64,000 nucleotides of DNA from Aporhodopirellula sallentina SM41. Lineage in GTDB: Bacteria > Planctomycetota > Planctomycetia > Pirellulales > Pirellulaceae. Position numbers and translations under genes: made by a program. The first letter of the stretch is position 1, and every line of letters begins with the position of its first letter. The stretch covers positions 1-64,000 of the forward strand of contig NZ_ANOH01000364.1 of the NCBI RefSeq assembly GCF_000346505.1, written 5' to 3'. Shown here in pieces: positions 1 through 64,000 of the stretch. The notes below the pieces were generated by a model. The model worked only from the letters and a program-made list of their open reading frames with translations, ran no database searches and was not told the origin of the DNA.

Positions 1-1616
1 CGGTCTGCTGCCGATGCAGCCCGGTCCACTTCTTGGACGAGCACCAGATTGCTCTCGCCATCGTCCTCCACCAGGAACGCACCGCCACCGCCCGGGATCA
101 ACATTTCGTGCGAACTCTGCACGGTCGCTTCGAGATCATGCGGATAATGGTTTCGGCCCCGAATGATCAGCAACTCTTTCCGCCGACCCGTTACATACAA
201 TGCGCCGTCGCGAATGAAGCCGAGATCGCCGCTGCGCAGATAACCACCCTCATCGGAATCGGCCAATCGTCCGTCAAACGTCATCGCGGAATCTTCGGGT
301 CGGTTGTGGTAGCCCCTGGCGACGTGTGGCCCACGAATCCAAATCTCCCCAACTCGGTTCTCCCCACACGAAACTCGGGTATCGGGATCCACGATCACGA
401 CCTCCTCATTCATCGGGGGACGGCCACAGTTAACCAACTCAATCGGAAGCCCATGCGGGTTGACTTCGTGAGTCCCATTGGCCGATGGAACCGGTGACGG
501 ATCGACGCTGGTGACTCGTCCGTGCTTTTGTAAATCGTCGGGGTCCACATTGCAGGTGGAGAGTTTTCCAGGGCCATGGCCTCCGGCGACCAACAACGTC
601 GCCTCCGCCAAACCGTAGCAAGGATAAAACGAGGAATCCGAAAACCCGTACACGCCGAACCTCTCAGCAAAACGACGCATCGTCGATGGTCGAATCGGTT
701 CGGCTCCTGAGAACGCGACCCGCCACGTGCTCAGGTCCACGCCGTCAATCTCGGTCGGCTTCACCTTTTTTAAACACAGCTCGTAAGCAAAGTTCGGCGC
801 CCCACTCACGACTGCACCATATTTACTGATCGCTTGGAGCCAGCGTGACGGTCGCTGCAAGAACGACAGCGGTGACATCAATACGGTCGTACCACCAACG
901 TACAGCGATTCCAGGATCCCACCGATCAACCCCATGTCATGATAGGCAGGCAACCACGACACACCGACCTGGGCCGTTTCGCACGAGAGGCCGAAGCCTT
1001 TGCGAATCATCTCGAGGTTGTGCATGATGTTGCCGTGACTGACCATCACACCACGCGGTTCCTTCGTCGAACCCGAGGTGTACTGCAAAAACGCAGTGCT
1101 ATCCGAACGCAGCTCCGGTGCAGTCCACTGCGACGCAGACGCCTCCGCAAGCTCACCGATACTCAGCCATTTTTGGTCACCAATCTGCCCCGTCGTCTCC
1201 GAATCGGCCAACAACTCGATCACGCGCTGCGTCGCCAACATTGCGGCAGGCTTGGCATCGTCCACAATCGCCGATAAGCGAGCCGACGGGCGACGCGGTT
1301 TGGGGTACGTCGCCGGAATTGCCAGAACCCCGGCGTAGGCGCATCCCATGAATGCTTTGATGAACTCCAATCCCGGAGGAAACACCAACGCGACACTGTC
1401 GCCACGGTTCACACGCCCCAACAAGCCCGCCGCGATCTGGCGAGCCGCCACGTCGAGCTCTCGGTAGCTCAACGTCGAAGATTCGTTCTCGTCTTCCAAA
1501 AACCGAAACGCGCAACGCTCAGGAAAAGCTTGGCTGCGGGACGTCAACATGTCGACCAACGTCCCCCTGCCGCTTCCCTCATCATGGGGGCAATCACTAG
1601 GCGGAAAAATATTCAT
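1..1616 (-). CDS. Fatty acyl-AMP ligase (FAAL), 3' end outside the window
   Basis: About 538 residues are visible and the frame is open to base 1, so the C-terminus lies outside. The protein should adenylate a fatty acid and pass it to an acyl carrier protein. The ATP-binding loop YTSGSTKEPRGVMVSH is at about residues 179-194, followed by MGLIGGILESLY, CYGLAEATLLV, RSGDLGF and GRNHYPHDLEATV, the last being typical of FAALs rather than acyl-CoA ligases. The ATG at 1616 is chosen because the family hallmark TLVDML (residues 19-24) lies upstream of the later ATG at about 1550. Planctomycete FAALs are sometimes the first domain of PKS/NRPS-like chains, so the missing end matters. No neighbour on this side shows the product. 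Confidence 0.87.
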   Translation of the reverse strand, partial: MNIFPPSDCPHDEGSGRGTLVDMLTSRSQAFPERCAFRFLEDENESSTLSYRELDVAARQIAAGLLGRVNRGDSVALVFPPGLEFIKAFMGCAYAGVLAIPATYPKPRRPSARLSAIVDDAKPAAMLATQRVIELLADSETTGQIGDQKWLSIGELAEASASQWTAPELRSDSTAFLQYTSGSTKEPRGVMVSHGNIMHNLEMIRKGFGLSCETAQVGVSWLPAYHDMGLIGGILESLYVGGTTVLMSPLSFLQRPSRWLQAISKYGAVVSGAPNFAYELCLKKVKPTEIDGVDLSTWRVAFSGAEPIRPSTMRRFAERFGVYGFSDSSFYPCYGLAEATLLVAGGHGPGKLSTCNVDPDDLQKHGRVTSVDPSPVPSANGTHEVNPHGLPIELVNCGRPPMNEEVVIVDPDTRVSCGENRVGEIWIRGPHVARGYHNRPEDSAMTFDGRLADSDEGGYLRSGDLGFIRDGALYVTGRRKELLIIRGRNHYPHDLEATVQSSHEMLIPGGGGAFLVEDDGESNLVLVQEVDRAASAAD

Positions 1617-2634
1617 CGCATCAAGGTTTTTAGGAAAATTCGATCAACAAATGTTCGGTGACCAATCGATCACCACCACGGCCAAACAAGCCGCAGTTTT
1701 TGGGGACAAACCGCTCCGAATATATCAAGCACACGTCATATTCTTACCAACAGCACAACACCCCCTAGCTTATGCACTTTAACATTCTAGTCTAGGCATT
1801 CCGCATTGGATTGGCTTTTTCATGGGGTTGCGACGTAAGCAATCCCCCCGAAAGAGTTTACCGTTGTAATCAATTCGACGCGCGCTTCCGAGAGGCCAAT
1901 TCCGCAAGTAAAAACATACCGCCCTTGTCATTTTTTCAGACAAGCAACTCTTTGATGGCAAAACCACTCGAAGCTCGGACAACCCGCTTCACCCAAATCA
2001 GCCATCTCCCCCGCTCGGACTGGCACTGCGCAATTGAATAGCCCGTTGCGCCGTCACAATGGTTAACGGCCGACTGCAACCGGGAAGAGATGTAGCAACA
2101 CTCCCCCGATCACTCCCGTTTCCCACTATTCCGCCAAAGGCACCTGAGAGCCCCTTGCCCCCGTGACCGGCTCTCTCATGACTGGAAAGCAGCCGCGCCA
2201 TTCTCGCAGATTGCACGAACAGCAAACGCGATACCACATACCCGCTGCCTTTTGCCGCACCCCAAATCAGCCGCCCTCATCGCCAACACTAAACACTTGA
2301 CCACACGCCGCTTCAATCCCTTGCCCTGATTGAATGCCATGCCCTGAATGATCAACCGCCGCGATCTCATCGCCGCAGATTGACTAGGCTGGCATAATCG
2401 CCCCGGTGTCGAGGACAATCCCGATTTGCTATTCAACGTCATTGACGAACCGAGCGAACGAAGCAAACAACCGCCCCGCTTCGCATCTGGAAGTGGTTGA
2501 ACGTTTGAAAGCCGACCTGTCTTATGGGAACCGGACGCATACCTCCACGCGAGACCGAAGGTAAAATGCGGGAACGCAATCCAATCCGAAAACGCCAGAT
2601 GAACGTCAACGCGAGAGCACTAGCGCAGATTTCC
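1617..2634. other. Long non-coding stretch upstream of two divergent genes
   Basis: About 1 kb separates the divergent FAAL and glycan-hydrolase-like genes. Several short overlapping frames exist on both strands, but none has a convincing start, a recognisable motif or a hydrophobic signal. The 1600-1800 part is noticeably A/T-rich and probably holds the FAAL promoter. I see no RNA gene or repeat. Confidence 0.5.
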
Positions 2635-3462
2635 ATGAACCTTCCGACACGACGAACCTTCCTAGCCGGCTCGGCATCGGCAGCCTTGTCACCGACGCTT
2701 TTGGCCGGTCCTGTTCGACACCGGTCGGGCAAAAAAGGGCTCGGCATCACTGCCAAGAATCCCAACTGGGTCGAACGCGTCCAATCACTCGACCTCGATT
2801 GGTTCTATACGTGGGGCGCCCGATTACCCAAGGACACCCCCGAGGGACTCCAGTTCATACCAATGCTTTGGGGATGGTACGGCGATAAATCCATCAAAGC
2901 CCTCGATCAGATCCAGACCGCATCCCAAAACGCCTCCGACAAAACCTTGCTGGGCTTCAACGAACCCGATGGTAAAGCGCAAAGCAATATCTCGGTCGAT
3001 AAAGCCATCCGAGTCTGGCCAGAACTGATGAAAACAGGTTTGCCACTGGCTAGCCCTGCTTGTGTTCACGCCGATGGAAAGTGGATGCAAGAGTTCATGA
3101 CCAAAGCACAAGCGAAAAAGCTGCGCGTTGATTTCGTTTGCATCCACTCATACAGCGGCCCTAATCCAGGCAATTTTCTAGCAAAGGTTCAAAAGATCTA
3201 CCGCATGTACGGACGCCCGTTGTGGATCACCGAATTTGCGATCGGCGATTGGTCAGCAAAATCGGTGAAAGAAAACAAACACCATCCGCAAAAGATCGGC
3301 AACTTCATGCGGGCGGTACTTCCACAACTCAACCGCACGCCCTATGTCCACCGCTACGCTTGGTTCCCCGCCAGCACCACCAATCGGGCGCTCGGCACCT
3401 CGGCACTCTTCAAGCCCGACGGATCACTCACCGGACTCGGCAACCTGTACCGAGAACTCTAG
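2635..3462 (+). CDS. Tat-exported glycoside-hydrolase-like protein (Glyco_hydro_cc fold)
   Basis: 275 residues from the ATG at 2635. The frame is open further upstream, but the Tat signal (RRTFLAG, residues 6-12, then a hydrophobic stretch ending near LLAG) fixes this start; no strong ribosome site is visible. The mature part resembles the short TIM-barrel glycosyl-hydrolase catalytic core family, found in fungal alkali-sensitive-linkage proteins. Candidate catalytic glutamates are E110 in GFNEPDG and E200 in WITEFAIG, each at the end of a predicted beta strand; HSYSGPNPGN lies between. The substrate is unknown. It stands alone, convergent with the lactate dehydrogenase gene. The fold is fairly sure and the activity is inferred. 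Confidence 0.75.
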   Translation: MNLPTRRTFLAGSASAALSPTLLAGPVRHRSGKKGLGITAKNPNWVERVQSLDLDWFYTWGARLPKDTPEGLQFIPMLWGWYGDKSIKALDQIQTASQNASDKTLLGFNEPDGKAQSNISVDKAIRVWPELMKTGLPLASPACVHADGKWMQEFMTKAQAKKLRVDFVCIHSYSGPNPGNFLAKVQKIYRMYGRPLWITEFAIGDWSAKSVKENKHHPQKIGNFMRAVLPQLNRTPYVHRYAWFPASTTNRALGTSALFKPDGSLTGLGNLYREL

Positions 3463-4039
3463 TTTCGGGAAAAGCAAACCACCAAAGGTCCGAGCGAGTG
3501 TTGCTTATCGCCGTGATGTTCATCATTGGCGATCGGTGATCGTACGAGCCCGCAGTCTTTGTCCCGCTGGCGGCGTGCGAGTGACTTTTACGTTTTTGAT
3601 CGCCTTGTGTGTCTCCTGTTCAAAGAGCGTGACAAACCTGTCGGTGCGATTCACGCCCGCGATTCCAAGAGGCAATCGCGAGACACTTTCACTACTGCAA
3701 ACGCAAGCTCACAGTGCGATGCCGTCTCCTATGCCGCGGAGAAGGCTTTGTTGATCGCTGCCTGCAAGCCTGGGATGCTAACTGGCTTCTGAACCCGCAT
3801 TATTCACCAAGAACTTGTTGAATAATGCGGGTTCAAGGCTGTAGCGAAAACCGCCAAGACTTTCGGTGATTCACGCCCCTCCCGAAACTCTCGGCGAATT
3901 TCGCTACCCGAGAACGAGGCTTTGACGCACCGCTAGGAATGTTCCAACGAAGCGATTCAGGATGGAATGACCGGTGACACCCCCGCGACGCGACTCGCCG
4001 TGATCGTGAAACTCCTCACGGTCGACGACCCCAGCACAG
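3463..4039. other. Non-coding stretch between convergent genes, with palindromic repeats
   Basis: 577 bases between two convergent genes. The frames in 3463-3790 show no protein family features. The second half carries two adjacent inverted repeats, listed separately. The first half could be decayed coding sequence, but I could not identify a parent. Confidence 0.5.
3791..3907. repeat. Composite of two adjacent inverted repeats
   Basis: The first hairpin is perfect: 16-base arms at 3791-3806 and 3819-3834 with a 12-base loop. The second has 26-base arms at 3841-3866 and 3882-3907, 22 of 26 positions complementary, with a 15-base loop. They are 6 bases apart. The arrangement suits a REP/BIME-like or MITE-like extragenic element. 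Neither stem is followed by a clear T-run, so simple Rho-independent termination is less likely, although the site lies between convergent genes. Confidence 0.75.
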
Positions 4040-4990
4040 CTACATTTTGATGAGGCCTATCGAGTCGATCGCATCACGAATGATCCCAGCACTTCGCTTC
4101 AGAGCGGACGATTCGTCTTCGGATAGATCAAGCGGAACCGGTGCGATCACGCCCTCACCGCCCAGCAAGTGCGGCATTGAGATCGTGACGTCCGGCAGCC
4201 CATCCATCCCCTCGATGCGAGAACATACCGTCAGAATCGAACGCTGGTCGTGCAAGACAACGTCAACAAGTTGGGCCAACGCACTACCGATTCCATAATA
4301 CGTCGCTCCTTTGCCTTTGATGATTCTGTAAGCGGCTCGACGGACCTGGTCATCAATCTCTGCTCGGCTGGCATCGTTAAGTTCCACGCCCCGTTGTTCG
4401 CCGTACTCTTCCAACGAAAGACACGCGATCGTTGCGAGCGACCACGAAAGCACCTCCGAATCACCATGTTCGCCAACGACATATCCGTGCACGTGATGGG
4501 AATCGACACCAAAGTGCATCCCCAAAAGCGTTCGGAAGCGAGCTGTATCTAGCATCGTCCCTGATCCGACCACACGGTTTGTCGGAACACCACAGGCCAA
4601 GGCAAATTCGCCGGCCAGGTGCGTCATGATGTCAACGGGATTGGTCGCAATAATCAACACTGCATGGGGCGCGTGTTCGACAATTTTGGGAATCACATCG
4701 CGAAACACTTGCGCGTTTCTCTGTAGCAATTTCAACCGTGATTCGCCGGGTCGTTGATTGATGCCCGCCGCAACGATAACAACGTGACTGTCCGCAAGGT
4801 CCGAGTAATTCCCGGCTCGAAGGGTCAATGGATGCGAGAACGGGACCGCATGGAAGAGATCATCAGCCTCCGCCGCCGCACGCGCATCATCCAAATCCAC
4901 CATCACTATTTCTCGGCCAATTCCCTGCATCACAAGTGCGTACGCGGCCGTGGAGCCAACAAAACCGCTGCCAACAATTCCGACCTTCAT
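4040..4990 (-). CDS. ldh: L-lactate dehydrogenase
   Basis: 316 residues, normal length for an NAD-dependent L-lactate dehydrogenase interconverting pyruvate and L-lactate. The Rossmann motif GSGFVGS is at residues 7-13. The substrate loop reads INQRPGESR, with glutamine at residue 79 where malate dehydrogenases carry arginine, so lactate rather than malate is expected. N117 (TNPVD), R151 (LDTARFR) and the catalytic H175 (GEHGDSE) are present. Its start overlaps the stop of the upstream BON gene by ATGA, so the two are probably translated together. A lactate enzyme suggests fermentative growth or redox balancing under low oxygen. Confidence 0.93.
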
Positions 4991-5283
4991 TTCAATTTCC
5001 TGGTAGGAGGCGTTTTGTCAACCACGTGAATACTGTTGACAATGTGTGTGACTCCGTCGACGCGTCGAGCGCTTTCTTGAGCAAGTTGTTTGAGGTAATA
5101 CGCCTCCACCTCGCCTAGAAGCTGGAGTATCCCGTGTTGATACTCACACCTTATGCGTCGCAGCGAAGGTTGTTGGCTTCTCGCCAGCTCGTCGCAAACG
5201 CCCTGTTTGATTCGGACTGATCGGTGCTTCGCAGCAACTGCGGACTCATTGCCAGGACCGCATGGTTCAACCAGAGGACTCAT
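4987..5283 (-). CDS. Small BON-like domain protein
   Basis: 98 residues. From about residue 30 the sequence follows the BON-like pattern common in planctomycetes: [19 protein letters not shown], then [19 protein letters not shown] and [12 protein letters not shown] domains are thought to bind membranes or ligands. There is no signal peptide or membrane segment, so it is probably cytoplasmic. It is the first gene of a pair with ldh, with which it shares an ATGA overlap. The partnership with lactate dehydrogenase is unexplained. Confidence 0.75.
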
Positions 5284-5698
5284 TTAACAACACCTATCGC
5301 GAAAGGAACATGTTTCAAGGTACGACGGGACGCTACTTTGCAATCCTCATTCCACTAACAAAAGCCTCATCCGAAGACAAAAGCCTCATTCCACTCACAA
5401 AGGATTGCGCAATCCGTTCCCACGCAAGCGGACGAGGCAACGATCCCTGTCGCATGGGATTCGCGACCTCGTTCACCACCTTCGCTTCCTCATTTTCTGT
5501 GCGATTGGTCCGCACACTTGCCCAACGGTGCGCACCCTTTTTATTGTACGCAAGAATGACACAGCATTGTTGATTCTCGTTCTAGGTCGGCCCACCGATG
5601 ACAGTTGCCAAGGACTTCACCGCATCAAGCTGAAATCGGTACACCGGTTGCATTGCCGCGAATGACAACAAGTTCAACCAACCGATACGGAAGTGATC
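5284..5698. other. Intergenic region between divergent genes
   Basis: About 415 bases upstream of both the BON-ldh pair and the secreted hydrolase. An 11-base direct repeat (AAAAGCCTCAT) occurs twice near 5358-5390, and a 14-base palindrome GGATTGCGCAATCC lies at 5402-5415. These are possible operator sites, but nothing in the sequence ties them to a regulator. No gene is apparent. Confidence 0.4.
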
Positions 5699-6304
5699 AT
5701 GACAACAACGAGATTCCATCCGACGCCGCACCCATCGAACGCAGGATTGAGATCGACGATAGCTGGCCTAATCCTTCTGTTCACGCCGAGCGTCTGCTTG
5801 GCAGTTCCCGATGGCACCGTGCTAATGATGTACGCCGACAATGTGGTAGGCAGAGTTGCCCATCGAATCACTCATGACAAGTACACGCATACGGCGATCG
5901 TGCTTGATGGTGTCGTTTACGAAGCGACGGTCCCGACCGTGAAGAAAAGTCCCTTCCCTGGACATCACGGGCGAACCACGCACGTGTTTGCCTACGTTCC
6001 AGAGCGGCCTTTCTCGGCAGATGAAGTTGCGAGAATGAAGCAATATGCTGAGTCTCACCTCGGACAGCCGTACGGTCTCAAGAATTACTTCTGGAAAAAC
6101 TCAAGACCGGATGGCCGAACTTGGTGCAGTGAATTTGTCAGGGATGTCCTAGACAGTTCTCAGCGCTACCACCTGAGCTACCGTGAAGGATTCGAACCGC
6201 AGACGCTTCTGAACACAATCGATAGTGAGTTCTCCGGTCCCACAATCGTTTCGGAGCCTCCATATTCTCGACCGGTAGCTTCAAGGCGAGTGTCCAGCCG
6301 GTAG
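5699..6304 (+). CDS. Secreted YiiX-like (permuted NlpC/P60) hydrolase
   Basis: 201 residues. The ATG at 5699 follows GGAAG by five bases; the GTG two codons earlier is less likely. Residues about 18-36 form a signal peptide ending LAVPDG. The order of catalytic residues, a histidine early (H64 in KYTHTAIVLDG) and a cysteine late (C143 in TWCSEFV), is that of the circularly permuted papain-like YiiX/C92 group rather than normal NlpC/P60. Members are proposed to cleave amide or thioester bonds in peptidoglycan peptides or lipid conjugates. The true substrate is unknown. It stands alone. Confidence 0.8.
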   Translation: MTTTRFHPTPHPSNAGLRSTIAGLILLFTPSVCLAVPDGTVLMMYADNVVGRVAHRITHDKYTHTAIVLDGVVYEATVPTVKKSPFPGHHGRTTHVFAYVPERPFSADEVARMKQYAESHLGQPYGLKNYFWKNSRPDGRTWCSEFVRDVLDSSQRYHLSYREGFEPQTLLNTIDSEFSGPTIVSEPPYSRPVASRRVSSR

Positions 6305-6365
6305 CCCGGAGGGGACGTGGTCGATGACCTCGCCCGCTTTGTCTCCGGCGACCTCCCACGATAGT

Positions 6366-6704
6366 TCAATCATCGCCGTCGTGATCCCAAGCACCAAGCG
6401 ACCACCCCGTTTGTGCCGAGTTTCTACTCCAGCAAGACATCGACAGCATGGGACTCACCCCACACGCGATCGTGAAAACAGCAAGGCACGTTATGGAGAC
6501 CGAACGCTTCAAGCTGCCACCGGACAGTTTCAGAGCAAGCGTGCCAACTCTCGACTCCTGATCGTCGGCCATAGTCAAAACAGTATCTGGTAGTTGACTC
6601 GGTTCCGAAGCGGATGAATGCTCGAAAACCATCAGAGTTGCCAACACAATGATGGGGACAAGAACGTTTTTAGCCGTGACTATCTTTGACTCCCAAACAA
6701 CCAA
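6366..6704 (-). pseudogene. Possible decayed sulfatase-like N-terminus
   Basis: A 112-codon minus-strand frame directly downstream of the sulfatase gene. Residues about 13-33 look like a signal peptide ending ASE, and residues 39-49 read PDTVLTMADDQ, close to the PNIVLIMADDQ-type opening of sulfatases. After that the sequence no longer resembles any sulfatase and no C-x-P-S-R motif follows. The resemblance is short and could be chance. The alternative is simple non-coding sequence: nothing else is visible in 6305-6790. Confidence 0.25.
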
Positions 6705-6790
6705 ATCGGTTTACGAAGACGATCTACGACGACCGTCCATGGAGACACGCCTCGTCGAAACCAATTCGGCGACAAAAAACGCCGCCGTCG

Positions 6791-8737
6791 CTAATCTCGA
6801 GACGGAACTGACACCTCCGGCACAATTGTGTCGGGGATCGATAACTCTTTATCATCGCTGCCCAAAGCAAAGTCACTGATCGCATAGTCATCTTCCTGTT
6901 TCCAGTTCACTTCGAGGCGGCGATCTCCCAAAACGATTTCCCCTAGCTTCTTTCGCAGGAACTCTGCTAACGCCGCATATCGTTCATCACCCGCGACATT
7001 CACCCGCTCTTCGGGATCAACCCGCAAATCAAACAACGCCAACTCGACATCTGATTTCGGCGCATCCAAAGCCCAACGGATATTCTGATTGGGCCTGTAA
7101 CCGGAGCCTGGTTTTCCGTTTTTGAATCGGGTGCGCATCGAAAACGCGAAATCACGCGACCGAAGATACGCTCGGGGTCCGTAGACATGGTTCATCTCGC
7201 CGAGAACATAGGCCCGTTTCACCACGTCTCCCGAGAAAGTCCGCTGCAGCGAGACGCCATCGAGATGCTCAAACTCAGCTTTGGTGGTGTCACATCCAGC
7301 AGCCTCAAAAAACGTTGGGGCAAAGTCGACGAACTCCACGAAGTCATCGCAAACGGTTCCCGGGGGAAATTGCGACTTGTCGGACGACACAACAATGACG
7401 GCGTTGTGATTGGAATGGTCATACGGGCCAAACTTCGACTCGATTCCTTGTTCGCCGAGATGCCAGCTATGGTCTCCACAAACGTAAACGATCAGATACT
7501 CCTGACTTCGCTTTTTGCAGAAGCCTTTGAATCGTTCGACCGCAACCCCAACCATGGCATCACCGAACGCGCAGAACGCGTAGTAGTCCCGAATTGCCTG
7601 TTGCTTCGCCGATGGAGAAAGGTCGTCAAACCTGTTCTTGGCGTGTAGCGTTTTCAACTGCGGCGGCAGACGTTGGAGTTCGTTCAGATCAAACTTCGGA
7701 ACTCGGTAGTTTTTCCCTTCGAAACGATCACGATACTCTTGCGGCGGCAGAACCGGAGTGTGTGGAAAGTGGAACCCCACGTTCAAAAACACCGGTCGAT
7801 CGGATGCTGGCCCGTCGACGGTCTCACCATATCCCGTCTTATACGATCGCCCGACGTTCTCGAGAAACCGCCCAAACTCATCGACGGTGTAGCCATCGAG
7901 TGTTTTCTCGGGAGGTTGTGAACTACGGCCACCCACAATGTGCCCCGCTCCCGAAACCGTATGCAGAATATCGAGTTCTCGTTCAATCCGTTCCCTTTGC
8001 GCCAACTCCTCGTCATCCAGATCGCCGTCAACTAGCACAGACACGACGCTTCCGTCGGGATAGTAGAAGCGATCTTCGGTCCCCACTACCTTCATCTTGC
8101 CATTGATCTGCCGGCGACGCTTATCACGATACCAATCGGTCAGACCGTTGCGTTGCAAATCATTCTTGGCATCAACTTCGAAATCCCAAAAACCAATATC
8201 CGACCACGTTAGCCCCGGTCCCCAATCAAAGATGTAGTACCCCGACTTTCCGAACAAAGCCGTGTGATAACCTTGCCCCTTCATCACCTGTGGAATGACC
8301 GGGCGGAACGTCGACACTGCGTTGTGCGTCTGTTCAAAACCGTAGATCCCATTTCGAAACGGATATCGCCCCGTGATCATTGATCCCCGCGAAGGCGCAC
8401 AACCAGGCGAGTTGCAATAGGCATTGGAAAACAACACCCCTTCAGCGGCCAGGCGATCCACGTTGGGTGATGAAACAAAACCGAGATCGCTCTCATCGCT
8501 TCCTCGCACGGCACGATTGAAACACGCCAAGGAATCCGGGCGTTGGTCGTCGGTAATCACCCAGAGGATGTTGGGCAGGTCACGTGTCGGCTCCGAACAA
8601 GTCGCCGTCGGCAATCCGCTCCAGCCCCCGAGCACTGCGATAGTTAACAGCACACCGGCAACCCCGCGCAAAGATACGTGAGACGGATGCAGCTCGATCA
8701 GACATGGCTTCATTGTCAAAACCCAATTTGATTGCAT
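6791..8737 (-). CDS. Secreted sulfatase (type I, formylglycine-dependent)
   Basis: About 648 residues from the ATG at 8737, which follows AAAGGA by ten bases; an ATG at 8803 and one at 8713 are alternatives. A signal peptide precedes the mature start near TCSEP. The metal-binding pair is in NILWVITDDQRPD and the maturation motif is CAPSRGSMITGRYP, whose cysteine becomes formylglycine. PVFLNVGFHFPHTP and GDHSWHLGEQG supply further active-site residues. It should remove sulfate esters from a polysaccharide fragment. It is the last gene of the agar/porphyran-type locus, 148 bases after the preceding sulfatase, whose sequence family is clearly different. It is long for the family, with an insert near residues 190-290. 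Confidence 0.92.
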   Translation of the reverse strand: MQSNWVLTMKPCLIELHPSHVSLRGVAGVLLTIAVLGGWSGLPTATCSEPTRDLPNILWVITDDQRPDSLACFNRAVRGSDESDLGFVSSPNVDRLAAEGVLFSNAYCNSPGCAPSRGSMITGRYPFRNGIYGFEQTHNAVSTFRPVIPQVMKGQGYHTALFGKSGYYIFDWGPGLTWSDIGFWDFEVDAKNDLQRNGLTDWYRDKRRRQINGKMKVVGTEDRFYYPDGSVVSVLVDGDLDDEELAQRERIERELDILHTVSGAGHIVGGRSSQPPEKTLDGYTVDEFGRFLENVGRSYKTGYGETVDGPASDRPVFLNVGFHFPHTPVLPPQEYRDRFEGKNYRVPKFDLNELQRLPPQLKTLHAKNRFDDLSPSAKQQAIRDYYAFCAFGDAMVGVAVERFKGFCKKRSQEYLIVYVCGDHSWHLGEQGIESKFGPYDHSNHNAVIVVSSDKSQFPPGTVCDDFVEFVDFAPTFFEAAGCDTTKAEFEHLDGVSLQRTFSGDVVKRAYVLGEMNHVYGPRAYLRSRDFAFSMRTRFKNGKPGSGYRPNQNIRWALDAPKSDVELALFDLRVDPEERVNVAGDERYAALAEFLRKKLGEIVLGDRRLEVNWKQEDDYAISDFALGSDDKELSIPDTIVPEVSVPSRD

Positions 8738-8885
8738 CACCGCGCGATCCTTTGCGGCTCGACGGTGCTTTTGATGTTCGCGATTCAGATCACTACGTTC
8801 CATTGCCGCATCCGCTGCGACTAGTCACAAACCCCAGGTTGGGTTAGCGACAAACGCTCTCGAGCGAAGCGGCGCGGAACAGTGC

Positions 8886-10589
8886 TTAACGGGAAAGACA
8901 CTCTTTCAACTTGCGTTCGAGTTCGCTCGTTTCGGTGTACCGCAACACCTTCGGCGGATCAGTCCCACGTGCATAGGCAAGTCGTTCCTTCCACACCTTT
9001 CGCAATCTTTCGAGTTGACCTTGGAATTGCGGTTCGTCGATCACGTTGTGCAGTTCCTGCGGATCTTCTCCGATGTGATACAATTCTTCGAAGATGGGTT
9101 CTTCCCCCTTCAAAGGCGATTCAACGTAGTGCCGATAAACCGCGATACTTTCGTCAGCGACGGCATACAGCATCTTTCCGACAGGAATCCCTAGCTGCTT
9201 GGCAGTGACAATTTTGGCGGACGACGGAAAGCTATCATTCGCGTAGTAGCGAATGTACTTCCATTCTTTGTCTTGAACCGCTTCGATACGTGGGTTACCG
9301 AAATGCGTCGCCCACAAATTCTCCGTAAAGATTGCGTCGTGTATCGGTTCCGAAGATCCATCAACAAGACTGCGTATACTTTTACCTTGAAAAGCGGAAG
9401 GCACATCAATTCCGGCGTAGTCGAGCATCATCGGAGCAATGTCGATACTCTGAACAAACTCGTCACAACGCCGTCCTCGCGCCGGTTCGCTCGCCATCGG
9501 GTTGCAAACGATAAAGGGCACATGAGTCGTCTGCTCATAGCAGAGAGCTTTCCCGCCCAAACCCTGCTCGCCGGTGAATAGCCCGTGATCAGAAGTGAAG
9601 ATAATGATCGTGTTCCGATCAATTCCCTCATTGCGAAGCTTCTGACGCACATTCCCGACCATCCGATCGATCCCGGTCATTGCTTGCATGCGGCGAATGA
9701 TTCGTTGTCGCGCCGTTTCAGGTTTATCCGAGTAGTCATAGCCGGTCTGACGTTCATCGGCTCGCAGAACGTCAGGCGGTAGCTTCGGCTCTTTGACATC
9801 TTCTTTGGCGATGTAGTTCGCTGGAAGTGGAATTTCGATGTCGCGATAGAGATCTTTGTAAATTGCGTCATCGCTCTCCCGCGATTGCATCGTTCCCGCT
9901 CCCGCATCATGCGGCAGGTTAAAGCAAATACTCAGACAGAATGGTTTGTCATCGGGACGAGAATCTAGAAATCGAATCGCCCCCTCGAGCCGATGGTCGT
10001 TCGACAGGAAATCGTCCACCCCTTCTTGCACGATCTCGACCTGAGTATCTGACTTCGCCGCGTGAAAGATTTCATGCAGTTCTTTGGGGTAGAACCGTAT
10101 ATGCCCATGGCCTGCATAGAAGTAATCAAACGACCGATCCATCAAACCACTCTCGTAACCACCCTCCCCGATGGGCGAGTGATTTTTGCCGACATATCCC
10201 GTGTAGTAGCCATTCTCTCGCATCACGACCGGATAGGACATCGTCCATGCTTCGGGCGACACGCTCGTTCCTGAGTTGAAATTGACGCCGTGCTTGCGTT
10301 CGAACTGACTCAGCAAAATCGATATCCGACTCGGCGTACAGATTGCGCTGGTAATGTACGCTCGATCGAAAAAGACACCGTCTCGAGCGAGCTGATCAAT
10401 ATTGGGAGTATGCGTCTGTTCGTTCCCATCGCATCCCATCATCCCGTAGGACTGATCATCTGTCAGAATAAAAACGAAATTCGGACGTTCGTTGGCTGAC
10501 GCGGTTCCCCACAGGCACACCCACATCACGCAAAAAGCAAACGCTCCCACTGCCCGTCGCCTTCGCACTGTATTTGTCGAGTGACTCAT
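8886..10589 (-). CDS. Secreted sulfatase with atypical second half of the signature
   Basis: 567 residues with a signal peptide at about 11-32 (cleavage after TASA). FVFILTDDQSYG holds the metal ligands, and the formylglycine cysteine is C84 in CTPSR. The usual T-G-R that closes the signature is replaced by ILLSQFERKHG. SICFNLPHDAG and FTSDHGLFTGEQG complete the active site. The start overlaps the stop of the upstream DUF5060 gene by ATGA, showing operon translation. Sulfate removal from an algal oligosaccharide is expected, but position and sugar are not predictable from motifs. Confidence 0.92.
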   Translation of the reverse strand: MSHSTNTVRRRRAVGAFAFCVMWVCLWGTASANERPNFVFILTDDQSYGMMGCDGNEQTHTPNIDQLARDGVFFDRAYITSAICTPSRISILLSQFERKHGVNFNSGTSVSPEAWTMSYPVVMRENGYYTGYVGKNHSPIGEGGYESGLMDRSFDYFYAGHGHIRFYPKELHEIFHAAKSDTQVEIVQEGVDDFLSNDHRLEGAIRFLDSRPDDKPFCLSICFNLPHDAGAGTMQSRESDDAIYKDLYRDIEIPLPANYIAKEDVKEPKLPPDVLRADERQTGYDYSDKPETARQRIIRRMQAMTGIDRMVGNVRQKLRNEGIDRNTIIIFTSDHGLFTGEQGLGGKALCYEQTTHVPFIVCNPMASEPARGRRCDEFVQSIDIAPMMLDYAGIDVPSAFQGKSIRSLVDGSSEPIHDAIFTENLWATHFGNPRIEAVQDKEWKYIRYYANDSFPSSAKIVTAKQLGIPVGKMLYAVADESIAVYRHYVESPLKGEEPIFEELYHIGEDPQELHNVIDEPQFQGQLERLRKVWKERLAYARGTDPPKVLRYTETSELERKLKECLSR

Positions 10590-12208
10590 CGGTTAGGCGC
10601 TCCTTCTTCCGTTTGCACTTGGACGATCAGAATGTCGAAGTGGTCGTTCTCTGGTTTGTCAAAACCTGGCCACTGAGTAATCGCTTTTTCAATCGGATCA
10701 GAATACTGACCGGTGTGCGGGTTCCACCATGTGCCCGTCATCTCTGCACCGGCATGCTTTTTCGGCATACGAACTCCGATGTTGATGTTCTCTTTGGGCA
10801 CATAGAAAATGAAGAGATCATCATCGTTGTGAAGACAGAACCCGCTATTGCTCTTCTTGTCTCCCGCCTTCAACTGAGCAAGGTCGAATCGTTCGACAAA
10901 CTCCCGCATGTGTTTGTAATACTGCAAACGCGGACGATCCTCAGGGGCCATCGCTTCGATATCCGCAATGAAAACGTTCCATGCTGCCCCCTGCCAATAG
11001 TGCGTCGGATAGGTTCCCGCGAATACACATTGGAAGGCTCGTTCGAGACAAACCTCCGGCGACGTATAGCTACCTTCGAAGACGACGTACGGGCCACGCT
11101 CATACCCACCATGCTCAATGTTCAAAATGGGTTGGTTCGCAAACTGCGACGCGATCTTGCTCATCACGCTGTAGAGCTCCGACGACCAAATTTGAACTGA
11201 GATGAAGTCCAGTTTTTTCGGAAACCGCGCACAATAGCCGTAGTCATGAACCGTCACCAAACGTCCGTAGGCATCCATATCACGCAACCGGCCAATCCGA
11301 TCCGTGATGTATCCAACATCGTTGTGACCGTAGCCGAGAGCCTCTTTTGAGATATCCCAAATCAGGTTCGGGTACGCCTGATAGCGTCGCACCACGTAGT
11401 CGAAGTACCGATTGTCGGCTTCTGAACCCGCCTCAGGCCAGTTCACCCTTTTGTTCCAAACATAAATCATCAGGTGAGCCGCGATCCCCTTTTCATCGAG
11501 ATACTCGATCACTCGGTCGAGTCGTTGGAAATACTCCACATTGAGTCGCGAATGATCGGGTTCGTCGTTGGTTCCACCAAAAGGAAACATGCTCGGAGCC
11601 CCGTAGTCATACCGCTTGTCCAATCGCTCATCCTTGGGCCACTTCACGTCGAAAGCGAACACGTTCATCACGACTTGATTGAACCCGTTCTTCGCGATCG
11701 TATCGACGAACCGGCGAGTGTTCGGGATGTCTTGGGCGTTGTCCGCGTCAAGCGCGAACAACCAGTCCGCTTCGATCGCAATGGGATAATACCCACCGCC
11801 ATCCTGATAAACAAAGTTTCGAACATTGTCGGGGTCGAGAGTTACCCCTCCTCGCCTTCCCTCACGGGCAGGTTCAACGTGCACCTCGCCCGATCTTCCA
11901 TCCAGTTCCGCGACGGCCCCGTGCGTTTCAAAGTTCCACACGCCAGCTTTGGGAGGAGTAAAGCGAATGACGAAGTCCGAGCCTCCGTTGTAAAACCCCG
12001 GCACTGTCAACGACTCCCCATCGGCATGCCGCAGCGTCGCCGAAAACTCCACCTCAAATGATCCATCAGTGGGCTCATCGAGATGGAAGTTCAATTCGTG
12101 CACGTCCCATTGCCGTGCCTCCGCATGCGTTTCGGCTGCGCTGCACACGCGCACCTGGCAAAACAACGCGACAAGAATCGCGACAGCAGTGAAAAAATAA
12201 TGTTTCAT
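10586..12208 (-). CDS. DUF5060-type glycoside-hydrolase-like protein
   Basis: 540 residues from the ATG at 12208, chosen because a signal peptide (HYFFTAVAILVALFCQ, mature from about AAETHAEA) begins there; the frame extends upstream without meaning. Residues about 30-120 form a beta-sandwich like DUF5060 (WDVHELNF, GGSDFVIRFTPPKAG). A TIM-barrel part resembling DUF4038/apiosidase-like enzymes follows. Possible catalytic acids lie in LIWDISKEALG and ILNIEHGGYERG, inferred from position only. A tail domain (GTWWNPHTGQ) resembles a collagen-binding-like C-terminal module. Its place between GH2 and sulfatase genes implies a role on the same glycan. The specific reaction is unknown. Confidence 0.8.
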   Translation of the reverse strand: MKHYFFTAVAILVALFCQVRVCSAAETHAEARQWDVHELNFHLDEPTDGSFEVEFSATLRHADGESLTVPGFYNGGSDFVIRFTPPKAGVWNFETHGAVAELDGRSGEVHVEPAREGRRGGVTLDPDNVRNFVYQDGGGYYPIAIEADWLFALDADNAQDIPNTRRFVDTIAKNGFNQVVMNVFAFDVKWPKDERLDKRYDYGAPSMFPFGGTNDEPDHSRLNVEYFQRLDRVIEYLDEKGIAAHLMIYVWNKRVNWPEAGSEADNRYFDYVVRRYQAYPNLIWDISKEALGYGHNDVGYITDRIGRLRDMDAYGRLVTVHDYGYCARFPKKLDFISVQIWSSELYSVMSKIASQFANQPILNIEHGGYERGPYVVFEGSYTSPEVCLERAFQCVFAGTYPTHYWQGAAWNVFIADIEAMAPEDRPRLQYYKHMREFVERFDLAQLKAGDKKSNSGFCLHNDDDLFIFYVPKENINIGVRMPKKHAGAEMTGTWWNPHTGQYSDPIEKAITQWPGFDKPENDHFDILIVQVQTEEGAPNR

Positions 12209-12447
12209 AGCAGCTTTCTTTGAATGCACCCTTGTAAAAAAATGGAACGTCAGGCGTGTTACGAATTGCCTCGCATCGCATTTGCCTCGCACATCGACTC
12301 TCGCTGTGAATGGCAACGGGTGCTGGTCACAGCAGCACCACATCGTCCGATACACAGAAACGCAAACGGCTCTCGACCGACTGATTCTCGGCCAATGATC
12401 AGACAGTCCTGCTGATCTGTTCTTTTGCACATGACTATTGAACAGGG

Positions 12448-14898
12448 CTATCTCACAGAGAGGGACACACTATCGCTGGCCAACCCTTCCGACTCGGCGC
12501 GAATCGATATCTCACCCGAGGCCTCCGCCGACCTCACTATCAGCATGCACAATCCATTAAATGCTTTTCGTTGATCGGCAATGAATGGAGCCGTAGTCGC
12601 CGCGTTGCCGTTGCCAACCGCCGCGATTGATCCTTTCCCTTCGACGCGAAAGTGAACCAGATTTGATGCCAGCGGACAAAGATTTCCGTCCGCGTCCTCG
12701 ATGCGAACGGTCACATAGGAAAGGTCCTGCCCGTCCGACGACAATTCTGTCCGATCAGGAATCAGTTTGATCTTGGCAGGCGCGCCCGCGGTCTTGATTT
12801 CCTTCTCCGCAACAGGTTTTCCATCGATGTATCCAACCACTCGGAGCGAGCCTGGAGTGAAGGGAACGTCCCAGGACAAACGATATTTCGACAACAGATT
12901 GTCTTTCTCGTAGCGGTTGAACTTGACGTGAATCTTTGTGAGATCCTTGCCCTTGATCCGGCGTCCGGCAGATTGCCCATTGACGAACAATTCCACCTCC
13001 TCGCAATTGGTATAGGCGTAGACCGGAATCACATCGTGTTTTGTGTGCTCCCAATTCCAGTGTGGCAACACGTGAACCATCGGTTCATCGGTCCACTGAC
13101 TTTGATAAAGATAAAACCGATCTTTTGGGAAACCGCACAAATCCACGGTTCCAAAATACGAACTTCGCGAAGGCCAATCTGCATTCCAATAACCATTGGT
13201 GCTATTGTCTTTGCCTCCATAAGGAGTTGGCTCACCGAGGTAATCAAATCCGGTCCATACGTATTCGCCCAAGACTTCTGGGTTCTTCTCCAAAGCATCA
13301 AACTCAATGTCGGGAGGATACGCCCAAGGTGGGCCAATCAAGTCGTAGCTCGTGACCTGTTTCGACTCATGAGTTTGATATTTCTCGATCGGCAAATGGT
13401 AAACCCCGCGACTACTCGTGCAGGACGACGTCTCTGAACCGACAACCGGAGTATTCGGCAAGAACTCATCGACCTGTTCACCATAGGCGAGCGGTTTGTA
13501 ATTCATCCCTGCGATATCGACCTGTGCCGCCATGCCACTCGCGTAGGGCCCAGGGAACCAGTTAAACCCGCATGTGGTCGGTCGGGTCGTGTCTAACGAT
13601 TTCACGTAATCGTTCAACTCTTTAGCGATCCGGTTGCCGTCTTCTTTGCTCGACTGTTCGAGAATTTCGTTCCCGATACTCCACATGAAAACAGACGGAT
13701 GGTTGCGATCGCGGCGAACCATATCTTTGATGTCGCGTTCCGCCCACTGAGCGAAAAACTTGTTGTACCCGTTGGGGACTTTCGCTTTCATCCAAACATC
13801 AAAAGCTTCCACCTGAACCAACAAACCCAGTTTGTCACAGAACTCGAGCAACTCATTGGAGGGCGGGTTGTGGCTGGTACGAATCGAATTCACCCCCATC
13901 GCCTTCATGATCTGCAGCTTTCGCTCGATCGCACGCCGGTTAACGATCGCGCCGAGTGGACCGTTATCGTGGTGCAAACACACTCCTTGAATCCGCGTGT
14001 GCTTTCCGTTGAGCAAGAATCCCTTTTCCTTGGAGAACTCTAAACTACGAACTCCAAACGTGGTGGAGATCTCATCTAAGACCTCGTCCCCTTGGGTGAC
14101 CTTCGTCACGAGCCGATAAAGATGAGGAGAATCGACATCCCACAACGCAGGTTTTTCAATCTCGATCTCCGCATGATTCTCAGCTTTGGCGACAAGTCTT
14201 GCTGAACCAACACTTTCTCCGGAGGGATCCATGACTTGGTACTCAATCCCCACGTCGCCATTATCGACTTCCCCTAACAGAGATGTTTCGATCGATACCG
14301 TGGCCTTGTCATCGGCAATCACAGGTGTCGTAACAAAAGTCCCCCACTGAGCAACCCGAATCGGATTTCGAACGTCAATCCAAACGTTGCGATAGATCCC
14401 CGCACCGGGATACCAGCGAGACGACAAGTCCTCTGGTGTTAACCTGACCGCGATGGTGTTCTCGCCTTCAGCGTTAAGGTATTCGCTAATGTCGTACTGA
14501 AACTCGATGTACCCATAGGGACGATTCCCTACAAACTGTCCGTTCACCCACACGTGAGCGTTGTACATCGCGCCGTCGAAAGTAAGCAGCACATCCTTGC
14601 CTTGAGAATCGGTCGGGGTATCAAATGTCTTTCGATACCAACCGGTTCCATGAAACGGCAACCCACCGCAGCGGGCGTTGTACTTAACATCAAACGGACC
14701 TTCGATCGCCCAGTCATGAGGCAACTGCTGCGGGCGCCACGACGAATCATCAAAGTCAACTGCCTCCGCACCCGGAGCCTCCCCTTTGTGAAAACGCCAT
14801 CCAGCATTGAACGACCGCCGGTAAAAGTCGTGAGAATCGGCGGCACTGGCATGCATGCTCGCGAGGGTCAAAAAGATCATTGCGATCGAACGGAACAT
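12448..14898 (-). CDS. Glycoside hydrolase family 2 protein (beta-galactosidase-like)
   Basis: 816 residues with a signal peptide (residues 1-20). The ATG at 14898 follows AAGGA by nine bases. The layout is the GH2 one: jelly-roll sugar-binding domain (residues about 22-180, with GTGWYRKTF and RWYPGAGIYRNVW), immunoglobulin-like domain (about 185-285), TIM barrel (about 290-600) and C-terminal beta domains. The acid/base is E411 in MWSIGNEI and the nucleophile E489 in VVGSETSS. Removal of terminal beta-galactose from agar- or porphyran-derived oligosaccharides fits the neighbours; the sugar specificity is inferred. It lies 239 bases before the DUF5060 gene and 258 bases after the GH86-like gene. 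Confidence 0.93.
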   Translation of the reverse strand: MFRSIAMIFLTLASMHASAADSHDFYRRSFNAGWRFHKGEAPGAEAVDFDDSSWRPQQLPHDWAIEGPFDVKYNARCGGLPFHGTGWYRKTFDTPTDSQGKDVLLTFDGAMYNAHVWVNGQFVGNRPYGYIEFQYDISEYLNAEGENTIAVRLTPEDLSSRWYPGAGIYRNVWIDVRNPIRVAQWGTFVTTPVIADDKATVSIETSLLGEVDNGDVGIEYQVMDPSGESVGSARLVAKAENHAEIEIEKPALWDVDSPHLYRLVTKVTQGDEVLDEISTTFGVRSLEFSKEKGFLLNGKHTRIQGVCLHHDNGPLGAIVNRRAIERKLQIMKAMGVNSIRTSHNPPSNELLEFCDKLGLLVQVEAFDVWMKAKVPNGYNKFFAQWAERDIKDMVRRDRNHPSVFMWSIGNEILEQSSKEDGNRIAKELNDYVKSLDTTRPTTCGFNWFPGPYASGMAAQVDIAGMNYKPLAYGEQVDEFLPNTPVVGSETSSCTSSRGVYHLPIEKYQTHESKQVTSYDLIGPPWAYPPDIEFDALEKNPEVLGEYVWTGFDYLGEPTPYGGKDNSTNGYWNADWPSRSSYFGTVDLCGFPKDRFYLYQSQWTDEPMVHVLPHWNWEHTKHDVIPVYAYTNCEEVELFVNGQSAGRRIKGKDLTKIHVKFNRYEKDNLLSKYRLSWDVPFTPGSLRVVGYIDGKPVAEKEIKTAGAPAKIKLIPDRTELSSDGQDLSYVTVRIEDADGNLCPLASNLVHFRVEGKGSIAAVGNGNAATTAPFIADQRKAFNGLCMLIVRSAEASGEISIRAESEGLASDSVSLSVR

Positions 14899-15156
14899 TG
14901 TGGGGCGTCCTTCAGAGATTGGCTCAATGCCGGGTTGCAGGGTGTTGAAGAAATTGAGTTTGAGTTCGTTTTTCGTCTATTGCGTATTTCTTTCAGTCGT
15001 CCAGGGAACGTCTTGGCGAACTCACATGACAGTTAGGATTGATCGAAACGGATTGAAGAACGCTCCGCCAATATGCGACAAAAAATCAACTTGCCAATGT
15101 TTGGTGCGAGGTTATGGCGGCGGTTCTCATGCAGATGAAACGACCGGGTCAGGTGC

Positions 15157-17202
15157 CTATTTGCTGTTCACGGCGGCGCGGATCACGACGCTTCCGATCG
15201 CGCCATCACCTCCGTCTGGGAAACGGATTGAGATCTGATTTTCGGACTTCAACCATGCCGGATCGAGAGCCACAAACTTGGTCATTGCGTATTCGCGATC
15301 AACAAAACGCTCCGCACAATCTTCCAACGGAACCTCCAATTCCATTCCGTTGAAACGAACAATCGGCGTTCTGTCTGATTCCGGTGAACGTGTCAGCCCG
15401 ATCCGCAGTTGTGCGTAATCAATCGCGGCGTCCTGTGGAACGACGACCACAAAGTTGGCCGCATCAACGGGCAGAGCCACCTTGTCTCCGTAGCAAACGA
15501 TCTCGTTGACACGACGTTCCTGCAGAATGGGAGCATCATGGTCGGCAATGATCATGATTGCCTCACGCCCTTCGACGCGGAGTCGCTTCGGTAATACGAT
15601 CGTGTCTTCGGTGTAGGAAACGGTAAAGTCGGGCTTCCTTCCAAATCGCCGGATCTCAACCGATTCGGCATCGATCCCATCGAGCTCGACGGTCTCCGGT
15701 GAAAAGCTCTGATTATTCACCACCAGAAACAGTTTCTTGCCATCAACAAACGCTCGGACCTGTAGATCGGGATCCTCACAGAGAGCCTTCACGCGTCGGC
15801 CCTGCAAATCCCGAAAGAACTTGAAGTACGCCAACATATCAGTTTCGACCCATTGCGACTGATCCTGATAGCCGCGCGGCACGTACAACTGGGCGTAGTA
15901 TTTCGGCCCCCAATTCCATGTGTTGGGCAACAGGAATGGAACCGTTTTCTGAACACAGTGAGGGTGTTCGACGAATGCCAACGTATTCGCGATGATGCTG
16001 CTGACGTGACCGAAGCAAACGACCGACCGCTTCTTCATCTCGTAGTCCCACGACGCCGGATCGGCATCGGGATAGTGTTCCGCCATGATCTGGCCCGCCA
16101 CGAATTCACCATCGAATTCCCCTTTGGGATCGCTTCCGATGTAGCCACCTTGCTCACTTACGACGACGTCAACATGCTTGCCGTGTGTGTTGACGGTGTA
16201 GTTCTGGACAAGGTCGAGCGTTCCTTCGAGTGCCACCCCCGACTGAATCCTTCCTCGCAACTCGCCGTCTCGCCATCGAAGGTAGTCATAGGTGTGGAAC
16301 GAATAGAAATCCATTCTCGCGTCGGTTCGGTCGATGAATTCTCGCAGCCCGCTAAATGATCCGTAGTTTTTGCGATAGAAGTAGCACACCGGCAAACACG
16401 GACCGCCGACCTTGACCGAAGGCGTTGCACGATGAACGAGAGCCATCGTTTTGAGATGCCAATCGGCCAGATGCTGTGTTTTTGGAAACGACCAATGCGG
16501 TTCGTTGACCGGCTCGTAGTAACTCGGACGATCAAAATCGTTGAAACCAAACTTCAACACCGCGGCGGACAAGTAGGCTGCGGCGTCAATATTCTTTGGC
16601 AAGAACTCTTCGTGCTTGGAATCACGCACCGATTCATCGGTCGTGAACTTCCCCATGTACTCGGGGAACGCATTGTGCTGACCATGCGCGGCAACGTTCA
16701 GGTTATCACCGAAGTCACGTGCCATTCGCTCCGAAGCCGCATCGATCTTCTCGCGTCTGAAACGCGAAATATCTGGATACCCTGGGCGATCTGGATCCTC
16801 CGGCATCGATTTTGACGGATACTTCACAACTCCCAATCGGCGACCGAACGATATCCCGAGTTCGCCGACGAGGTATTCATACATCTCGTCGTCCTTGACT
16901 CGTTTTTCAAAACCAGTGCCCTGATCGCAGATGTTGAAGTAACGCCGGCGCTCCAACTCCGATATGCCCTCAATCTCGCGGGTCGTTTCCGGTTCAATTT
17001 CAATCAGCACGACGTCGTCCGCATCAGCTTCCCCTCCGCTCTCACCTGATTGAGCATCACGGAGAGGAAAAAGAATGCAACCGATCACCATTGCCAACAA
17101 AAAGATCCCGGTCATACGGCACGCAAAGGACATCCTCCCGGATGCGAAGGATGGCGACTGGGCATCGCTCAGGTAGAACTTGCTGTTCATTGGATTGATC
17201 AT
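15157..17202 (-). CDS. Putative GH86-like beta-agarase/porphyranase
   Basis: 681 residues from the ATG at 17202, which overlaps the stop of the GH117 gene by ATGA; the frame continues upstream inside that gene but is not needed. A hydrophobic stretch (GIFLLAMVIGCILF) at about residues 31-44 is a signal peptide or anchor. The barrel contains YYEPVNEPHW (E234) and VVVSEQGGYIGS (E350), which I take as acid/base and nucleophile, and a C-terminal beta domain follows. The arrangement and YFNICDQGTGFEKR resemble GH86 enzymes, which cleave beta-1,4 bonds in agarose or porphyran. GH39 or GH50 are alternatives. The directly linked GH117 gene strengthens the assignment. Confidence 0.68.
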   Translation of the reverse strand: MINPMNSKFYLSDAQSPSFASGRMSFACRMTGIFLLAMVIGCILFPLRDAQSGESGGEADADDVVLIEIEPETTREIEGISELERRRYFNICDQGTGFEKRVKDDEMYEYLVGELGISFGRRLGVVKYPSKSMPEDPDRPGYPDISRFRREKIDAASERMARDFGDNLNVAAHGQHNAFPEYMGKFTTDESVRDSKHEEFLPKNIDAAAYLSAAVLKFGFNDFDRPSYYEPVNEPHWSFPKTQHLADWHLKTMALVHRATPSVKVGGPCLPVCYFYRKNYGSFSGLREFIDRTDARMDFYSFHTYDYLRWRDGELRGRIQSGVALEGTLDLVQNYTVNTHGKHVDVVVSEQGGYIGSDPKGEFDGEFVAGQIMAEHYPDADPASWDYEMKKRSVVCFGHVSSIIANTLAFVEHPHCVQKTVPFLLPNTWNWGPKYYAQLYVPRGYQDQSQWVETDMLAYFKFFRDLQGRRVKALCEDPDLQVRAFVDGKKLFLVVNNQSFSPETVELDGIDAESVEIRRFGRKPDFTVSYTEDTIVLPKRLRVEGREAIMIIADHDAPILQERRVNEIVCYGDKVALPVDAANFVVVVPQDAAIDYAQLRIGLTRSPESDRTPIVRFNGMELEVPLEDCAERFVDREYAMTKFVALDPAWLKSENQISIRFPDGGDGAIGSVVIRAAVNSK

Positions 17203-18470
17203 TTCGCTTCGGCTTGTTGATTCAGCTTTTTGGTCGACTCCGCGGCACGTTGTCGTTGCTGCTTGGTGAGCCCCAACCGGTAGTACATCTCCGGCTTCCA
17301 ATAGATGTGCGAACGTTTCATCACGGGATCATCGACATCCAGACTCAGATCGCAATCAAACCGCGTCAGCACCGCGTGGTTTTGCTTCCACGTCGTGACG
17401 GTTGTGAAGTGCGAGATGCCCCATGTGATCCCACGCCCATACTCGGTGTCCGTGAACGCATCGGGAATGAACGGGCCCCCCGCATTTGGCATCATCTGAG
17501 TAATCGAGGCGATTTCAAAATTGACACCATCTTCAGCGTACTGCACCGTCGAATGCTCGTTCCCATCGCGGATCACCAACGCGGCGATTCCCTTTTTAAA
17601 TGGGAACAGTGTCGTTTCGTGACCTGAATTGATCACGGGGTTCAGAGGATGTTTCTCGAATGGGCCTAGAGGATCGTCCGCAATCGCGAGTCCCTGCATC
17701 CGCACCAAATTTGGATCGCCGTCAAAATCCGACTTGTAGTACAGGTAGATCCGACCTTTGTAGACCAGCGGGTATGGATCATGAATAGAATACTGATCCC
17801 ACTCGCCTTCACCCCCGTTGGGTATGACGATCTCGTTATGCGGGGTCCAGGGTCCGTCGGGCGAATCGGCGTACGAAACCGCCACCGGACAATCGTCGCC
17901 TCGCTTGCCACTGGCTTCCATGAACCCTTGGTAGTAGAGGTAGTACCTACCTTTCCACTGCAGAATGTCGGTTGTTGATACCGACCGCCAACCCACGTTC
18001 GGTTTGGGTGGTCGCGGAATTGCGATGCCTTGCTCTTCCCAAACGAACCCGTCTTTGCTCGTCGCGTACCAGATATCGCATAGGTCCCAATCGCTCGAGG
18101 GTATGGTATCGGTAGAAGCATCTGCGCCCTGCGGCGGCGTGGGCGTGTGACGTTTGGTGTACCAAACGTAGTACTTGCCGTTCGCGAAGATAACTTTCGA
18201 CGGGTCGCGGCGCGAAATGGTGCCGTCGTGCCCGTTGTAGTCGAATCCCTTCAATTCGGTGTATTTGAACTGCGAATAGAGTTCATTGTGTTCAGGCCGC
18301 GGCGCCGACCACAGCGAGTAGTTGCGTTCCATCGCGGCGCTGAGCGGACGATTCGGTTTTTCCTTGGGCAACTTGAACGGAAACCCCGACTGCTGAGCCG
18401 CTGCTTGGGATGCAGCAATCAGCATCGCCGTCAGGACGAAAAGGGTGAAATGGGTTGTTTTCATGATCAT
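17199..18470 (-). CDS. GH117 alpha-1,3-(3,6-anhydro)-L-galactosidase-like enzyme
   Basis: 423 residues from the ATG at 18470, preceded by AAGGA at a five-base distance. A signal peptide ends near AAAQQSG. The five-bladed propeller sequence matches my memory of Bacteroides plebeius GH117 closely: PLSAAMERNY, then SRRDPSKV (D89), YATSKDGFVWEEQG, YYLYYQG, GGEGEWD, SIHDPYPLVYKG (D231), INSGHETTLFPF with the catalytic histidine, and DAFTD, ending in RFDCDLSLDV. Such enzymes release the terminal anhydro-galactose from neoagaro-oligosaccharides. It is the first gene of the operon and is coupled to the GH86-like gene. Exact regiochemistry (agar or porphyran) cannot be read from sequence. Confidence 0.9.
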   Translation of the reverse strand: MIMKTTHFTLFVLTAMLIAASQAAAQQSGFPFKLPKEKPNRPLSAAMERNYSLWSAPRPEHNELYSQFKYTELKGFDYNGHDGTISRRDPSKVIFANGKYYVWYTKRHTPTPPQGADASTDTIPSSDWDLCDIWYATSKDGFVWEEQGIAIPRPPKPNVGWRSVSTTDILQWKGRYYLYYQGFMEASGKRGDDCPVAVSYADSPDGPWTPHNEIVIPNGGEGEWDQYSIHDPYPLVYKGRIYLYYKSDFDGDPNLVRMQGLAIADDPLGPFEKHPLNPVINSGHETTLFPFKKGIAALVIRDGNEHSTVQYAEDGVNFEIASITQMMPNAGGPFIPDAFTDTEYGRGITWGISHFTTVTTWKQNHAVLTRFDCDLSLDVDDPVMKRSHIYWKPEMYYRLGLTKQQRQRAAESTKKLNQQAEAK

Positions 18471-18893
18471 CAAAATCCTTGACGGTGGGGAAAATCGCCG
18501 CACCCGTTGTTAAATGTCAACATCGAGCCCTAGCTACCCAGATTCTATTCCCGTGACCGGCTTTTTGTAGCGGTTCAGTCACGTATCCGACTGGACTTCG
18601 CGAAATATAGACTTCAGGCGTCTAAGCACACCTCAATGAACCGAACTGGCTTCAGCCAGGCTTCCGATTCCGCTTCTTCAAACCGCGACGGACATTCATT
18701 GGTTTCCGCGTTCACGGATCGATTCTTAGTCAACGACTTTTGACTCGAGCCCAGCATGGACCGCATCGCACGCGGGGCGGGGTGATACGATACACCGCAT
18801 ACTTCGGCTCGCCGATTCGACATTGATGGTTTGCATCCAGCCGGTTCCACCGCCGACTGCATCGTGTTCTGTTTCACTCTCATGAGCAATCCG
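18471..18893. promoter_or_regulatory. Leader/promoter region of the polysaccharide operon
   Basis: 423 bases upstream of the GH117 start and downstream of the anti-sigma gene. It must hold the operon promoter unless transcription runs through from the sigma/anti-sigma pair, which is on the same strand. I could not identify a sure -35/-10 pair or operator, and no gene is apparent. Confidence 0.45.
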
Positions 18894-20552
18894 CTATCGC
18901 CCGGCCTCAAAAATCTCTTGGATCTCCTCGGGATGCAGCGCTGTACTCAGCAAAACGAATTCGTCGATTCTGCCGTCAAGGTTGCGAATCGGTTCGTCGC
19001 CTGTCTTGCGTGGTCGCAGCCAATTGCCGATCTCCGCCGCGCCGATCCGAAGTGGTTCAGCACGCGGAAGACGATTCCAGGCGGTTTGCGTTCCATTCAC
19101 AAAGTGACGCACCGTCTTGGATTGCGAATCATACGTGGTCGCCAGATGCGTCCAGCGTCCGAGAGGCGAAAGCGAAACCAACGGCGTCGAACCGGTTTGC
19201 ATTTGGCGACTGAGCTTGACGCTGGATTGACCGATCCCCAGCTTGAGATCACCTTGCCTCGCGATTTGCCAGTGCGGCCGCCACGAATCAAAAACGTCGG
19301 TTAGCAGCAATGCTTGATTGACTCCCCGAAGCTCGTCAACGCGAACCCAACACGCGAAGGTCAACTGGGGATACCTCCCCGGGACTCGCACACGAATACG
19401 ATCTGTCGTGTTGTAAAAGCCGAGCGCCTGCTTCTGCGGCCATCGCCCGGGAACGACTTCACACCCGACGACAGTCGCCTTGACTTCTAATCCTTGCACT
19501 GTTGCCAGATTCGTCACCCCCTGACGCGAAAGAAGCTGCTTGTCCCCTTCTTCAAAATTGAAGTAAACCACCAGATCGCTCCGGCGGGAGAACTCTTCGC
19601 TCCATTGCTGCCAACGCCGGTACCTCGCCGACACCGACTCATCAATTGCCGAAGCGGAAGGAAATCCGAATAGATCGAAGCTTGCTTCCCGCAGCCCGAA
19701 CGTTGGCCCGACCTCCACGCTTTCGCCTTCCACCAGCGATTTGCCGAATTCGTTATCGGAAGTATTTCCAACGTCTTTCGGGAAGACATCAACCAAACCG
19801 TCGATCACATGAATCTTTGACACACCGTCGGCGGCTGACGAAATTGCAAACTCGGTTCCGCGATCCACCAATCGCACCGAATCGGTCGTCACGCTAAATC
19901 CTTCGGCACCATCGGGAACGCTCGCACGCAACTTGCCCTCCCGCAAATGAGCACGATCCAAGGACAACAAATCCAAATCAACAGGCCCTTCGAGGAACAG
20001 AGTCACACCGTTGTAAACGCGAATTTCCGCGAAACCTGAATCCAACTGCAACCGCCCTGGAGGTAATTTCATCGGAGGCACATTGTCTTCACGCCACACA
20101 TCACCTGACGTTTGCGCGATCATCGCAATGGTTTCGTCGGGCACCGGCAACTGCTTGGTCACCGGACGTGTTCGAGGCGATTGCCAGACAAACATCAACA
20201 ACAATCCGGCCGCCAAGACGCAGACCCCGGCCAGGGCCCATTTCAGTCCACTCGTTTGCGACGCGCGAGCGGCCTGCCGCGCAAGACCGCCTCTAACATC
20301 CTCACCGCGTCTCTCACGAAGGCCTACCTCGCCCGGTCCGCCGCTCGAACTGACCAAGTCAACCAAATCCACGATCGCAGCACCGTCGAGTTCCTCCTGC
20401 AGGATAGAGTCCAACCGAAAGTGATCTACCCACTCTTCCAAGAACTCTCGATCCGCACGCATCAACTCCTGAGCGCGCAGAGCGTCCTGCCGCGACAGAG
20501 AACCACTCAGCGCCGACTGTAGCAACCGCTCAAATTCTTTTCGCCGGTCCAT
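18894..20552 (-). CDS. FecR-like/LamG-domain anti-sigma protein
   Basis: 552 residues from the ATG at 20552, overlapping the sigma-factor stop as TGATG; an ATG 11 codons upstream is less likely. The N-terminus (residues about 1-60) is a helical, anti-sigma-like sigma-binding part. A single membrane segment lies at about 103-123 (LKWALAGVCVLAAGLLLMF). A FecR-like domain follows (LQLDSGFAEIRVYNGVTLFLEGP, TTDSVRLVDRGTEFAI at about 180-290), then a LamG/concanavalin-like domain to the C-terminus (RIRVRVPGRYPQLTFACWV to LDGRIDEFVLLSTALHPEEI). A LamG domain outside the membrane could bind sugar and release the sigma factor. That mechanism is inferred from domain order. Confidence 0.88.
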   Translation of the reverse strand: MDRRKEFERLLQSALSGSLSRQDALRAQELMRADREFLEEWVDHFRLDSILQEELDGAAIVDLVDLVSSSGGPGEVGLRERRGEDVRGGLARQAARASQTSGLKWALAGVCVLAAGLLLMFVWQSPRTRPVTKQLPVPDETIAMIAQTSGDVWREDNVPPMKLPPGRLQLDSGFAEIRVYNGVTLFLEGPVDLDLLSLDRAHLREGKLRASVPDGAEGFSVTTDSVRLVDRGTEFAISSAADGVSKIHVIDGLVDVFPKDVGNTSDNEFGKSLVEGESVEVGPTFGLREASFDLFGFPSASAIDESVSARYRRWQQWSEEFSRRSDLVVYFNFEEGDKQLLSRQGVTNLATVQGLEVKATVVGCEVVPGRWPQKQALGFYNTTDRIRVRVPGRYPQLTFACWVRVDELRGVNQALLLTDVFDSWRPHWQIARQGDLKLGIGQSSVKLSRQMQTGSTPLVSLSPLGRWTHLATTYDSQSKTVRHFVNGTQTAWNRLPRAEPLRIGAAEIGNWLRPRKTGDEPIRNLDGRIDEFVLLSTALHPEEIQEIFEAGR

Positions 20553-21112
20553 CAAACCTGTGTCCCCATCTTTGACTCGATGCACTGAAGCAACAAACCA
20601 CGAATTCGATACAACGTCTGGCGGATCGAACCGGCCGGACGGCTCATCTCATCGGCGATCCGAACGACGGACATGCCTTGGGTGTAACGCATCTCCAACA
20701 AAGTCCGCTGCGCGGTCGGCAACCGCTCCAGACAGCCCCGCAGGGCGCTGCGTTCATCATCAAATCCGATGGATCGTTCCGTCGCCGCGTCGGCCAGTTC
20801 GAGAACAAAGGATTCATCAAAGACCAAGCGATCACGCGAATAGGATCGCATCCGTTCGAGCACCTTGTACCGAGCCACTTGGCTCGACCACGCCCAAAAG
20901 TCAGTCCCGATTTCGAAGTCACCGGCCTTCTTCCACAGCACCATGTTGACCTCCTGCAACAGGTCATCCACGTCGTCATTGCCGGCCAGCAGCGAACGTA
21001 GAAAACCGCGAAGCCGCGACTGATGCTTGGCAATCAGCCCGACAACCTCCGACTGCGGATCGTTCAATTCATCATCGTTCAATGGCTGTTTCGCTTTCTC
21101 AACGTTGTTCAC
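20552..21112 (-). CDS. ECF sigma factor of the Rhodopirellula/Verrucomicrobium type
   Basis: 186 residues from a GTG at 21112, selected because GGGAAGG lies seven bases before it; a TTG five codons earlier has no such site. Sigma region 2 is at about residues 20-90 (VDDLLQEVNMVLWKK, FWAWSSQVARYKVLERMR), and region 4 at about 120-180 (LERLPTAQRTLLEMRYTQG, SVVRIADEMSRPAGSIRQTLYRIR). It directs RNA polymerase to its own promoter set. It is coupled to the downstream anti-sigma gene. Targets probably include the adjacent polysaccharide operon and sulfatase, inferred from position. Three tandem 16-bp repeats sit over its start. Confidence 0.93.
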   Translation of the reverse strand: MNNVEKAKQPLNDDELNDPQSEVVGLIAKHQSRLRGFLRSLLAGNDDVDDLLQEVNMVLWKKAGDFEIGTDFWAWSSQVARYKVLERMRSYSRDRLVFDESFVLELADAATERSIGFDDERSALRGCLERLPTAQRTLLEMRYTQGMSVVRIADEMSRPAGSIRQTLYRIRGLLLQCIESKMGTQV

Positions 21113-21123
21113 TGCCAACCTTC

Positions 21124-21171
21124 CCAACTGGCCACATTGCTAGCTGGCTAGATTGCTAGCTGGCCACATCT
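21124..21171 (-). promoter_or_regulatory. Three tandem 16-bp imperfect repeats upstream of the sigma-factor start
   Basis: Read on the plus strand, units begin at 21124, 21140 and 21156. The middle unit is CTAGCTGGCTAGATTG and the third CTAGCTGGCCACATCT; the first differs in a few bases. They start 11 bases upstream of the GTG, so they lie in the 5' untranslated part or core promoter. Regular 16-bp spacing (about 1.5 helical turns) could reflect a multi-site operator. Simple repeat expansion is the alternative. Confidence 0.6.
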
Positions 21172-21300
21172 CGCCCACCATTCGCTAATGATCGCGAATC
21201 AGGAAGTGTCAACAACAAAACCGAACGGCCGGTCGTCCCGCCATCCGGTTCAGCAACGGATGATTTGCGGCGTGAACCGGCGGAATCCACTCAGCCGGGT

Positions 21301-22854
21301 TCAGTCAACGTCGCTCCCCCACCAACGCGATTTCGCGCCGGGGTTCCAGTTCGGCTTCAAGAAACCGGAATGCTGTTTCTCGAGCTTCTGCATTCGGGTA
21401 GAGCTGAGCTTCTTGATCTTCGCATCGAATTTATCTCGATTGAAACGCGGGTCGGGCTGCGGGAATTTGGCTTTTGTATCTGCCAAATACTGGTCGAGAC
21501 GTTTTCGCAACGCATTGACACGTTCCGGATAAAGCGAGGCGACGTCATTTTGCTCGCCGACGTCTTTACTCAACTGATAGAGTTCATTCCTACCGTCTTC
21601 GTGGTAGTAGATCAGCTTCCAATCACCCGACCGAATCATCGACGATGGTTCGCCGCCCTGGTTTCCGTAATGTGGGTAGTGCCAGAAAAGATCACGAGGC
21701 GGAATCGTTTTCCCCTCGAGCAGCGGCACCAAACTCACCCCATCGACATGCTGCTCGGGACGCAGCGGCAAGCCCGCGAGTTCCAGGATAGTCGGGTAAA
21801 AATCCATACCGATGACGGCAACATCCGATGACGAACCGGCCTCAGTCATGCCGGGGACATGGATGATGTAGGGTTCGTGAATCCCACCTTCCCATTGCCG
21901 ACCTTTGCCACCGCGAAACGGCAATAGGCTGGTCGAGTACGCGTCTCCCGAAGAAACGCCACCGTTGTCCGACGTGAAAATCACCACGGTGTCTTTGTCC
22001 AATCCGGTCGATTGCAGTTTCTCCATGACGATCCCGACGGCTGTATCCATCGACTCAACCATTCCCGCATAGATCGGATTGTCTTGGACCTGACGCACCG
22101 CCAAGCGGCGATCAAACTTGAAACGACTCGCCTGCCCAACCAAGCCCATCGACTCAGCCTTGTCACGGTATTTTTGGAACAGCTCTTTCGTCGTTTGAAT
22201 CGGTCCGTGAACGGTATAGAACGACAAAAACGCGAAGAAAGGTGACTCACGATTTTCCTCGATGAACGAGGCCGTTTCATTTGCCAATCGCAACGTCAAC
22301 AATTCACCATCGGGACCGCTCTCCAACCTCGGGTTTACCCACGGCGCGAAGTAGCCTCCCGCAGGCGAACCTTTGTCCCATCCTCCCTTGTTGATCGAAA
22401 ACCCATGATCTTCAGGCCACGATCCTTCTGCCCCCAAATGCCACTTCCCCGCAAAGAAGGTGCGATACCCGCCATCCTGCAGAGCTTCGGCAATCGTCAC
22501 GTCTTCGTGCGGCAAGCTATAAACGTACTCGGGAGGCAAAACCGGATCGTCGCGGTTCCACTGAGTCCCATGCGCCGCACCGATCCAATCGGTGATCCCG
22601 TGTCGGGCCGTTGATTTTCCCGTCATGATGCTCGCCCGCGACGGACTGCAAACACGGCACGCGGCATAACCCTGGTCGAACCGCATCCCCGACGCGGCCA
22701 ACGCATCGACATTTGGCGTTTCATAGAACGTGCTGCCGTTGTACCCGAGATCACCGAACCCCAGGTCATCAACCAAGATGAACACAAAGTTACGTTGCCC
22801 CGCGTTAACGACACCGGAAAACAGACTCAGCAGCAAAACAAGCAGATATTTCAT
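21301..22854 (-). CDS. Secreted sulfatase
   Basis: 517 residues from the ATG at 22854, which follows GAGG by four bases and starts a clear signal peptide (MKYLLVLLLSLFSGVVNA); the frame extends 43 codons upstream without meaning. FVFILVDDLGFGDLGYNG holds the metal-binding aspartates. The formylglycine cysteine is C69 in CSPSRASIMTG. TFFAGKWHLG, FYTVHGPI, FTSDNGG and RGGKGRQWEGGIHEP are the other sulfatase landmarks, typical of arylsulfatase A-like enzymes. The C-terminus is basic. It lies 188 bases upstream of the sigma-factor gene on the same strand and is divergent from gntP. Its substrate may be the same sulfated galactan, but only position suggests that. Confidence 0.93.
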   Translation of the reverse strand: MKYLLVLLLSLFSGVVNAGQRNFVFILVDDLGFGDLGYNGSTFYETPNVDALAASGMRFDQGYAACRVCSPSRASIMTGKSTARHGITDWIGAAHGTQWNRDDPVLPPEYVYSLPHEDVTIAEALQDGGYRTFFAGKWHLGAEGSWPEDHGFSINKGGWDKGSPAGGYFAPWVNPRLESGPDGELLTLRLANETASFIEENRESPFFAFLSFYTVHGPIQTTKELFQKYRDKAESMGLVGQASRFKFDRRLAVRQVQDNPIYAGMVESMDTAVGIVMEKLQSTGLDKDTVVIFTSDNGGVSSGDAYSTSLLPFRGGKGRQWEGGIHEPYIIHVPGMTEAGSSSDVAVIGMDFYPTILELAGLPLRPEQHVDGVSLVPLLEGKTIPPRDLFWHYPHYGNQGGEPSSMIRSGDWKLIYYHEDGRNELYQLSKDVGEQNDVASLYPERVNALRKRLDQYLADTKAKFPQPDPRFNRDKFDAKIKKLSSTRMQKLEKQHSGFLKPNWNPGAKSRWWGSDVD

Positions 22855-23081
22855 AGAACCTCGCAACTCACTTTTCGCATCGATCAGGAAAAACATGGTG
22901 GTACGAAAGAGCATAGCGTTCCCCTGCGTCGTTATCAAAACCGCGAAACGACCAAACATCGCTCGCGATTGAGAATCGAACAAGCATTCGCCTCAATCAA
23001 CGAAAACAAGATTATCCGCGTTGGGCCATCATCGACCGGAGAATCAGCCCGCTCATTTTAGCTACGATCTAGGGTCGGGCG

Positions 23082-24479
23082 ATGAGTTTTCGGATTGGTT
23101 CTCTGCGTACAGCACCTCGCATCATGCAACTCTTGATTCTTTTCCTATGTGTCGCAGTCCTGCTCGTTGCGATCAGTGGCTGGAAACTGCATCCGTTTCT
23201 CGCGCTACTTGCCATTGGATTGCTCTACGGGATCGCCTGCGGGTTGGGACCGGTTCGGTCGGTTGAGCTGTTGACCGAAGGGTTCGCGGGAACGCTGCAG
23301 TGGATCGCGATCATCATGGTCCTCGGCGCCATGATCGGAGAAATTTCCAACGACACCGGAGGCGCATCCCTGATCGCGCGTTCGACGTTAAAGCTGTCCG
23401 GAGAGAAACGCCTCCCGTACGCGATGGGCATCACCGGCTACATCATTTCCATCCCGGTGTTTGTCGACGTTGCCTACATCATGATGCAATCCGTCACCGA
23501 GGCTCTTGCCGCAAAGAGCAAACAAAATATCCTCGGTGTTGGTCTTTCGCTCGCGACAGGACTGACGGCGACTCACGCCTTGATGCCACCGACTCCCGGA
23601 CCTCTCGCGGTTGCCGGCATTTTGGATGGCCAATTGGGACGGATCATCCTGATCAATTTCTTCGTCGCGTTTTCCGCAATGGCGGGCGGCTTAGCGTGGG
23701 CGATCTTTTACTGCCGCAAAGTGGAACTGGACGCGGACAGAATCATTCGCGAAAGATACGCCTCGAAGTCGAAGGATACGTTATCCAAGGGCGTTTCCTC
23801 TGACAGCAAATCACAACCCCACAACCAATCCATCTGGATCGCCTGCCTACCCATCTTTGCGCCGCTGGTGCTAATCGCAATCGGTTCATTCACGCCATCG
23901 GAATCAACAAATCACTGGTCCACGATGGCCCGCTTTTTGGGTTCTCCCCTCGTCGCACTTTCGATCGGCGTGATCCTAGCGACGCTGCAATATGGACGCG
24001 ACGTCAGCATGAGTCGGCTATCGAGCGTCACCGAGCGTGCAATTGAAAAGACCGCGCTCGTCGTCATGCTCACCGGCGCGGGCGGCGCATTCGGGCACGT
24101 CATCAAAAACTCCGGCGTCACCGAAACCATTTCACAATACGCGTCAGAGATCGAATCGGTCGGCTTTCTGTTTCCTTTTCTGCTCGCATCCATTATCACA
24201 ACAACGACCGGGTCGATCACCGTTTCGATGATCACGACCGCATCCATTGTTGCCCCCGCTCTCACGACGCTAGGCATCTCTGCCGAAATGGCCGCGGCAT
24301 TGATCGGCAGCGGTTCGTTCTGCGTCTTCCATGTCAATTCCAGCTTCTTTTGGCTGTTGAATCGTCTTCACGACGCGCCTCCAACGGTGCTCCTAAAAAC
24401 CTACACGGTTCAATCGCTCTGCATGGGCTTGGGTGCACTCGCCGCGGTGCTGCTCTTGAAACTTTGCGGCCTGCAGTAG
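23082..24479 (+). CDS. gntP: GntP-family permease (gluconate or sugar acid importer)
   Basis: 465 residues with about 12-13 membrane segments and a hydrophilic loop near residues 220-250 (KSKDTLSKGVSSDSKS). The pattern ATHALMPPTPGPLAVAGILDGQLG at about 163-186 and the C-terminal FHVNSSFFWLLNRLH are GntP signatures. The family imports gluconate, idonate or related acids with protons. No sugar-acid kinase or dehydratase is adjacent, so the substrate is unknown; a galactan-derived acid such as 3,6-anhydrogalactonate is a speculative possibility. The ATG at 23082 is used; an in-frame ATG at 23124 begins at the first hydrophobic segment and is also possible. Confidence 0.9.
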   Translation: MSFRIGSLRTAPRIMQLLILFLCVAVLLVAISGWKLHPFLALLAIGLLYGIACGLGPVRSVELLTEGFAGTLQWIAIIMVLGAMIGEISNDTGGASLIARSTLKLSGEKRLPYAMGITGYIISIPVFVDVAYIMMQSVTEALAAKSKQNILGVGLSLATGLTATHALMPPTPGPLAVAGILDGQLGRIILINFFVAFSAMAGGLAWAIFYCRKVELDADRIIRERYASKSKDTLSKGVSSDSKSQPHNQSIWIACLPIFAPLVLIAIGSFTPSESTNHWSTMARFLGSPLVALSIGVILATLQYGRDVSMSRLSSVTERAIEKTALVVMLTGAGGAFGHVIKNSGVTETISQYASEIESVGFLFPFLLASIITTTTGSITVSMITTASIVAPALTTLGISAEMAAALIGSGSFCVFHVNSSFFWLLNRLHDAPPTVLLKTYTVQSLCMGLGALAAVLLLKLCGLQ

Positions 24480-24600
24480 CCGTCGCTTTCTCGGAGAACG
24501 CACCTTGTCCTCGGTCGCGATGTCACCCGATTCGAGGCGAGTTGTTTGCAACGTCGTACGTCAACGACACGCGTTCGCCCCCAACGCAATTCACTCGCCG

Positions 24601-25734
24601 CTACGCCTGACGAAGTGCATCGACAATCGGAACGGTCGCCGCCTGCACCGCAGGCGCCACCCCCGCGACAACGCCGACCAGAGCCGAAATACTAATTCCG
24701 GACACGGCTAAACCGATCGAGGGACGAAAGGCGATCGTGGCCCCCTCGGCACCAATTGCAAAGCCGCCACCCCACAGTAAAGCCAGAGCGAAGAGAGTTC
24801 CGCTGAAACCGCCGACGATACACAACAGCGTACTTTCCGCGAGCACCAAACGCATCGTCCGCACCGGACGCACACCAATCGTTTGCAGCACCGCGTACTC
24901 TTTCATGCGGTCTTGCACACTCATTACCGTGGTGGTCGCAACGAGTGACAGAACGAGCCCCACGCATGCATAGCCGAGCCAATGTGCGAACCCGATAAGG
25001 TCCACCAAATCGGACAGAGTGCTAGCCTGAAAAGCACCTTTGCGGCGAGTCTTGGTCGCCACCGCACCGGTTCGCAGTTTCGCGTCGATTTCGGAAGCCA
25101 CTCGATCTGGATCGGCTCCTTCGGCCAACGTGACTTCGTGCTGGGTCACCAATCCTGCCGCATCGAGACCGCGGGTGTACTGCAGAAACGCGAGACTCGT
25201 ATAAATCAAATTCTCTTCCGACGGAACGCTCGACTCAAAGACCCCCGCGACTTTGACAGAGATCTCTCCGATCGAAAACTGATCACCAGCGTCGAGCCCT
25301 CTTCGCTGAGCAACGTTCCTGCCCACGATCGCCGCATCACGCTGGCTCTCGAACCCATCCCAACTCCCTTCGACTAACTCGATCGGACGTGACGAACGAA
25401 TCTGTTCAGGATCGGCACCGTTGAAAACGACGATGTCTAAACTCGCACGACAGTTGTTCGTCCAAACCTGAATCGGCATCACATCACGGACACCAGAGAC
25501 TTCCTTAATTTTGCCCGCATAGTCTTCAGGCAGCCGACTGCTCGTCGGACAAAATCGGTTCTCTTGAAATACGATCAAACTGCGGTCCGCGTCCTCTCCC
25601 GTTGTCAAACGATTGAGGCCCTCCTGAACCGACCCGACAAAGCAGAACACGAACATCGCCACCGCGGCACCTGACACAGTCAACAGCGTTCGCGTTCGAT
25701 GTCGCCAAAGCGTTTTCAGGACGTAGGTAATCAT
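24601..25734 (-). CDS. ABC transporter permease (FtsX/MacB type)
   Basis: 377 residues. One membrane helix near the N-terminus ([20 protein letters not shown]), a large extracytoplasmic MacB-like domain (about residues 40-250), and three helices at the C-terminus (about 250-370) give the type VII ABC layout. The start overlaps the stop of the ATPase gene by ATGA. It is the last gene of an efflux or lipid/lipoprotein-type ABC operon with the second permease at 28671-29825. Confidence 0.9.
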
Positions 25735-26465
25735 TGCGTTGCCACCGAACCGCTCGCAGGCGTTTGATCCTCGGGCACCAAGACCGTTTTTTCTCTCTCA
25801 ACAAATTTGCCGTTTTGCAGCAGCAATCGGCGAGAGGCAATCTCGGCCGCCTCCGCATCGTGCGTTACCATCAACATGGTGATGTTCAACTCCTTGTTGA
25901 GCCGCTGCAGCAGCACCTGTATTTGCTCACTGGTCTCGGTATCAAGGCTCCCGGTTGGTTCATCGGCGACGACCACCTTAGGGTGCGAGACGATCGCCCG
26001 TGCGATCCCCACACGTTGTTCCTGTCCCCCTGACAATTGCCGTGGGTAATGCTCTGCACGATCACTTAACCCCACCGCTTCGAGTGCCAACTCCACACGT
26101 TGTCGCCGCTCGGTCGATGACAGCTTTAAAAGAAGTGTCGGCAACTCAACGTTCTCGTATGCGGTCAGAACGGGGATCAAGTTGTGAGTTTGGAAGATAT
26201 AACCCAAGTTCGCAGCTCTCCAGTCCGCCAATTTGCTTCGCGACAGTTCGGTAATCTCCGTCCCGTCAACGAAGATCGTCCCCGAATCAACTCGATCGAT
26301 CCCACTGACCAGGTTGAGCAGCGTACTCTTTCCAGTTCCACTCGGTCCCATCAGGGAAACGAACTCTCCCTGCTCGATCGACAAATCAACGTCATCCAAC
26401 GGTGTGATCGTCTCGTCTCCTTTTTGGAAACTCTTCGACACGCCTCGCAATTCTACCAACGCCAT
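25731..26465 (-). CDS. ABC transporter ATPase (LolD/MacB-like)
   Basis: 244 residues. Walker A is GPSGTGKST at 40-48, the Q-loop [19 protein letters not shown] at 91-109, the ABC signature [15 protein letters not shown] at 143-157, Walker [10 protein letters not shown] at 164-172, and the switch histidine lies in [11 protein letters not shown]. The sequence is of the LolD/MacB/DevA group, which powers mechanotransmission-type permeases. It starts directly after the adaptor stop codon and overlaps the permease start. Confidence 0.95.
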
Positions 26466-28021
26466 TTATTTCATCCCTATTCTTTGATCGTCACCACGAA
26501 TCAATACCGGTTTACCATCCGTCAGCGGTTCGGAGCGATCCACGACGATCTTTTCGGTCACGCGCAACCCCGATTCAACCTCAATGAGTCCTTCGTTGCT
26601 TTCCCCGCCCAAAATCACTTGTCGTTTTTGAGAGCGACCTTCCGAATCGACGATCCAAACATACGATCCCGCGTCGTCCGATTCGATCACTTGCTTGGGC
26701 GCGAACAGACGTTCGGATTGTTGAGTCTCTTTGCCGGAGGTCTGAACCTCAGGCGACATAAACGTGGCGGTTACCAACATTTCCGGGCTAACCGTGGACG
26801 GTGGACGCATCAACTCGACCTTCACTTCCAAAGTGTTCTTTTGCACGTTCGCGGAACTCGTCGACTGCAGAACTCGGCCCTGCAGCTTTGCTTTCGATGA
26901 TGCGGTTTCAATTTCGACCGGTTGCCCCGGAATCACCATCGGAACATCCTCCAAACGAACGTCCACCCGCACCTGCAAACGTTCCGGATCGTACATTTCG
27001 ACAACCGTGCTCGAACCTTGCCCCGGTGCGGTGCCTCCGCCTGCGACATGCGTGCCAGGCGACGCCACCAAACGCAGTACCCGACCATTCATCGGCGCAC
27101 GTACGATGTTTCGATCCAACGCGAGCTCGGCGAGCCGTACCTGCAAACGAGCTTCTTCGCAGAGAGCCTTCGCCGATTGAACCTTGGCCTCCGCCTCTTC
27201 GAGTTGCCGTGTTTCTTCGACCAGCAGTTTGAGTTGCCGCTGCAACGCGGCCTCCTTGTCCTTCAATGCGTCCACCTCGCGCTGCAAGTTGGGGCGGCGT
27301 TGTTGCAGTTCGCGCAGCGTCGCTTCGGCAGCCGCGTAGTCGCTTTCCGCTCGGGCAATCACTCTTCCGGGGACCGCTCCCTTGGCAGACTGTTTTCCCT
27401 CCATGCTGCTCCGCGCGAACGCCAAGTTTGCTTCGCTCGCCTCAATCAGATACGGCAACTTCGCAAGTTCCGTTTGCGCCTTCGCTAACATGCTCCGAGC
27501 ATCCGACAACTGCACTTCCAAATGCACCGGGTTGTCGCGACGCACTCGTGCGGCATCGAGTTCGGCTCGAGCCCGCTTCAGTTCGCCTTCACGAATCGCC
27601 AACAGGTTCTCCGCTTGCTCGACTTTCAATTCGGCATCGATTGAAATCAGCATCGCGATCGGTTCGCCCTTGCGGACTTGCTGACCTTCGACAACGAGTA
27701 ACTCCTCGATCACGCCCTGAGTCAATGCGGCGACGCGTATCGCCGTGGGCCTCGGCTCGACCCAGCCGGGTGCCTGAAACAACGCCGTTCCCGCCTTTTG
27801 TATCACTGCCCGCTTGGACACAACGGGAACCACGGTTACCGACGGCATTGGCATCATTCGACGCCCCGCCGCCGATAAAAATGCCCCAAGAACCCTACCA
27901 GGATCGCAACCGGCAGCCCGTAACGCGTCAACCAACGTCGACGGCGCACCGGTCTCGCGTTCGGTTCACCTTTCGGTGACCGATCAATCGCGAGACGACT
28001 CAAATCAAAAGGCTCAGACAT
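26466..28021 (-). CDS. HlyD/RND-type periplasmic adaptor with an apparent -1 frameshift
   Basis: The intact-looking product would be about 518 residues. A frame from the ATG at 28021 gives [17 protein letters not shown], a basic stretch and a membrane helix ([13 protein letters not shown]), then stops at 27854. The main frame, from inside that segment to 26466, carries [12 protein letters not shown], a biotinyl-lipoyl-like half ([23 protein letters not shown]), a long coiled coil (about 200 residues) and the beta-barrel ([15 protein letters not shown]). The two join perfectly if one G is added at 27884-27887, a run of four G on the coding strand. This is either a real mutation, a sequencing error or recoding. 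The adaptor would bridge the inner-membrane ABC complex to the outer envelope. Confidence 0.85.
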
Positions 28022-28067
28022 AAGCAACCAAAGCGGGCGTCGTGAGGGAACAGCAAGACCGCGTCGA

Positions 28068-28574
28068 TCAGTCCTTCTTCACGAACACTTGATCGGCCAC
28101 AACCGTCAGATTGCCTTGCTCGTCTTTCTGAGCAGTGCCGCTGACAACGACCTTAGACAGTTCTTTGACCGACAACAGCTCGCGAGCATCTTCGGCGAGT
28201 GGTCCTCCCGATTCGTCAACGATCTTGACCGTCGCGATGTTGTCTTTGACCTGATCTTGAGTGCAGCAATAGTCCCAAGGTGTTGGACAACCTTCTTCGT
28301 CGGCGCAATAAGGCACGCTCTCATCCACGATCGTGAACGCAGCCAACCCGTCAACGAACGGTTCGGTAGAACCGCCGATCAATCCGACCAAGGTAATCGG
28401 TTGGCCGTCTTCGCCCGACGCGTTCGCATCGCCCACTGAGACCGCACCGGACGGTTCGGCATCGACGAGGTACTGGGAGGTTGGTTCATCCGTTCTGTCG
28501 GCCGATGGAGATGCACCACAGCCAACAACAAAGACCAACATGCCCGCAATCAAAACACCGTATACACTCTTCAT
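28068..28574 (-). CDS. Secreted lipoprotein of the efflux operon
   Basis: 168 residues with a lipobox ending at C19 (MLVFVVGCG). The mature part has an acidic, low-complexity linker (about 22-60), then a compact domain with PYCADEEGCPTPWDYCCTQ at about 88-106 and VVVSGTAQKDEQGNLTVVADQVFVKK near the end. The latter looks like an OB-fold beta barrel. Four cysteines in the middle could hold a metal or form disulfides. It lies 46 bases upstream of the adaptor and 96 bases after the first permease, so it is probably part of the transporter. The function is unknown. Confidence 0.75.
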   Translation of the reverse strand: MKSVYGVLIAGMLVFVVGCGASPSADRTDEPTSQYLVDAEPSGAVSVGDANASGEDGQPITLVGLIGGSTEPFVDGLAAFTIVDESVPYCADEEGCPTPWDYCCTQDQVKDNIATVKIVDESGGPLAEDARELLSVKELSKVVVSGTAQKDEQGNLTVVADQVFVKKD

Positions 28575-28670
28575 ATCAAACTCCTATTGAACCCTATCGT
28601 TGGGAAAAAAGAGCCCTCGTCCGACACGTGATACGAACACGATCCAAACATGAGAAACTCCACGAAACAA

Positions 28671-29825
28671 TCAAACTGATTTCAAACTCGTCGCAACCTC
28701 AGATCGCAACGCTTTCAGAGCAGGAGGCAACGCACCCACCACTCCCAATAAAACTCCGACACCGCAGCCGATTAATATCGCCACGCTATCAATCCGCAGA
28801 GCGAACGCGCCCATCGTGAACCGCACCGCCATTCCGTTCAGGGCGGTCAATGCCAAGACACCTGATAACAGCGATCCGGACGCGGCGAGCAACACGCCTT
28901 CTTGAACTAAACTCAACACAATCGCGCGTCGCCGAAACCCGACCGCTTGCAGTGTCGCAATTTCGCGTACACGGCCCGCAACGGCACCGTACATCATGTT
29001 CAGACCGGCAAAGATTCCTGCGGCGGATACCATCACAACAACCGACCACGCCAACAAACGCACCGGACGGTAATGCTGCTGCAAGGAAGCGTAGTAGTCG
29101 GTTTCTCGTATCGCGCGTATCTCGAGATCGGTGCGTTCTTTGCAAAACAAAGAAACCTCGCCGGCGGACCCTTCGGGTGAAAGCAGCATTGCCACCAAGC
29201 TGAGATCTTGACGCTTGGTGGCCGCCTGAAAGTCTTCCAACCGGCACCAAATCTCTGACTCGTACGCCGAACCTCCCGACGCAAATCGGCCGCTCACTGT
29301 CCACTGCTTTCCCTCGAATTCGAGGGTCTTACCGAGTGCGATCGCATCTTCAGAACTGCCGAGCTTTGCGGCCGCTAACCGCCCCACGATGACTTCACCT
29401 GCCCGCGGCCAACTCCCCTCGACCAGACGAACGGATCGACGAACCAAAGGTGTTGCCAACGTGACGCCACGAACCAAACCGAGACCGGCCTCATCCAACT
29501 CGTTCTTCACGCGTGTCCCCATGTAAAGCTCAGGGGAAACATGCGTCATACCGAAACGTGAAACCGTTCCGCCAACGCTCGCGGTCAACAACGCAGGAAT
29601 CTGTGCCGCGATTGCTGAGTTTTCAATGTTCTCCTCGGAATTGACCGAATAGACGAGAACAACATCGTCGTCCCCACTGGTCGATAGCGATCGTTCGAGC
29701 CCTCGAATGAATCCGACAACGACGAACACCAACATGACCACCGTCGCGAGTGCGATCAACGTTAGCAAGGTACGCAGCGGCCGACGGGCCAAATTGCGAA
29801 CACCGTATTCCCAGGGAAGCAACAT
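28671..29825 (-). CDS. ABC transporter permease (FtsX/MacB type), first of two
   Basis: 384 residues, starting [21 protein letters not shown]. It has an N-terminal helix ([18 protein letters not shown]), a periplasmic domain (about 50-270) and three C-terminal helices, as in DevC/MacB-like permeases. It differs clearly from the permease at 24601-25734, so the two probably form a heterodimer around the single ATPase. It is the first gene of the transporter operon. Confidence 0.9.
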
Positions 29826-30015
29826 ATCAGTGAATCCATCACCGTTCTCGACGGCTCATGTGGACCTAAGCAGCGATCAAAAAAAGCCAGACACCAGCGC
29901 AGCCTGCAACACCGAAGCGACACGAAACCGAATCGCGCAGCAGCTACCTTGCAAAGCACATACAAACACTTGGTTCATCGCGAGAGAGACTCGCGTTTGA
30001 GATCAGCTCAGGCGA

Positions 30016-30423
30016 TCAAATCAGCCAAGACTGGTGCGCGACGCGCACATCGCGACCACATGAATGTCGCCCTGACACGACCGCACTTGATCGCGGCAAA
30101 AGAGTGTTCGACCGAAAAGAAAATCCACTCAACACGTCGTTGAGAACCAGCCATTCCAACGGCACATCCGCCGGAAGATGAGGCCCGCTGATTTCAACAA
30201 CGGCGCCCTCGCAGATGCAATCGTGCATCCCGCACCCGTCGCTGCAAGGCGATGATTGTTCTCGTTGCTCTTGCGTGGACGCAGCATCGTCATGGCAACA
30301 ACCATGACATTGCGTCGTCGCGGGCTGCTCATCGGCAACCGCCGTCGCTCCACAAGGAAGACAACGCAGCGGACACGCCAACAGATTGACGATCAGCAAT
30401 ACGGCGAGAAGTGGTGATTTCAT
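30016..30423 (-). CDS. Small cysteine/histidine-rich secreted protein
   Basis: 135 residues. The signal peptide is SPLLAVLLIVNLLACPL, and the first 75 mature residues are rich in cysteine and histidine (CPLRCLPC, QCHGCCHDD, CSDGCGMHDCICEGAVV). The pattern suits metal binding or a disulfide-stabilised periplasmic protein. I know similar proteins beside planctomycete efflux systems from memory only. It lies 190 bases upstream of the ABC operon on the same strand, which suggests a metal or toxic-compound sensing role; that is inference. Confidence 0.65.
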   Translation of the reverse strand: MKSPLLAVLLIVNLLACPLRCLPCGATAVADEQPATTQCHGCCHDDAASTQEQREQSSPCSDGCGMHDCICEGAVVEISGPHLPADVPLEWLVLNDVLSGFSFRSNTLLPRSSAVVSGRHSCGRDVRVAHQSWLI

Positions 30424-30983
30424 ATCGGCATTCTATCTATGGCCCCGCCGACAAACAAGCGCAATAAAGCACCTTCCACACGGTTACCAAACTCGATTGA
30501 ACGAGAAACGTGAAAGAGAGACAGCACCTCAATCCCCCCCCTTTGGTTTGATTGCGACCAATTGGTTGCAATTCGCTCACCCATTCTTTCGGCCCGACGC
30601 CCCGGTGCGAGAACACCAGTACAGCAACAAGAACATGCCACCGATCGTGCCGTGAATTAACAACGTTTCTTCGGCCCATGAGACGTCTCTTACCGGTACC
30701 CCAAACTCGTGGCACAGCGTTTGCGATCCCTACGACGCCGCTGATACGACGCGAACGTTACGTCGCAGTGACGAGCAAACGTTCCACCTGCTTTCAGCGA
30801 TGCACTGAGTCCGCACCTTGCCGGTTCCCGAAGACATTCGGAATCGTTCCGCAACATTCAACCTCACCGAGCAAATCTGATGAGCCAACCAAATCTCCGA
30901 CCGTGGCTCGACCTTGCATCACGGTTCCGGGGCTTCTGCCATCCCTTCGCCCTTCATCTCTTTTGCGCCGGAGGGCTCAACAA
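30424..30983. other. Intergenic region between divergent transcription units
   Basis: 560 bases between the cysteine-rich protein (minus) and the SbnA-like gene (plus). The SbnA frame is open upstream through most of it, but that upstream part shows no family resemblance. A GGAGGG ribosome site lies just before 30984. Promoters for both directions should be here. No RNA gene is apparent. Confidence 0.45.
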
Positions 30984-32090
30984 ATGATTGCGTCCGCCTT
31001 CTCAGATCTCTCCCGCAACGCCCCGGTAACCATGCCGACCATGCCGACGACCTCAAGGCATAGTCATCAAAATGGGATCCTTCGATGCGTTGGTAACACA
31101 CCGTTGGTCTCTTTGACACGCTACCTCGACGAACCTTCCGTGGAACTTCACGCAAAACTCGAGGCAGCCAATCCGGGTGGCAGTGCGAAAGACCGCCCGG
31201 CGTTGCAGATGCTTACTCATGCATTCGAAACCGGCGAGCTTTCACCGGGTGATACCGTCGTTGAGTCATCCTCGGGAAACATGGGCATTGGTTTGGCTCA
31301 GGCATGTCGGTATCACAACCTGCGATTCATTTGCGTCGTTGACCCCCACGCTCAACCGCAAAACGTCGCAATCATGAAAGCGTATGAGGCGGACGTGGTT
31401 CGTGTTACCGAACCGCACGACGGTAGTTTTCTCGCCGCACGGCTGCACCGCGTACAAAAGATCCTGGCCAAAACCCCAAACAGCTTTTGGCCCAACCAAT
31501 ACGCCAATCGCCAAAACCCAATCGCACACGAACTGGGGACGATCCGAGAAATTCTCGAATCAACACAAGGTGACTTCGACTATCTGTTCGTCGCAACTAG
31601 TAGCACCGGAACCGCACAAGGTTGCCGCGACTATCTGAGAAGGCTCAACCACCACGCCAAAGTCATCGCGGTGGACGCAAACGGCAGCGTTCTCTTTGGC
31701 GGCTCCCCCGGAAAGCGACTGATCCCTGGAATCGGCGCCGGCCATCTTCCTGCGTTGGCGAAAGACCAGACGTTCGACGACGTGGCCCGCGTCTCGGATA
31801 TCGACTGCGTCGTCGGCTGCCGTCGTGCGTCGCAACGAGAAGCAATTCTCGTTGGTGGTTCCGCAGGCGGTGTTTTGGAAGTAGTTCGAGCACACCAGAA
31901 CCGAATTCGCGGTAAACGAATTGTTGCCATCCTGCACGACTCGGGTACTCGGTACCTAGACACGGTATTCAGCGATCAGTGGGTTCAGTCGGAACTCGGC
32001 GTCACACCAAACATGATCGAAGAAAGGATCCACGCTCCCGCACTGACAGCTCCGGCACCGAATCATCCGCAAAGCGAGACCTCGTCGTAA
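30984..32090 (+). CDS. sbnA: SbnA-like N-(2-amino-2-carboxyethyl)-L-glutamate synthase
   Basis: 368 residues from the ATG at 30984, nine bases after GGAGG; a second ATG at 31032 is possible. The PLP lysine is K69 in NPGGSAKDRP, the substrate loop ESSSGNMGIGLA follows, and STGTAQGC binds the phosphate of PLP. RYLDTVFSDQW near the C-terminus and FWPNQYANRQNP also match Staphylococcus SbnA as I remember it. SbnA joins O-phospho-L-serine with L-glutamate on the way to 2,3-diaminopropionate. The fold is shared with cysteine synthase, so that activity is the alternative. It is coupled to the next gene by a TAATG overlap. Confidence 0.82.
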   Translation: MIASAFSDLSRNAPVTMPTMPTTSRHSHQNGILRCVGNTPLVSLTRYLDEPSVELHAKLEAANPGGSAKDRPALQMLTHAFETGELSPGDTVVESSSGNMGIGLAQACRYHNLRFICVVDPHAQPQNVAIMKAYEADVVRVTEPHDGSFLAARLHRVQKILAKTPNSFWPNQYANRQNPIAHELGTIREILESTQGDFDYLFVATSSTGTAQGCRDYLRRLNHHAKVIAVDANGSVLFGGSPGKRLIPGIGAGHLPALAKDQTFDDVARVSDIDCVVGCRRASQREAILVGGSAGGVLEVVRAHQNRIRGKRIVAILHDSGTRYLDTVFSDQWVQSELGVTPNMIEERIHAPALTAPAPNHPQSETSS

Positions 32091-33910
32091 TGAATCCTCA
32101 AACCATTCCCGCTCCACTCGGCGAGTCCGCATCCTCCCCGTCGATATCCAGCCATGCTACTGATGCGGCACGATCGAACAGCGACTCCTCGGCCGACACG
32201 CGTGAACCGGATGAACCTATTCTGCTCGGGCGAGAGTACCGCATCGGTGTTGTCGGCTGCGGGCCTCGCGGGCTGTACTGCCTTCAATCGCTAGCGGACG
32301 AACTAGCGCAGATGCAACCGCTGCCGACGTTGGCGATTTTCATATTCGAACCTGCCGACTTTCCCGGTGCGGGTAACGTCTATGATCCCCGTCAACCGCG
32401 ATATCTCAGGATGAACTTCGCCGCCAAAAACATCGACGCGTGGCCACCGCGAAGCCAGCCCGATGACCAACGCCTTAATTTGGTCGAGTGGCTACGTCGC
32501 GAAGCAGGCGAGGAAACTCACCCGAACTCTTTCGTGAGCCGCGCCTCGGTCGGCCAATACCTTCACCGTTGTTACCATCAAGTGATCGGGCAACTCGCCT
32601 CGTTCGCCACTGTCACGGTGATTCAAGAGGAAGTCTCGTCGATCGATCGCTTGACCGACGCCTGGCAAATCAGGACCGATCGCATGCTGTCGAGCGTCGA
32701 CGAACTCCTGATCACGACGGGACATGGCCAGTGGGACAAACCACCGGAACCCAGCGTCCCCATTCAATCAACCTGGATCCCCACCTTCCCGGTCGGAGAG
32801 AACTTGTCGATTGATGTCGTGCCTCCGCAAAGCACCGTCGCTATTCGCGGTTTTGGCTTGACCTGCATCGACGCCACGCTCGCAATGACGGAAGGACGTG
32901 GAGGAGAGTTCGAACGTTCCGGCCAAGACTGGCGTTATCAATCAACGGGACAAGAACCTCAATGCCTGTACCCATTTTCTCGTTCGGGTCGACCGATGCT
33001 GGCCAAGCCAGACGAGTCCCTTTTCCATCACCCTGACGAACTTTGCGAGGTCTGGTCGGAAGGGCGTAAGTCGATTAGCAAAATCTCCCAGCCGATCACG
33101 TCTCAAGTGCTCTCGCACACGTTGTGGCCGCTGATCACCGATACCGCAGCAATGGCTTTACAAACCTGCACTCGCATTCCAACGACGACCGCAAGCGATA
33201 TCCGATCGTGGTTCGACATTTGGTGCAGCGAAGAGATGAACGGGGACGTCGCTTTTCACACGATGCATGAATCCTACCGAGTCGCGACGGGCCAATCCGA
33301 TCCCAATATCGCCTGGGCACTCGGAACCGCCTGGAGAAACCTCTACCCCGCATTGGTTGATTGCATCAGCTACGGCCGATTGGTAGCCGAGGTATGGCCG
33401 AAGTTCCGTCGTATCGCCGTCGAAATGGAACGAATCGCGTTCGGGCCGCCGGCAGAGAACGTCGGAAAAATGCTGGCACTGATCAACGCGTCTCTCGTGG
33501 ATCTGCGTTTCGCATGTGGTCGGATCGAAAAATCCAGTGAAGGTGATTCACGACTATCGCTTCGTGATCGCTCTCGCTCAAACGCCTCCTGCCATTCACT
33601 GACGATCGACCGCTGCGTGAATGCCGTTCTCAAATCGCCACGACAATGCCTCTCCGCGCCCCCCTTCGATTCGCTGGAAGAAAAGGCAATCATTGAACGC
33701 CTCCAAGGTCCATCAACGTTGCGTGTGGACGCCGACGGCAAACCACTGCGACATAATTGCGATTCGCCTGACCGGTTGTCCATTCTCGGTCGTGCCACCG
33801 AGGGCTGCATCCTTGGCAACGATACCCTCAGCCGTACACTGCATGATCACCCTCAACGTTGGGCATCGAGCGTCGCAGCCAATCTTCGGAAAGTAAACCT
33901 ATTGACATGA
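32090..33910 (+). CDS. FAD/NAD(P)-binding flavoprotein of the SbnA-like operon
   Basis: 606 residues from the ATG at 32090, overlapping the SbnA stop; the frame opens upstream but the overlap fixes the start. A hydrophilic leader (about 48 residues) precedes the dinucleotide-binding motif GVVGCGPRGLYC at about 53-64, then FEPADFPGAGNVYDPRQPRYLRMNF, the pattern of the FAD-NAD(P)-binding family PF13454. A second Rossmann-like motif STVAIRGFGLTCIDATLAM is near residues 245-263. The middle part and C-terminus are not recognised. An amine or amino-acid oxidation is plausible, perhaps in place of the missing SbnB dehydrogenase. That is inference. Confidence 0.8.
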   Translation: MNPQTIPAPLGESASSPSISSHATDAARSNSDSSADTREPDEPILLGREYRIGVVGCGPRGLYCLQSLADELAQMQPLPTLAIFIFEPADFPGAGNVYDPRQPRYLRMNFAAKNIDAWPPRSQPDDQRLNLVEWLRREAGEETHPNSFVSRASVGQYLHRCYHQVIGQLASFATVTVIQEEVSSIDRLTDAWQIRTDRMLSSVDELLITTGHGQWDKPPEPSVPIQSTWIPTFPVGENLSIDVVPPQSTVAIRGFGLTCIDATLAMTEGRGGEFERSGQDWRYQSTGQEPQCLYPFSRSGRPMLAKPDESLFHHPDELCEVWSEGRKSISKISQPITSQVLSHTLWPLITDTAAMALQTCTRIPTTTASDIRSWFDIWCSEEMNGDVAFHTMHESYRVATGQSDPNIAWALGTAWRNLYPALVDCISYGRLVAEVWPKFRRIAVEMERIAFGPPAENVGKMLALINASLVDLRFACGRIEKSSEGDSRLSLRDRSRSNASCHSLTIDRCVNAVLKSPRQCLSAPPFDSLEEKAIIERLQGPSTLRVDADGKPLRHNCDSPDRLSILGRATEGCILGNDTLSRTLHDHPQRWASSVAANLRKVNLLT

Positions 33911-35427
33911 GCATCGCCGCAAATCCTCACCAGGCAATCCAGTCGGACGAATGGAATCGTTTGCAAAGCCACTGCCGTGGCGTGACTCCTCTTAACGCGC
34001 GGTGGGCGGATTGGATGGTCGATGCTCTCACCCTCCATTCCGCTTCCTTGCATCGCTTGATCGAAGAACATGGCTCGCCGATTAACGTGGTAACGCCCGT
34101 TCCGTTGCAGCGTAATCTGAAACAACTGTGCGATGTCGCGTGTGAGCGTGAAGTCGATTTCCGACCCTTTTTTGCTCGCAAAGCAAACAAGTGCCTGACA
34201 TTCGTGGACGCGGCCAAACAGATCGACGCGGGCGTCGACGTCGCGAGCGAACCGGAATGCCAACAAACGCTCGATCGCGGCATTCCTGGCCCGAACATAA
34301 TCTGTACCGCTGCGATCAAAACGTGGTCGCTGATCGAGTTGTGCGTTCGCAATCAGGTCACGATCGCGGTCGACAACGACGACGAACTCGACGTGGTTGA
34401 CGCGGTCACGTCCGACTTATCGCTCCCAGCAAACATCGCGATCCGGCTCAGTGGGTTCTCGCACAACGAAACCAAACTTCACTCGCGGTTCGGTTTTGAC
34501 ATCGATTCGGTCCACGAAGTTGAAGACAAAATATCGTTGCTCGCTGCCGACGAAAAAGTGAAACTCCATGGACTCCACTTTCACCTCGACGGCTACTGTG
34601 CGGACCAGCGAAAGTCCGCGATCAAACAGTGCCTGCCATGGATCGATCGCCTTCGTTCCCAAGGACACGACATTCGCTTTCTAGACATCGGTGGCGGTCT
34701 CCCCATGAGCTACCTCAACGATAATGAGCAATGGGACAGATTCTGGAAGTCTCTCCGAGAGTCACTGCGTGGCCATCAACCTCCAATCACCTACCGCAAC
34801 CACGGTCTCGGACTGCGTCATGACCACAATGGCATCACCGACACAGCGAACACGTATCCGTACTTCCAACAGCCCGTACGTGCCGAATGGTTCGCCGAAG
34901 TGTTGGACGCGGATTCGGGCGAAAACTGTTCGATCGCATCCGCCATCAAGAAAAGCTCTTTGCAATTGCGGTGCGAACCCGGGCGAAGCAGCCTAGACGC
35001 TTGCGGGATGACGGTAGCGAGAGTTGAATTCACCAAACATCACCCCAACGGCGATTGGTTCATTGGCCTCGGCATGAATCGCACCCAATGTCGAACCGGC
35101 AGCGATGACTTTCTGGTCGACCCGGTTGTATTGACGAGCCCGAAGGACTTCGACAACGCGACTGAAACCACAGCAACGCGTTCTCCTCGCAGCGGCTACC
35201 TCGTAGGCGCCTATTGCACCGAGTCCGAGTTGATTCAATTGCGAAAGCTGCAATTCCCTCAAGGCATCCAAAGGGGAGATCTTGTCGTCTTCCCCAATAC
35301 CGCCGGTTACTTCATGCATTTTCTCGAAAGCCGGTCGCATCAGTTCCCGCTGGCAAAGAATGTTGTCTTCGACGAGGACTCGGCGGAAGTGTTTCGCCTC
35401 GACGCGATCGATGCAAAATCGCTATAA
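33907..35427 (+). CDS. Y4yA-like PLP-dependent decarboxylase-fold enzyme
   Basis: 506 residues from the ATG at 33907, overlapping the previous stop by ATGA. It belongs to the alanine racemase/diaminopimelate decarboxylase fold type III. The PLP lysine is K92 in FFARKANK. GLHFHLDGY, LDIGGGLPMSYL and LRCEPGRSS follow in the usual order of the barrel, and the C-terminal beta domain ends with GDLVVFPNTAGYFMHF. The long length and TYPYFQQP insert point to the Y4yA subgroup known from rhizobia. Decarboxylation or racemisation of an unusual amino acid made by the two preceding enzymes is inferred. SbnH, which acts in staphyloferrin B synthesis, has the same fold. Confidence 0.85.
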   Translation: MSIAANPHQAIQSDEWNRLQSHCRGVTPLNARWADWMVDALTLHSASLHRLIEEHGSPINVVTPVPLQRNLKQLCDVACEREVDFRPFFARKANKCLTFVDAAKQIDAGVDVASEPECQQTLDRGIPGPNIICTAAIKTWSLIELCVRNQVTIAVDNDDELDVVDAVTSDLSLPANIAIRLSGFSHNETKLHSRFGFDIDSVHEVEDKISLLAADEKVKLHGLHFHLDGYCADQRKSAIKQCLPWIDRLRSQGHDIRFLDIGGGLPMSYLNDNEQWDRFWKSLRESLRGHQPPITYRNHGLGLRHDHNGITDTANTYPYFQQPVRAEWFAEVLDADSGENCSIASAIKKSSLQLRCEPGRSSLDACGMTVARVEFTKHHPNGDWFIGLGMNRTQCRTGSDDFLVDPVVLTSPKDFDNATETTATRSPRSGYLVGAYCTESELIQLRKLQFPQGIQRGDLVVFPNTAGYFMHFLESRSHQFPLAKNVVFDEDSAEVFRLDAIDAKSL

Positions 35428-35529
35428 GCGCAAACGGATTTCAACCAAGTGAATTCGCCAGGCCCGTAGCTGAATTCGCCAGAATTCAGTCCACCGAAGG
35501 CTGGCGACATCGGCGACATCCTTTTCGGA

Positions 35530-36120
35530 TCAGCGTCCCAAAGAAGTCGGTTCGGTCGACCTCGTATCTGCAAACAACAATTCGCTGTCGATCACGTCAC
35601 TCACAATTTCTTGGTCGATCTCGCCCTCTTGATCTTGGCTGTGCAACACCGAAATGTCGCCGGTGGTTTCGAAGACGACCGCGAGAACTTGGTCGCGTCG
35701 AAAGGCGTTTGCCTCGCGGAGCTTCGCGCAAACGTCCCCTCGGGTAACATTGGCCTTTCGCAGATTCTCGTCAATCATTCGCCCCCCAGCCATCAACAGA
35801 AGGGGCTCATTGTCAACGAATTTGCTAAACCCATCGAGTCGTTGCCTCAACAACGCCAACAAAAACTGGCCCAAGAACAGACACGCCAAGGCCACGATCC
35901 CAATCACGAGCGATGGGTTCGACGATGATATCGTGGAGGCAAAAAGCGACCCCACCGCGACGGTCATCGCAAAATCAGATGCCGACATTTTCGAAAAGCT
36001 ACGCAGACCGGAGAATCGCGTGTAAGCAAGTATCACCGCGTAAATGATGACCGACGAAACGACGACCATCGTGACTTCACCGAGGCTCGCCGAGGTCCAT
36101 TGGTCGAATGCATTCTTCAT
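35530..36120 (-). CDS. DUF421 (YetF-like) membrane protein
   Basis: 196 residues from the ATG at 36120, eight bases after AGGA; an upstream start would only add an unlikely leader. Three membrane segments at about residues 18-35, 45-65 and 70-90 are followed by a cytoplasmic domain with NEPLLLMAGGRMIDENLRKANVTRGDV, typical of DUF421. RSFSKMSASDFAMTVAVGS is the conserved stretch before the second helix. YetF-type proteins are linked to stress and spore processes in Bacillus, but the biochemical role is unknown. It is convergent with the Y4yA-like gene. Confidence 0.88.
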   Translation of the reverse strand: MKNAFDQWTSASLGEVTMVVVSSVIIYAVILAYTRFSGLRSFSKMSASDFAMTVAVGSLFASTISSSNPSLVIGIVALACLFLGQFLLALLRQRLDGFSKFVDNEPLLLMAGGRMIDENLRKANVTRGDVCAKLREANAFRRDQVLAVVFETTGDISVLHSQDQEGEIDQEIVSDVIDSELLFADTRSTEPTSLGR

Positions 36121-36341
36121 CGATACTATCCTGCTAATAAGAGAAACGTCGCGAACCTTCAGAAGAATGAACACGCCGACGCGCATGCTCGCTACCATTG
36201 CATCAACGCAAATAGCCATAACGCATCACTACCGGGCGACCGCGACTGGCCGACAACATCGGTGTCCCGCGTAAGCGATTCCAACGACGCTGGCCTGACA
36301 ACTGCAAACGAACCGCAAATGATGTACCACACGAGAACGAC

Positions 36342-37301
36342 ATGAACTTATTCACACGTCGCGTATTTCTTCAAACGACTGCGATCGCTGCTGCCGCGAC
36401 GGCATCAGGGCAAGCCAGGTCTATCGATCGCTTCGAACGAAATGAAGCTCGCGTTCAGGACATTTCGCTGAGCGCGTATTCGTTCAAACGTTCCATGCGA
36501 TGGTGGAAGGGGACACGCACCAATGGAAAAATGGACTTGCTTGACTTTCTCGACTACTGCGCGGACGCCGGGGTAGAGGCTGCAGAACTGACGTCCTACT
36601 TCTTTCCATATCCGTTGAACCTCGACTACCTCAATCAAATCAAACGTCGCGCCCATTTGCTCGGCATCGACATTTCCGGTGGCGCGATGGGCAACTGTTT
36701 TGCCAACACGCCAGGAAGCGAACAGGCGGATGCAGACATGGATTACTTCCGCCAATGGATTGACCGCTTCGCCGACGTTGGTGCTCCTGCCGTGCGAGTC
36801 TTTGCGGGGCAGGGCAGGCAACCCGGGATCGACAAACAGCAATCCTTGGCCAACGTCATCGCCAATCTGCAACCAGCCTTACGTTACGCGGAATCACGCG
36901 GTGTGATGCTGGGCCTAGAAAACCATGACATGCTGCAGAACGCCGACGACCTGCTCCACATTGTTGAAACGATCGATTCACCATGGTTGGGTGTCACCTG
37001 GGATTCCGCGAACCTATCCGCCACTCCGGATCCTTACGCTGAACTCGCCAAGATTGCTCCTCACGCAATCACCGCTCAACTGAAACTATCGACGCGTATC
37101 AACGGGCAACCCGTTGCAGCCGATATCCCGCGTTTGCTGTCGATTCTCCAAGACGCCAACTACCGCGGCTACGTCGTCCTCGAGTACGAGGAAAAGGAAC
37201 CACCCGAGATAGCGATCCCCACGTTTATCGCTGACGTTCGGACCGCGCTGGACGCATCGTCAGATCAAACCCAGCATTCCGAATCACCCGCGAACGACTG
37301 A
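36342..37301 (+). CDS. Tat-exported sugar phosphate isomerase/epimerase-like protein
   Basis: 319 residues with a Tat signal (TRRVFLQTTAIAAAATASG at residues 5-23). The rest is a xylose-isomerase-like TIM barrel: ISLSAYSFKRSM, VEAAELTSYFFPYP, VRVFAGQG, LGLENHDM, GVTWDSANLSATPDP and GYVVLEYEEKEPP. The glutamate, histidine and aspartate residues in LENHD and TWDSAN are candidate metal ligands. Exported barrels of this kind are numerous in planctomycetes and of mostly unknown substrate. It is a single gene between convergent and divergent neighbours. Confidence 0.87.
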   Translation: MNLFTRRVFLQTTAIAAAATASGQARSIDRFERNEARVQDISLSAYSFKRSMRWWKGTRTNGKMDLLDFLDYCADAGVEAAELTSYFFPYPLNLDYLNQIKRRAHLLGIDISGGAMGNCFANTPGSEQADADMDYFRQWIDRFADVGAPAVRVFAGQGRQPGIDKQQSLANVIANLQPALRYAESRGVMLGLENHDMLQNADDLLHIVETIDSPWLGVTWDSANLSATPDPYAELAKIAPHAITAQLKLSTRINGQPVAADIPRLLSILQDANYRGYVVLEYEEKEPPEIAIPTFIADVRTALDASSDQTQHSESPAND

Positions 37302-37331
37302 CACGAAACAGGCGACTATGTCCCGACCAGA

Positions 37332-37871
37332 TCACTCGTTCTCCTGAACGAGATCAAAATGCACTTCACGCATGGGCAGCCAAAAATCGTTCTTATGATT
37401 CGGGTCATTCGAACGTACGACATTGAGACTAATCTGCAACTTCTTCAAGGCCGTATCAAACTGACTCTTCGTGCACCCGGTACGTTGCACGGTCTGCTTT
37501 CGCAACTGACCCGTATACATCGGTTCGACGCGAACAATCTCATAGACCTCTTGCACCAGCGGGTCTAGCTGTGACACGTCTTGAAAAGCAGACGGAAAGT
37601 GTTCCGTTCGGAAATACTCCATCTCCATCAACACCGCATCCCCGCCGGCAATCTTCCCGTAGAAAACTTCGTCGGGGTACGTTTGGGGAATCCGCGTCTT
37701 CCAATCCCAAACTGCCGTCACCTTGGGACTCCAACCGCCGGCCTTGGGCTTGTCCTCTGACAACGCGGTGTGGTCCCAAAGAGACGCGTATTGCGATCCC
37801 TTGCTACCAAAAACCGTAACGACCTTCTCGCTGAGCACCAACTGATAGGCTTCTTCGAACGTCTTTATCAT
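37332..37871 (-). CDS. Conserved hypothetical protein, possible winged-helix type
   Basis: 179 residues, no signal peptide or membrane segment. The N-terminal half is rich in aromatic residues (SLWDHTALSEDKPKAGGW, VWDWKTRIPQTYPDEVFYGK). The C-terminal part (YTGQLRKQTVQRTGCTKSQFDTALKKLQISLNVV) looks like a winged helix-turn-helix. I remember similar proteins labelled AlkZ-related, a group connected with crosslink-repair glycosylases, but this is too short for a full enzyme. It ends 31 bases beyond the convergent isomerase gene. Confidence 0.65.
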   Translation of the reverse strand: MIKTFEEAYQLVLSEKVVTVFGSKGSQYASLWDHTALSEDKPKAGGWSPKVTAVWDWKTRIPQTYPDEVFYGKIAGGDAVLMEMEYFRTEHFPSAFQDVSQLDPLVQEVYEIVRVEPMYTGQLRKQTVQRTGCTKSQFDTALKKLQISLNVVRSNDPNHKNDFWLPMREVHFDLVQENE

Positions 37872-38011
37872 GATGAGGCCGCTGGTTATTTCAGTTCGCT
37901 GTTATCTCAGTTCGCTGAAGAGGAACATCTCACGAGCAAGCCAAGCCGCCAAGGCCGTTCGCCCCCGGGTGGCGGATCTCGCCACCTTTTCTTCGCAGAA
38001 TTCGGCCGCGT

Positions 38012-38293
38012 TCAGTCGACGCGTTTCGTGATCTCGATGAGATGATAGCCGAACTGAGTTTTCACGGGTCCGTGAACCTTGTTCAACTCGCCGGTGAAAA
38101 CCACGTCGTCGAATTCCTTCACCATCTGGCCGGGACTGAACGTCCCCAACGCCCCACCCGATTTTCCCGAGGGACACGAGGAGAACTCAGCGGCGACTTC
38201 ACCGAAGTCTTTCCCGTTCTCGATTTGTTCTTTCAGGTCCAAGCAAACTTCTTCCAACTCGACCAGGATATGACGTGCACTTGCAGTAGCCAT
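38012..38293 (-). CDS. ppiC: Parvulin-type peptidyl-prolyl isomerase
   Basis: 93 residues from the ATG at 38293, the normal length of the single-domain PpiC. The conserved blocks are ASARHILVELEE, LKEQIENGKDFGEVAAEFSSCPSGKSGGALGTF, GQMVKEFDDVVF and GPVKTQFGYHLIEI, including the active-site cysteine and the two histidines. It speeds cis-trans proline isomerisation in the cytoplasm. It lies 119 bases after the YlqF gene on the same strand. The frame extends 41 codons upstream, but the start that matches the family is used. Confidence 0.95.
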   Translation of the reverse strand: MATASARHILVELEEVCLDLKEQIENGKDFGEVAAEFSSCPSGKSGGALGTFSPGQMVKEFDDVVFTGELNKVHGPVKTQFGYHLIEITKRVD

Positions 38294-38412
38294 GCGATAC
38301 TCAATCTTTGATAGATGCCTTTGTTTCCGAAACGGCACACTTTGCCGCTTCAATCGAGCACATATCCTGCGCTGAGATTCCCGATTGGGAAAGCCGCCTA
38401 CCGCGACGCGCG

Positions 38413-39372
38413 TCACCCTCGCATTTCACGCGACTTCTTTTGCGCCCGCTGTTTGGCTCGAAACCGCTTCTTGCGTTTGGCTTCTTTTTCTCGATCGCGT
38501 TCTACTTTCTCGGCTTCCTGCTTTGACGTTTCCGCTTTTTCGCGTTCCATTCCCTGCGGAGTTTCGAACGTGAGCGGCCCGAGACCTCCCGAGCGAATCT
38601 CGGTGACAAAGATCTTGGACGCTCGCTCCAAATCCACTTGGTTGTTTTTTCCCAAACAACCACGCTTCCTACCAATCGCTTCGATCAGCTCGAGCTCTCT
38701 CGAGGGCTGCGAATCCAAATCAAACCGGTCGACCAAACGATCAACATAACGATCCAACAGATAGCGAGCTCCAAAAAAAGCAACGTCGCTATACTCCATG
38801 GCAGTTTCTTGGATCGACCCCAGCAATGCCAACCGGTAGCTACTGTACGTATTTTGAAGATTTGGCCACAGAACACCGGGCGTATCTAAAAGGGTCACAC
38901 CGTCACCGATGTTAACACTCTGTTGCTGCTTCGTGATCGCCGGCGTGTTTCCCGTCTTCGCAATCTTGCGACCGGCCAGAACGTTGATGATGGTTGACTT
39001 CCCAACATTCGGGATCCCCATAATCATCGCTTTTGCTGATTTGCCTTCCTTGTGGGGCACCATCTGCGCAATCGCATATTTGATTTTGCGAATGGTTGGT
39101 ACCTCTTCGGTCGTTACGGCGCGAGCACGGACGCCGGCAACCGCATTGAAATGCTCCTGCCACTGGACCGTCATCGCTTCATCGGCGAGATCACTTTTGG
39201 CGAGCACTTTCAAACACGGTTTGTCGCCACGCAATTCGGCGAGCATCGGATTCTCACTCGAATACGGGATCCTCGCATCAAGAACCTCGACGACGACATC
39301 GACCTTGGGCAAGACGGCCTGCATCTCGAGTCGCGCCTTGTGCATGTGGCCGGGGAACCATTGGATTGACAT
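38413..39372 (-). CDS. ylqF: YlqF/RbgA-type ribosome biogenesis GTPase
   Basis: 319 residues from the ATG at 39372 (MSIQWFPGHMHKA, the family N-terminus). The G motifs occur in circularly permuted order: G4 LAKSD at about 57-61, G1 GIPNVGKS at 119-126 and G3 DTPG at 163-166. This order defines the YlqF/RbgA family, which assists assembly of the 50S ribosomal subunit. The C-terminal tail (about residues 275-319) is a highly charged K/R/E helix. The frame stays open for 132 codons upstream, with cysteine pairs, but that part has no known counterpart in the family and is not included. Confidence 0.94.
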   Translation of the reverse strand: MSIQWFPGHMHKARLEMQAVLPKVDVVVEVLDARIPYSSENPMLAELRGDKPCLKVLAKSDLADEAMTVQWQEHFNAVAGVRARAVTTEEVPTIRKIKYAIAQMVPHKEGKSAKAMIMGIPNVGKSTIINVLAGRKIAKTGNTPAITKQQQSVNIGDGVTLLDTPGVLWPNLQNTYSSYRLALLGSIQETAMEYSDVAFFGARYLLDRYVDRLVDRFDLDSQPSRELELIEAIGRKRGCLGKNNQVDLERASKIFVTEIRSGGLGPLTFETPQGMEREKAETSKQEAEKVERDREKEAKRKKRFRAKQRAQKKSREMRG

Positions 39373-39967
39373 AGCGTTGGGCGTCCTCTTAATCGATCTC
39401 AAACGGCGAAGCGGCGAAGGCAATAGTCCTGGCTTCGATCCCCGTGATGCCTCTGCATCGTGAAACGTTGTATTGAAACACGCCTGCAACTCCTGGGATA
39501 GGCGTCTGTGGACGAGGGTGAACCGCTCCTGCGTGAGAAGGACACCATCCGGCAGGGCCGCTTCCACCGGCAAGAGCAACGAAGTGCAGCGTGATCCCCT
39601 TCCGACAGCATCGTCAGGGAAGCAACGGCACCGGTGGATGTTTGCCTCCTGATCACGCCACCACGATCGATCCCCCGGCAACAGCACCACGGGACAATCG
39701 CAGCAAAACGCGATACGAACCGCCCCCTGGTGCTCCGAACAGGCACACTGTTTGCATCGTATCAACACAGAATTGGTTCAGGAAAGCCGCATCGTTCACT
39801 GCAGCATTATTTGTAAACGTCCACCGCCTGCGTCATAATCGATGACGGACGGCGGACGGAGGTGATCGAGCGGTTACGTCTACTTTTCATACGTCTGCTT
39901 TACATAACAGTCAGCGAGCTGTTCATGGAAGTCTTCGGCTTGTTGTCAAATCAGCGGAGACCGAAAG
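39373..39967. other. Intergenic region between divergent ylqF and grpE-like genes
   Basis: 595 bases. In the ylqF frame 132 codons are open up to 39768 and contain several Cys-x2-Cys pairs near their start, so a small unknown gene or extension cannot be excluded. The other frames show no family features. A promoter for the grpE-like gene should be in the last 100 bases. No heat-shock CIRCE-type inverted repeat was seen. Confidence 0.4.
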
Positions 39968-40501
39968 ATGGACAAGAGTCTGTTGAACAAACCCGAAGGG
40001 TCGTTTGAAACAACCGTCCCGAGACGATTCCCTGTTCCCTCATCTGACCACGGACCTCCCGCGAACCAACCTGAGAGCCACCCCTCGAGGTCAAAATCCA
40101 GCGTGCCGCTCGAGACGCCCTCCTGCGATGCCAATTTCAACGGCCCGTGCGCTCATGAAGTCGTGCGAGACCTGTTGCCGGTTATCGACAACCTCGACCG
40201 AGCGATTTTGACAGGCCGACACAGCGGCGACTTCGATGAGTTCATGTCATCGATTGAGGTGGTCCGCAACCAGCTATTTGACACACTGACTCAACATGGT
40301 CTACAAGAAATTCCTGGCACATGGTGCCCGTTTGACACATGTCACCACGTGGCGGTCGGCCAAGAAGACGACGATGGGCACCCACACGGTTCCGTCGTCG
40401 ACGTGGTCGAACAGGGATATCGTTTTGGTGAGCGAGTCCTCAGGCCATCGAAGGTGATTGTTTCTCGTAACGATTCCTCGAACCCAGGAGAATTCGAATG
40501 A
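39968..40501 (+). CDS. grpE: Short GrpE-like nucleotide exchange factor
   Basis: 177 residues; the ATG follows GGAG by eight bases. GrpE helps DnaK release ADP. The core is recognisable: VVRDLLPVIDNLDRAI (about 64-79), VRNQLFDTLTQHGLQEIPG, FDTCHHVAV in place of the usual FDPxxHEAV, and VVEQGYRFGERVLRPSKVIV. The long N-terminal coiled coil of normal GrpE is replaced by a proline- and serine-rich stretch (residues 1-50), so dimerisation may differ. No dnaK or dnaJ is adjacent. It probably is a second, stress-linked GrpE beside the housekeeping copy elsewhere. It shares ATGA with the next gene. Confidence 0.85.
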   Translation: MDKSLLNKPEGSFETTVPRRFPVPSSDHGPPANQPESHPSRSKSSVPLETPSCDANFNGPCAHEVVRDLLPVIDNLDRAILTGRHSGDFDEFMSSIEVVRNQLFDTLTQHGLQEIPGTWCPFDTCHHVAVGQEDDDGHPHGSVVDVVEQGYRFGERVLRPSKVIVSRNDSSNPGEFE

Positions 40502-40692
40502 ACTACTACGTGATCATCGAAACAGACCACGGTTACACGATTACTCGCGTCCCGGAAGGCATGACTGCGGAAATGGCTGCGAAGGAAGCCGACGGGATCC
40601 TCGTCGATGACGCCCTGTATCGCTCGTTCGAAGAAGCAGAAGACGCCCTGGCTGCCTTCCCGAGTCCCTTTCCGGAAAAGGCCTTCGAGTAG
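40498..40692 (+). CDS. 64-residue hypothetical protein coupled to the grpE-like gene
   Basis: Starts at an ATG overlapping the grpE-like stop, with AGGAG seven bases before it. The acidic sequence (MNYYVIIETDHGYTITRVP, then SFEEAEDALAAFPSPFPEKAF) has one short beta region and one helix. No family is recognised. The overlap and good ribosome site make it a real gene; it may work with the GrpE-like protein. Confidence 0.75.
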   Translation: MNYYVIIETDHGYTITRVPEGMTAEMAAKEADGILVDDALYRSFEEAEDALAAFPSPFPEKAFE

Positions 40693-41085
40693 TCCACCCA
40701 GGCGACTCCACGAGCCAGTGAGTTCCTCGCCTCAATCACTCGAAATCACTCCAAACTCCCCGGCTCCATGTTTCCCAGGTAGGCAACATGGCCGGGGAGT
40801 TTGCATTGAATCCCACCGTGGTCGCTCTCACCAACCTCCCATGCTCTGACGGGCCATTTCACGAACGTGCACGCGGGAGATGTCATTCTGGCATCCTTGG
40901 TTCTCCCGATCAAAAGTACCTCGCAATGCACTGGAGTTTCGTTGCTGCAGACGTGCCTTTGCTTGCTCAAAACGGGTTTGGCACAGCCGTTGCTTTTCTT
41001 ATGGCTCACGCAGTTTCGACTGCCAAAAATGCAGAAAAACAAGAACCTAACCTTCTTTTGACCTTGCTTGAAAGGAGCATCTAAA
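40693..41085. other. Intergenic region with a terminator, before the Hsp20 genes
   Basis: 393 bases. The first half holds the strong hairpin listed at 40753-40802. The rest should carry the promoter of the first Hsp20 gene. I found no heat-shock operator that I recognise and no open frame with support. Confidence 0.45.
40753..40802 (+). terminator. Hairpin terminator after the grpE-like operon
   Basis: Arms at 40753-40772 and 40785-40802 pair over 18 positions with one 2-base bulge, closing a 12-base loop. The stem core is CTCCCCGG/CCGGGGAG. Only a short T-run follows. It lies 60 bases after the stop of the 64-residue gene. Confidence 0.7.
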
Positions 41086-41511
41086 ATGTTAGCAACACGA
41101 TGGGAACCCTGGAGCGAATTGAATCGTTTGAGCCGAGAAATGGACCGTCTATTTGGCCGCAGCGGAAGCGTCGCCACTGGCGTGAGCACATTCCCCGCAA
41201 TGAATGTCTGGGGCGACAACGACAACCTCTACGCAGAGGCGGAGTTGCCTGGTTTCTCGCTCGATGATCTCGAGATTTACGTCATTGCCAATCAACTCAC
41301 CCTGAAAGGCGAACGCCGACCACCTGAACACGATGGTGGCACATGGCACCGTCAAGAACGCGGGTATGGCAAGTTCAGCCGGACGATTGAACTCCCCGGT
41401 GACATTGATGCGGAGCGAGTTTCCGCCGAGTTCAAAAACGGCGTCCTACGCGTCACATTGCCAAAGAGCGAAGCGGTCAAACCACGACGCATCGACGTCA
41501 AGGCAAACTGA
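41086..41511 (+). CDS. Hsp20-family small heat shock protein (first copy)
   Basis: 141 residues from the ATG at 41086, eight bases after GGAG. The N-terminus MLATRWEPWSELNRLSREMDRLFGR is the usual class A leader, and the alpha-crystallin domain covers about residues 38-140 with AELPGFSLDDLEIYV, GKFSRTIELPGDIDAERVSAEFKNGVLRVTLPKS and the C-terminal RRIDVKAN, an I-x-V variant of the anchoring motif. It holds unfolded proteins for refolding, probably by DnaK with the nearby GrpE-like protein. Confidence 0.95.
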   Translation: MLATRWEPWSELNRLSREMDRLFGRSGSVATGVSTFPAMNVWGDNDNLYAEAELPGFSLDDLEIYVIANQLTLKGERRPPEHDGGTWHRQERGYGKFSRTIELPGDIDAERVSAEFKNGVLRVTLPKSEAVKPRRIDVKAN

Positions 41512-41624
41512 GGCAACGCGAATTCGACCATCGAGTGGCGATCGATCCCTATCGAACACCACTCGATGACCAATACGCAAAATACCATTGATTGTAACGA
41601 CCTCAACGATCAAGGAGCACAAAC

Positions 41625-42035
41625 ATGAGTACCACAATGACAACGACAAACCAAAACGTTTCTCACGATACCGAACGTTCGAAAGATACCAACGGAACCG
41701 CTCAACGTGCGACTTACCAACCTCGATTCGATATCTGGGAAGGTGATGATGAGTTGGTTCTCTACGGAGATCTTCCGGGCGTCGATAGCGACAACCTCGA
41801 CGTCAACTTCGAGAATCGTCAATTGACGATCCATGGCCAAGTCAGCCATTGCCATGACGAGGAAGGATACCTCTTCAGTGAATATGGCGTCGGTGATTTC
41901 CAACGCACGTTCACGATCGGCGAAGCAATCAACGGTGAGGCGATTTCGGCTGAACTGCACAACGGAGTTCTAACCCTCCGGTTGCCAAAATCCGAACACG
42001 CCAAACCCCGCCGAATCGAAGTGCAAGTACGCTGA
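41625..42035 (+). CDS. Hsp20-family small heat shock protein (second copy)
   Basis: 136 residues; ATG seven bases after GGAG. The N-terminus is a serine/threonine-rich disordered stretch (1-30) unlike the first copy. The alpha-crystallin domain contains YGDLPGVDSDNLDVNFENRQLTI, GDFQRTFTIGEAINGEAISAELHNGVLTLRLPKSE and ends RRIEVQVR. The two copies differ enough for hetero-oligomers or separate partners. The gap of 113 bases suggests the same operon. Confidence 0.95.
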   Translation: MSTTMTTTNQNVSHDTERSKDTNGTAQRATYQPRFDIWEGDDELVLYGDLPGVDSDNLDVNFENRQLTIHGQVSHCHDEEGYLFSEYGVGDFQRTFTIGEAINGEAISAELHNGVLTLRLPKSEHAKPRRIEVQVR

Positions 42036-42416
42036 TTTGTCAGTGATGATGCCTTGCCTGACACCGGTCGGGCAAGGCAAGCAGGGGTTCGTGTTGCAAC
42101 TCGCCCGTTGCCACACGGACCTTTTTGATGCCGGCACTTGGCTAGCTGAATTGACGGTCGCAACGCGAGACGGCGTCCAAGCTCGTGGCCCACACCGCAG
42201 TGACGAGACGCGGAGATTCGGCAACATTGACGAACCTCCCGCGAGGGACACCGCACACGCACCGGCAGCCTAGCTCCGCAAATTCGCAAGATTTTCAGAT
42301 GCCTGCGTCACATTATCACCTATAATTGCCGAAATAAACGACGGCACGTTTCGTGCACATCTGTTCCGTGAACAAGGGATGTGTGAAGTAACTTGCAACC
42401 ATGCAGAGGTGATGCG
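42036..42416. other. Intergenic region after the Hsp20 pair
   Basis: 381 bases without a supported gene. A hairpin occurs at 42051-42078 (listed). An open frame of 78 codons from 42037 runs through that hairpin, lacks a ribosome site and matches nothing. Confidence 0.45.
42051..42078 (+). terminator. Hairpin after the second Hsp20 gene
   Basis: Arms of 12 bases (42051-42062 and 42067-42078) with one G-U type mismatch and a 4-base loop, 15 bases after the stop codon. There is no T-run, so termination would be Rho-dependent or weak; mRNA stabilisation is another possibility. Confidence 0.5.
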
Positions 42417-42794
42417 ATGGATTATGTCGGTTTTGTCCTGAATCGGGCAGGCGAATGGCTTGAGCACTGGATCGCGTCAATCGCGACCACGGAGGAGGAG
42501 TTCGTCGACGAAGTTTCCCCCGTTGAGTTTGTCGGCGGTCCGCTCGACGGATACGAGCATGCGGTGAGTGCGTCCAAACTCTACCACCTTCCGCCATCGG
42601 TACTGATCCCGATCAGCGTTTCTTTAATCACGCATCTGACCGACACGCTCGAAGAGCAGTTCTCACGTGTCCCGACAGGTCATCATGATCTCCCTCGCTC
42701 TTTCGCGAGTTACGACCTCGAACCCGATGGCGCCCGGTGGCGTTATCGGTTTAGCGGACATGTCATCACGGACGACGTGAAAGCACCCGACTAG
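42417..42794 (+). CDS. Hypothetical protein, 125 residues
   Basis: The ATG at 42417 follows AGAGG by seven bases. Amphipathic N-terminus (YVGFVLNRAGEWLEHWIAS), then a stretch VEFVGGPLDGYEHAVS and a C-terminal beta-rich part (ARWRYRFSGHV). The GGPLDG motif occurs in many short phage- and plasmid-type proteins of unknown role, from memory. No signal or membrane segment. It may be part of the stress cluster. No function is claimed. Confidence 0.6.
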   Translation: MDYVGFVLNRAGEWLEHWIASIATTEEEFVDEVSPVEFVGGPLDGYEHAVSASKLYHLPPSVLIPISVSLITHLTDTLEEQFSRVPTGHHDLPRSFASYDLEPDGARWRYRFSGHVITDDVKAPD

Positions 42795-42868
42795 TCGCCC
42801 CCCTTTCCTGAATCACATCGCCCTGTCCTGCATCACATCGCTGCCCTCCCAACGCAGAGGATTTGATC

Positions 42869-43378
42869 ATGACTACCACGTTTGCACAAACCTCTCGAAA
42901 TCCCGGCCCAAAACCCCAATCGACCCCCGCGTCCGACCGCACGCAACGGGGAACTGCCGCGCGATCGACTACGCTGCGGGACGCGCAACATCATCGCATC
43001 ACGCCCGTGGCACTGGGAACGACGCCCGGGGCACTGAGCACGAGCCGAGTTGATGACACCACGCCGCCTGACGCGCAGCATTCCCCGGCGATCACGTCAT
43101 CTCCGTTTGAACTGCACGTGGCTTCTGACGTCCCGACACGCGGTGCGTTTCGTCGCAAACATCGTCGATGGTCAAACTTCTTTCGTGACTTTTGGATCGA
43201 GAAATCGTTCACGTTGTTCTCGCTCGTCACATCAGTTGTGATTGCCACGCTCTGCACCGCCGACCTTGTCTCGCGGTGGCCTTGGATGCGTGCCAGCCCT
43301 CTTTTCGACTGGAGCTTTCTTTTTGTCGGCATCGCGATGTTCATTCTCGGATGCCACGTTTTTTCAGACCAGATTTAA
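42869..43378 (+). CDS. Hypothetical membrane protein with a long disordered N-terminus
   Basis: 169 residues from the ATG at 42869 (GAGG eight bases before). Residues 1-95 are rich in Ser, Thr, Pro and Arg and look disordered. Two membrane helices follow at about 115-136 (FTLFSLVTSVVIATLCTADLV) and 147-166 (WSFLFVGIAMFILGCHVF). No family is recognised. Confidence 0.6.
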   Translation: MTTTFAQTSRNPGPKPQSTPASDRTQRGTAARSTTLRDAQHHRITPVALGTTPGALSTSRVDDTTPPDAQHSPAITSSPFELHVASDVPTRGAFRRKHRRWSNFFRDFWIEKSFTLFSLVTSVVIATLCTADLVSRWPWMRASPLFDWSFLFVGIAMFILGCHVFSDQI

Positions 43379-43416
43379 ACTCCCGCACCAACCTGTCAAA
43401 CAGGAGGAAATGAAAA

Positions 43417-44283
43417 ATGAATGCTTACTTACGAACTCTGCTCGTCACGTTATTCTCGCTTGTTTCCCTCTCAGCTGTTTCTGCAGAAGAAGCATCGCCG
43501 ACAACGATCGACGCGGACGCATCGACGCCAATCGTTTCGAAAGAAAGTGGTGGCATCCTAGATGAATCGACGCAAGCAAGCCTTGGTGTGATGGTGGCTT
43601 CGCTCCCGGAAGTCCTCGCCAGCCATCTTCCCGAAGCACTGCCCAACGGTCGTGGGATTTTGGTTTCCAACGTTGTCGAGGGGTCTGCGGCGGACGCGGC
43701 CGGTTTGCAACGCAACGACATCCTCGTTCGATACGACGACCAAGATCTTTACTCGAGCGAGCAATTGATCAAGCGTGTCCGAAACGACAAACCGGGTGAT
43801 GAAGTGGCGTTGGAATACATCCGCGGTGGAAAACTTCAATCGACCAAAGTCGTCCTCGACAAGACACTCAAACCGCGACGCACCCCTGTGAATGAATGGT
43901 CGGGAATGACCCCGCCGTTCAACTTCCCATGGTCGTCCATGCTTCCTTCTTTCTCGACGAACCAAAACATTGCAGGAAATGACAACACTGAATGGAACGA
44001 GTTCGTTTCGCTCAGCGTCGTGAAAGAGGCCGACGGCACCTACACCGCACGCATTACGTTCAACGACGAGAATGGCGAGTCAGTGTCACACGAGTTCAAA
44101 GGAAAGCGACAAGAAGTAAGAGACGCGATCAACGCCGACACCAGCCTGCCGGAACATCGTAAAAATCAACTACTGCGTACGCTCGATGACCGAGCAAACG
44201 ATTTTCGCGATTCTCTATTGAATGGCCTACGACGCAACCATTGGCAGTCCCGTCCATTCAATTGGCAAAGCTTTCAATTTTGA
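43417..44283 (+). CDS. Secreted PDZ-domain protein
   Basis: 288 residues; the ATG is nine bases after GGAGG. Signal peptide at 1-23 (LLVTLFSLVSLSAVSA). A single PDZ domain spans about residues 55-150, with RGILVSNVVEGSAADAAGLQRNDILVRYDDQDL and GDEVALEYIRGGKLQSTKVVL. No serine protease domain is present, so it is not a DegP. The C-terminal part (about 190-288) has no recognised family and ends with WQSRPFNWQSF. It probably holds peptides or partners in the periplasm during envelope stress, an inference from its neighbours. Confidence 0.87.
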   Translation: MNAYLRTLLVTLFSLVSLSAVSAEEASPTTIDADASTPIVSKESGGILDESTQASLGVMVASLPEVLASHLPEALPNGRGILVSNVVEGSAADAAGLQRNDILVRYDDQDLYSSEQLIKRVRNDKPGDEVALEYIRGGKLQSTKVVLDKTLKPRRTPVNEWSGMTPPFNFPWSSMLPSFSTNQNIAGNDNTEWNEFVSLSVVKEADGTYTARITFNDENGESVSHEFKGKRQEVRDAINADTSLPEHRKNQLLRTLDDRANDFRDSLLNGLRRNHWQSRPFNWQSFQF

Positions 44284-44296
44284 ACCGAGGTGAAAC

Positions 44297-44605
44297 ATGA
44301 ACACTCCTCGATGCCCCACCTGCAACACCGATATGGACGAGGGCTTCCTGCTGGATCAATTTAGCGATTACCGCAAAGACAACTTGTTTTGGGTAAGCGG
44401 CACGTTCAGTTCATACATGATGGGCCACGAACATGTGCTGCCTGTTCGCAGTTGCCGTTGTCCCAACTGCGGCCTACTGCTCAGCTACGCACTTGAGCGA
44501 GCAAACGCACTCTCGCCGCACTCCGATGCACTAACACCCTCAGAATCGAGGCAAACGTCCTCAACGCAGCGACGTTCATGCGACGAGGTCGCGGTGCCCG
44601 GCTAA
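44297..44605 (+). CDS. Small zinc-ribbon protein
   Basis: 102 residues starting 13 bases after the PDZ gene, with GAGG before it. Two Cys pairs, CPTCNTDMDEGFLLD (about 6-20) and CRCPNCGLLLSY (about 53-64), suggest one zinc site, as in short DUF6487-type proteins I remember. The last 35 residues are disordered. The role is unknown; its close spacing places it in the stress operon. Confidence 0.75.
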   Translation: MNTPRCPTCNTDMDEGFLLDQFSDYRKDNLFWVSGTFSSYMMGHEHVLPVRSCRCPNCGLLLSYALERANALSPHSDALTPSESRQTSSTQRRSCDEVAVPG

Positions 44606-44861
44606 CCGGTCGAAAGTCGTTTGTCAGCGTGACATGATCGCTAATCCAGCAACTGACGCTGTTCGGTTATGCCCAGCCGGTCTTTCGAGATTGGCGTTTT
44701 CATGAAGGCGAAGACGATTGATTGTCGATTCGCCTTCGTGCATTCTGTCTCGGTCCCAAAAACACACCTCCACGACAACGGCACCGCGCTGCAAGCCCGG
44801 CCTCGCAAACCCGGTTCTACTTGGCCTGTCCCCTTTTGAAGATACGGTTTGTGTGGAAGCG

Positions 44862-46301
44862 TTATCTGCCTGTCACCATCGTTGAGCCAGGCGCCTCGTT
44901 GGCGCATCCGGCCGTTTGGGGCCCTGCACCTGCGAGCAACATTCGGCGCATTCCGATAGCGATGATGCCTGCTTGTGCCAACGACCATACGATTAGCACT
45001 CCCCACCAATGCTCCACTGCGGACGCCCCCTCCGGAGACAACGCGAAGCCGCCCAACATCGCGATCATCCCAGGGACGGCAGTTGCCACTAAGATGACAA
45101 ACGTCTTTCCGATTCCCTTCGCGGAGGCCCCCAACAACATGCTTGCAACATCGAAAATCCCGTAGACGGCGGCATATCGGAGCAAGAGAACCGCAACCGG
45201 CTCGATCTCACCACGTTCACTCGCAGTCAATCCACCTAGCGAAACTTGCAGTAAAAAATACGGAAAGCCAAGGAGCAGCACCGCCAATATCACGACACCC
45301 GCACCACCGATAACCAACGATCGTCTCATGACTTGCCCGGCCAAGGCGATACCTCCCGACGCGAAAGCCTGCCCGGTTACTACAGTCACCGCGGTGGCCA
45401 ATCCGATCGCTGGGATCGATAACAACTGGTAAAGACTCAGTGCCGCTGAGGTCGCCGCGAGCCCAGTGACGGATGCCGCGCCGATCAACAACATGAGCAA
45501 ACTGAAAAGTGCTGACCGCACGAGCTGCTGAATCCCCAACGCAGATCCGGGCACGGCGATTTCGTGGATGAGTGCCGCATCGGGTTTCCACGACTCAGCA
45601 AAATGCCGTCCGAACGAACGTACTCTCGAAAGCAGAACGGCAAACACGAAAACCTTGAACCACATTGCGATCACCGTCGCCGACGCCGCTCCCCAAACCC
45701 CCAACGCCGGAATTCCCAGTCCACCGAAGATCAACCAGAAATCAAGGACGACGTTCAGGGCAGAAGACGCCACATTGGTTCGCAGAATCGGTTTGGTTAT
45801 TCGACGACCGACAAAAAATGCAGTAAGCCCCGCTTCGAGCATGGATGCCGGTGCCACGAATAAAAGCGTCCGAAAGTATCTCGCCTCCTGCAACGCTAGG
45901 TCCGCCTCGTGCCCAAACGCTTCGAAAACGCGTGGGCTGAGCCATCCGACAAAAACGAGGATCGGAATACACGCGAGCGTCATCCAAATACATTGCCACA
46001 CCAACGCCCAGGTTCGCCGATTCACCGCACCACGATCGCGTCGTCTGCCGAGAGTGATCGCCACCAAAGGGGTAATGAACCCCATCATGGAAACCGGAAC
46101 GCAGGCGACCGCCCAATAGAGATTGCCGGCAGACACGGACGCCGCCGACGAAGTCGGGCCATACCACATCAACAAAGTTCGGTCGGTAAACAATGTGATC
46201 GAAAAACAACCGACTGTTGCCGCAAGGGGTATCGCAACCGCGAGAATCGCTCGGTATCCGAACGAATGACTATCCTTTCTGCTGTGGTTTTCGCTCGACA
46301 A
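44862..46301 (-). CDS. MATE-family multidrug/cation exporter
   Basis: 479 residues and about 12 membrane segments in two repeated halves. YRAILAVAIPLAATVGCFSITLFTDRTLLMWY opens the first half; SALNVVLDFWLIFGGLGIPALGVWGAASATV and LGIQQLVRSALFSLLMLLIG are typical later parts. MATE proteins use a Na+ or H+ gradient to expel drugs or metabolites. A TTG at 46301 is used, as no ATG or GTG in frame lies upstream of the first helix; AGGT precedes it. It is a single gene convergent with the stress cluster. Confidence 0.9.
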   Translation of the reverse strand: MSSENHSRKDSHSFGYRAILAVAIPLAATVGCFSITLFTDRTLLMWYGPTSSAASVSAGNLYWAVACVPVSMMGFITPLVAITLGRRRDRGAVNRRTWALVWQCIWMTLACIPILVFVGWLSPRVFEAFGHEADLALQEARYFRTLLFVAPASMLEAGLTAFFVGRRITKPILRTNVASSALNVVLDFWLIFGGLGIPALGVWGAASATVIAMWFKVFVFAVLLSRVRSFGRHFAESWKPDAALIHEIAVPGSALGIQQLVRSALFSLLMLLIGAASVTGLAATSAALSLYQLLSIPAIGLATAVTVVTGQAFASGGIALAGQVMRRSLVIGGAGVVILAVLLLGFPYFLLQVSLGGLTASERGEIEPVAVLLLRYAAVYGIFDVASMLLGASAKGIGKTFVILVATAVPGMIAMLGGFALSPEGASAVEHWWGVLIVWSLAQAGIIAIGMRRMLLAGAGPQTAGCANEAPGSTMVTGR

Positions 46302-46404
46302 AACGACCTATCCGTTGTCCGAGGTAAGTGATTGGCTCAGGAAATGCATACCGAGTTGAATCTGTATCAGCTTCACTCTTCGCTCCACGAGCAGGAAACT
46401 CGCG

Positions 46405-46611
46405 ATGTCTGCAACTCCCGCACCGACCAAACTCCACCTTCCATTCTCGCGACCTTGGATTCTCGCCAAGCAGTTTGTGTGGCGGTTCTCGGAGACGATC
46501 AACAACTTGGCAAAATCCATCAACAGTGCCGAACAACAGATGCAACGATCCGGTGCAATGATCCCCCGGTGCGAACCCGTCGTTATTATTCCTGTACGGA
46601 AAAAGGGATAG
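46405..46611 (+). CDS. Possible small protein directly before a hypothetical gene
   Basis: 68 residues (SATPAPTKLHLPF to IIPVRKKG). AGGAAA precedes the ATG. Its stop codon is immediately followed by the ATG of the 230-residue gene, in the same frame. This could be a small coupled gene or the N-terminus of one protein interrupted by TAG. No family is recognised, and the evidence is weak. Confidence 0.35.
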   Translation: MSATPAPTKLHLPFSRPWILAKQFVWRFSETINNLAKSINSAEQQMQRSGAMIPRCEPVVIIPVRKKG

Positions 46612-47304
46612 ATGGCGATTCCCTCAAATTCAGATTGGCTAACCCATCAATGGGTCGTGGCTGGTATCGTCTCGGCATCCTCTCGTTTCATCCCGGTACC
46701 CTTTATCGACGATTTGGTCCGCGAGCAATGCAGACGGTTTGTAGTATCCAGGACCCTGCACGCCAATGAACCGACAGAAAACGTTTCACTCGAAACGCTG
46801 CGGCCTTACTACAGCAGCAGCGATGGTTGCCTCACAGGTTGCCTCGGAACACTCGCCAAGGCACCGCTGAAAATCATCTTGTTTCCAATACGCAAGGTTG
46901 TTGCGGTCGTGACTTCGGTTCGAGGCGTTCCTCTGGAAATCGTGAAGATGGTGCTGCTCGGACGCACCTTGAATCGGCAACTTCGCGATAGCCCCAAGAA
47001 AATCAACAACGCCTACGCGATGCGGATGCGAATGGCATTCGAAGATTCGTTCTCAGGAATGGACTTTCGAATGGTCAAGGCTGCCATGAACGATGCCCTG
47101 TCACACGTGAGTGGGTGGAAGTCATCGGCAATGGAAACGGCTCGCCAAGCAGTAGCCCGGCAGGATGAAGCACGCGAACCAATCAACGCCCCCAAGGAAG
47201 TAGAGACCGGAGCGCAGAAAGTCCAAGAGGTTCTCGATCGCCCCGAGTTCGCAGACCTGTTCACGGAGTTTGACAAGCGGTTCGACCAACGCATGATCGT
47301 GTAG
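46612..47304 (+). CDS. Hypothetical protein, 230 residues
   Basis: No signal peptide. An amphipathic or membrane-associated stretch lies at about residues 80-125 (CLGTLAKAPLKIILFPIRKVVAVVTSVRGVPLEIVKMVLLG), followed by a long, charged helical C-terminus. The GCLGTLAKAPLKI segment could be a hairpin in the membrane. I do not recognise a family. A strong terminator follows. Confidence 0.65.
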   Translation: MAIPSNSDWLTHQWVVAGIVSASSRFIPVPFIDDLVREQCRRFVVSRTLHANEPTENVSLETLRPYYSSSDGCLTGCLGTLAKAPLKIILFPIRKVVAVVTSVRGVPLEIVKMVLLGRTLNRQLRDSPKKINNAYAMRMRMAFEDSFSGMDFRMVKAAMNDALSHVSGWKSSAMETARQAVARQDEAREPINAPKEVETGAQKVQEVLDRPEFADLFTEFDKRFDQRMIV

Positions 47305-47644
47305 CCAAACCGATCGAACAAGGCATCATCGTCCATCAGCAAACACATTCAAAACGGTTCAGCGATAAAAACATCGCTGGACCGTTTTTCGTTTTCGTGC
47401 TCACGAAAACCATGCACTTTCGACTCCTTTCGTCAGCGATCCGGCGAGAGCCGCGACGTTCCCCACACCGCCGTTGGCACACCTGTTGCTAATGCGTCCT
47501 GTTGCCAATGCGTCTAGCGACGCGGTTTGCAATCGCAACACAGGTCGCCCGTTAAACGAAACCGATGCATCACCGTCAACCGACGCATCCAGATGCATAC
47601 CAATAACAAACATCAACTCTTATCAATTGATGGGGATAAACATA
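47305..47644. other. Intergenic region with terminator, before the glycosyltransferase operon
   Basis: 340 bases. It contains the terminator at 47351-47389 and then a region with three related copies of (A)TGCGTC-like sequence near 47490-47520. The frame of the first glycosyltransferase is open upstream, but that part has no family resemblance. No other gene is supported. Confidence 0.45.
47351..47389 (+). terminator. Rho-independent terminator
   Basis: 16-base arms at 47351-47366 and 47373-47388 with one G-U pair, a 6-base loop and a T-run, 47 bases after the stop of the 230-residue hypothetical gene. Confidence 0.88.
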
Positions 47645-48715
47645 ATGAAGATCGGCATTATAGGTCACTTGAAACACCCCATTGCCAAACCCCACGCAGG
47701 CGGCCTGGAGAGCTTCACAGACGCGTTCGTCCGACGTCTCGTCGATAAGGGACATGAAGTAACTCTATTCGCATCGGGAGACTCCGATTCGTCGCTTCCG
47801 CTGGCACCGATTGTGGAATCGTCCACGATTCCTGACAGTCTTCGTCGGCTCGGTCGCGTGCACTATGAGTGGGTCGAGAGTGTCGAAGACGAAGCCTACG
47901 AACAACTGATGAACAAACTCGGACAACATTCGTTTGATCTGATTCACAACCACTCCCTCAGCCCCATCCCGCTTCGCTTTGCGGGCCTCATCCCGACTCC
48001 CATGATCACCACGCTGCACGCCCCTCCACTCGAACGAATGGTCGGGGAACTGCAGGCACGTGGAGCCTTTCAATGCGGACGCTTCGTTAACATTTCGAAC
48101 GCGAACGCAAGGGCATGGAGCCCCCATATTCCAAACCAGTCCGTGATTCACAACGGCGTCGATACACGGTTTTGGAAACGCTGCGGCACCGACCGAGAGA
48201 AACGAGCAATCTGGTTCGGGCGTATCCTTCCCGACAAGGGAACACACATGGCAATCGACTCTGCAGCACTCGCGGGCCTACCGATCGACCTCGTCGGTCC
48301 GATCAGTGATGACGAGTACTTTCAATCTGCAATCGTCCCAAAACTGGGACCGAACGTGCGTTACCTCGGACATCAACGCCATGATGATCTGTGCCGACTC
48401 ATTGCCCGGTCCTCAGTCACCTTCGTGACACCTTGCTGGGACGAGCCATTCGGTCTCGTGGTGGTCGAATCACTTGCTTGCGGAACCCCGGTCGCGTGTT
48501 TCGAACGGGGGGCTATCCCGGAGATCGTCGACGATTCGGTCGGGCGAATCGCCTCTCCCGGCGACATCGCCGGACTCGCGAACGCTGCGAGTCAATGTTT
48601 GAAGCTATCCTCCACCCGATGCCGACAGGTCGCTCGGCAGCGGTTCAGTTTCGATCACATGATTGATTGCTACGAGGACATGTACCTGCGTCCTCAAGCA
48701 GGAGTTGCCGCATGA
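47645..48715 (+). CDS. GT4-family glycosyltransferase
   Basis: 356 residues from the ATG at 47645, nine bases after GGGGA. The N-terminal Rossmann half has KIGIIGHLKHPIAKPHAGGLE, the hinge shows VIHNGVDTRFW and WFGRILPDKGTHMAIDSA, and the sugar-nucleotide loop with two glutamates is EPFGLVVVESLACGTPV. A retaining enzyme that moves a sugar from a nucleotide donor. It is the first of three glycosyltransferase genes coupled by ATGA overlaps. The product could be an exported glycan, a glycolipid or a small glycoside; nothing in sequence decides. Confidence 0.93.
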   Translation: MKIGIIGHLKHPIAKPHAGGLESFTDAFVRRLVDKGHEVTLFASGDSDSSLPLAPIVESSTIPDSLRRLGRVHYEWVESVEDEAYEQLMNKLGQHSFDLIHNHSLSPIPLRFAGLIPTPMITTLHAPPLERMVGELQARGAFQCGRFVNISNANARAWSPHIPNQSVIHNGVDTRFWKRCGTDREKRAIWFGRILPDKGTHMAIDSAALAGLPIDLVGPISDDEYFQSAIVPKLGPNVRYLGHQRHDDLCRLIARSSVTFVTPCWDEPFGLVVVESLACGTPVACFERGAIPEIVDDSVGRIASPGDIAGLANAASQCLKLSSTRCRQVARQRFSFDHMIDCYEDMYLRPQAGVAA

Positions 48716-49824
48716 GCGTTCCACGCGTGGGCTTCTATGTCCACTACCACGGCAGAGGGCACAAGCATCGAACGGAAGCCATCTTGAAGCACCTCACCAT
48801 TCCCTCGTCGGTAGTCACCAGCCGGATCGATAAACTGCCTTGGTCCGGCCCGACACTTTCCGAAGTCATCGGCATCGAATGCGACAACGAGGGGCTCAAC
48901 GAAGAAGGCTTGGACTATGTGGCGGACGTACCGTCGCTGCACTTCGCCCCGCTGTGGTCACACAACATCACCGACCGTGTCGCCGCATACACTAAGTGGC
49001 TGGCGACTGCCAAACCGGATCTAATGGTTGTCGATGTTTCCGCCGAAATCTCTATGTTGACGCGATTAGCATCGGTACCTCAAATCGTAATGAGACAGCA
49101 TGGTGACCGTAGCGATCCGGCACACATCAACGCATACGCCGCTGCTCATTCATTGCTAGCTCCGTTTCCTGAGATGATGGAAGACTCCATCACGCCCGCG
49201 TGGATCAAACAGAAAACGGTCTACCTCGACGGGTTCTGTCGCCACACGAACACCACATCCTCGGATACGACAGACAAGCCGCTTTCTACCGAGCGTGAAC
49301 CGAACAACACGATCGCCTTCCTGTTTGGCCGTGGCGGCAGCGGTGACGTTCATTCGCGACTTCGTGACGCTGCCTTGGCACTACCGAGCCATCAAATCCT
49401 CGTGGTCGGAAAAGAGGCTAACGAAAGCAATCACCCATCGAACCTGCACTATCTCGGCTGGGTCGACAATGCCTCGGCCTACTGCCAGAGTGCCGACGTG
49501 GTGGTAACCGCCGCAGGCCACAACAGCGTCATGGAACTCGGCCATTCACGATGTAAATTCATCGCGATCGCCGAACCACGGCCCTTCGCAGAACAAATCC
49601 GAAAGGTTCAGATCCTACAGCGTGAAGAACTCGCCGTCGGATTGGAACAGTGGCCCACGCCTCACACTTGGCCTTCGCTCGTACAAAGCGCACTGAGCCT
49701 GGACACCTCGAAATGGGACCACGTGTTCCGCAACGATGGAGCGAAACAGGCGGCCAAACACATCGAACAGGTCGCCCTCTGGTCACACAACAAACGTCAT
49801 CATTCGGAAACCATCTCAATATGA
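48712..49824 (+). CDS. MurG-like (GT28) glycosyltransferase
   Basis: 370 residues from the ATG at 48712, which overlaps the previous stop by ATGA. The first half carries GFYVHYHGRGHKHRTEAILKHL, the glycine- and histidine-rich opening of GT1/GT28 enzymes. The second half has VTAAGHNSVMELGHSRCKFIAIAEPRPFAEQ, the donor-binding region of MurG and MGDG synthases. Transfer of a sugar to a lipid or to the product of the first enzyme is likely. It is not the cell-wall MurG in sequence. Confidence 0.85.
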   Translation: MSVPRVGFYVHYHGRGHKHRTEAILKHLTIPSSVVTSRIDKLPWSGPTLSEVIGIECDNEGLNEEGLDYVADVPSLHFAPLWSHNITDRVAAYTKWLATAKPDLMVVDVSAEISMLTRLASVPQIVMRQHGDRSDPAHINAYAAAHSLLAPFPEMMEDSITPAWIKQKTVYLDGFCRHTNTTSSDTTDKPLSTEREPNNTIAFLFGRGGSGDVHSRLRDAALALPSHQILVVGKEANESNHPSNLHYLGWVDNASAYCQSADVVVTAAGHNSVMELGHSRCKFIAIAEPRPFAEQIRKVQILQREELAVGLEQWPTPHTWPSLVQSALSLDTSKWDHVFRNDGAKQAAKHIEQVALWSHNKRHHSETISI

Positions 49825-50684
49825 TCATTCACGCGTTGACGATCGTTCGAGGACGTGAACTTCACCTGCAAAACCAGGCCCGAGGATGGATGCAGTCGGT
49901 TCGCAAACCGGATCGCTGGATCATCGTTGGCATGGACGAGGACATCATTCCACCCGACACGGGCGGAACGATCGACGTGATCACCGAGCGAGTCGACACG
50001 ATCAACGAATCGTTGCCTCTCGCGAAAGCTCGCAATCGTGCCGCCCAACTCAGCGACGCCGACGCGATGGTTTTCTTAGACGTCGATTGCATCCCATCGC
50101 CAAACATGCTGACCACGTTCGAAGATGCTATTGGTGAATCCGATCGATTGTGGATGGGCAGTCCTCGCTACCTTCCCGCAGGCGCGACGACCTCCGATTG
50201 GTCGATGCCGGAACTCCGAGAGAAGGCGATCGCCCACCCGTACCAACCGAGGCTAACCGAAGGTGAGTGGCAACCGTCGACCGAGTACGAAAAGTTTTGG
50301 TCGCTTTGCTTCGCCACCACGCCAGACACCTTCCAAACCATTGGTGGTTTCAGTGAGGATTTCGCGGGCTACGGCGGTGAAGACACCGACTTTGCCTTTG
50401 CCGCGCGCGAGGCCGGCGTCCCTTTCGGCTTCGCCGGAGCGATGGCCTACCATCAACACCACGCAGTGTGCAAACCGCCGCTGAATCATTTCGATGCGAT
50501 CATCCGCAACGCGATTCAGTTTCGAAGGCGATGGGACTGTTGGCCCATGGAATCGTGGCTAAACGCCTTCGCCCGCCACGGCTTGATTCGTTTCGACGCC
50601 GATTCGGATACGCTCGAGCTAATCCAGCGGCCCACCAACGAGCAGATCCAAAACGCGACCGTCATGACACCGGCCGGCTTTTAA
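49821..50684 (+). CDS. GT2-family glycosyltransferase (galactosyltransferase type)
   Basis: 287 residues from the ATG at 49821, overlapping the previous stop by ATGA; the frame is open further up inside the previous gene. The metal-binding DxD is in VFLDVDCIPSP at about residues 87-97, and GGFSEDFAGYGGEDTDFAFAAREAG (about 175-199) is the C-terminal domain of the GT7C/GT2 type. It transfers one sugar with inversion. The three genes together look like one dedicated pathway. Confidence 0.9.
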   Translation: MIIHALTIVRGRELHLQNQARGWMQSVRKPDRWIIVGMDEDIIPPDTGGTIDVITERVDTINESLPLAKARNRAAQLSDADAMVFLDVDCIPSPNMLTTFEDAIGESDRLWMGSPRYLPAGATTSDWSMPELREKAIAHPYQPRLTEGEWQPSTEYEKFWSLCFATTPDTFQTIGGFSEDFAGYGGEDTDFAFAAREAGVPFGFAGAMAYHQHHAVCKPPLNHFDAIIRNAIQFRRRWDCWPMESWLNAFARHGLIRFDADSDTLELIQRPTNEQIQNATVMTPAGF

Positions 50685-50801
50685 CGCAACGGTCCTCGCA
50701 GTGCTCGCGAGGGCTATCGAAGAGGTCGTTCTATCTCGGTCGATCACAATTTCGGTTCGCCAGGTTGCTGCAACCGCTTGAGCGATTGACCGCTCGACTG
50801 T

Positions 50802-51440
50802 TCACGCATTGATCACCGTTTGCGGGACCACAGGGTCGAGAGTCTCGACCTTTTCCCACACGTGTATCTGTAACGGAGGCACGTTCAACATCACCGTCTC
50901 CGTCGTTGGCGGCCCAAACAGCGGCCTCGCAAATTCGCAAACATCAGGTCGGAACTGATAGGCAATAAACCGTCCCCCGGGAGCGAGCGACTGATGGACC
51001 GATTGCATGATCCGCTTGGCAACGGGTTCCGGCAAAGCGCTAAACGGGATTCCCGAGACCATGACATCGACCGTCGCGATTCCCAGGTCTCTCAAGACAC
51101 CGCAAAGATCCTGTGCGTCGGCATGCTCAACGTGCAATCTGGGGTCGACGATCTCCGCCGCCGCTGCTGCTAACTCTTCAGTCTTTTCAATCGCAACCAA
51201 GCGTCCACCGGTCGACAACTGCTCGAGCAACCCGAGCGTGGTGCCACCCGCGCCCGGCCCGAGTTCCACGATCGTGTCGGCCTGCCGAACACAATCGCGA
51301 TCGGAGATAGCCTGAGTCAAGTAAGGCGAACTCGGACAAACCGTCGCTACCTGAGCCGGATTCCTCATCCAGGCTCGTAGCACCCAACCGGCACGCCGGA
51401 GATACGACAGCGAATTCGGACGCGTTACAGCATATGACAT
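50802..51440 (-). CDS. pmtA: Phospholipid N-methyltransferase (PmtA-like)
   Basis: 212 residues. The N-terminus AWMRNPAQVATVCPSSPYLTQAI is the conserved entry of the PmtA group, and VELGPGAGGTTLGLLEQL at about 58-75 is the SAM-binding loop. SGIPFSALPEPVAKRIM and AYQFRPDVCEFARPLFG follow. Members methylate phosphatidylethanolamine to phosphatidylcholine, using SAM three times; rRNA adenine methyltransferases share the fold but not the N-terminus. It sits near the phosphatidylcholine synthase, which makes the same lipid by another route. Confidence 0.75.
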   Translation of the reverse strand: MSYAVTRPNSLSYLRRAGWVLRAWMRNPAQVATVCPSSPYLTQAISDRDCVRQADTIVELGPGAGGTTLGLLEQLSTGGRLVAIEKTEELAAAAAEIVDPRLHVEHADAQDLCGVLRDLGIATVDVMVSGIPFSALPEPVAKRIMQSVHQSLAPGGRFIAYQFRPDVCEFARPLFGPPTTETVMLNVPPLQIHVWEKVETLDPVVPQTVINA

Positions 51441-51605
51441 TGTTCAAACCCTCAGATCTTCTTTTCTACAACACAACAGCGACTAAAAAACAATCGATTC
51501 ACAACACACTCTGAAACGTCGTTCAACAAACTACTGGGATGACCACGAAAGCCGGACACTCCGACACCGCACGCCCCAGTAGCCATGAACACGACAACCA
51601 ATGGC

Positions 51606-52463
51606 TTACTCGACATTGAAGCGACGAAAACGAGCCATCAGAAACATATGCACTGCGTAGCACATCAACCCGAAGCCGGTGATCCCCAGCAATACTTTCC
51701 CGTACGACTGCGACGCGATCATTGCCAGAGCATCGCTCATCCCTGCGATCTCACCGTCAGACGTTCCACGGTACGCCGATGCGACCACGAATCCACCGAT
51801 GATTGCAAACGCGACCGCTCGAGTACTGAGTCCTATACGCCCAACATTCAAAGCCGCCTTCCGAGCCGTTTCACTCATTTCCGCGAGCCGATACTTCGTC
51901 ATGAAGCTCGCAAGATACGCTTTGTAGATGAAGTAGCCTGCCACACCAATCGTGACCCCACCCGCGATCCCCAAAACAACGCGGCCCCATGTCGATTCGA
52001 GCAAGAAAGCACCGGACGAACCTCCCGAACCGCCACCAAAACCCAACGCGCGACTGCCGGCAAAACAACCTAGCGACAGGTAGGCGATGCCGCTGACCGC
52101 GTATCCGATGCGTTTGCAGATACCTTTGGCCTCATTGCCCGCACCCTCGGTGTCTTTGGCCGCTTGAGTCCATCTCCACGCGGTGTAGCCGATCAAACCG
52201 ATTGCCACGATCCCCAGAAGGATTCTACCGAAGGGCTGCTGCCCGATTTCCTTGATCGCTTCGCGCGAACCGGAGATCTCGCCTCCCGCACCGATAGCCA
52301 ACTTGAACGCGAGAAACCCAATTATGAAATACACAACACCTTTCGCAACATGCCCGGCACGCCCCAGGGATTCAATCCATGAAGGAACCTTGGGCAATGA
52401 TCTCGTCTTAAATCCATGCCATGTTACGCTGTGCTTGTTCGTCCCGGCCTGAGTGGTCGCCAT
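51606..52463 (-). CDS. DUF1206 membrane protein
   Basis: 285 residues from the ATG at 52463, with GAGGA seven bases before it. Three internal repeats of about 75 residues each contain two membrane helices (LGRAGHVAKGVVYFIIGFLAFK, IGYAVSGIAYLSLGCFAGSRAL and VGRIGLSTRAVAFAIIGGFVV start them). This is the DUF1206 triple repeat. The function is unknown. It lies between the two phosphatidylcholine genes on the same strand. Confidence 0.92.
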   Translation of the reverse strand: MATTQAGTNKHSVTWHGFKTRSLPKVPSWIESLGRAGHVAKGVVYFIIGFLAFKLAIGAGGEISGSREAIKEIGQQPFGRILLGIVAIGLIGYTAWRWTQAAKDTEGAGNEAKGICKRIGYAVSGIAYLSLGCFAGSRALGFGGGSGGSSGAFLLESTWGRVVLGIAGGVTIGVAGYFIYKAYLASFMTKYRLAEMSETARKAALNVGRIGLSTRAVAFAIIGGFVVASAYRGTSDGEIAGMSDALAMIASQSYGKVLLGITGFGLMCYAVHMFLMARFRRFNVE

Positions 52464-52722
52464 CCTTATATCCTCGTGAACGTTGTTAAATCTATTAAAT
52501 GCCACGGTATGAATAACGCGTCGTTACGTTCACGTGTTCTTCGCAACTCTCATGCCATGAGTCATTCCTGAGAGGTGGACAGACCGCCTGACCGGGGTCT
52601 TATGGAATTAAGAGACAATTCATCAGTCGATGGCGTTGGGCGAGCTTCCCATGGGAAAAGCGGGGCGCCCCTTTGATTAGTTGTTTTATTCAGACCAAAG
52701 CTGCCGGGGAACGGGCTCGGAA

Positions 52723-53559
52723 TCATCGCAATCCCCTCACATGAGCAATCGACGCCCACACGTAGAACATCGGATAGAGCAGTGAAACGAGGACCAAACC
52801 GAGAGGGCTGTTCGGATAATCCCAAAACAGAATGGCGACGAGGCAACCGGTCCAGATGAGACCGCCCCAGAAGACCGGACGCCACCAACGCAAAGGTGCG
52901 AGATTCGGGTAAATCACCCAGACCGGCAGCACAGTCATGATGCTCAACCCCCACAACGTGATCGCGGTCACCCATGGGCTCCACTGCGTACTGAATACGC
53001 CGGCATAGATTGCATACAAGTTCCAGTACGACGGAAAGCCGCGAAACAAGCCGCGAGACTCGTCCTTCGCCTCGCGATGAGCGAACCCAAGCAAACTCGC
53101 GCCCATCGCAAACATCACTGAACCACCGAACCCCGCCGGCATCCACCCCATTCTCCAAATCAGCATCAGCGGAATGAACGCGAAGGTGAGATAGTCCAGT
53201 AAATCGTCAATGACGCGGCCATCGATCGATGGTGCGTACCTCTTCACTTCGAATCGCCGCGCCAAAGGTCCGTCAATCGAATCAATGAGCGTCGTCAGCA
53301 TTAGGTACGCGAAGACCAACCGCGGATCACATTGCGGACGAGAAAGTTCGTGCATCGCCAACGCGGCGGGCACAATTCCCGATGCGGTCAACAAGTGCAC
53401 GAGGTAGGCAGATAGCGAGGCGAGGCGAGGCCGCTTCGTAGAGTGACCCGCATGACGATCGCTTTTTCGGTCGAACTGTCGAGGCGGATTCACGTTAGGC
53501 ACCGCAACGTTCGTATGCGATTCGCTTGGTGGAGTAGAGGACGGGTCAGCGAGATTCAC
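52723..53559 (-). CDS. pcs: Phosphatidylcholine synthase-like CDP-alcohol phosphatidyltransferase
   Basis: 278 residues from a GTG at 53559, eight bases after AAAGGA; a TTG eight codons upstream lacks a ribosome site. A disordered leader (about 45 residues) precedes YLVHLLTASGIVPAAL, and then the CDP-alcohol motif runs DSIDGPLARRF to VIDDLLDY with all conserved D, G, A, R positions. LFRGFPSYWNLYAIY matches the Sinorhizobium Pcs pattern as I recall it. The enzyme would join CDP-diacylglycerol and choline. About seven membrane segments follow from the hydrophobic profile. Confidence 0.8.
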   Translation of the reverse strand: MNLADPSSTPPSESHTNVAVPNVNPPRQFDRKSDRHAGHSTKRPRLASLSAYLVHLLTASGIVPAALAMHELSRPQCDPRLVFAYLMLTTLIDSIDGPLARRFEVKRYAPSIDGRVIDDLLDYLTFAFIPLMLIWRMGWMPAGFGGSVMFAMGASLLGFAHREAKDESRGLFRGFPSYWNLYAIYAGVFSTQWSPWVTAITLWGLSIMTVLPVWVIYPNLAPLRWWRPVFWGGLIWTGCLVAILFWDYPNSPLGLVLVSLLYPMFYVWASIAHVRGLR

Positions 53560-53585
53560 AAAGATGTTCCTTTGGTCATGCAAAA

Positions 53586-53612
53586 AACCTCGCCGGGCTG
53601 ACCGGCGAGGTT
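53586..53612 (-). terminator. Rho-independent terminator of the DUF11 gene
   Basis: A perfect 11-base stem (53586-53596 with 53602-53612) and a 5-base loop. Read on the minus strand it is followed by TTTTTT, 55 bases after the stop of the DUF11 gene. Confidence 0.92.
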
Positions 53613-53666
53613 AGAAAATTGTAGTGATCCACGTTGATCATTTGCGATTGATCACCGCAAACGTGG

Positions 53667-55400
53667 TTACTTTTTCTGCGATGCAAATAGACGCGTCGGC
53701 TCTTCACCGGTCACTTTATTTTGCAACATTTTGCTCGTCAGCGAGGCCTCGAAACGAACATTGCCGGTACCCGTCGGTTCTGCGGTCACGGTGTACTCAA
53801 CACGTTCACCCGGTTCCATCGTCTTGATCGGCTTGAACTTGATTTCATTGCCTTCGCTTTGCGAATCAGTTGGCCCATCGGCGGACTTGAACTTGAGGTT
53901 CTTCGGCAACATAGCAACCAACTGAACGTTCTGGTCGGGGGCATCGCCTTCGTTCCAAACCTGGATGATGTACTCGACGTTACCGTCTTGCTTCACAGGG
54001 TCTTCGGCGTCCACCACAGCGAGTTGCAATGCGGGCAAACGAACGACCTCGGCAGTAGCCATCGAGGTTGCGGTAGTTTTCGCAGTCGACTTTTCTTGGT
54101 CTTCTGCCGCGTCCACGGTACAAACGTGACGTGCACGCACCTTCGTAGCGACCTTATCGAGATTGTCGGTACGGATCGCGTAGGTAAACTCAGCAGCCTG
54201 TCCCGCTTCCAAACGATCGATTACAAACGACTCGGTTTGCATCTCCATCTTGTTATTGTCTCGCGAGTCGGATTTCTGGCTATCCGCGGTTTGATTATCG
54301 CTCGCAGGAGTCGGTTCACCCGACTGACCACCCTGCGCGTTATTCCCTTGGTGCTGCTGCGTCTTGTAGTCGCTCATGTCAGCCAAATTAGCCTTTGCGG
54401 GCCACTCGACAGTAACGTTCACCGACTCCGCAGCCGCATTGCCTGTATTGGCGATGGTGGCAGTGAAAGTCACCAAATCGTCTGCGTAGACGCGTTCGGC
54501 TCCGTCGACCTGAACCATCAAGTCAGCAGCAATCACTTCGGTTGCGGTTTCTTTGCTGCGACTCTTCAACTCACTACCGTCAGCCTTAGCAACAGCGCGG
54601 CTGCGAAACGTTCCGGACTTGCGAGCATAAACACGTGCAACAAATTCACGTGTCTCACCGGCGGCGAGTCCATCAACGGGGAAGGATAGTTCACTTTCAC
54701 CGTCAATCGTTGCGAGCCCATCGCCGAGCGAGTCGGTGATTTCGAACTTCCCAACGTCGCCACTTCCGGCGTTCTTCACTTTGTAATTCAGCTCAATCAC
54801 GTTGCAACGGTTGGCTTTCTTGGGAGCCATCTTGGTCAACTCCAACTCCGGCTTGACGATTTGGCTCGTCAAACAGATCGCAGGGGTGTAGCTGACAACT
54901 TCCAAACAACTTCGCAGCTCTCCCTCTTCATCACCCGAAGCCTGGATGGTGAACTCTCGACGTTCACCGGGCTTTAGCGTGTCGATCTTCATTACCTTAT
55001 CGCTCGACTGCGACTGGTTACCTTGATCCTGGTTGCTCGAACCTGAGTCCGACTGCTGTTTTTGTGACTTCTGATCCTGACTCGACGAGGATTCATCACT
55101 TTGTTTTGTATCTTCTTGTTTGCCGTTCACCGAAACGGATTCGATTTGAAAACCTTTCGCGCGACGCTGCTTGAGCTTGATGTCGTGCAAAACCGTTTGG
55201 TCGGACGCGTTGGTCACTTCGACGGTGTACGTGAACTGTTCACCGACTCGCGCCGATTCGGGCATATCCGCTTTGATCATCAGCAAACCGCCACCGGTTT
55301 GCATCGTAGTCTGGGCGGTGGCAACACCGACACTCGACATCATGAACACCAACGTGGTGCATGCTACTAGTCGTAGGGAACGACGGAAATTCAATGGCAT
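53667..55400 (-). CDS. Secreted DUF11-repeat envelope protein
   Basis: 577 residues with a signal peptide at about 7-30 (VACTTLVFMMSSVGVATA). At least four beta-sandwich repeats resemble DUF11 (RVGEQFTYTVEVTNASDQTVLHD; NVIELNYKVKNAGSGDVGKFEITD; ADDLVTFTATIANTGNAAAESVNV; NVEYIIQVWNEGDAPDQNVQLVAMLP). Two Ser/Gln/Asp-rich linkers (about 98-130 and 345-380) separate them. DUF11 proteins form the surface layer of chlamydiae (OmcB) and appear in planctomycete walls; a structural envelope role is inferred. Only four mature cysteines are present. Confidence 0.88.
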   Translation of the reverse strand: MPLNFRRSLRLVACTTLVFMMSSVGVATAQTTMQTGGGLLMIKADMPESARVGEQFTYTVEVTNASDQTVLHDIKLKQRRAKGFQIESVSVNGKQEDTKQSDESSSSQDQKSQKQQSDSGSSNQDQGNQSQSSDKVMKIDTLKPGERREFTIQASGDEEGELRSCLEVVSYTPAICLTSQIVKPELELTKMAPKKANRCNVIELNYKVKNAGSGDVGKFEITDSLGDGLATIDGESELSFPVDGLAAGETREFVARVYARKSGTFRSRAVAKADGSELKSRSKETATEVIAADLMVQVDGAERVYADDLVTFTATIANTGNAAAESVNVTVEWPAKANLADMSDYKTQQHQGNNAQGGQSGEPTPASDNQTADSQKSDSRDNNKMEMQTESFVIDRLEAGQAAEFTYAIRTDNLDKVATKVRARHVCTVDAAEDQEKSTAKTTATSMATAEVVRLPALQLAVVDAEDPVKQDGNVEYIIQVWNEGDAPDQNVQLVAMLPKNLKFKSADGPTDSQSEGNEIKFKPIKTMEPGERVEYTVTAEPTGTGNVRFEASLTSKMLQNKVTGEEPTRLFASQKK

Positions 55401-55520
55401 TGTGTACTCCTCAATGCGTTGTGAAACGTAAAATCAATGGAACGGCAACCCGCCGTTCATTGCCTCTCGTGTTCGCAACGTTCATGCCAAGTCATTCAAT
55501 CCGTGGAACCTTCACAAGAG

Positions 55521-56771
55521 TTAAACCGTTTCGGCAATCGGTTCATCTTCCTTGACGGGTTCGCAATCATCGCCAGGACGACAAGGGTATTCACCGAGCA
55601 CCACCGCGATCGGGTACGTTTCATCAAACCGAGCAAACACTTGCCGCATGACGATCAACAAAGGCACAGACAACAAAACGCCAGGAAGCCCCCACATGAA
55701 TCCCCAAAACGCGACGGCCACCAACACAACCAGGCTGCCTACCTTTAACGTTCGCCCGAGGATTGCTGGCGTGACAAACTGACCTTCCACCGCCGTGGTC
55801 GCCCAGAACGCAACCGCCGTCAAAAGAGCCCGGCCGAATGAATCAAACTCGGTTCCGGCTGCCACTAGAACGATCGCGGTGCCGGCTATCGGACCAAGGT
55901 ATGGCACAAAATTGAACAACGTCGCCATCGCTCCCCAAAGATAAGGTGTTGGCATTCCCACGGCCCACATCACCAACGTGACGGCAACGCCGAGCCCGAT
56001 GTTGATCATCGTAATCTGACCGAGATACGTGCCCACGCTGTTTTGAATCTCTGCCAGGGTTTGCAGAACCTTCTTGCGACGGCCTCCGTCAGGAAGGACG
56101 TTCAGTATGCGATTGAGAACGTCATCACCATTGGTCAGCATGAAGAACGTCAACACGCCGATCGCGGCGATGAACGCGAGCACGTGTCCGGTTTGGTTGA
56201 TCAGATACGAAGGATCGATGATGCTCGGCTTCTCAACCGACACGGTGACCTCCGTGGTGTCATCACGCACTCCTGCCGTCGCCTTGCTGAGCTGCGTTTC
56301 GGCACGCTCCACGGTCGCCAATGGCTCCGCAACCTGGTCCACTTTTTCACGCAACCGGTTGACGCTCTCAGGAGCCTCGGCGAGCCATGTTTGCAGCGGA
56401 CCGTACAATACGGTGGCAACCACCGCAGTCATTGTGAAGAAGGCAAAGATCACGATGGCGGTGGCAGCCACCTGACTCAAACCCAACCCGCACAACCGAG
56501 CGACGATCGGCCGAAGTGTCAAATAAGCGATCAATGCGATCGCGAGAGGGACAAACAGATTGCTCGCCACGTAGAGCACACCCAGCAACAGAATCACGGC
56601 GATGCAGATCACCCAGGGTGAGGTTGACGCCGTGAGCGCGTGATAATTCCGCCATTCCGCGTCCGACTCAGGGTTAGAATCGTATCGCAGACGTGCTTGT
56701 CTCGGTGGAACAGCTTGTCTCGGCTGGACAGTTTGCTTTGGTTGAAAAGGGCGTTCCCGCGTCGTAGCCAT
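55521..56771 (-). CDS. AI-2E (PerM)-family membrane transporter
   Basis: 416 residues. Two N-terminal helix pairs (ASTSPWVICIAVILLLGVLYVA, LFVPLAIALIAYLTLRPI, AATAIVIFAFFTMTAVVATVLY), a soluble loop at about 145-205, then the conserved GQITMINIGLGVAVTLVMWAVGMPTPYLWGAMATLFNFVPYLGPIAGT, with the family E-to-P-Y-L-G motif, and a C-terminal VTPAILGRTLKV/LLSVPLLI part. The family includes TqsA and PerM; most members have no proven substrate. A proline/glutamine-rich leader of 30 residues is unusual. It is divergent from the EEP-fold gene. Confidence 0.9.
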   Translation of the reverse strand: MATTRERPFQPKQTVQPRQAVPPRQARLRYDSNPESDAEWRNYHALTASTSPWVICIAVILLLGVLYVASNLFVPLAIALIAYLTLRPIVARLCGLGLSQVAATAIVIFAFFTMTAVVATVLYGPLQTWLAEAPESVNRLREKVDQVAEPLATVERAETQLSKATAGVRDDTTEVTVSVEKPSIIDPSYLINQTGHVLAFIAAIGVLTFFMLTNGDDVLNRILNVLPDGGRRKKVLQTLAEIQNSVGTYLGQITMINIGLGVAVTLVMWAVGMPTPYLWGAMATLFNFVPYLGPIAGTAIVLVAAGTEFDSFGRALLTAVAFWATTAVEGQFVTPAILGRTLKVGSLVVLVAVAFWGFMWGLPGVLLSVPLLIVMRQVFARFDETYPIAVVLGEYPCRPGDDCEPVKEDEPIAETV

Positions 56772-56943
56772 TGATCGATCACCTTGATTCGCAGTGTTTC
56801 CGGCTCGGCGTGATGAACGCCAGTTTAAAGCTCACAACTCCTCGGGACGTGAACCTCCCGCGAAACAACGCAAACCTCGTTCCGGCGCAGATCTTGCACC
56901 CTTCGTCCAGTTGGTCCGGTTTGCAATATCTACAAGGACAACC

Positions 56944-58092
56944 ATGCTTTTATCGACAATCGACTTCATCCTGCTCTTTATCCAAGTTTGCTTGGTCGCT
57001 GGCACGCTGCTGAACCTCAGCTCCCATCCTCACTGGTTCATTCGAGGTTGGGATTTCCCGCGTGTTCAGATCATCGCAATCGGCTGGGCAATCGCACTGC
57101 TGCACTTTGCCATTGCCGCCGCGCTGCCTGGCCAGCCGCCGGTTTCCGATTGGGTGTTCCTCGCCTTGGCGATCGGTCTGACGTTGTGGCACGGGTTTCG
57201 GATCCTGCCGTACACCCCTATTTTCCCGAAACAGGCCAAACCGACGCAAAAGCAACATCGCCGAGAACGCGACCCCGCTTCGTTGCGAATGGTGGTGTCC
57301 AACGTGGAAGAAGAGAACGACCAATTCGAACAGTGGACCCAGGTCATTGAAGATGCGGATCCGGACATTCTCGTCGCGTTGGAAATTGACGAGCGCTGGG
57401 TAGACAGCGTTTCGCCAATCCTCGAGCGTTATCCTTATCAGATCATCCAACCGCAGAAGAATTGGTACGGGATGATGATGTTGTCGCGATACCCGATCGT
57501 CGAACACAAGATTCGCTTTCTCGTTCAGGAAGACATCCCGTCGATCGACGCGATACTTCGAATCGAAGATGGTCGGCAAATCCGCGTCATTGCCGTCCAC
57601 CCCCGCCCACCGGAACCATGGAGAGGCAACGACGCGACCGCACGCGATGCCGAACTCACGATTTGGGGGCAAGAGCTCGCCGAGGAAACCGGACCGACTC
57701 TGATTGGCGGCGACCTCAACGACGTCGCGTGGTCGGCAACGACGCGGTTGTTCCTCCGCACCAGTGGCATGCTCGATCCTCGGCGGGGTAGGGGGTTTTT
57801 CAACACATTCCATGCAGACCATTGGTATTGCCGGTACCCGCTCGATCATATCTTCCATTCGCCTCACTTCACGGTCAGCGACATCCACCGGTTGCCTCAT
57901 ATCGGTTCGGATCACTTCCCGATGCTGATCGATTTGCGTCTCGAACCGGAGCACCAAAACGAGCATGAAGTGCTCGATGAGAAGGCGAACGATTCCGATG
58001 AAGTTGACCTTCGGATCGAACGGGCTCGCGAAAATGATGAGATCCAAGGAGAAGCAGTTCACCGCGAACCCGAACACGCCATCCGAGACTAA
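56944..58092 (+). CDS. Membrane-anchored endonuclease/exonuclease/phosphatase-fold protein
   Basis: 382 residues from the ATG at 56944, six bases after AAGGA. Three membrane helices (residues about 1-95) precede an EEP domain at about 113-335: MVVSNVEEENDQFEQWTQVIEDADPDILVALEIDERW, then SIDAILRIEDGRQIRVIAVHPRPP, GGDLNDVAWSATTR and PHIGSDHFPMLIDL. The metal-binding N, E, D, H residues are present. The C-terminal 45 residues are acidic. This build is like the YafD-type membrane EEP proteins; a phosphodiester substrate is likely but unknown. Confidence 0.88.
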   Translation: MLLSTIDFILLFIQVCLVAGTLLNLSSHPHWFIRGWDFPRVQIIAIGWAIALLHFAIAAALPGQPPVSDWVFLALAIGLTLWHGFRILPYTPIFPKQAKPTQKQHRRERDPASLRMVVSNVEEENDQFEQWTQVIEDADPDILVALEIDERWVDSVSPILERYPYQIIQPQKNWYGMMMLSRYPIVEHKIRFLVQEDIPSIDAILRIEDGRQIRVIAVHPRPPEPWRGNDATARDAELTIWGQELAEETGPTLIGGDLNDVAWSATTRLFLRTSGMLDPRRGRGFFNTFHADHWYCRYPLDHIFHSPHFTVSDIHRLPHIGSDHFPMLIDLRLEPEHQNEHEVLDEKANDSDEVDLRIERARENDEIQGEAVHREPEHAIRD

Positions 58093-58461
58093 AAACCTCC
58101 CCGAATACAAACCAGCCGATCGGCGTTCGACGTGGTTCACACAGCACCACCGGATGAACGCCCGCCGACCGAACGATACGCCGGGACGAAACGATCGGCC
58201 CCGAGCGGCATTCTTGCCAATGTGATCGGGTAGCGGTCAGCGAATCGACCGGCGTGAGCCAAGGCACACCAGTCTTCTGCGCCGAATTCTGCGGTGTCAC
58301 GTTCCCTCGACGCTCATCGTCGACTGCATAGAGCGAATCGTCGACGTGAACTTGGGTTTGGCACGACGATTGCCTATCTCACCCCACAGTTTGACTCCCA
58401 ATCACGCCTGCAACATCACGTTAGCCGGCAGAGAATTTCCCCTATTTCAGTAGGCAACAAG
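58093..58461. other. Intergenic region before the acidic lipoprotein gene
   Basis: 369 bases with no supported gene. The lipoprotein frame is open upstream to 58294 but that part has no signal or family. A promoter for the lipoprotein gene should be in 58380-58455. Confidence 0.45.
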
Positions 58462-58794
58462 ATGAAGACTTTGCTTAGTATTTTGACCCTTGCTCTCGGT
58501 TTGAGTGTCGTCGGATGTGACGATTCCGTCTATGACGAACGAGCCGAAGAAGTCCGCGACACCACCCAGCAATACGCTGACGATGTTCGCGAGAACTACG
58601 ACAACGCTGCCGAAAACATGGAAGAGCGTTACGAGTCGGCACGCCCCGCTTGGGAAGACCAAGCTGACGAGCGAGCCGAAAACCTCGAAGACCGCGGCGA
58701 GCAAATCGCAGATGAAATCGAGGCTGAAGGCGAACAACGCGCCGATCAACTCGAAGAGATGGACGACAACGAAACGGTCCAAGAGGTCGAATAA
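58462..58794 (+). CDS. Small acidic lipoprotein
   Basis: 110 residues from the ATG at 58462, which starts a lipoprotein signal (LLSILTLALGLSVVGC, lipidated C19). The mature part is a single highly acidic helix with heptad spacing (YDERAEEVRDTTQQYADDV, EERYESARPAWEDQADERAE). Such coiled-coil lipoproteins may tether layers of the envelope or bind basic partners. No family is recognised. A strong terminator follows. Confidence 0.75.
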   Translation: MKTLLSILTLALGLSVVGCDDSVYDERAEEVRDTTQQYADDVRENYDNAAENMEERYESARPAWEDQADERAENLEDRGEQIADEIEAEGEQRADQLEEMDDNETVQEVE

Positions 58795-58877
58795 TTCGAC
58801 AGCCTCCGCGATTCGGTCGGTCCGCTCGCTGATATCAGCGAAGACAAACCTCGATCGCGAATTTGACGTTTACCCAC

Positions 58878-58908
58878 AACAGCCGGTCTTTCGATCGGCT
58901 GTTTTTTT
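58878..58908 (+). terminator. Rho-independent terminator
   Basis: 8-base arms (58878-58885 and 58896-58903), a 10-base loop and a run of seven T, 83 bases after the lipoprotein stop. Confidence 0.87.
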
Positions 58909-59051
58909 GCACAACGCGAGCGAAGATGAGACATCTCTTCACTGAACACAATGCACTTCGGTGAACGCCATGTCTCAACAGAGCATGGCGTCCTCTTTCG
59001 TCGTGCCGGTGCGAGTCAGTCGCTCGCTTTCGAAAAGGAAGGATCAATCAA

Positions 59052-60221
59052 GTGACCGTTGCCAACGACGAACAATGGCCAACTCCGTTTAAAGAATGGC
59101 TGACACGGACTGCGTCCGCTGCGGACGACATCGCTGACTCAGGCGTACGCCGTTTGAAACGACGCTTCGGCCACGAAGACATCCCCAAGATCCAACCGTA
59201 CATGGGGTACGCAACGTCCGAACGCATCTACCTGCATGGACGCGTCCTGACCAATCCTCCGATCGACTCCGATTACCAAACCGATCACTGGTGGAGAAAT
59301 CTGCAAAATGCCGTCCAACGCTTCGTCAGCAATGAAGTGCCTGGCGTGACCATCGAAGGAGCGTTCGATGGGCACACGGCCACCACCACATCGGACTCTG
59401 AAGGCTACTTCCACTTGACGCTGGACCGTCCACCTCAGGAGAGCGCGGCATTTTGGGACATGGCGAAACTTCGCATCAAAAACCATCCCAGGGCGCGGCG
59501 CGAAAGTGATCAGACAACCTGCCATCTTCTTTCGGTCCCCAGTGAGGCCAAGTTCGCCATCATCAGCGACGTTGACGACACGATTCTGCACACCGGTGCC
59601 ACGAATATCGTGACGATGGCCAAGCTTACTTTCTTCGGCAACGCCCGCACCCGTGCTCCGCTCGATGGTGTTGCCGCACTATACGAACGTTTGCAGTGCG
59701 AAGACGGCAACACACCGATCAATCCAATCTTCTACGTATCAAGCTCGCCGTGGAACCTCTACGACTTGCTCGAAGACTTCCTGGAACTGAACGCGATCCC
59801 ACGCGGGCCGTTGCTTCTACGAGACTTGGGTTTCGACGAAAACAAATTCTTGAAATCAGGGCACGAGCATAAACTCGACAAGGCACGCCGCCTCATTCGC
59901 GCGTACAAGCATCTTCCCTTTCTTCTCTTCGGAGACTCAGGGCAAGAGGACGCCAGGCTTTACGCGGCGGCGGCCGAAGAATTTCCCGATCGCATCCGTG
60001 GAATCTTCATCCGCGACGTCGATCCGATGATCAGCAGCAGCCACGACGCGAAAGTCGATCAATACGTACGCCAGGCCGCACAAGCCGGAGTACCGATGTA
60101 CTTGATCAAAGATAGCGTTCAAGCTGCCGAGATCGCAGCCGAACACGGATGGCTCGACCGCGACGCCTTGCCCACAATTGTCCAAGCAACCCGCCGTGAC
60201 ACCGAACGTCCACCCGTCTAG
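59052..60221 (+). CDS. App1-like phosphatidate phosphatase domain protein
   Basis: 389 residues from a GTG with AAGGAAGGA before it. The first 180 residues include a beta-sandwich (IQPYMGYATSERIYLHGRVL, ATTTSDSEGYFHLTL). The HAD-type catalytic part has FAIISDVDDTILHTGATN at about 174-191 with the D-x-D-x-T motif, then FYVSSSPWNLYDLLEDFL and LLFGDSGQEDARLY. This is the App1 catalytic domain (DUF2183). Yeast App1 removes phosphate from phosphatidic acid; the bacterial substrate is unknown. Two lipid genes lie 6 kb away, but they are not linked to it. Confidence 0.9.
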   Translation: MTVANDEQWPTPFKEWLTRTASAADDIADSGVRRLKRRFGHEDIPKIQPYMGYATSERIYLHGRVLTNPPIDSDYQTDHWWRNLQNAVQRFVSNEVPGVTIEGAFDGHTATTTSDSEGYFHLTLDRPPQESAAFWDMAKLRIKNHPRARRESDQTTCHLLSVPSEAKFAIISDVDDTILHTGATNIVTMAKLTFFGNARTRAPLDGVAALYERLQCEDGNTPINPIFYVSSSPWNLYDLLEDFLELNAIPRGPLLLRDLGFDENKFLKSGHEHKLDKARRLIRAYKHLPFLLFGDSGQEDARLYAAAAEEFPDRIRGIFIRDVDPMISSSHDAKVDQYVRQAAQAGVPMYLIKDSVQAAEIAAEHGWLDRDALPTIVQATRRDTERPPV

Positions 60222-60245
60222 TAGTTGACGCACCTCCATTTCCTC

Positions 60246-60301
60246 GTAGTGGATCTTGTCAAAGATCCTCAAGCAGCAGGATCTTGAACAAGATCCACTA
60301 C
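60246..60301. repeat. Near-perfect inverted repeat between convergent genes
   Basis: 24-base arms at 60246-60269 and 60278-60301 pair at 22 of 24 positions around an 8-base loop. Each arm carries an internal GGATCTTG/CAAGATCC palindrome. It lies between the App1-like gene (plus) and the VKOR-DsbA gene (minus). It may serve as a bidirectional terminator, but it lacks T-runs and looks more like a dispersed REP-type element. Confidence 0.8.
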
Positions 60302-60338
60302 CGCCTACCCGAATGCCAGGCTTCGTCTTTGGCAATGC

Positions 60339-61760
60339 CTACTGATTTCGGATGATAAGGTCGATCATCGACTGTGGCGAGTCGACCGCACCGACGGTCG
60401 TCACCTTGGGAAACATGATCTTTGGAATTTTTCCGGATCCGGCGCGTTTGTAAAGTTGCACGTGTCGTTGGATATAGTCGTGTGGCACGGATCCGTTGAG
60501 AACCTCCGCGATTTTTTGCTCGTTCACGAGCGATGACGCGTGTCGCCGTGCTTGGGCGTAGGTCGGCTTCGATTCAAACAAGTAATCGTGAAATGCCTCG
60601 AACTGCGTACGGTCGGTCAACCATACTGCGACCGCTAGTTTCGACAAATCGCATGATTCCGCATGGCTCGAATGAGTGGTCTGAACCGTGGAGTTGCACT
60701 TCCGGTCGAGCGGCACCGGGAGTGTGATGACCGCGAGTTTCTCTCCGAAATGCTCACGCGCGGCGTTCAGCGACGCGTGAGTGCGTTGGCAGTGCGGACA
60801 GGTGTAATCAAACATCTCAACAAAAACAGTCTCGGCGTCTGGGTTGCCGATCAAAGGCCAATCCTTCGTCGACAGCTTCACACCGCCTAGCACCTGAATG
60901 GTTCGGAAATTTGGTTCGCTCGCTGCCCCCACGTCTCCCAACATCGCCATCGAGGGATCCACGAGAGCTAACGCAAAGCGTGCCAGATTGACGGATTGAT
61001 ACGCCGCCAAGCGATCAAATCCGCTGCTCTCTAAATTCGCCGAAGAAGGGGGAGCGAACAGCATCTCATCAGACGCATCTACAGCCTCGTCATCATCCCC
61101 ACTCACCGCCGGCGTGGTCGGATACTCGATTGTTTCAAAGGTTGGAGGAGCATCCGCACCTACCTGCATCGCAATCAAAATCGCCAACATCCCGATCCCA
61201 CATCCGACGATTCGCGTCATCGAACGAGGGCTGACAGGACGAACCAACAGGTAGGTCGTCGCCAGCAACAGTCCGGCGACATGAGCCACCAAGCAATACG
61301 GACACAAATGCCCGAGCGCGAAGATCTGCAAACCAATGAACCATACCGCCGCACCACCAGCCGCGATGCTAGCGATGCCAATCCCCGTCCAACGTAGATC
61401 ATCAATGCGGCGATTCTCAACGCGGGCTATCAGCAGTCCGATCACCGTCATGTGCGTCAAAATAGCGGGGACACTGATGGGAATGGACAGCACCTTGGAC
61501 CACCGACTGTGCAGCACATGATCGCAGCTAAACAAACTTCCGCCACCACAACCGGCCACGGGAGACATCGTCACGGCGGACCAAACCAGATATCCGCTTG
61601 TAAGCAACGCGACCGAACTGCAAACCAACATCACCCACCGCGCGACCGCGGGAACCCGCTGCCCCTCCTCACGACCAGTGCACGGATGCACCGTGAATCT
61701 ACCCCAGTGCTTTTTGGAAAGCGAATAGGATCCAGGGCGATGTAAATCAACGGTCGACAT
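60339..61760 (-). CDS. VKOR-DsbA fusion, disulfide bond forming system
   Basis: 473 residues. The first part is a vitamin K epoxide reductase domain (about residues 40-180, four to five helices) with C71 and C79 (CGGGSLFSCDHVL) and the active-site CPYC at 153-156. After a linker (about 205-290), a DsbA-like thioredoxin domain has VEMFDYTCPHCQRTH with CPHC at 321-324. The VKOR part would pass electrons to quinone and reoxidise the fused DsbA, which oxidises envelope proteins. It may serve the cysteine-containing secreted proteins of the window; this is inferred. Confidence 0.92.
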   Translation of the reverse strand: MSTVDLHRPGSYSLSKKHWGRFTVHPCTGREEGQRVPAVARWVMLVCSSVALLTSGYLVWSAVTMSPVAGCGGGSLFSCDHVLHSRWSKVLSIPISVPAILTHMTVIGLLIARVENRRIDDLRWTGIGIASIAAGGAAVWFIGLQIFALGHLCPYCLVAHVAGLLLATTYLLVRPVSPRSMTRIVGCGIGMLAILIAMQVGADAPPTFETIEYPTTPAVSGDDDEAVDASDEMLFAPPSSANLESSGFDRLAAYQSVNLARFALALVDPSMAMLGDVGAASEPNFRTIQVLGGVKLSTKDWPLIGNPDAETVFVEMFDYTCPHCQRTHASLNAAREHFGEKLAVITLPVPLDRKCNSTVQTTHSSHAESCDLSKLAVAVWLTDRTQFEAFHDYLFESKPTYAQARRHASSLVNEQKIAEVLNGSVPHDYIQRHVQLYKRAGSGKIPKIMFPKVTTVGAVDSPQSMIDLIIRNQ

Positions 61761-62207
61761 AACAAACTCCGATAGCAGGCAGGAAATTCATGTTGCGAAT
61801 CAACGGGCAGAGTGGCACACCGAACGCGGTTTCCGTGCCAAACTCGAAACCCAAAACGCAGTTTTTGTGCCAACCACAAACCGATCCCGAGGTTTTGCAA
61901 CGATGCCCCGAACGTCGCCTCCAATACGACACGGCGTCTCGCGTTTTCCCGGACGAGCAGACTGATCGTTTACCGACCAATCCGCATGGGCTGCTCGCTC
62001 GTTGATCGCGGTAACCTTGGTCCCCCCGACATACCCAACGGCATCCCTCGATCCACAAACGCAACCCCGCTTCCGCCCGCAATCCCCAGGTGCAGAACAT
62101 TCCACGGCGGGTCCTGATGCAATCTTCATCATTGCCCACGCGGCTGCCTCCAAGCGGTGTGTTACCCTAGGCCCTACAACTACCGAGCCACACCAACGTG
62201 CACTTCC
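61761..62207. other. Intergenic region between divergent genes
   Basis: 447 bases between the VKOR-DsbA gene and the histidine phosphatase. Open frames on both strands are rich in rare residue runs and match no family; none has a good ribosome site. Promoters of both genes should be here. Confidence 0.45.
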
Positions 62208-62807
62208 GTGAATACACAATCGCTTCGAAACCGCTTCTTTGTTCTCCGGCACGGTCAAAGCGAGGCCAACGAACTGTCACTCATCGCCAGCTGCCCGACG
62301 ATCGCTGTTGAGCGGTATGGGTTGACGACGAAAGGTCGCGAGCAAGTTCGCGAATCGGTATCTCAACAGCACGAAGAGCTGAAGAAGGTCAAGCGAATCT
62401 ATACCTCTGACTTTCTACGCACGCGTCAAACGGCGGAGATCGCAGCCGAGCAATTGGGAGTTCCGATCGAGAACGAACTCCGTCTGCGAGAGCGTTACTT
62501 TGGCCAATGGGACGGACAATCCGACCAAAACTATCAAACCGTTTGGGCGGCTGATCACGAAGACGCATCGCACCAGAAATGGGGCGTTGAAAGCGTCCGT
62601 TCTGTCTCCCAACGAACGCTCGAATTCCTGCTCTCAATCGACAATGAAAACGAGGGAGAAAACTACCTCCTGGTGTCACACGGCGACCCGCTGCAGATTC
62701 TGATCACGACGGTAGCGGGTACTGACCTGAGGCTTCACCGCCAGATCCGGCCGCTGCAAACGGCGGCACTCCGGTGCCTCGCCGACCAGGAATATCTTCT
62801 TTCATAG
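62208..62807 (+). CDS. Histidine phosphatase family protein (phosphoglycerate mutase-like)
   Basis: 199 residues from the GTG at 62208; the frame starts earlier, but the family begins at FFVLRHGQSEANE with the catalytic R-H-G. Further landmarks are IYTSDFLRTRQTAE, RERYFGQWDGQ and YLLVSHGDPLQI with the second histidine. It hydrolyses a phosphomonoester of unknown identity. Its last 104 bases overlap, on the opposite strand, the end of the metallophosphoesterase gene. Confidence 0.9.
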   Translation: MNTQSLRNRFFVLRHGQSEANELSLIASCPTIAVERYGLTTKGREQVRESVSQQHEELKKVKRIYTSDFLRTRQTAEIAAEQLGVPIENELRLRERYFGQWDGQSDQNYQTVWAADHEDASHQKWGVESVRSVSQRTLEFLLSIDNENEGENYLLVSHGDPLQILITTVAGTDLRLHRQIRPLQTAALRCLADQEYLLS

Positions 62808-64000
62808 CAGACAAACCGACCTCGTTGGCTCGGTCCGACGCCTGCCCGAAAAAACGAACGTCAGCGTCGGAGAGCACGATTCTCTTGTAGATTTTGAGCC
62901 TCCGGAGCGATGGCACATAGCGATAGACCGTCACGGCAGGGAAGTCGGCGACGACACACGTAGGGAATTTGCGATTGATGTGCCCCGAGTTGCCAACCAA
63001 TTGTGTGAAGCGACGCGATCCATCTTGCGTCCGAACGCGTTTTCGCTTGGCGAGCGGTTCGTGTGTATGCCCAAACAAACTAGCCCATCCGCCGCACGCA
63101 ACGCCGAGCATTGCGGCTACCTCCACATTGTCGTGGGTACCGACCAAACCGGCGATCATCTTCCAAGTCACCTCATCGGACTGATTCGACCCTCTCGAGA
63201 ATTTAAGTATCTGCTCTGCCAGCATGGCTCGGTACTGATAAACACCTTCCCAAGCCGTACTGAGTCCGTGCATCCCTCGGTCAGCCAAACCGGTCTCGAT
63301 CATGTTCGCGATATCGTAGGCGATGACAGACGGTTTCAGCTCTTCATCCAACGCATCTTCGCGTAGTCTCTCGAGCAACCTTGCTCTGCTTTCATGATCA
63401 TTGCGAATGGTGTCGTGAATGGCCGTTTGTGTTTTCAGCAAGCCGAAGATGTGACCATGGCAGATCGTGACGCGTGCCATTCGGTCGTAGTACACCAACG
63501 AGTCATGGACGCGGCACCCGCCGGTTAACTCGTTGAGACGTTCATCCGTGAACCCGTAGTCGTGATTACCACGGATGAACAGAGGTTTGCCCTCGACTCC
63601 CAATCGCTCTCTTACATTCCGAAACGCTTGGAAGTCAGCTTCCAATCGCGATACGCGGGCACCGTGGTCACCGAAATCGCCACCGAAAACAATCTCGTGT
63701 CCCTTTTCGAGAGCCAACGACAACATCGCCTCGACGGCGGCTTGCTTCTGTTCCCGCTCCGACGGCTTTCCGAACCGTTTGCCTGCGTGAAAATCGCTTA
63801 GCAGCAAGATCGACTTTTGCGGAATTCGGTCTTGCAGAGAATTCACGAGGCTTAGATTGACGTTTGCTTTTCGTGACGATTTCTTCTTCTGCCGCTTTTC
63901 AGCGATTGCCTGAGCATGGAGATCCCAATAACTCCGCAGGGAATGCTCGAAAGTGAATTGTTCCGCGACGTGGGTACGTGCGTTCGTTCCCAGTTCGGCT
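62704..64000 (-). CDS. Metallophosphoesterase joined in frame to a glycosyltransferase-like C-terminus, 5' end outside
   Basis: The frame is open from 64000 to the stop at 62704 (about 432 codons visible). The first 40 or so residues (ELGTNARTHVAEQFTFEHS, then SYWDLHAQAIAEKRQ) look like the end of a GT4-type glycosyltransferase. After a basic linker, the calcineurin-like phosphoesterase begins with ILLLSDFHAG; then GGDFGDHG, RGNHDYG, CHGHIFG and GHTHE give all metal ligands. No ATG, GTG or TTG occurs in frame between the edge and the GTG at 63846, and no ribosome site precedes that GTG, so I favour one fused protein. If it is separate, the phosphoesterase would start at 63846. The last 35 residues are low-complexity. 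Confidence 0.8.
   Translation of the reverse strand, partial: AELGTNARTHVAEQFTFEHSLRSYWDLHAQAIAEKRQKKKSSRKANVNLSLVNSLQDRIPQKSILLLSDFHAGKRFGKPSEREQKQAAVEAMLSLALEKGHEIVFGGDFGDHGARVSRLEADFQAFRNVRERLGVEGKPLFIRGNHDYGFTDERLNELTGGCRVHDSLVYYDRMARVTICHGHIFGLLKTQTAIHDTIRNDHESRARLLERLREDALDEELKPSVIAYDIANMIETGLADRGMHGLSTAWEGVYQYRAMLAEQILKFSRGSNQSDEVTWKMIAGLVGTHDNVEVAAMLGVACGGWASLFGHTHEPLAKRKRVRTQDGSRRFTQLVGNSGHINRKFPTCVVADFPAVTVYRYVPSLRRLKIYKRIVLSDADVRFFGQASDRANEVGLSAMKEDIPGRRGTGVPPFAAAGSGGEASGQYPLPS

What the first reader, a model, noticed from the sequence alone, without database searches (positions are those of the whole stretch)
30984..35427. Three-gene operon of SbnA-like, FAD/NAD(P)-binding and Y4yA-like enzymes: a candidate undescribed small-molecule pathway
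The genes overlap by TAATG and ATGA, so they are made together. Known facts: SbnA makes the glutamate-serine adduct that leads to 2,3-diaminopropionate, and SbnH, a decarboxylase of the same fold as Y4yA, acts in staphyloferrin B synthesis. Here there is no SbnB and no NIS synthetase or NRPS in the window; a flavoprotein stands in their place. I infer an oxidised, possibly decarboxylated diamino acid, or a metal chelator made in a new way.
Basis: partly seen in the sequence, partly recalled or inferred. Interest (0 to 1): 0.72.

Follow-up and report, generated by a model that had tools for sequence, protein, structure and literature searches.

The report
Conserved three-enzyme N-oxygenase–decarboxylase operon
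A compact three-gene operon, kept together across at least six bacterial phyla and sometimes partly fused into one protein, most likely makes a small nitrogen-oxidised, decarboxylated diamino compound by a route not found described in the papers searched.

Summary
Three overlapping genes encode an SbnA-family enzyme (over NCBI's equivalog cut-off), a NAD_binding_9 flavoprotein and a Y4yA-like PLP decarboxylase. In 149 genomes of the window's family each gene was found in the same 22; all three are adjacent in 21 of these 22. A genome-contig scan gave 61 loci in six phyla; 57 have all three genes in the same order. In 12 of the 61 the flavoprotein and decarboxylase are one fused protein. The flavoprotein's model matches the aspartate N-hydroxylase FzmM over its whole length (Z 31.6, next entry 20.6). 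Its flavin-side core is conserved; three of the five aspartate-binding residues are not. None of the 149 genomes matches the NIS synthetase family, nor SbnB above cut-off. Best reading: SbnA condenses O-phosphoserine with glutamate, the flavoenzyme oxidises the new nitrogen in SbnB's place, and the decarboxylase finishes. Substrates and product are inferred. The metal-chelator idea has no direct support: no widely recurring transporter, no Fur-like box in the window. Searches of open-licence papers found cousin clusters (y4yA to y4xM in rhizobia), not this triad.

The parts
30984..32090 (+). Gene 1: SbnA-family fold-II PLP enzyme (368 aa); predicted O-phosphoserine + amino-acid condensing enzyme
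   Evidence: TIGR03945 368.4 bits over cut-off 349.95; best solved relative SbnA 5d84, E 1.1e-68; PLP lysine and O-phosphoserine residues K47/R132/Y152/S185 kept as K69/R153/Y173/S206
32090..33910 (+). Gene 2: FzmM-fold FAD/NAD(P)H monooxygenase (606 aa); predicted N-oxygenase with a changed substrate pocket
   Evidence: PF13454; profile match to 8cp2, E 2.1e-56; model mean pLDDT 89.5; Z 31.6 to 8cp2/8cp5, next entry 20.6
33907..35427 (+). Gene 3: Y4yA-like fold-III PLP decarboxylase (506 aa)
   Evidence: PF02784 E 4.1e-27; 44.9% identity to a Sulfitobacter protein annotated 'Y4yA family PLP-dependent enzyme'; K92, EPGR 357-360 and C437 invariant, E439 nearly so, in 17 aligned sequences
32088..32092 (+). 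TAATG stop/start overlap of genes 1 and 2
   Evidence: read; genes 1 and 2 overlap in 51 of 57 genome contigs triads under a mechanical choice of start
33907..33910 (+). ATGA start/stop overlap of genes 2 and 3
   Evidence: read; genes 2 and 3 overlap in 38 and are fused in 10 of the same 57

Best explanation
The operon encodes a self-contained three-enzyme pathway. (1) The SbnA-like enzyme replaces the phosphate of O-phospho-L-serine with an amino compound, most likely L-glutamate, giving N-(2-amino-2-carboxyethyl)-glutamate (ACEGA). (2) In place of the NAD-dependent SbnB, a flavin/NAD(P)H/O2 N-monooxygenase of the FzmM fold oxidises this nitrogen; the product either stays an N-hydroxy adduct or collapses to 2-oxoglutarate and an N-oxidised diaminopropionate. 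(3) The Y4yA-like enzyme uses the still free alpha-amine to remove the carboxylate, giving an N-oxygenated ethylenediamine-type small molecule. Shown by computation: the operon, its conservation and fusion, the families, the FzmM fold of the model, the kept cofactor-side residues (by alignment), and no match to SbnB (above cut-off) or NIS families. Inferred: every substrate and product, the order of steps 2 and 3, and the biological role.
For: SbnA equivalog score and kept O-phosphoserine residues: K69, R153 and Y173 in 22 of 22 aligned triad SbnA proteins, S206 in 20 of 22 (residues from PMC12414870, passages seen). FzmM (8cp2/8cp5) is the best match of the flavoprotein by sequence and by fold, over the whole chain including the helical substrate domain. 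Catalytic Asn62 is kept in 55 of 55 aligned flavoproteins. Y4yA active-site residues are kept. The same 22 of 149 genomes hold all three genes. 57 of 61 genome-contig loci have the same order. Flavoprotein-decarboxylase fusions in 12 of 61 loci point to consecutive steps. Gene-tree distances agree (r 0.796 to 0.909; 0 of 999 permutations as high). No SbnB over cut-off and no PF04183 match in 149 genomes.
Against: No substrate has been tested. Of the five Asp-binding residues of FzmM, three have no counterpart here (R276, N413, R416), so the substrate of step 2 cannot be read from the relative. In 4 of the 22 triad genomes (G028, G090, G106, G107) SbnB-profile matches below the cut-off exist and might release diaminopropionate in trans. 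Two actinobacterial triad SbnA proteins that were scanned fall just below the SbnA cut-off. In G055 (contig of the same length as that of L049) the decarboxylase gene is not adjacent. The cousin enzyme Y4xP is reported as a cysteine synthase (passage in PMC3973906), so the nucleophile could be sulfide.
Confidence: 0.45

Rival explanations
1. Plain SbnB replacement: the flavoprotein only dehydrogenates the adduct, releasing 2-oxoglutarate and L-2,3-diaminopropionate with no oxygen kept on nitrogen; the decarboxylase then makes ethylenediamine or a related diamine.
For: Cousin clusters fill the slot next to SbnA-like and Y4yA genes with other oxidoreductases: an octopine/nopaline dehydrogenase family protein in pNGR234a (L004) and an annotated ornithine cyclodeaminase in M. 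avium pMAH135 (L006). No SbnB over cut-off in 149 genomes.
Against: The best structural relative is an N-hydroxylating monooxygenase over its whole length, with the catalytic Asn kept in 55 of 55. A dehydrogenase would not need that machinery (inference).
Confidence: 0.2
2. Sulfur route: the SbnA-like enzyme uses sulfide or sulfite (cysteine or cysteate synthase), the flavoprotein oxidises sulfur and the decarboxylase gives hypotaurine or taurine.
For: SbnA, CysK and cysteate synthase profiles all match P0001. Y4xP in a cousin cluster is reported as a cysteine synthase (PMC3973906 passage). Taurine chemistry is recalled, not tested here.
Against: P0001 scores 368.4 bits with SbnA, 213.2 with cysKM and 166.4 with cysteate synthase. 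The genome has a separate CysK. Y4xP has S and G at the Y152 and S185 positions and scores 236.5 with SbnA, below cut-off. The flavoprotein's relative is an N-oxygenase.
Confidence: 0.1
3. Asp N-hydroxylase route: the flavoprotein makes nitrosuccinate or nitrite from aspartate as in cremeomycin or fosfazinomycin pathways, and the SbnA and decarboxylase products are later nitrosated, as proposed for alanosine.
For: FzmM is the closest solved structure. Alanosine clusters combine a diaminopropionate unit with CreE/CreD homologues (PMC7347517 and PMC11705231, passages seen).
Against: In the Arg/Asn cluster of FzmM, R412, N413 and R416 are replaced by Y (55 of 55), P (47 of 55) and V (45 of 55) (alignment). 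No fourth gene recurs in more than 9 of 65 stretches. Lyases and cupins elsewhere in the genome were not searched.
Confidence: 0.08
4. The triad supplies a building block to a siderophore or other NRPS product encoded elsewhere in the genome.
For: The genome has NRPS condensation domains over cut-off on contigs C20 (two), C215 and C274. SbnA serves staphyloferrin B in S. aureus (PMC3179956, listing and start of abstract seen).
Against: The triad stands without a widely recurring neighbour. No PF04183 match in 149 family genomes. No Fur-like box in the window (10 of 19 matches, shuffles 10.2 on average).
Confidence: 0.12

Closest known systems
Staphyloferrin B precursor pathway (S. aureus SbnA, SbnB, SbnH)
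   Same: SbnA-family first enzyme over cut-off with the O-phosphoserine residues kept; fold-III PLP decarboxylase (the role of SbnH is recalled)
   Different: No SbnB over cut-off, no NIS synthetase match; a monooxygenase-fold flavoprotein sits between the two PLP enzymes; flavoprotein and decarboxylase sometimes fused
Rhizobial y4yB-y4yA-y4xP-y4xO-y4xN-y4xM cluster (pNGR234a)
   Same: Y4yA-like decarboxylase beside an SbnA/cysteine-synthase-like gene
   Different: There the gene after y4xP is an octopine/nopaline dehydrogenase family protein, followed by IucA/IucC and MFS genes; gene order differs; y4xP is 33% identical to gene 1 and lacks two O-phosphoserine residues
M. avium pMAH135 cysteine-synthase/ornithine-cyclodeaminase/Y4yA/MATE cluster
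   Same: SbnA-like and Y4yA-like genes together, no NIS gene annotated in the stretch read
   Different: Annotated ornithine cyclodeaminase in place of the flavoprotein; a MATE exporter follows; the SbnA-like protein scores 236.1, below the SbnA cut-off
L-aspartate N-hydroxylase FzmM (8cp2/8cp5; CreE, AlnM relatives)
   Same: Whole-length fold; cofactor-side residues including the catalytic Asn
   Different: About 20% identity; Asp-binding R276, N413, R416 not kept; partner genes are SbnA and a decarboxylase, whereas CreE and FzmM are paired with a lyase (PMC7347517 passage)

Membership tests
SbnA (TIGR03945) | Score over the curated equivalog cut-off | tested here: met
   368.4 against 349.95 bits; over the cut-off in all 22 triad genomes of the family sample. 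Two actinobacterial triad members fall just below: L080 340.1, L062 344
SbnA (TIGR03945) | K47, R132, Y152, S185 (numbering of S. aureus SbnA) | tested here: met
   K69, R153, Y173, S206 in P0001; kept in 22, 22, 22 and 20 of the 22 triad proteins aligned, of 86 triad loci then in hand (residues from PMC12414870 passages)
SbnA (TIGR03945) | Makes ACEGA from O-phosphoserine and glutamate | not testable with these tools
   needs an enzyme assay
FzmM/CreE L-aspartate N-hydroxylases | Three-domain fold with large helical substrate domain | tested here: met
   Z 31.6, rmsd 3.1, 518 residues aligned to 8cp2
FzmM/CreE L-aspartate N-hydroxylases | Asp-binding residues R13, R276, N413, R416, R577 | tested here: not met
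   By alignment only R13 (R in 38, K in 17 of 55) and R577 (R in 53 of 55; position extrapolated beyond the alignment's end) are kept; N413 becomes P in 47, R416 becomes V in 45; R276 has no counterpart
FzmM/CreE L-aspartate N-hydroxylases | Partner nitrosuccinate lyase (CreD/FzmL) | not tested
   lyases elsewhere in the genome were not searched; none of the window neighbours scanned is one
Y4yA family PLP decarboxylases | Fold-III decarboxylase domain with PLP lysine, EPGR and Cys-x-acid motifs | tested here: met
   PF02784; invariant or nearly invariant in alignment A4, which includes pNGR234a Y4yA (29% identity to P0002). The naming of the motifs is recalled
Staphyloferrin B / NIS siderophore pathway | SbnB dehydrogenase | tested here: not met
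   none over cut-off in the own genome or in 149 family genomes
Staphyloferrin B / NIS siderophore pathway | NIS synthetase (PF04183) | tested here: not met
   0 of 1 own genome, 0 of 149 family genomes; controls rang in E. coli and H. volcanii
y4yB-y4xM cluster | Octopine-dehydrogenase-family, IucA/IucC and MFS genes beside the pair | tested here: not met
   none among the nine window neighbours scanned; no fourth gene in more than 9 of 65 stretches
Known anti-phage defence proteins | Match in PADLOC-DB | tested here: not met
   0 matches for the three proteins

The most novel reading that the evidence does not exclude
The triad is a previously undescribed biosynthetic pathway, spread across at least six phyla, that couples SbnA condensation to an FzmM-fold N-oxygenase acting on a secondary or distal amine and then to decarboxylation. 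Its small product would be an N-hydroxy-diamine or N-hydroxy-imino-acid ligand, signal or toxin, with the unstable N-oxidised intermediate handed directly from oxygenase to decarboxylase, as the fused proteins suggest.
Probability: 0.3. Interest if true: 0.78.

Novelty: new variant of a known kind. Interest (0 to 1): 0.62.

Why it matters
If right, it is a very small and widely distributed natural-product pathway: three genes, no assembly line beside it, no widely recurring transporter. It would show a new use for the aspartate N-hydroxylase fold and another solution to the SbnB step. Because the genes are so tightly linked, and partly fused in Corynebacterium, Rothia and Propioniciclava, the product could be sought with one expression experiment.

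Tried and rejected
Literature: Y4yA, y4xP, SbnA/SbnB with N-hydroxylase, alanosine, EDDS, SbnA with Planctomycetes or Corynebacterium, SbnA with N-oxygenase. Nothing seen described the triad; for most listed papers I saw only the listing and the start of the abstract, and most subscription papers are not in the library. The EDDS zincophore was considered as an analogue; the passages seen did not give its biosynthetic genes. Viral contigs with P0003 alone (reaches close relatives only): no relative.

Promoter and terminator scan: no more sites than in shuffles. Fur-like box in the 300 bases before gene 1: best match 10 of 19; 239 of 300 shuffles did as well. Of 57 homologous upstream regions scanned, L033 (14 of 19) and L075 (12 of 19) had matches that none of 60 shuffles reached; with 57 tests and small controls I do not count this, but it is not against a metal role.

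Neighbour survey over 65 stretches (61 genome-contig loci, L001-L003, a window slice): mechanical ORF calling with shadow ORFs merged flavoprotein and Y4yA genes in one cluster, so the counts are rough. The widest other clusters held 9 loci (ABC ATPase type) and 8 loci (SDR type). Twenty neighbours were scanned with Pfam: SDR twice, AI-2E transporter twice, MFS, aldehyde dehydrogenase, IclR, radical SAM and others; three had no match. The identity of the three 22-genome sets as a chance probability assumes independent genomes, which they are not; I do not use it.

Parts of what I had: A1 used 18 flavoproteins; A2 55 of 86 triad flavoproteins then in hand (fused ones and the plasmid ones left out); A3 22 triad SbnA proteins plus two cousins; A4 15 triad decarboxylases plus two cousins. 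In the tree L049, L059, L064, L079, L085, L088 and L090 were left out; 57 loci were used (54 genome-contig loci and L001-L003), and the flavoprotein half of fused proteins was cut near the decarboxylase. L085, L088 and L090 start inside the flavoprotein at a contig end, so gene 1 could not be tested there. L086 and L088 are contigs of one assembly by title. L059 has gene 1 in two pieces and gene 3 cut by the contig end. L093 lies among fused Corynebacterium proteins but is read as two ORFs; a frameshift was not checked. The rows of G086 and G111 report one TGA inside the flavoprotein match, although frames of 555 and 550 aa are open there. Some family genomes and genome-contig loci may be the same or near-same organisms (the contig of G055 and that of L049 have the same length), so the two surveys are not independent.
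Full report
What is there. Terminator-like sites in the region are no more than in shuffles. The start of gene 1 is uncertain because the frame is open upstream and homology begins near residue 30.

What the proteins are. Gene 1 passes NCBI's equivalog cut-off for SbnA (368.4 against 349.95 bits), and its nearest solved relatives are the SbnA entries. The residues that PMC12414870 (passages seen) gives for PLP and O-phosphoserine binding are kept in P0001, and in 22, 22, 22 and 20 of 22 aligned triad proteins. The rhizobial Y4xP has S and G at the Y152 and S185 positions and scores 236.5, below the cut-off. The genome also carries a CysK over its own cut-off (L097), so gene 1 is probably not needed for cysteine.

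The flavoprotein is the key. By sequence its only clear solved relative is the L-aspartate N-hydroxylase FzmM, 8cp2/8cp5 (E 3.2e-15 alone; 1.6e-41 and 2.1e-56 by profile). An AlphaFold2 model from 55 sequences has mean pLDDT 89.5. It matches FzmM at Z 31.6 over 518 residues, against 20.6 over 319 for the next entry; Foldseek also ranks it first. The FzmM paper (PMC10404684; outline with abstract, sections 7 and 8 read) names Asn62 above the flavin and an Arg/Asn cluster, and gives R13, R276, R416, R577 and N413 as contacts of aspartate. By alignment N62 is kept in 55 of 55; R13 is R in 38 and K in 17; R266 is K in 55; R409 is R in 50; R577 is R in 53 (position extrapolated). R412 is Y in 55, N413 is P in 47 and R416 is V in 45 of 55. 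So the oxygenating core stays and the aspartate pocket does not: an N-oxygenase fold with another substrate. This rests on alignment, not on a structure with ligands.

Gene 3 is a fold-III decarboxylase of the Y4yA group. The PLP lysine, EPGR and Cys-x-Glu positions are invariant or nearly invariant in 17 sequences that include pNGR234a Y4yA.

Conservation. In an even sample of 149 genomes of the window's family, the flavoprotein (E at most 1e-10), the decarboxylase (1e-30) and SbnA (1e-80, all over cut-off) each hit the same 22 genomes. The three genes are adjacent and in the same order in 21 of the 22. In G055 the flavoprotein and SbnA are together and two decarboxylase copies lie elsewhere. 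In an even sample of 392 genomes of the phylum, 7 have the flavoprotein; adjacency was seen for G000, G090, G299 and G452 and not checked in the other three. One scan of genome contigs with an alignment of 18 flavoproteins gave 61 loci from Planctomycetota, Pseudomonadota (alpha and gamma), Verrucomicrobiota, Acidobacteriota, Gemmatimonadota and Actinomycetota by record title (some phylum names recalled from the genus). Of these, 57 have all three genes in order, 3 are cut by a contig end before gene 1, and 1 (L049, probably the G055 assembly) lacks the neighbouring decarboxylase. The scan patterns come from triad members and so favour them; the family sample does not have that bias. Sulfitobacter plasmids and a Tsukamurella plasmid carry it too.

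Fusion. In 12 of the 61 loci (eight complete and two cut from Corynebacterium, one Rothia aerolata, one Propioniciclava sinopodophylli) the flavoprotein and decarboxylase form one reading frame, 868-941 aa when complete. Together with overlap or close spacing elsewhere and agreeing gene distances (r 0.895, 0.909 and 0.796) this argues that the two enzymes work in immediate succession.

What is missing. No SbnB over cut-off and no PF04183 match in the own genome or in any of 149 family genomes. Weaker SbnB-profile matches (E at most 1e-20) exist in 56 of 149 genomes, among them 4 of the 22 with the triad. Besides the triad no gene cluster recurs in more than 9 of 65 stretches. NRPS condensation domains exist on other contigs of the own genome. 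There is no match in the defence library.

Mechanism. The simplest scheme that uses all three enzymes is: O-phosphoserine + glutamate to ACEGA (SbnA); flavin N-oxygenation of the new nitrogen, with or without loss of 2-oxoglutarate, in SbnB's place; decarboxylation at the serine-derived alpha-amino acid, which still has its free amine for PLP. Cousin clusters support the 'slot' idea: the third partner beside SbnA-like and Y4yA-like genes is an octopine-dehydrogenase relative in pNGR234a and an annotated ornithine cyclodeaminase in M. avium pMAH135. Substrates and product are inference. The rivals are plain dehydrogenation, a sulfur route to taurine, an aspartate/nitrite route, and precursor supply to a distant NRPS.

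Comparison with print. [quoted passage not shown] Two further papers list the genes (PMC4881576, PMC10970691, passages). Nothing in my searches describes an SbnA, flavoprotein and Y4yA triad; the library holds open-licence papers only and most hits were seen as listings. I call it a new variant of the SbnA-based kind of pathway, with a fair chance of being a new pathway outright.

Noticed in passing
window 24601-29825 (- strand): MacB/FtsX-type permeases, ABC ATPase and HlyD-type adaptor upstream on the other strand; of 65 stretches compared, this neighbourhood recurs as a whole in L033 and L041 only, so it looks like local synteny rather than part of the triad.
   Followed up: partly
L117, L118, L119, L120, L121 (genomes G055 twice, G077, G028, G115): Second Y4yA-like genes with no SbnA or flavoprotein found beside them, in differing contexts.
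   Followed up: partly
L005 7974-12123: A Pseudosulfitobacter plasmid (one read of 46 records with a match) carries a 28% identical NAD_binding_9 flavoprotein beside a 2OG-Fe(II) oxygenase, a methylated-DNA-cysteine methyltransferase and Ada, as if a local product were alkylating.
   Followed up: no
L006 5226-10717: M. avium plasmid pMAH135: cysteine-synthase-like, ornithine cyclodeaminase, Y4yA and MATE genes near copper-related genes, with no NIS gene annotated in the stretch: a second relative without NIS.
   Followed up: no
window 37332-37871 (- strand): AlkZ-related protein (PF24741) downstream, near an AP_endonuc_2-type TIM-barrel protein and a DUF421 protein.
   Followed up: no
L093 7233-10033: Corynebacterium locus inside the fused clade where flavoprotein and decarboxylase read as separate frames; sequencing error or real split not checked.
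   Followed up: no
control genome Corynebacterium glutamicum: The SbnA profile matches the C. glutamicum control genome at E at most 1e-80 but below the cut-off; whether this laboratory species carries the triad was not checked.
   Followed up: no
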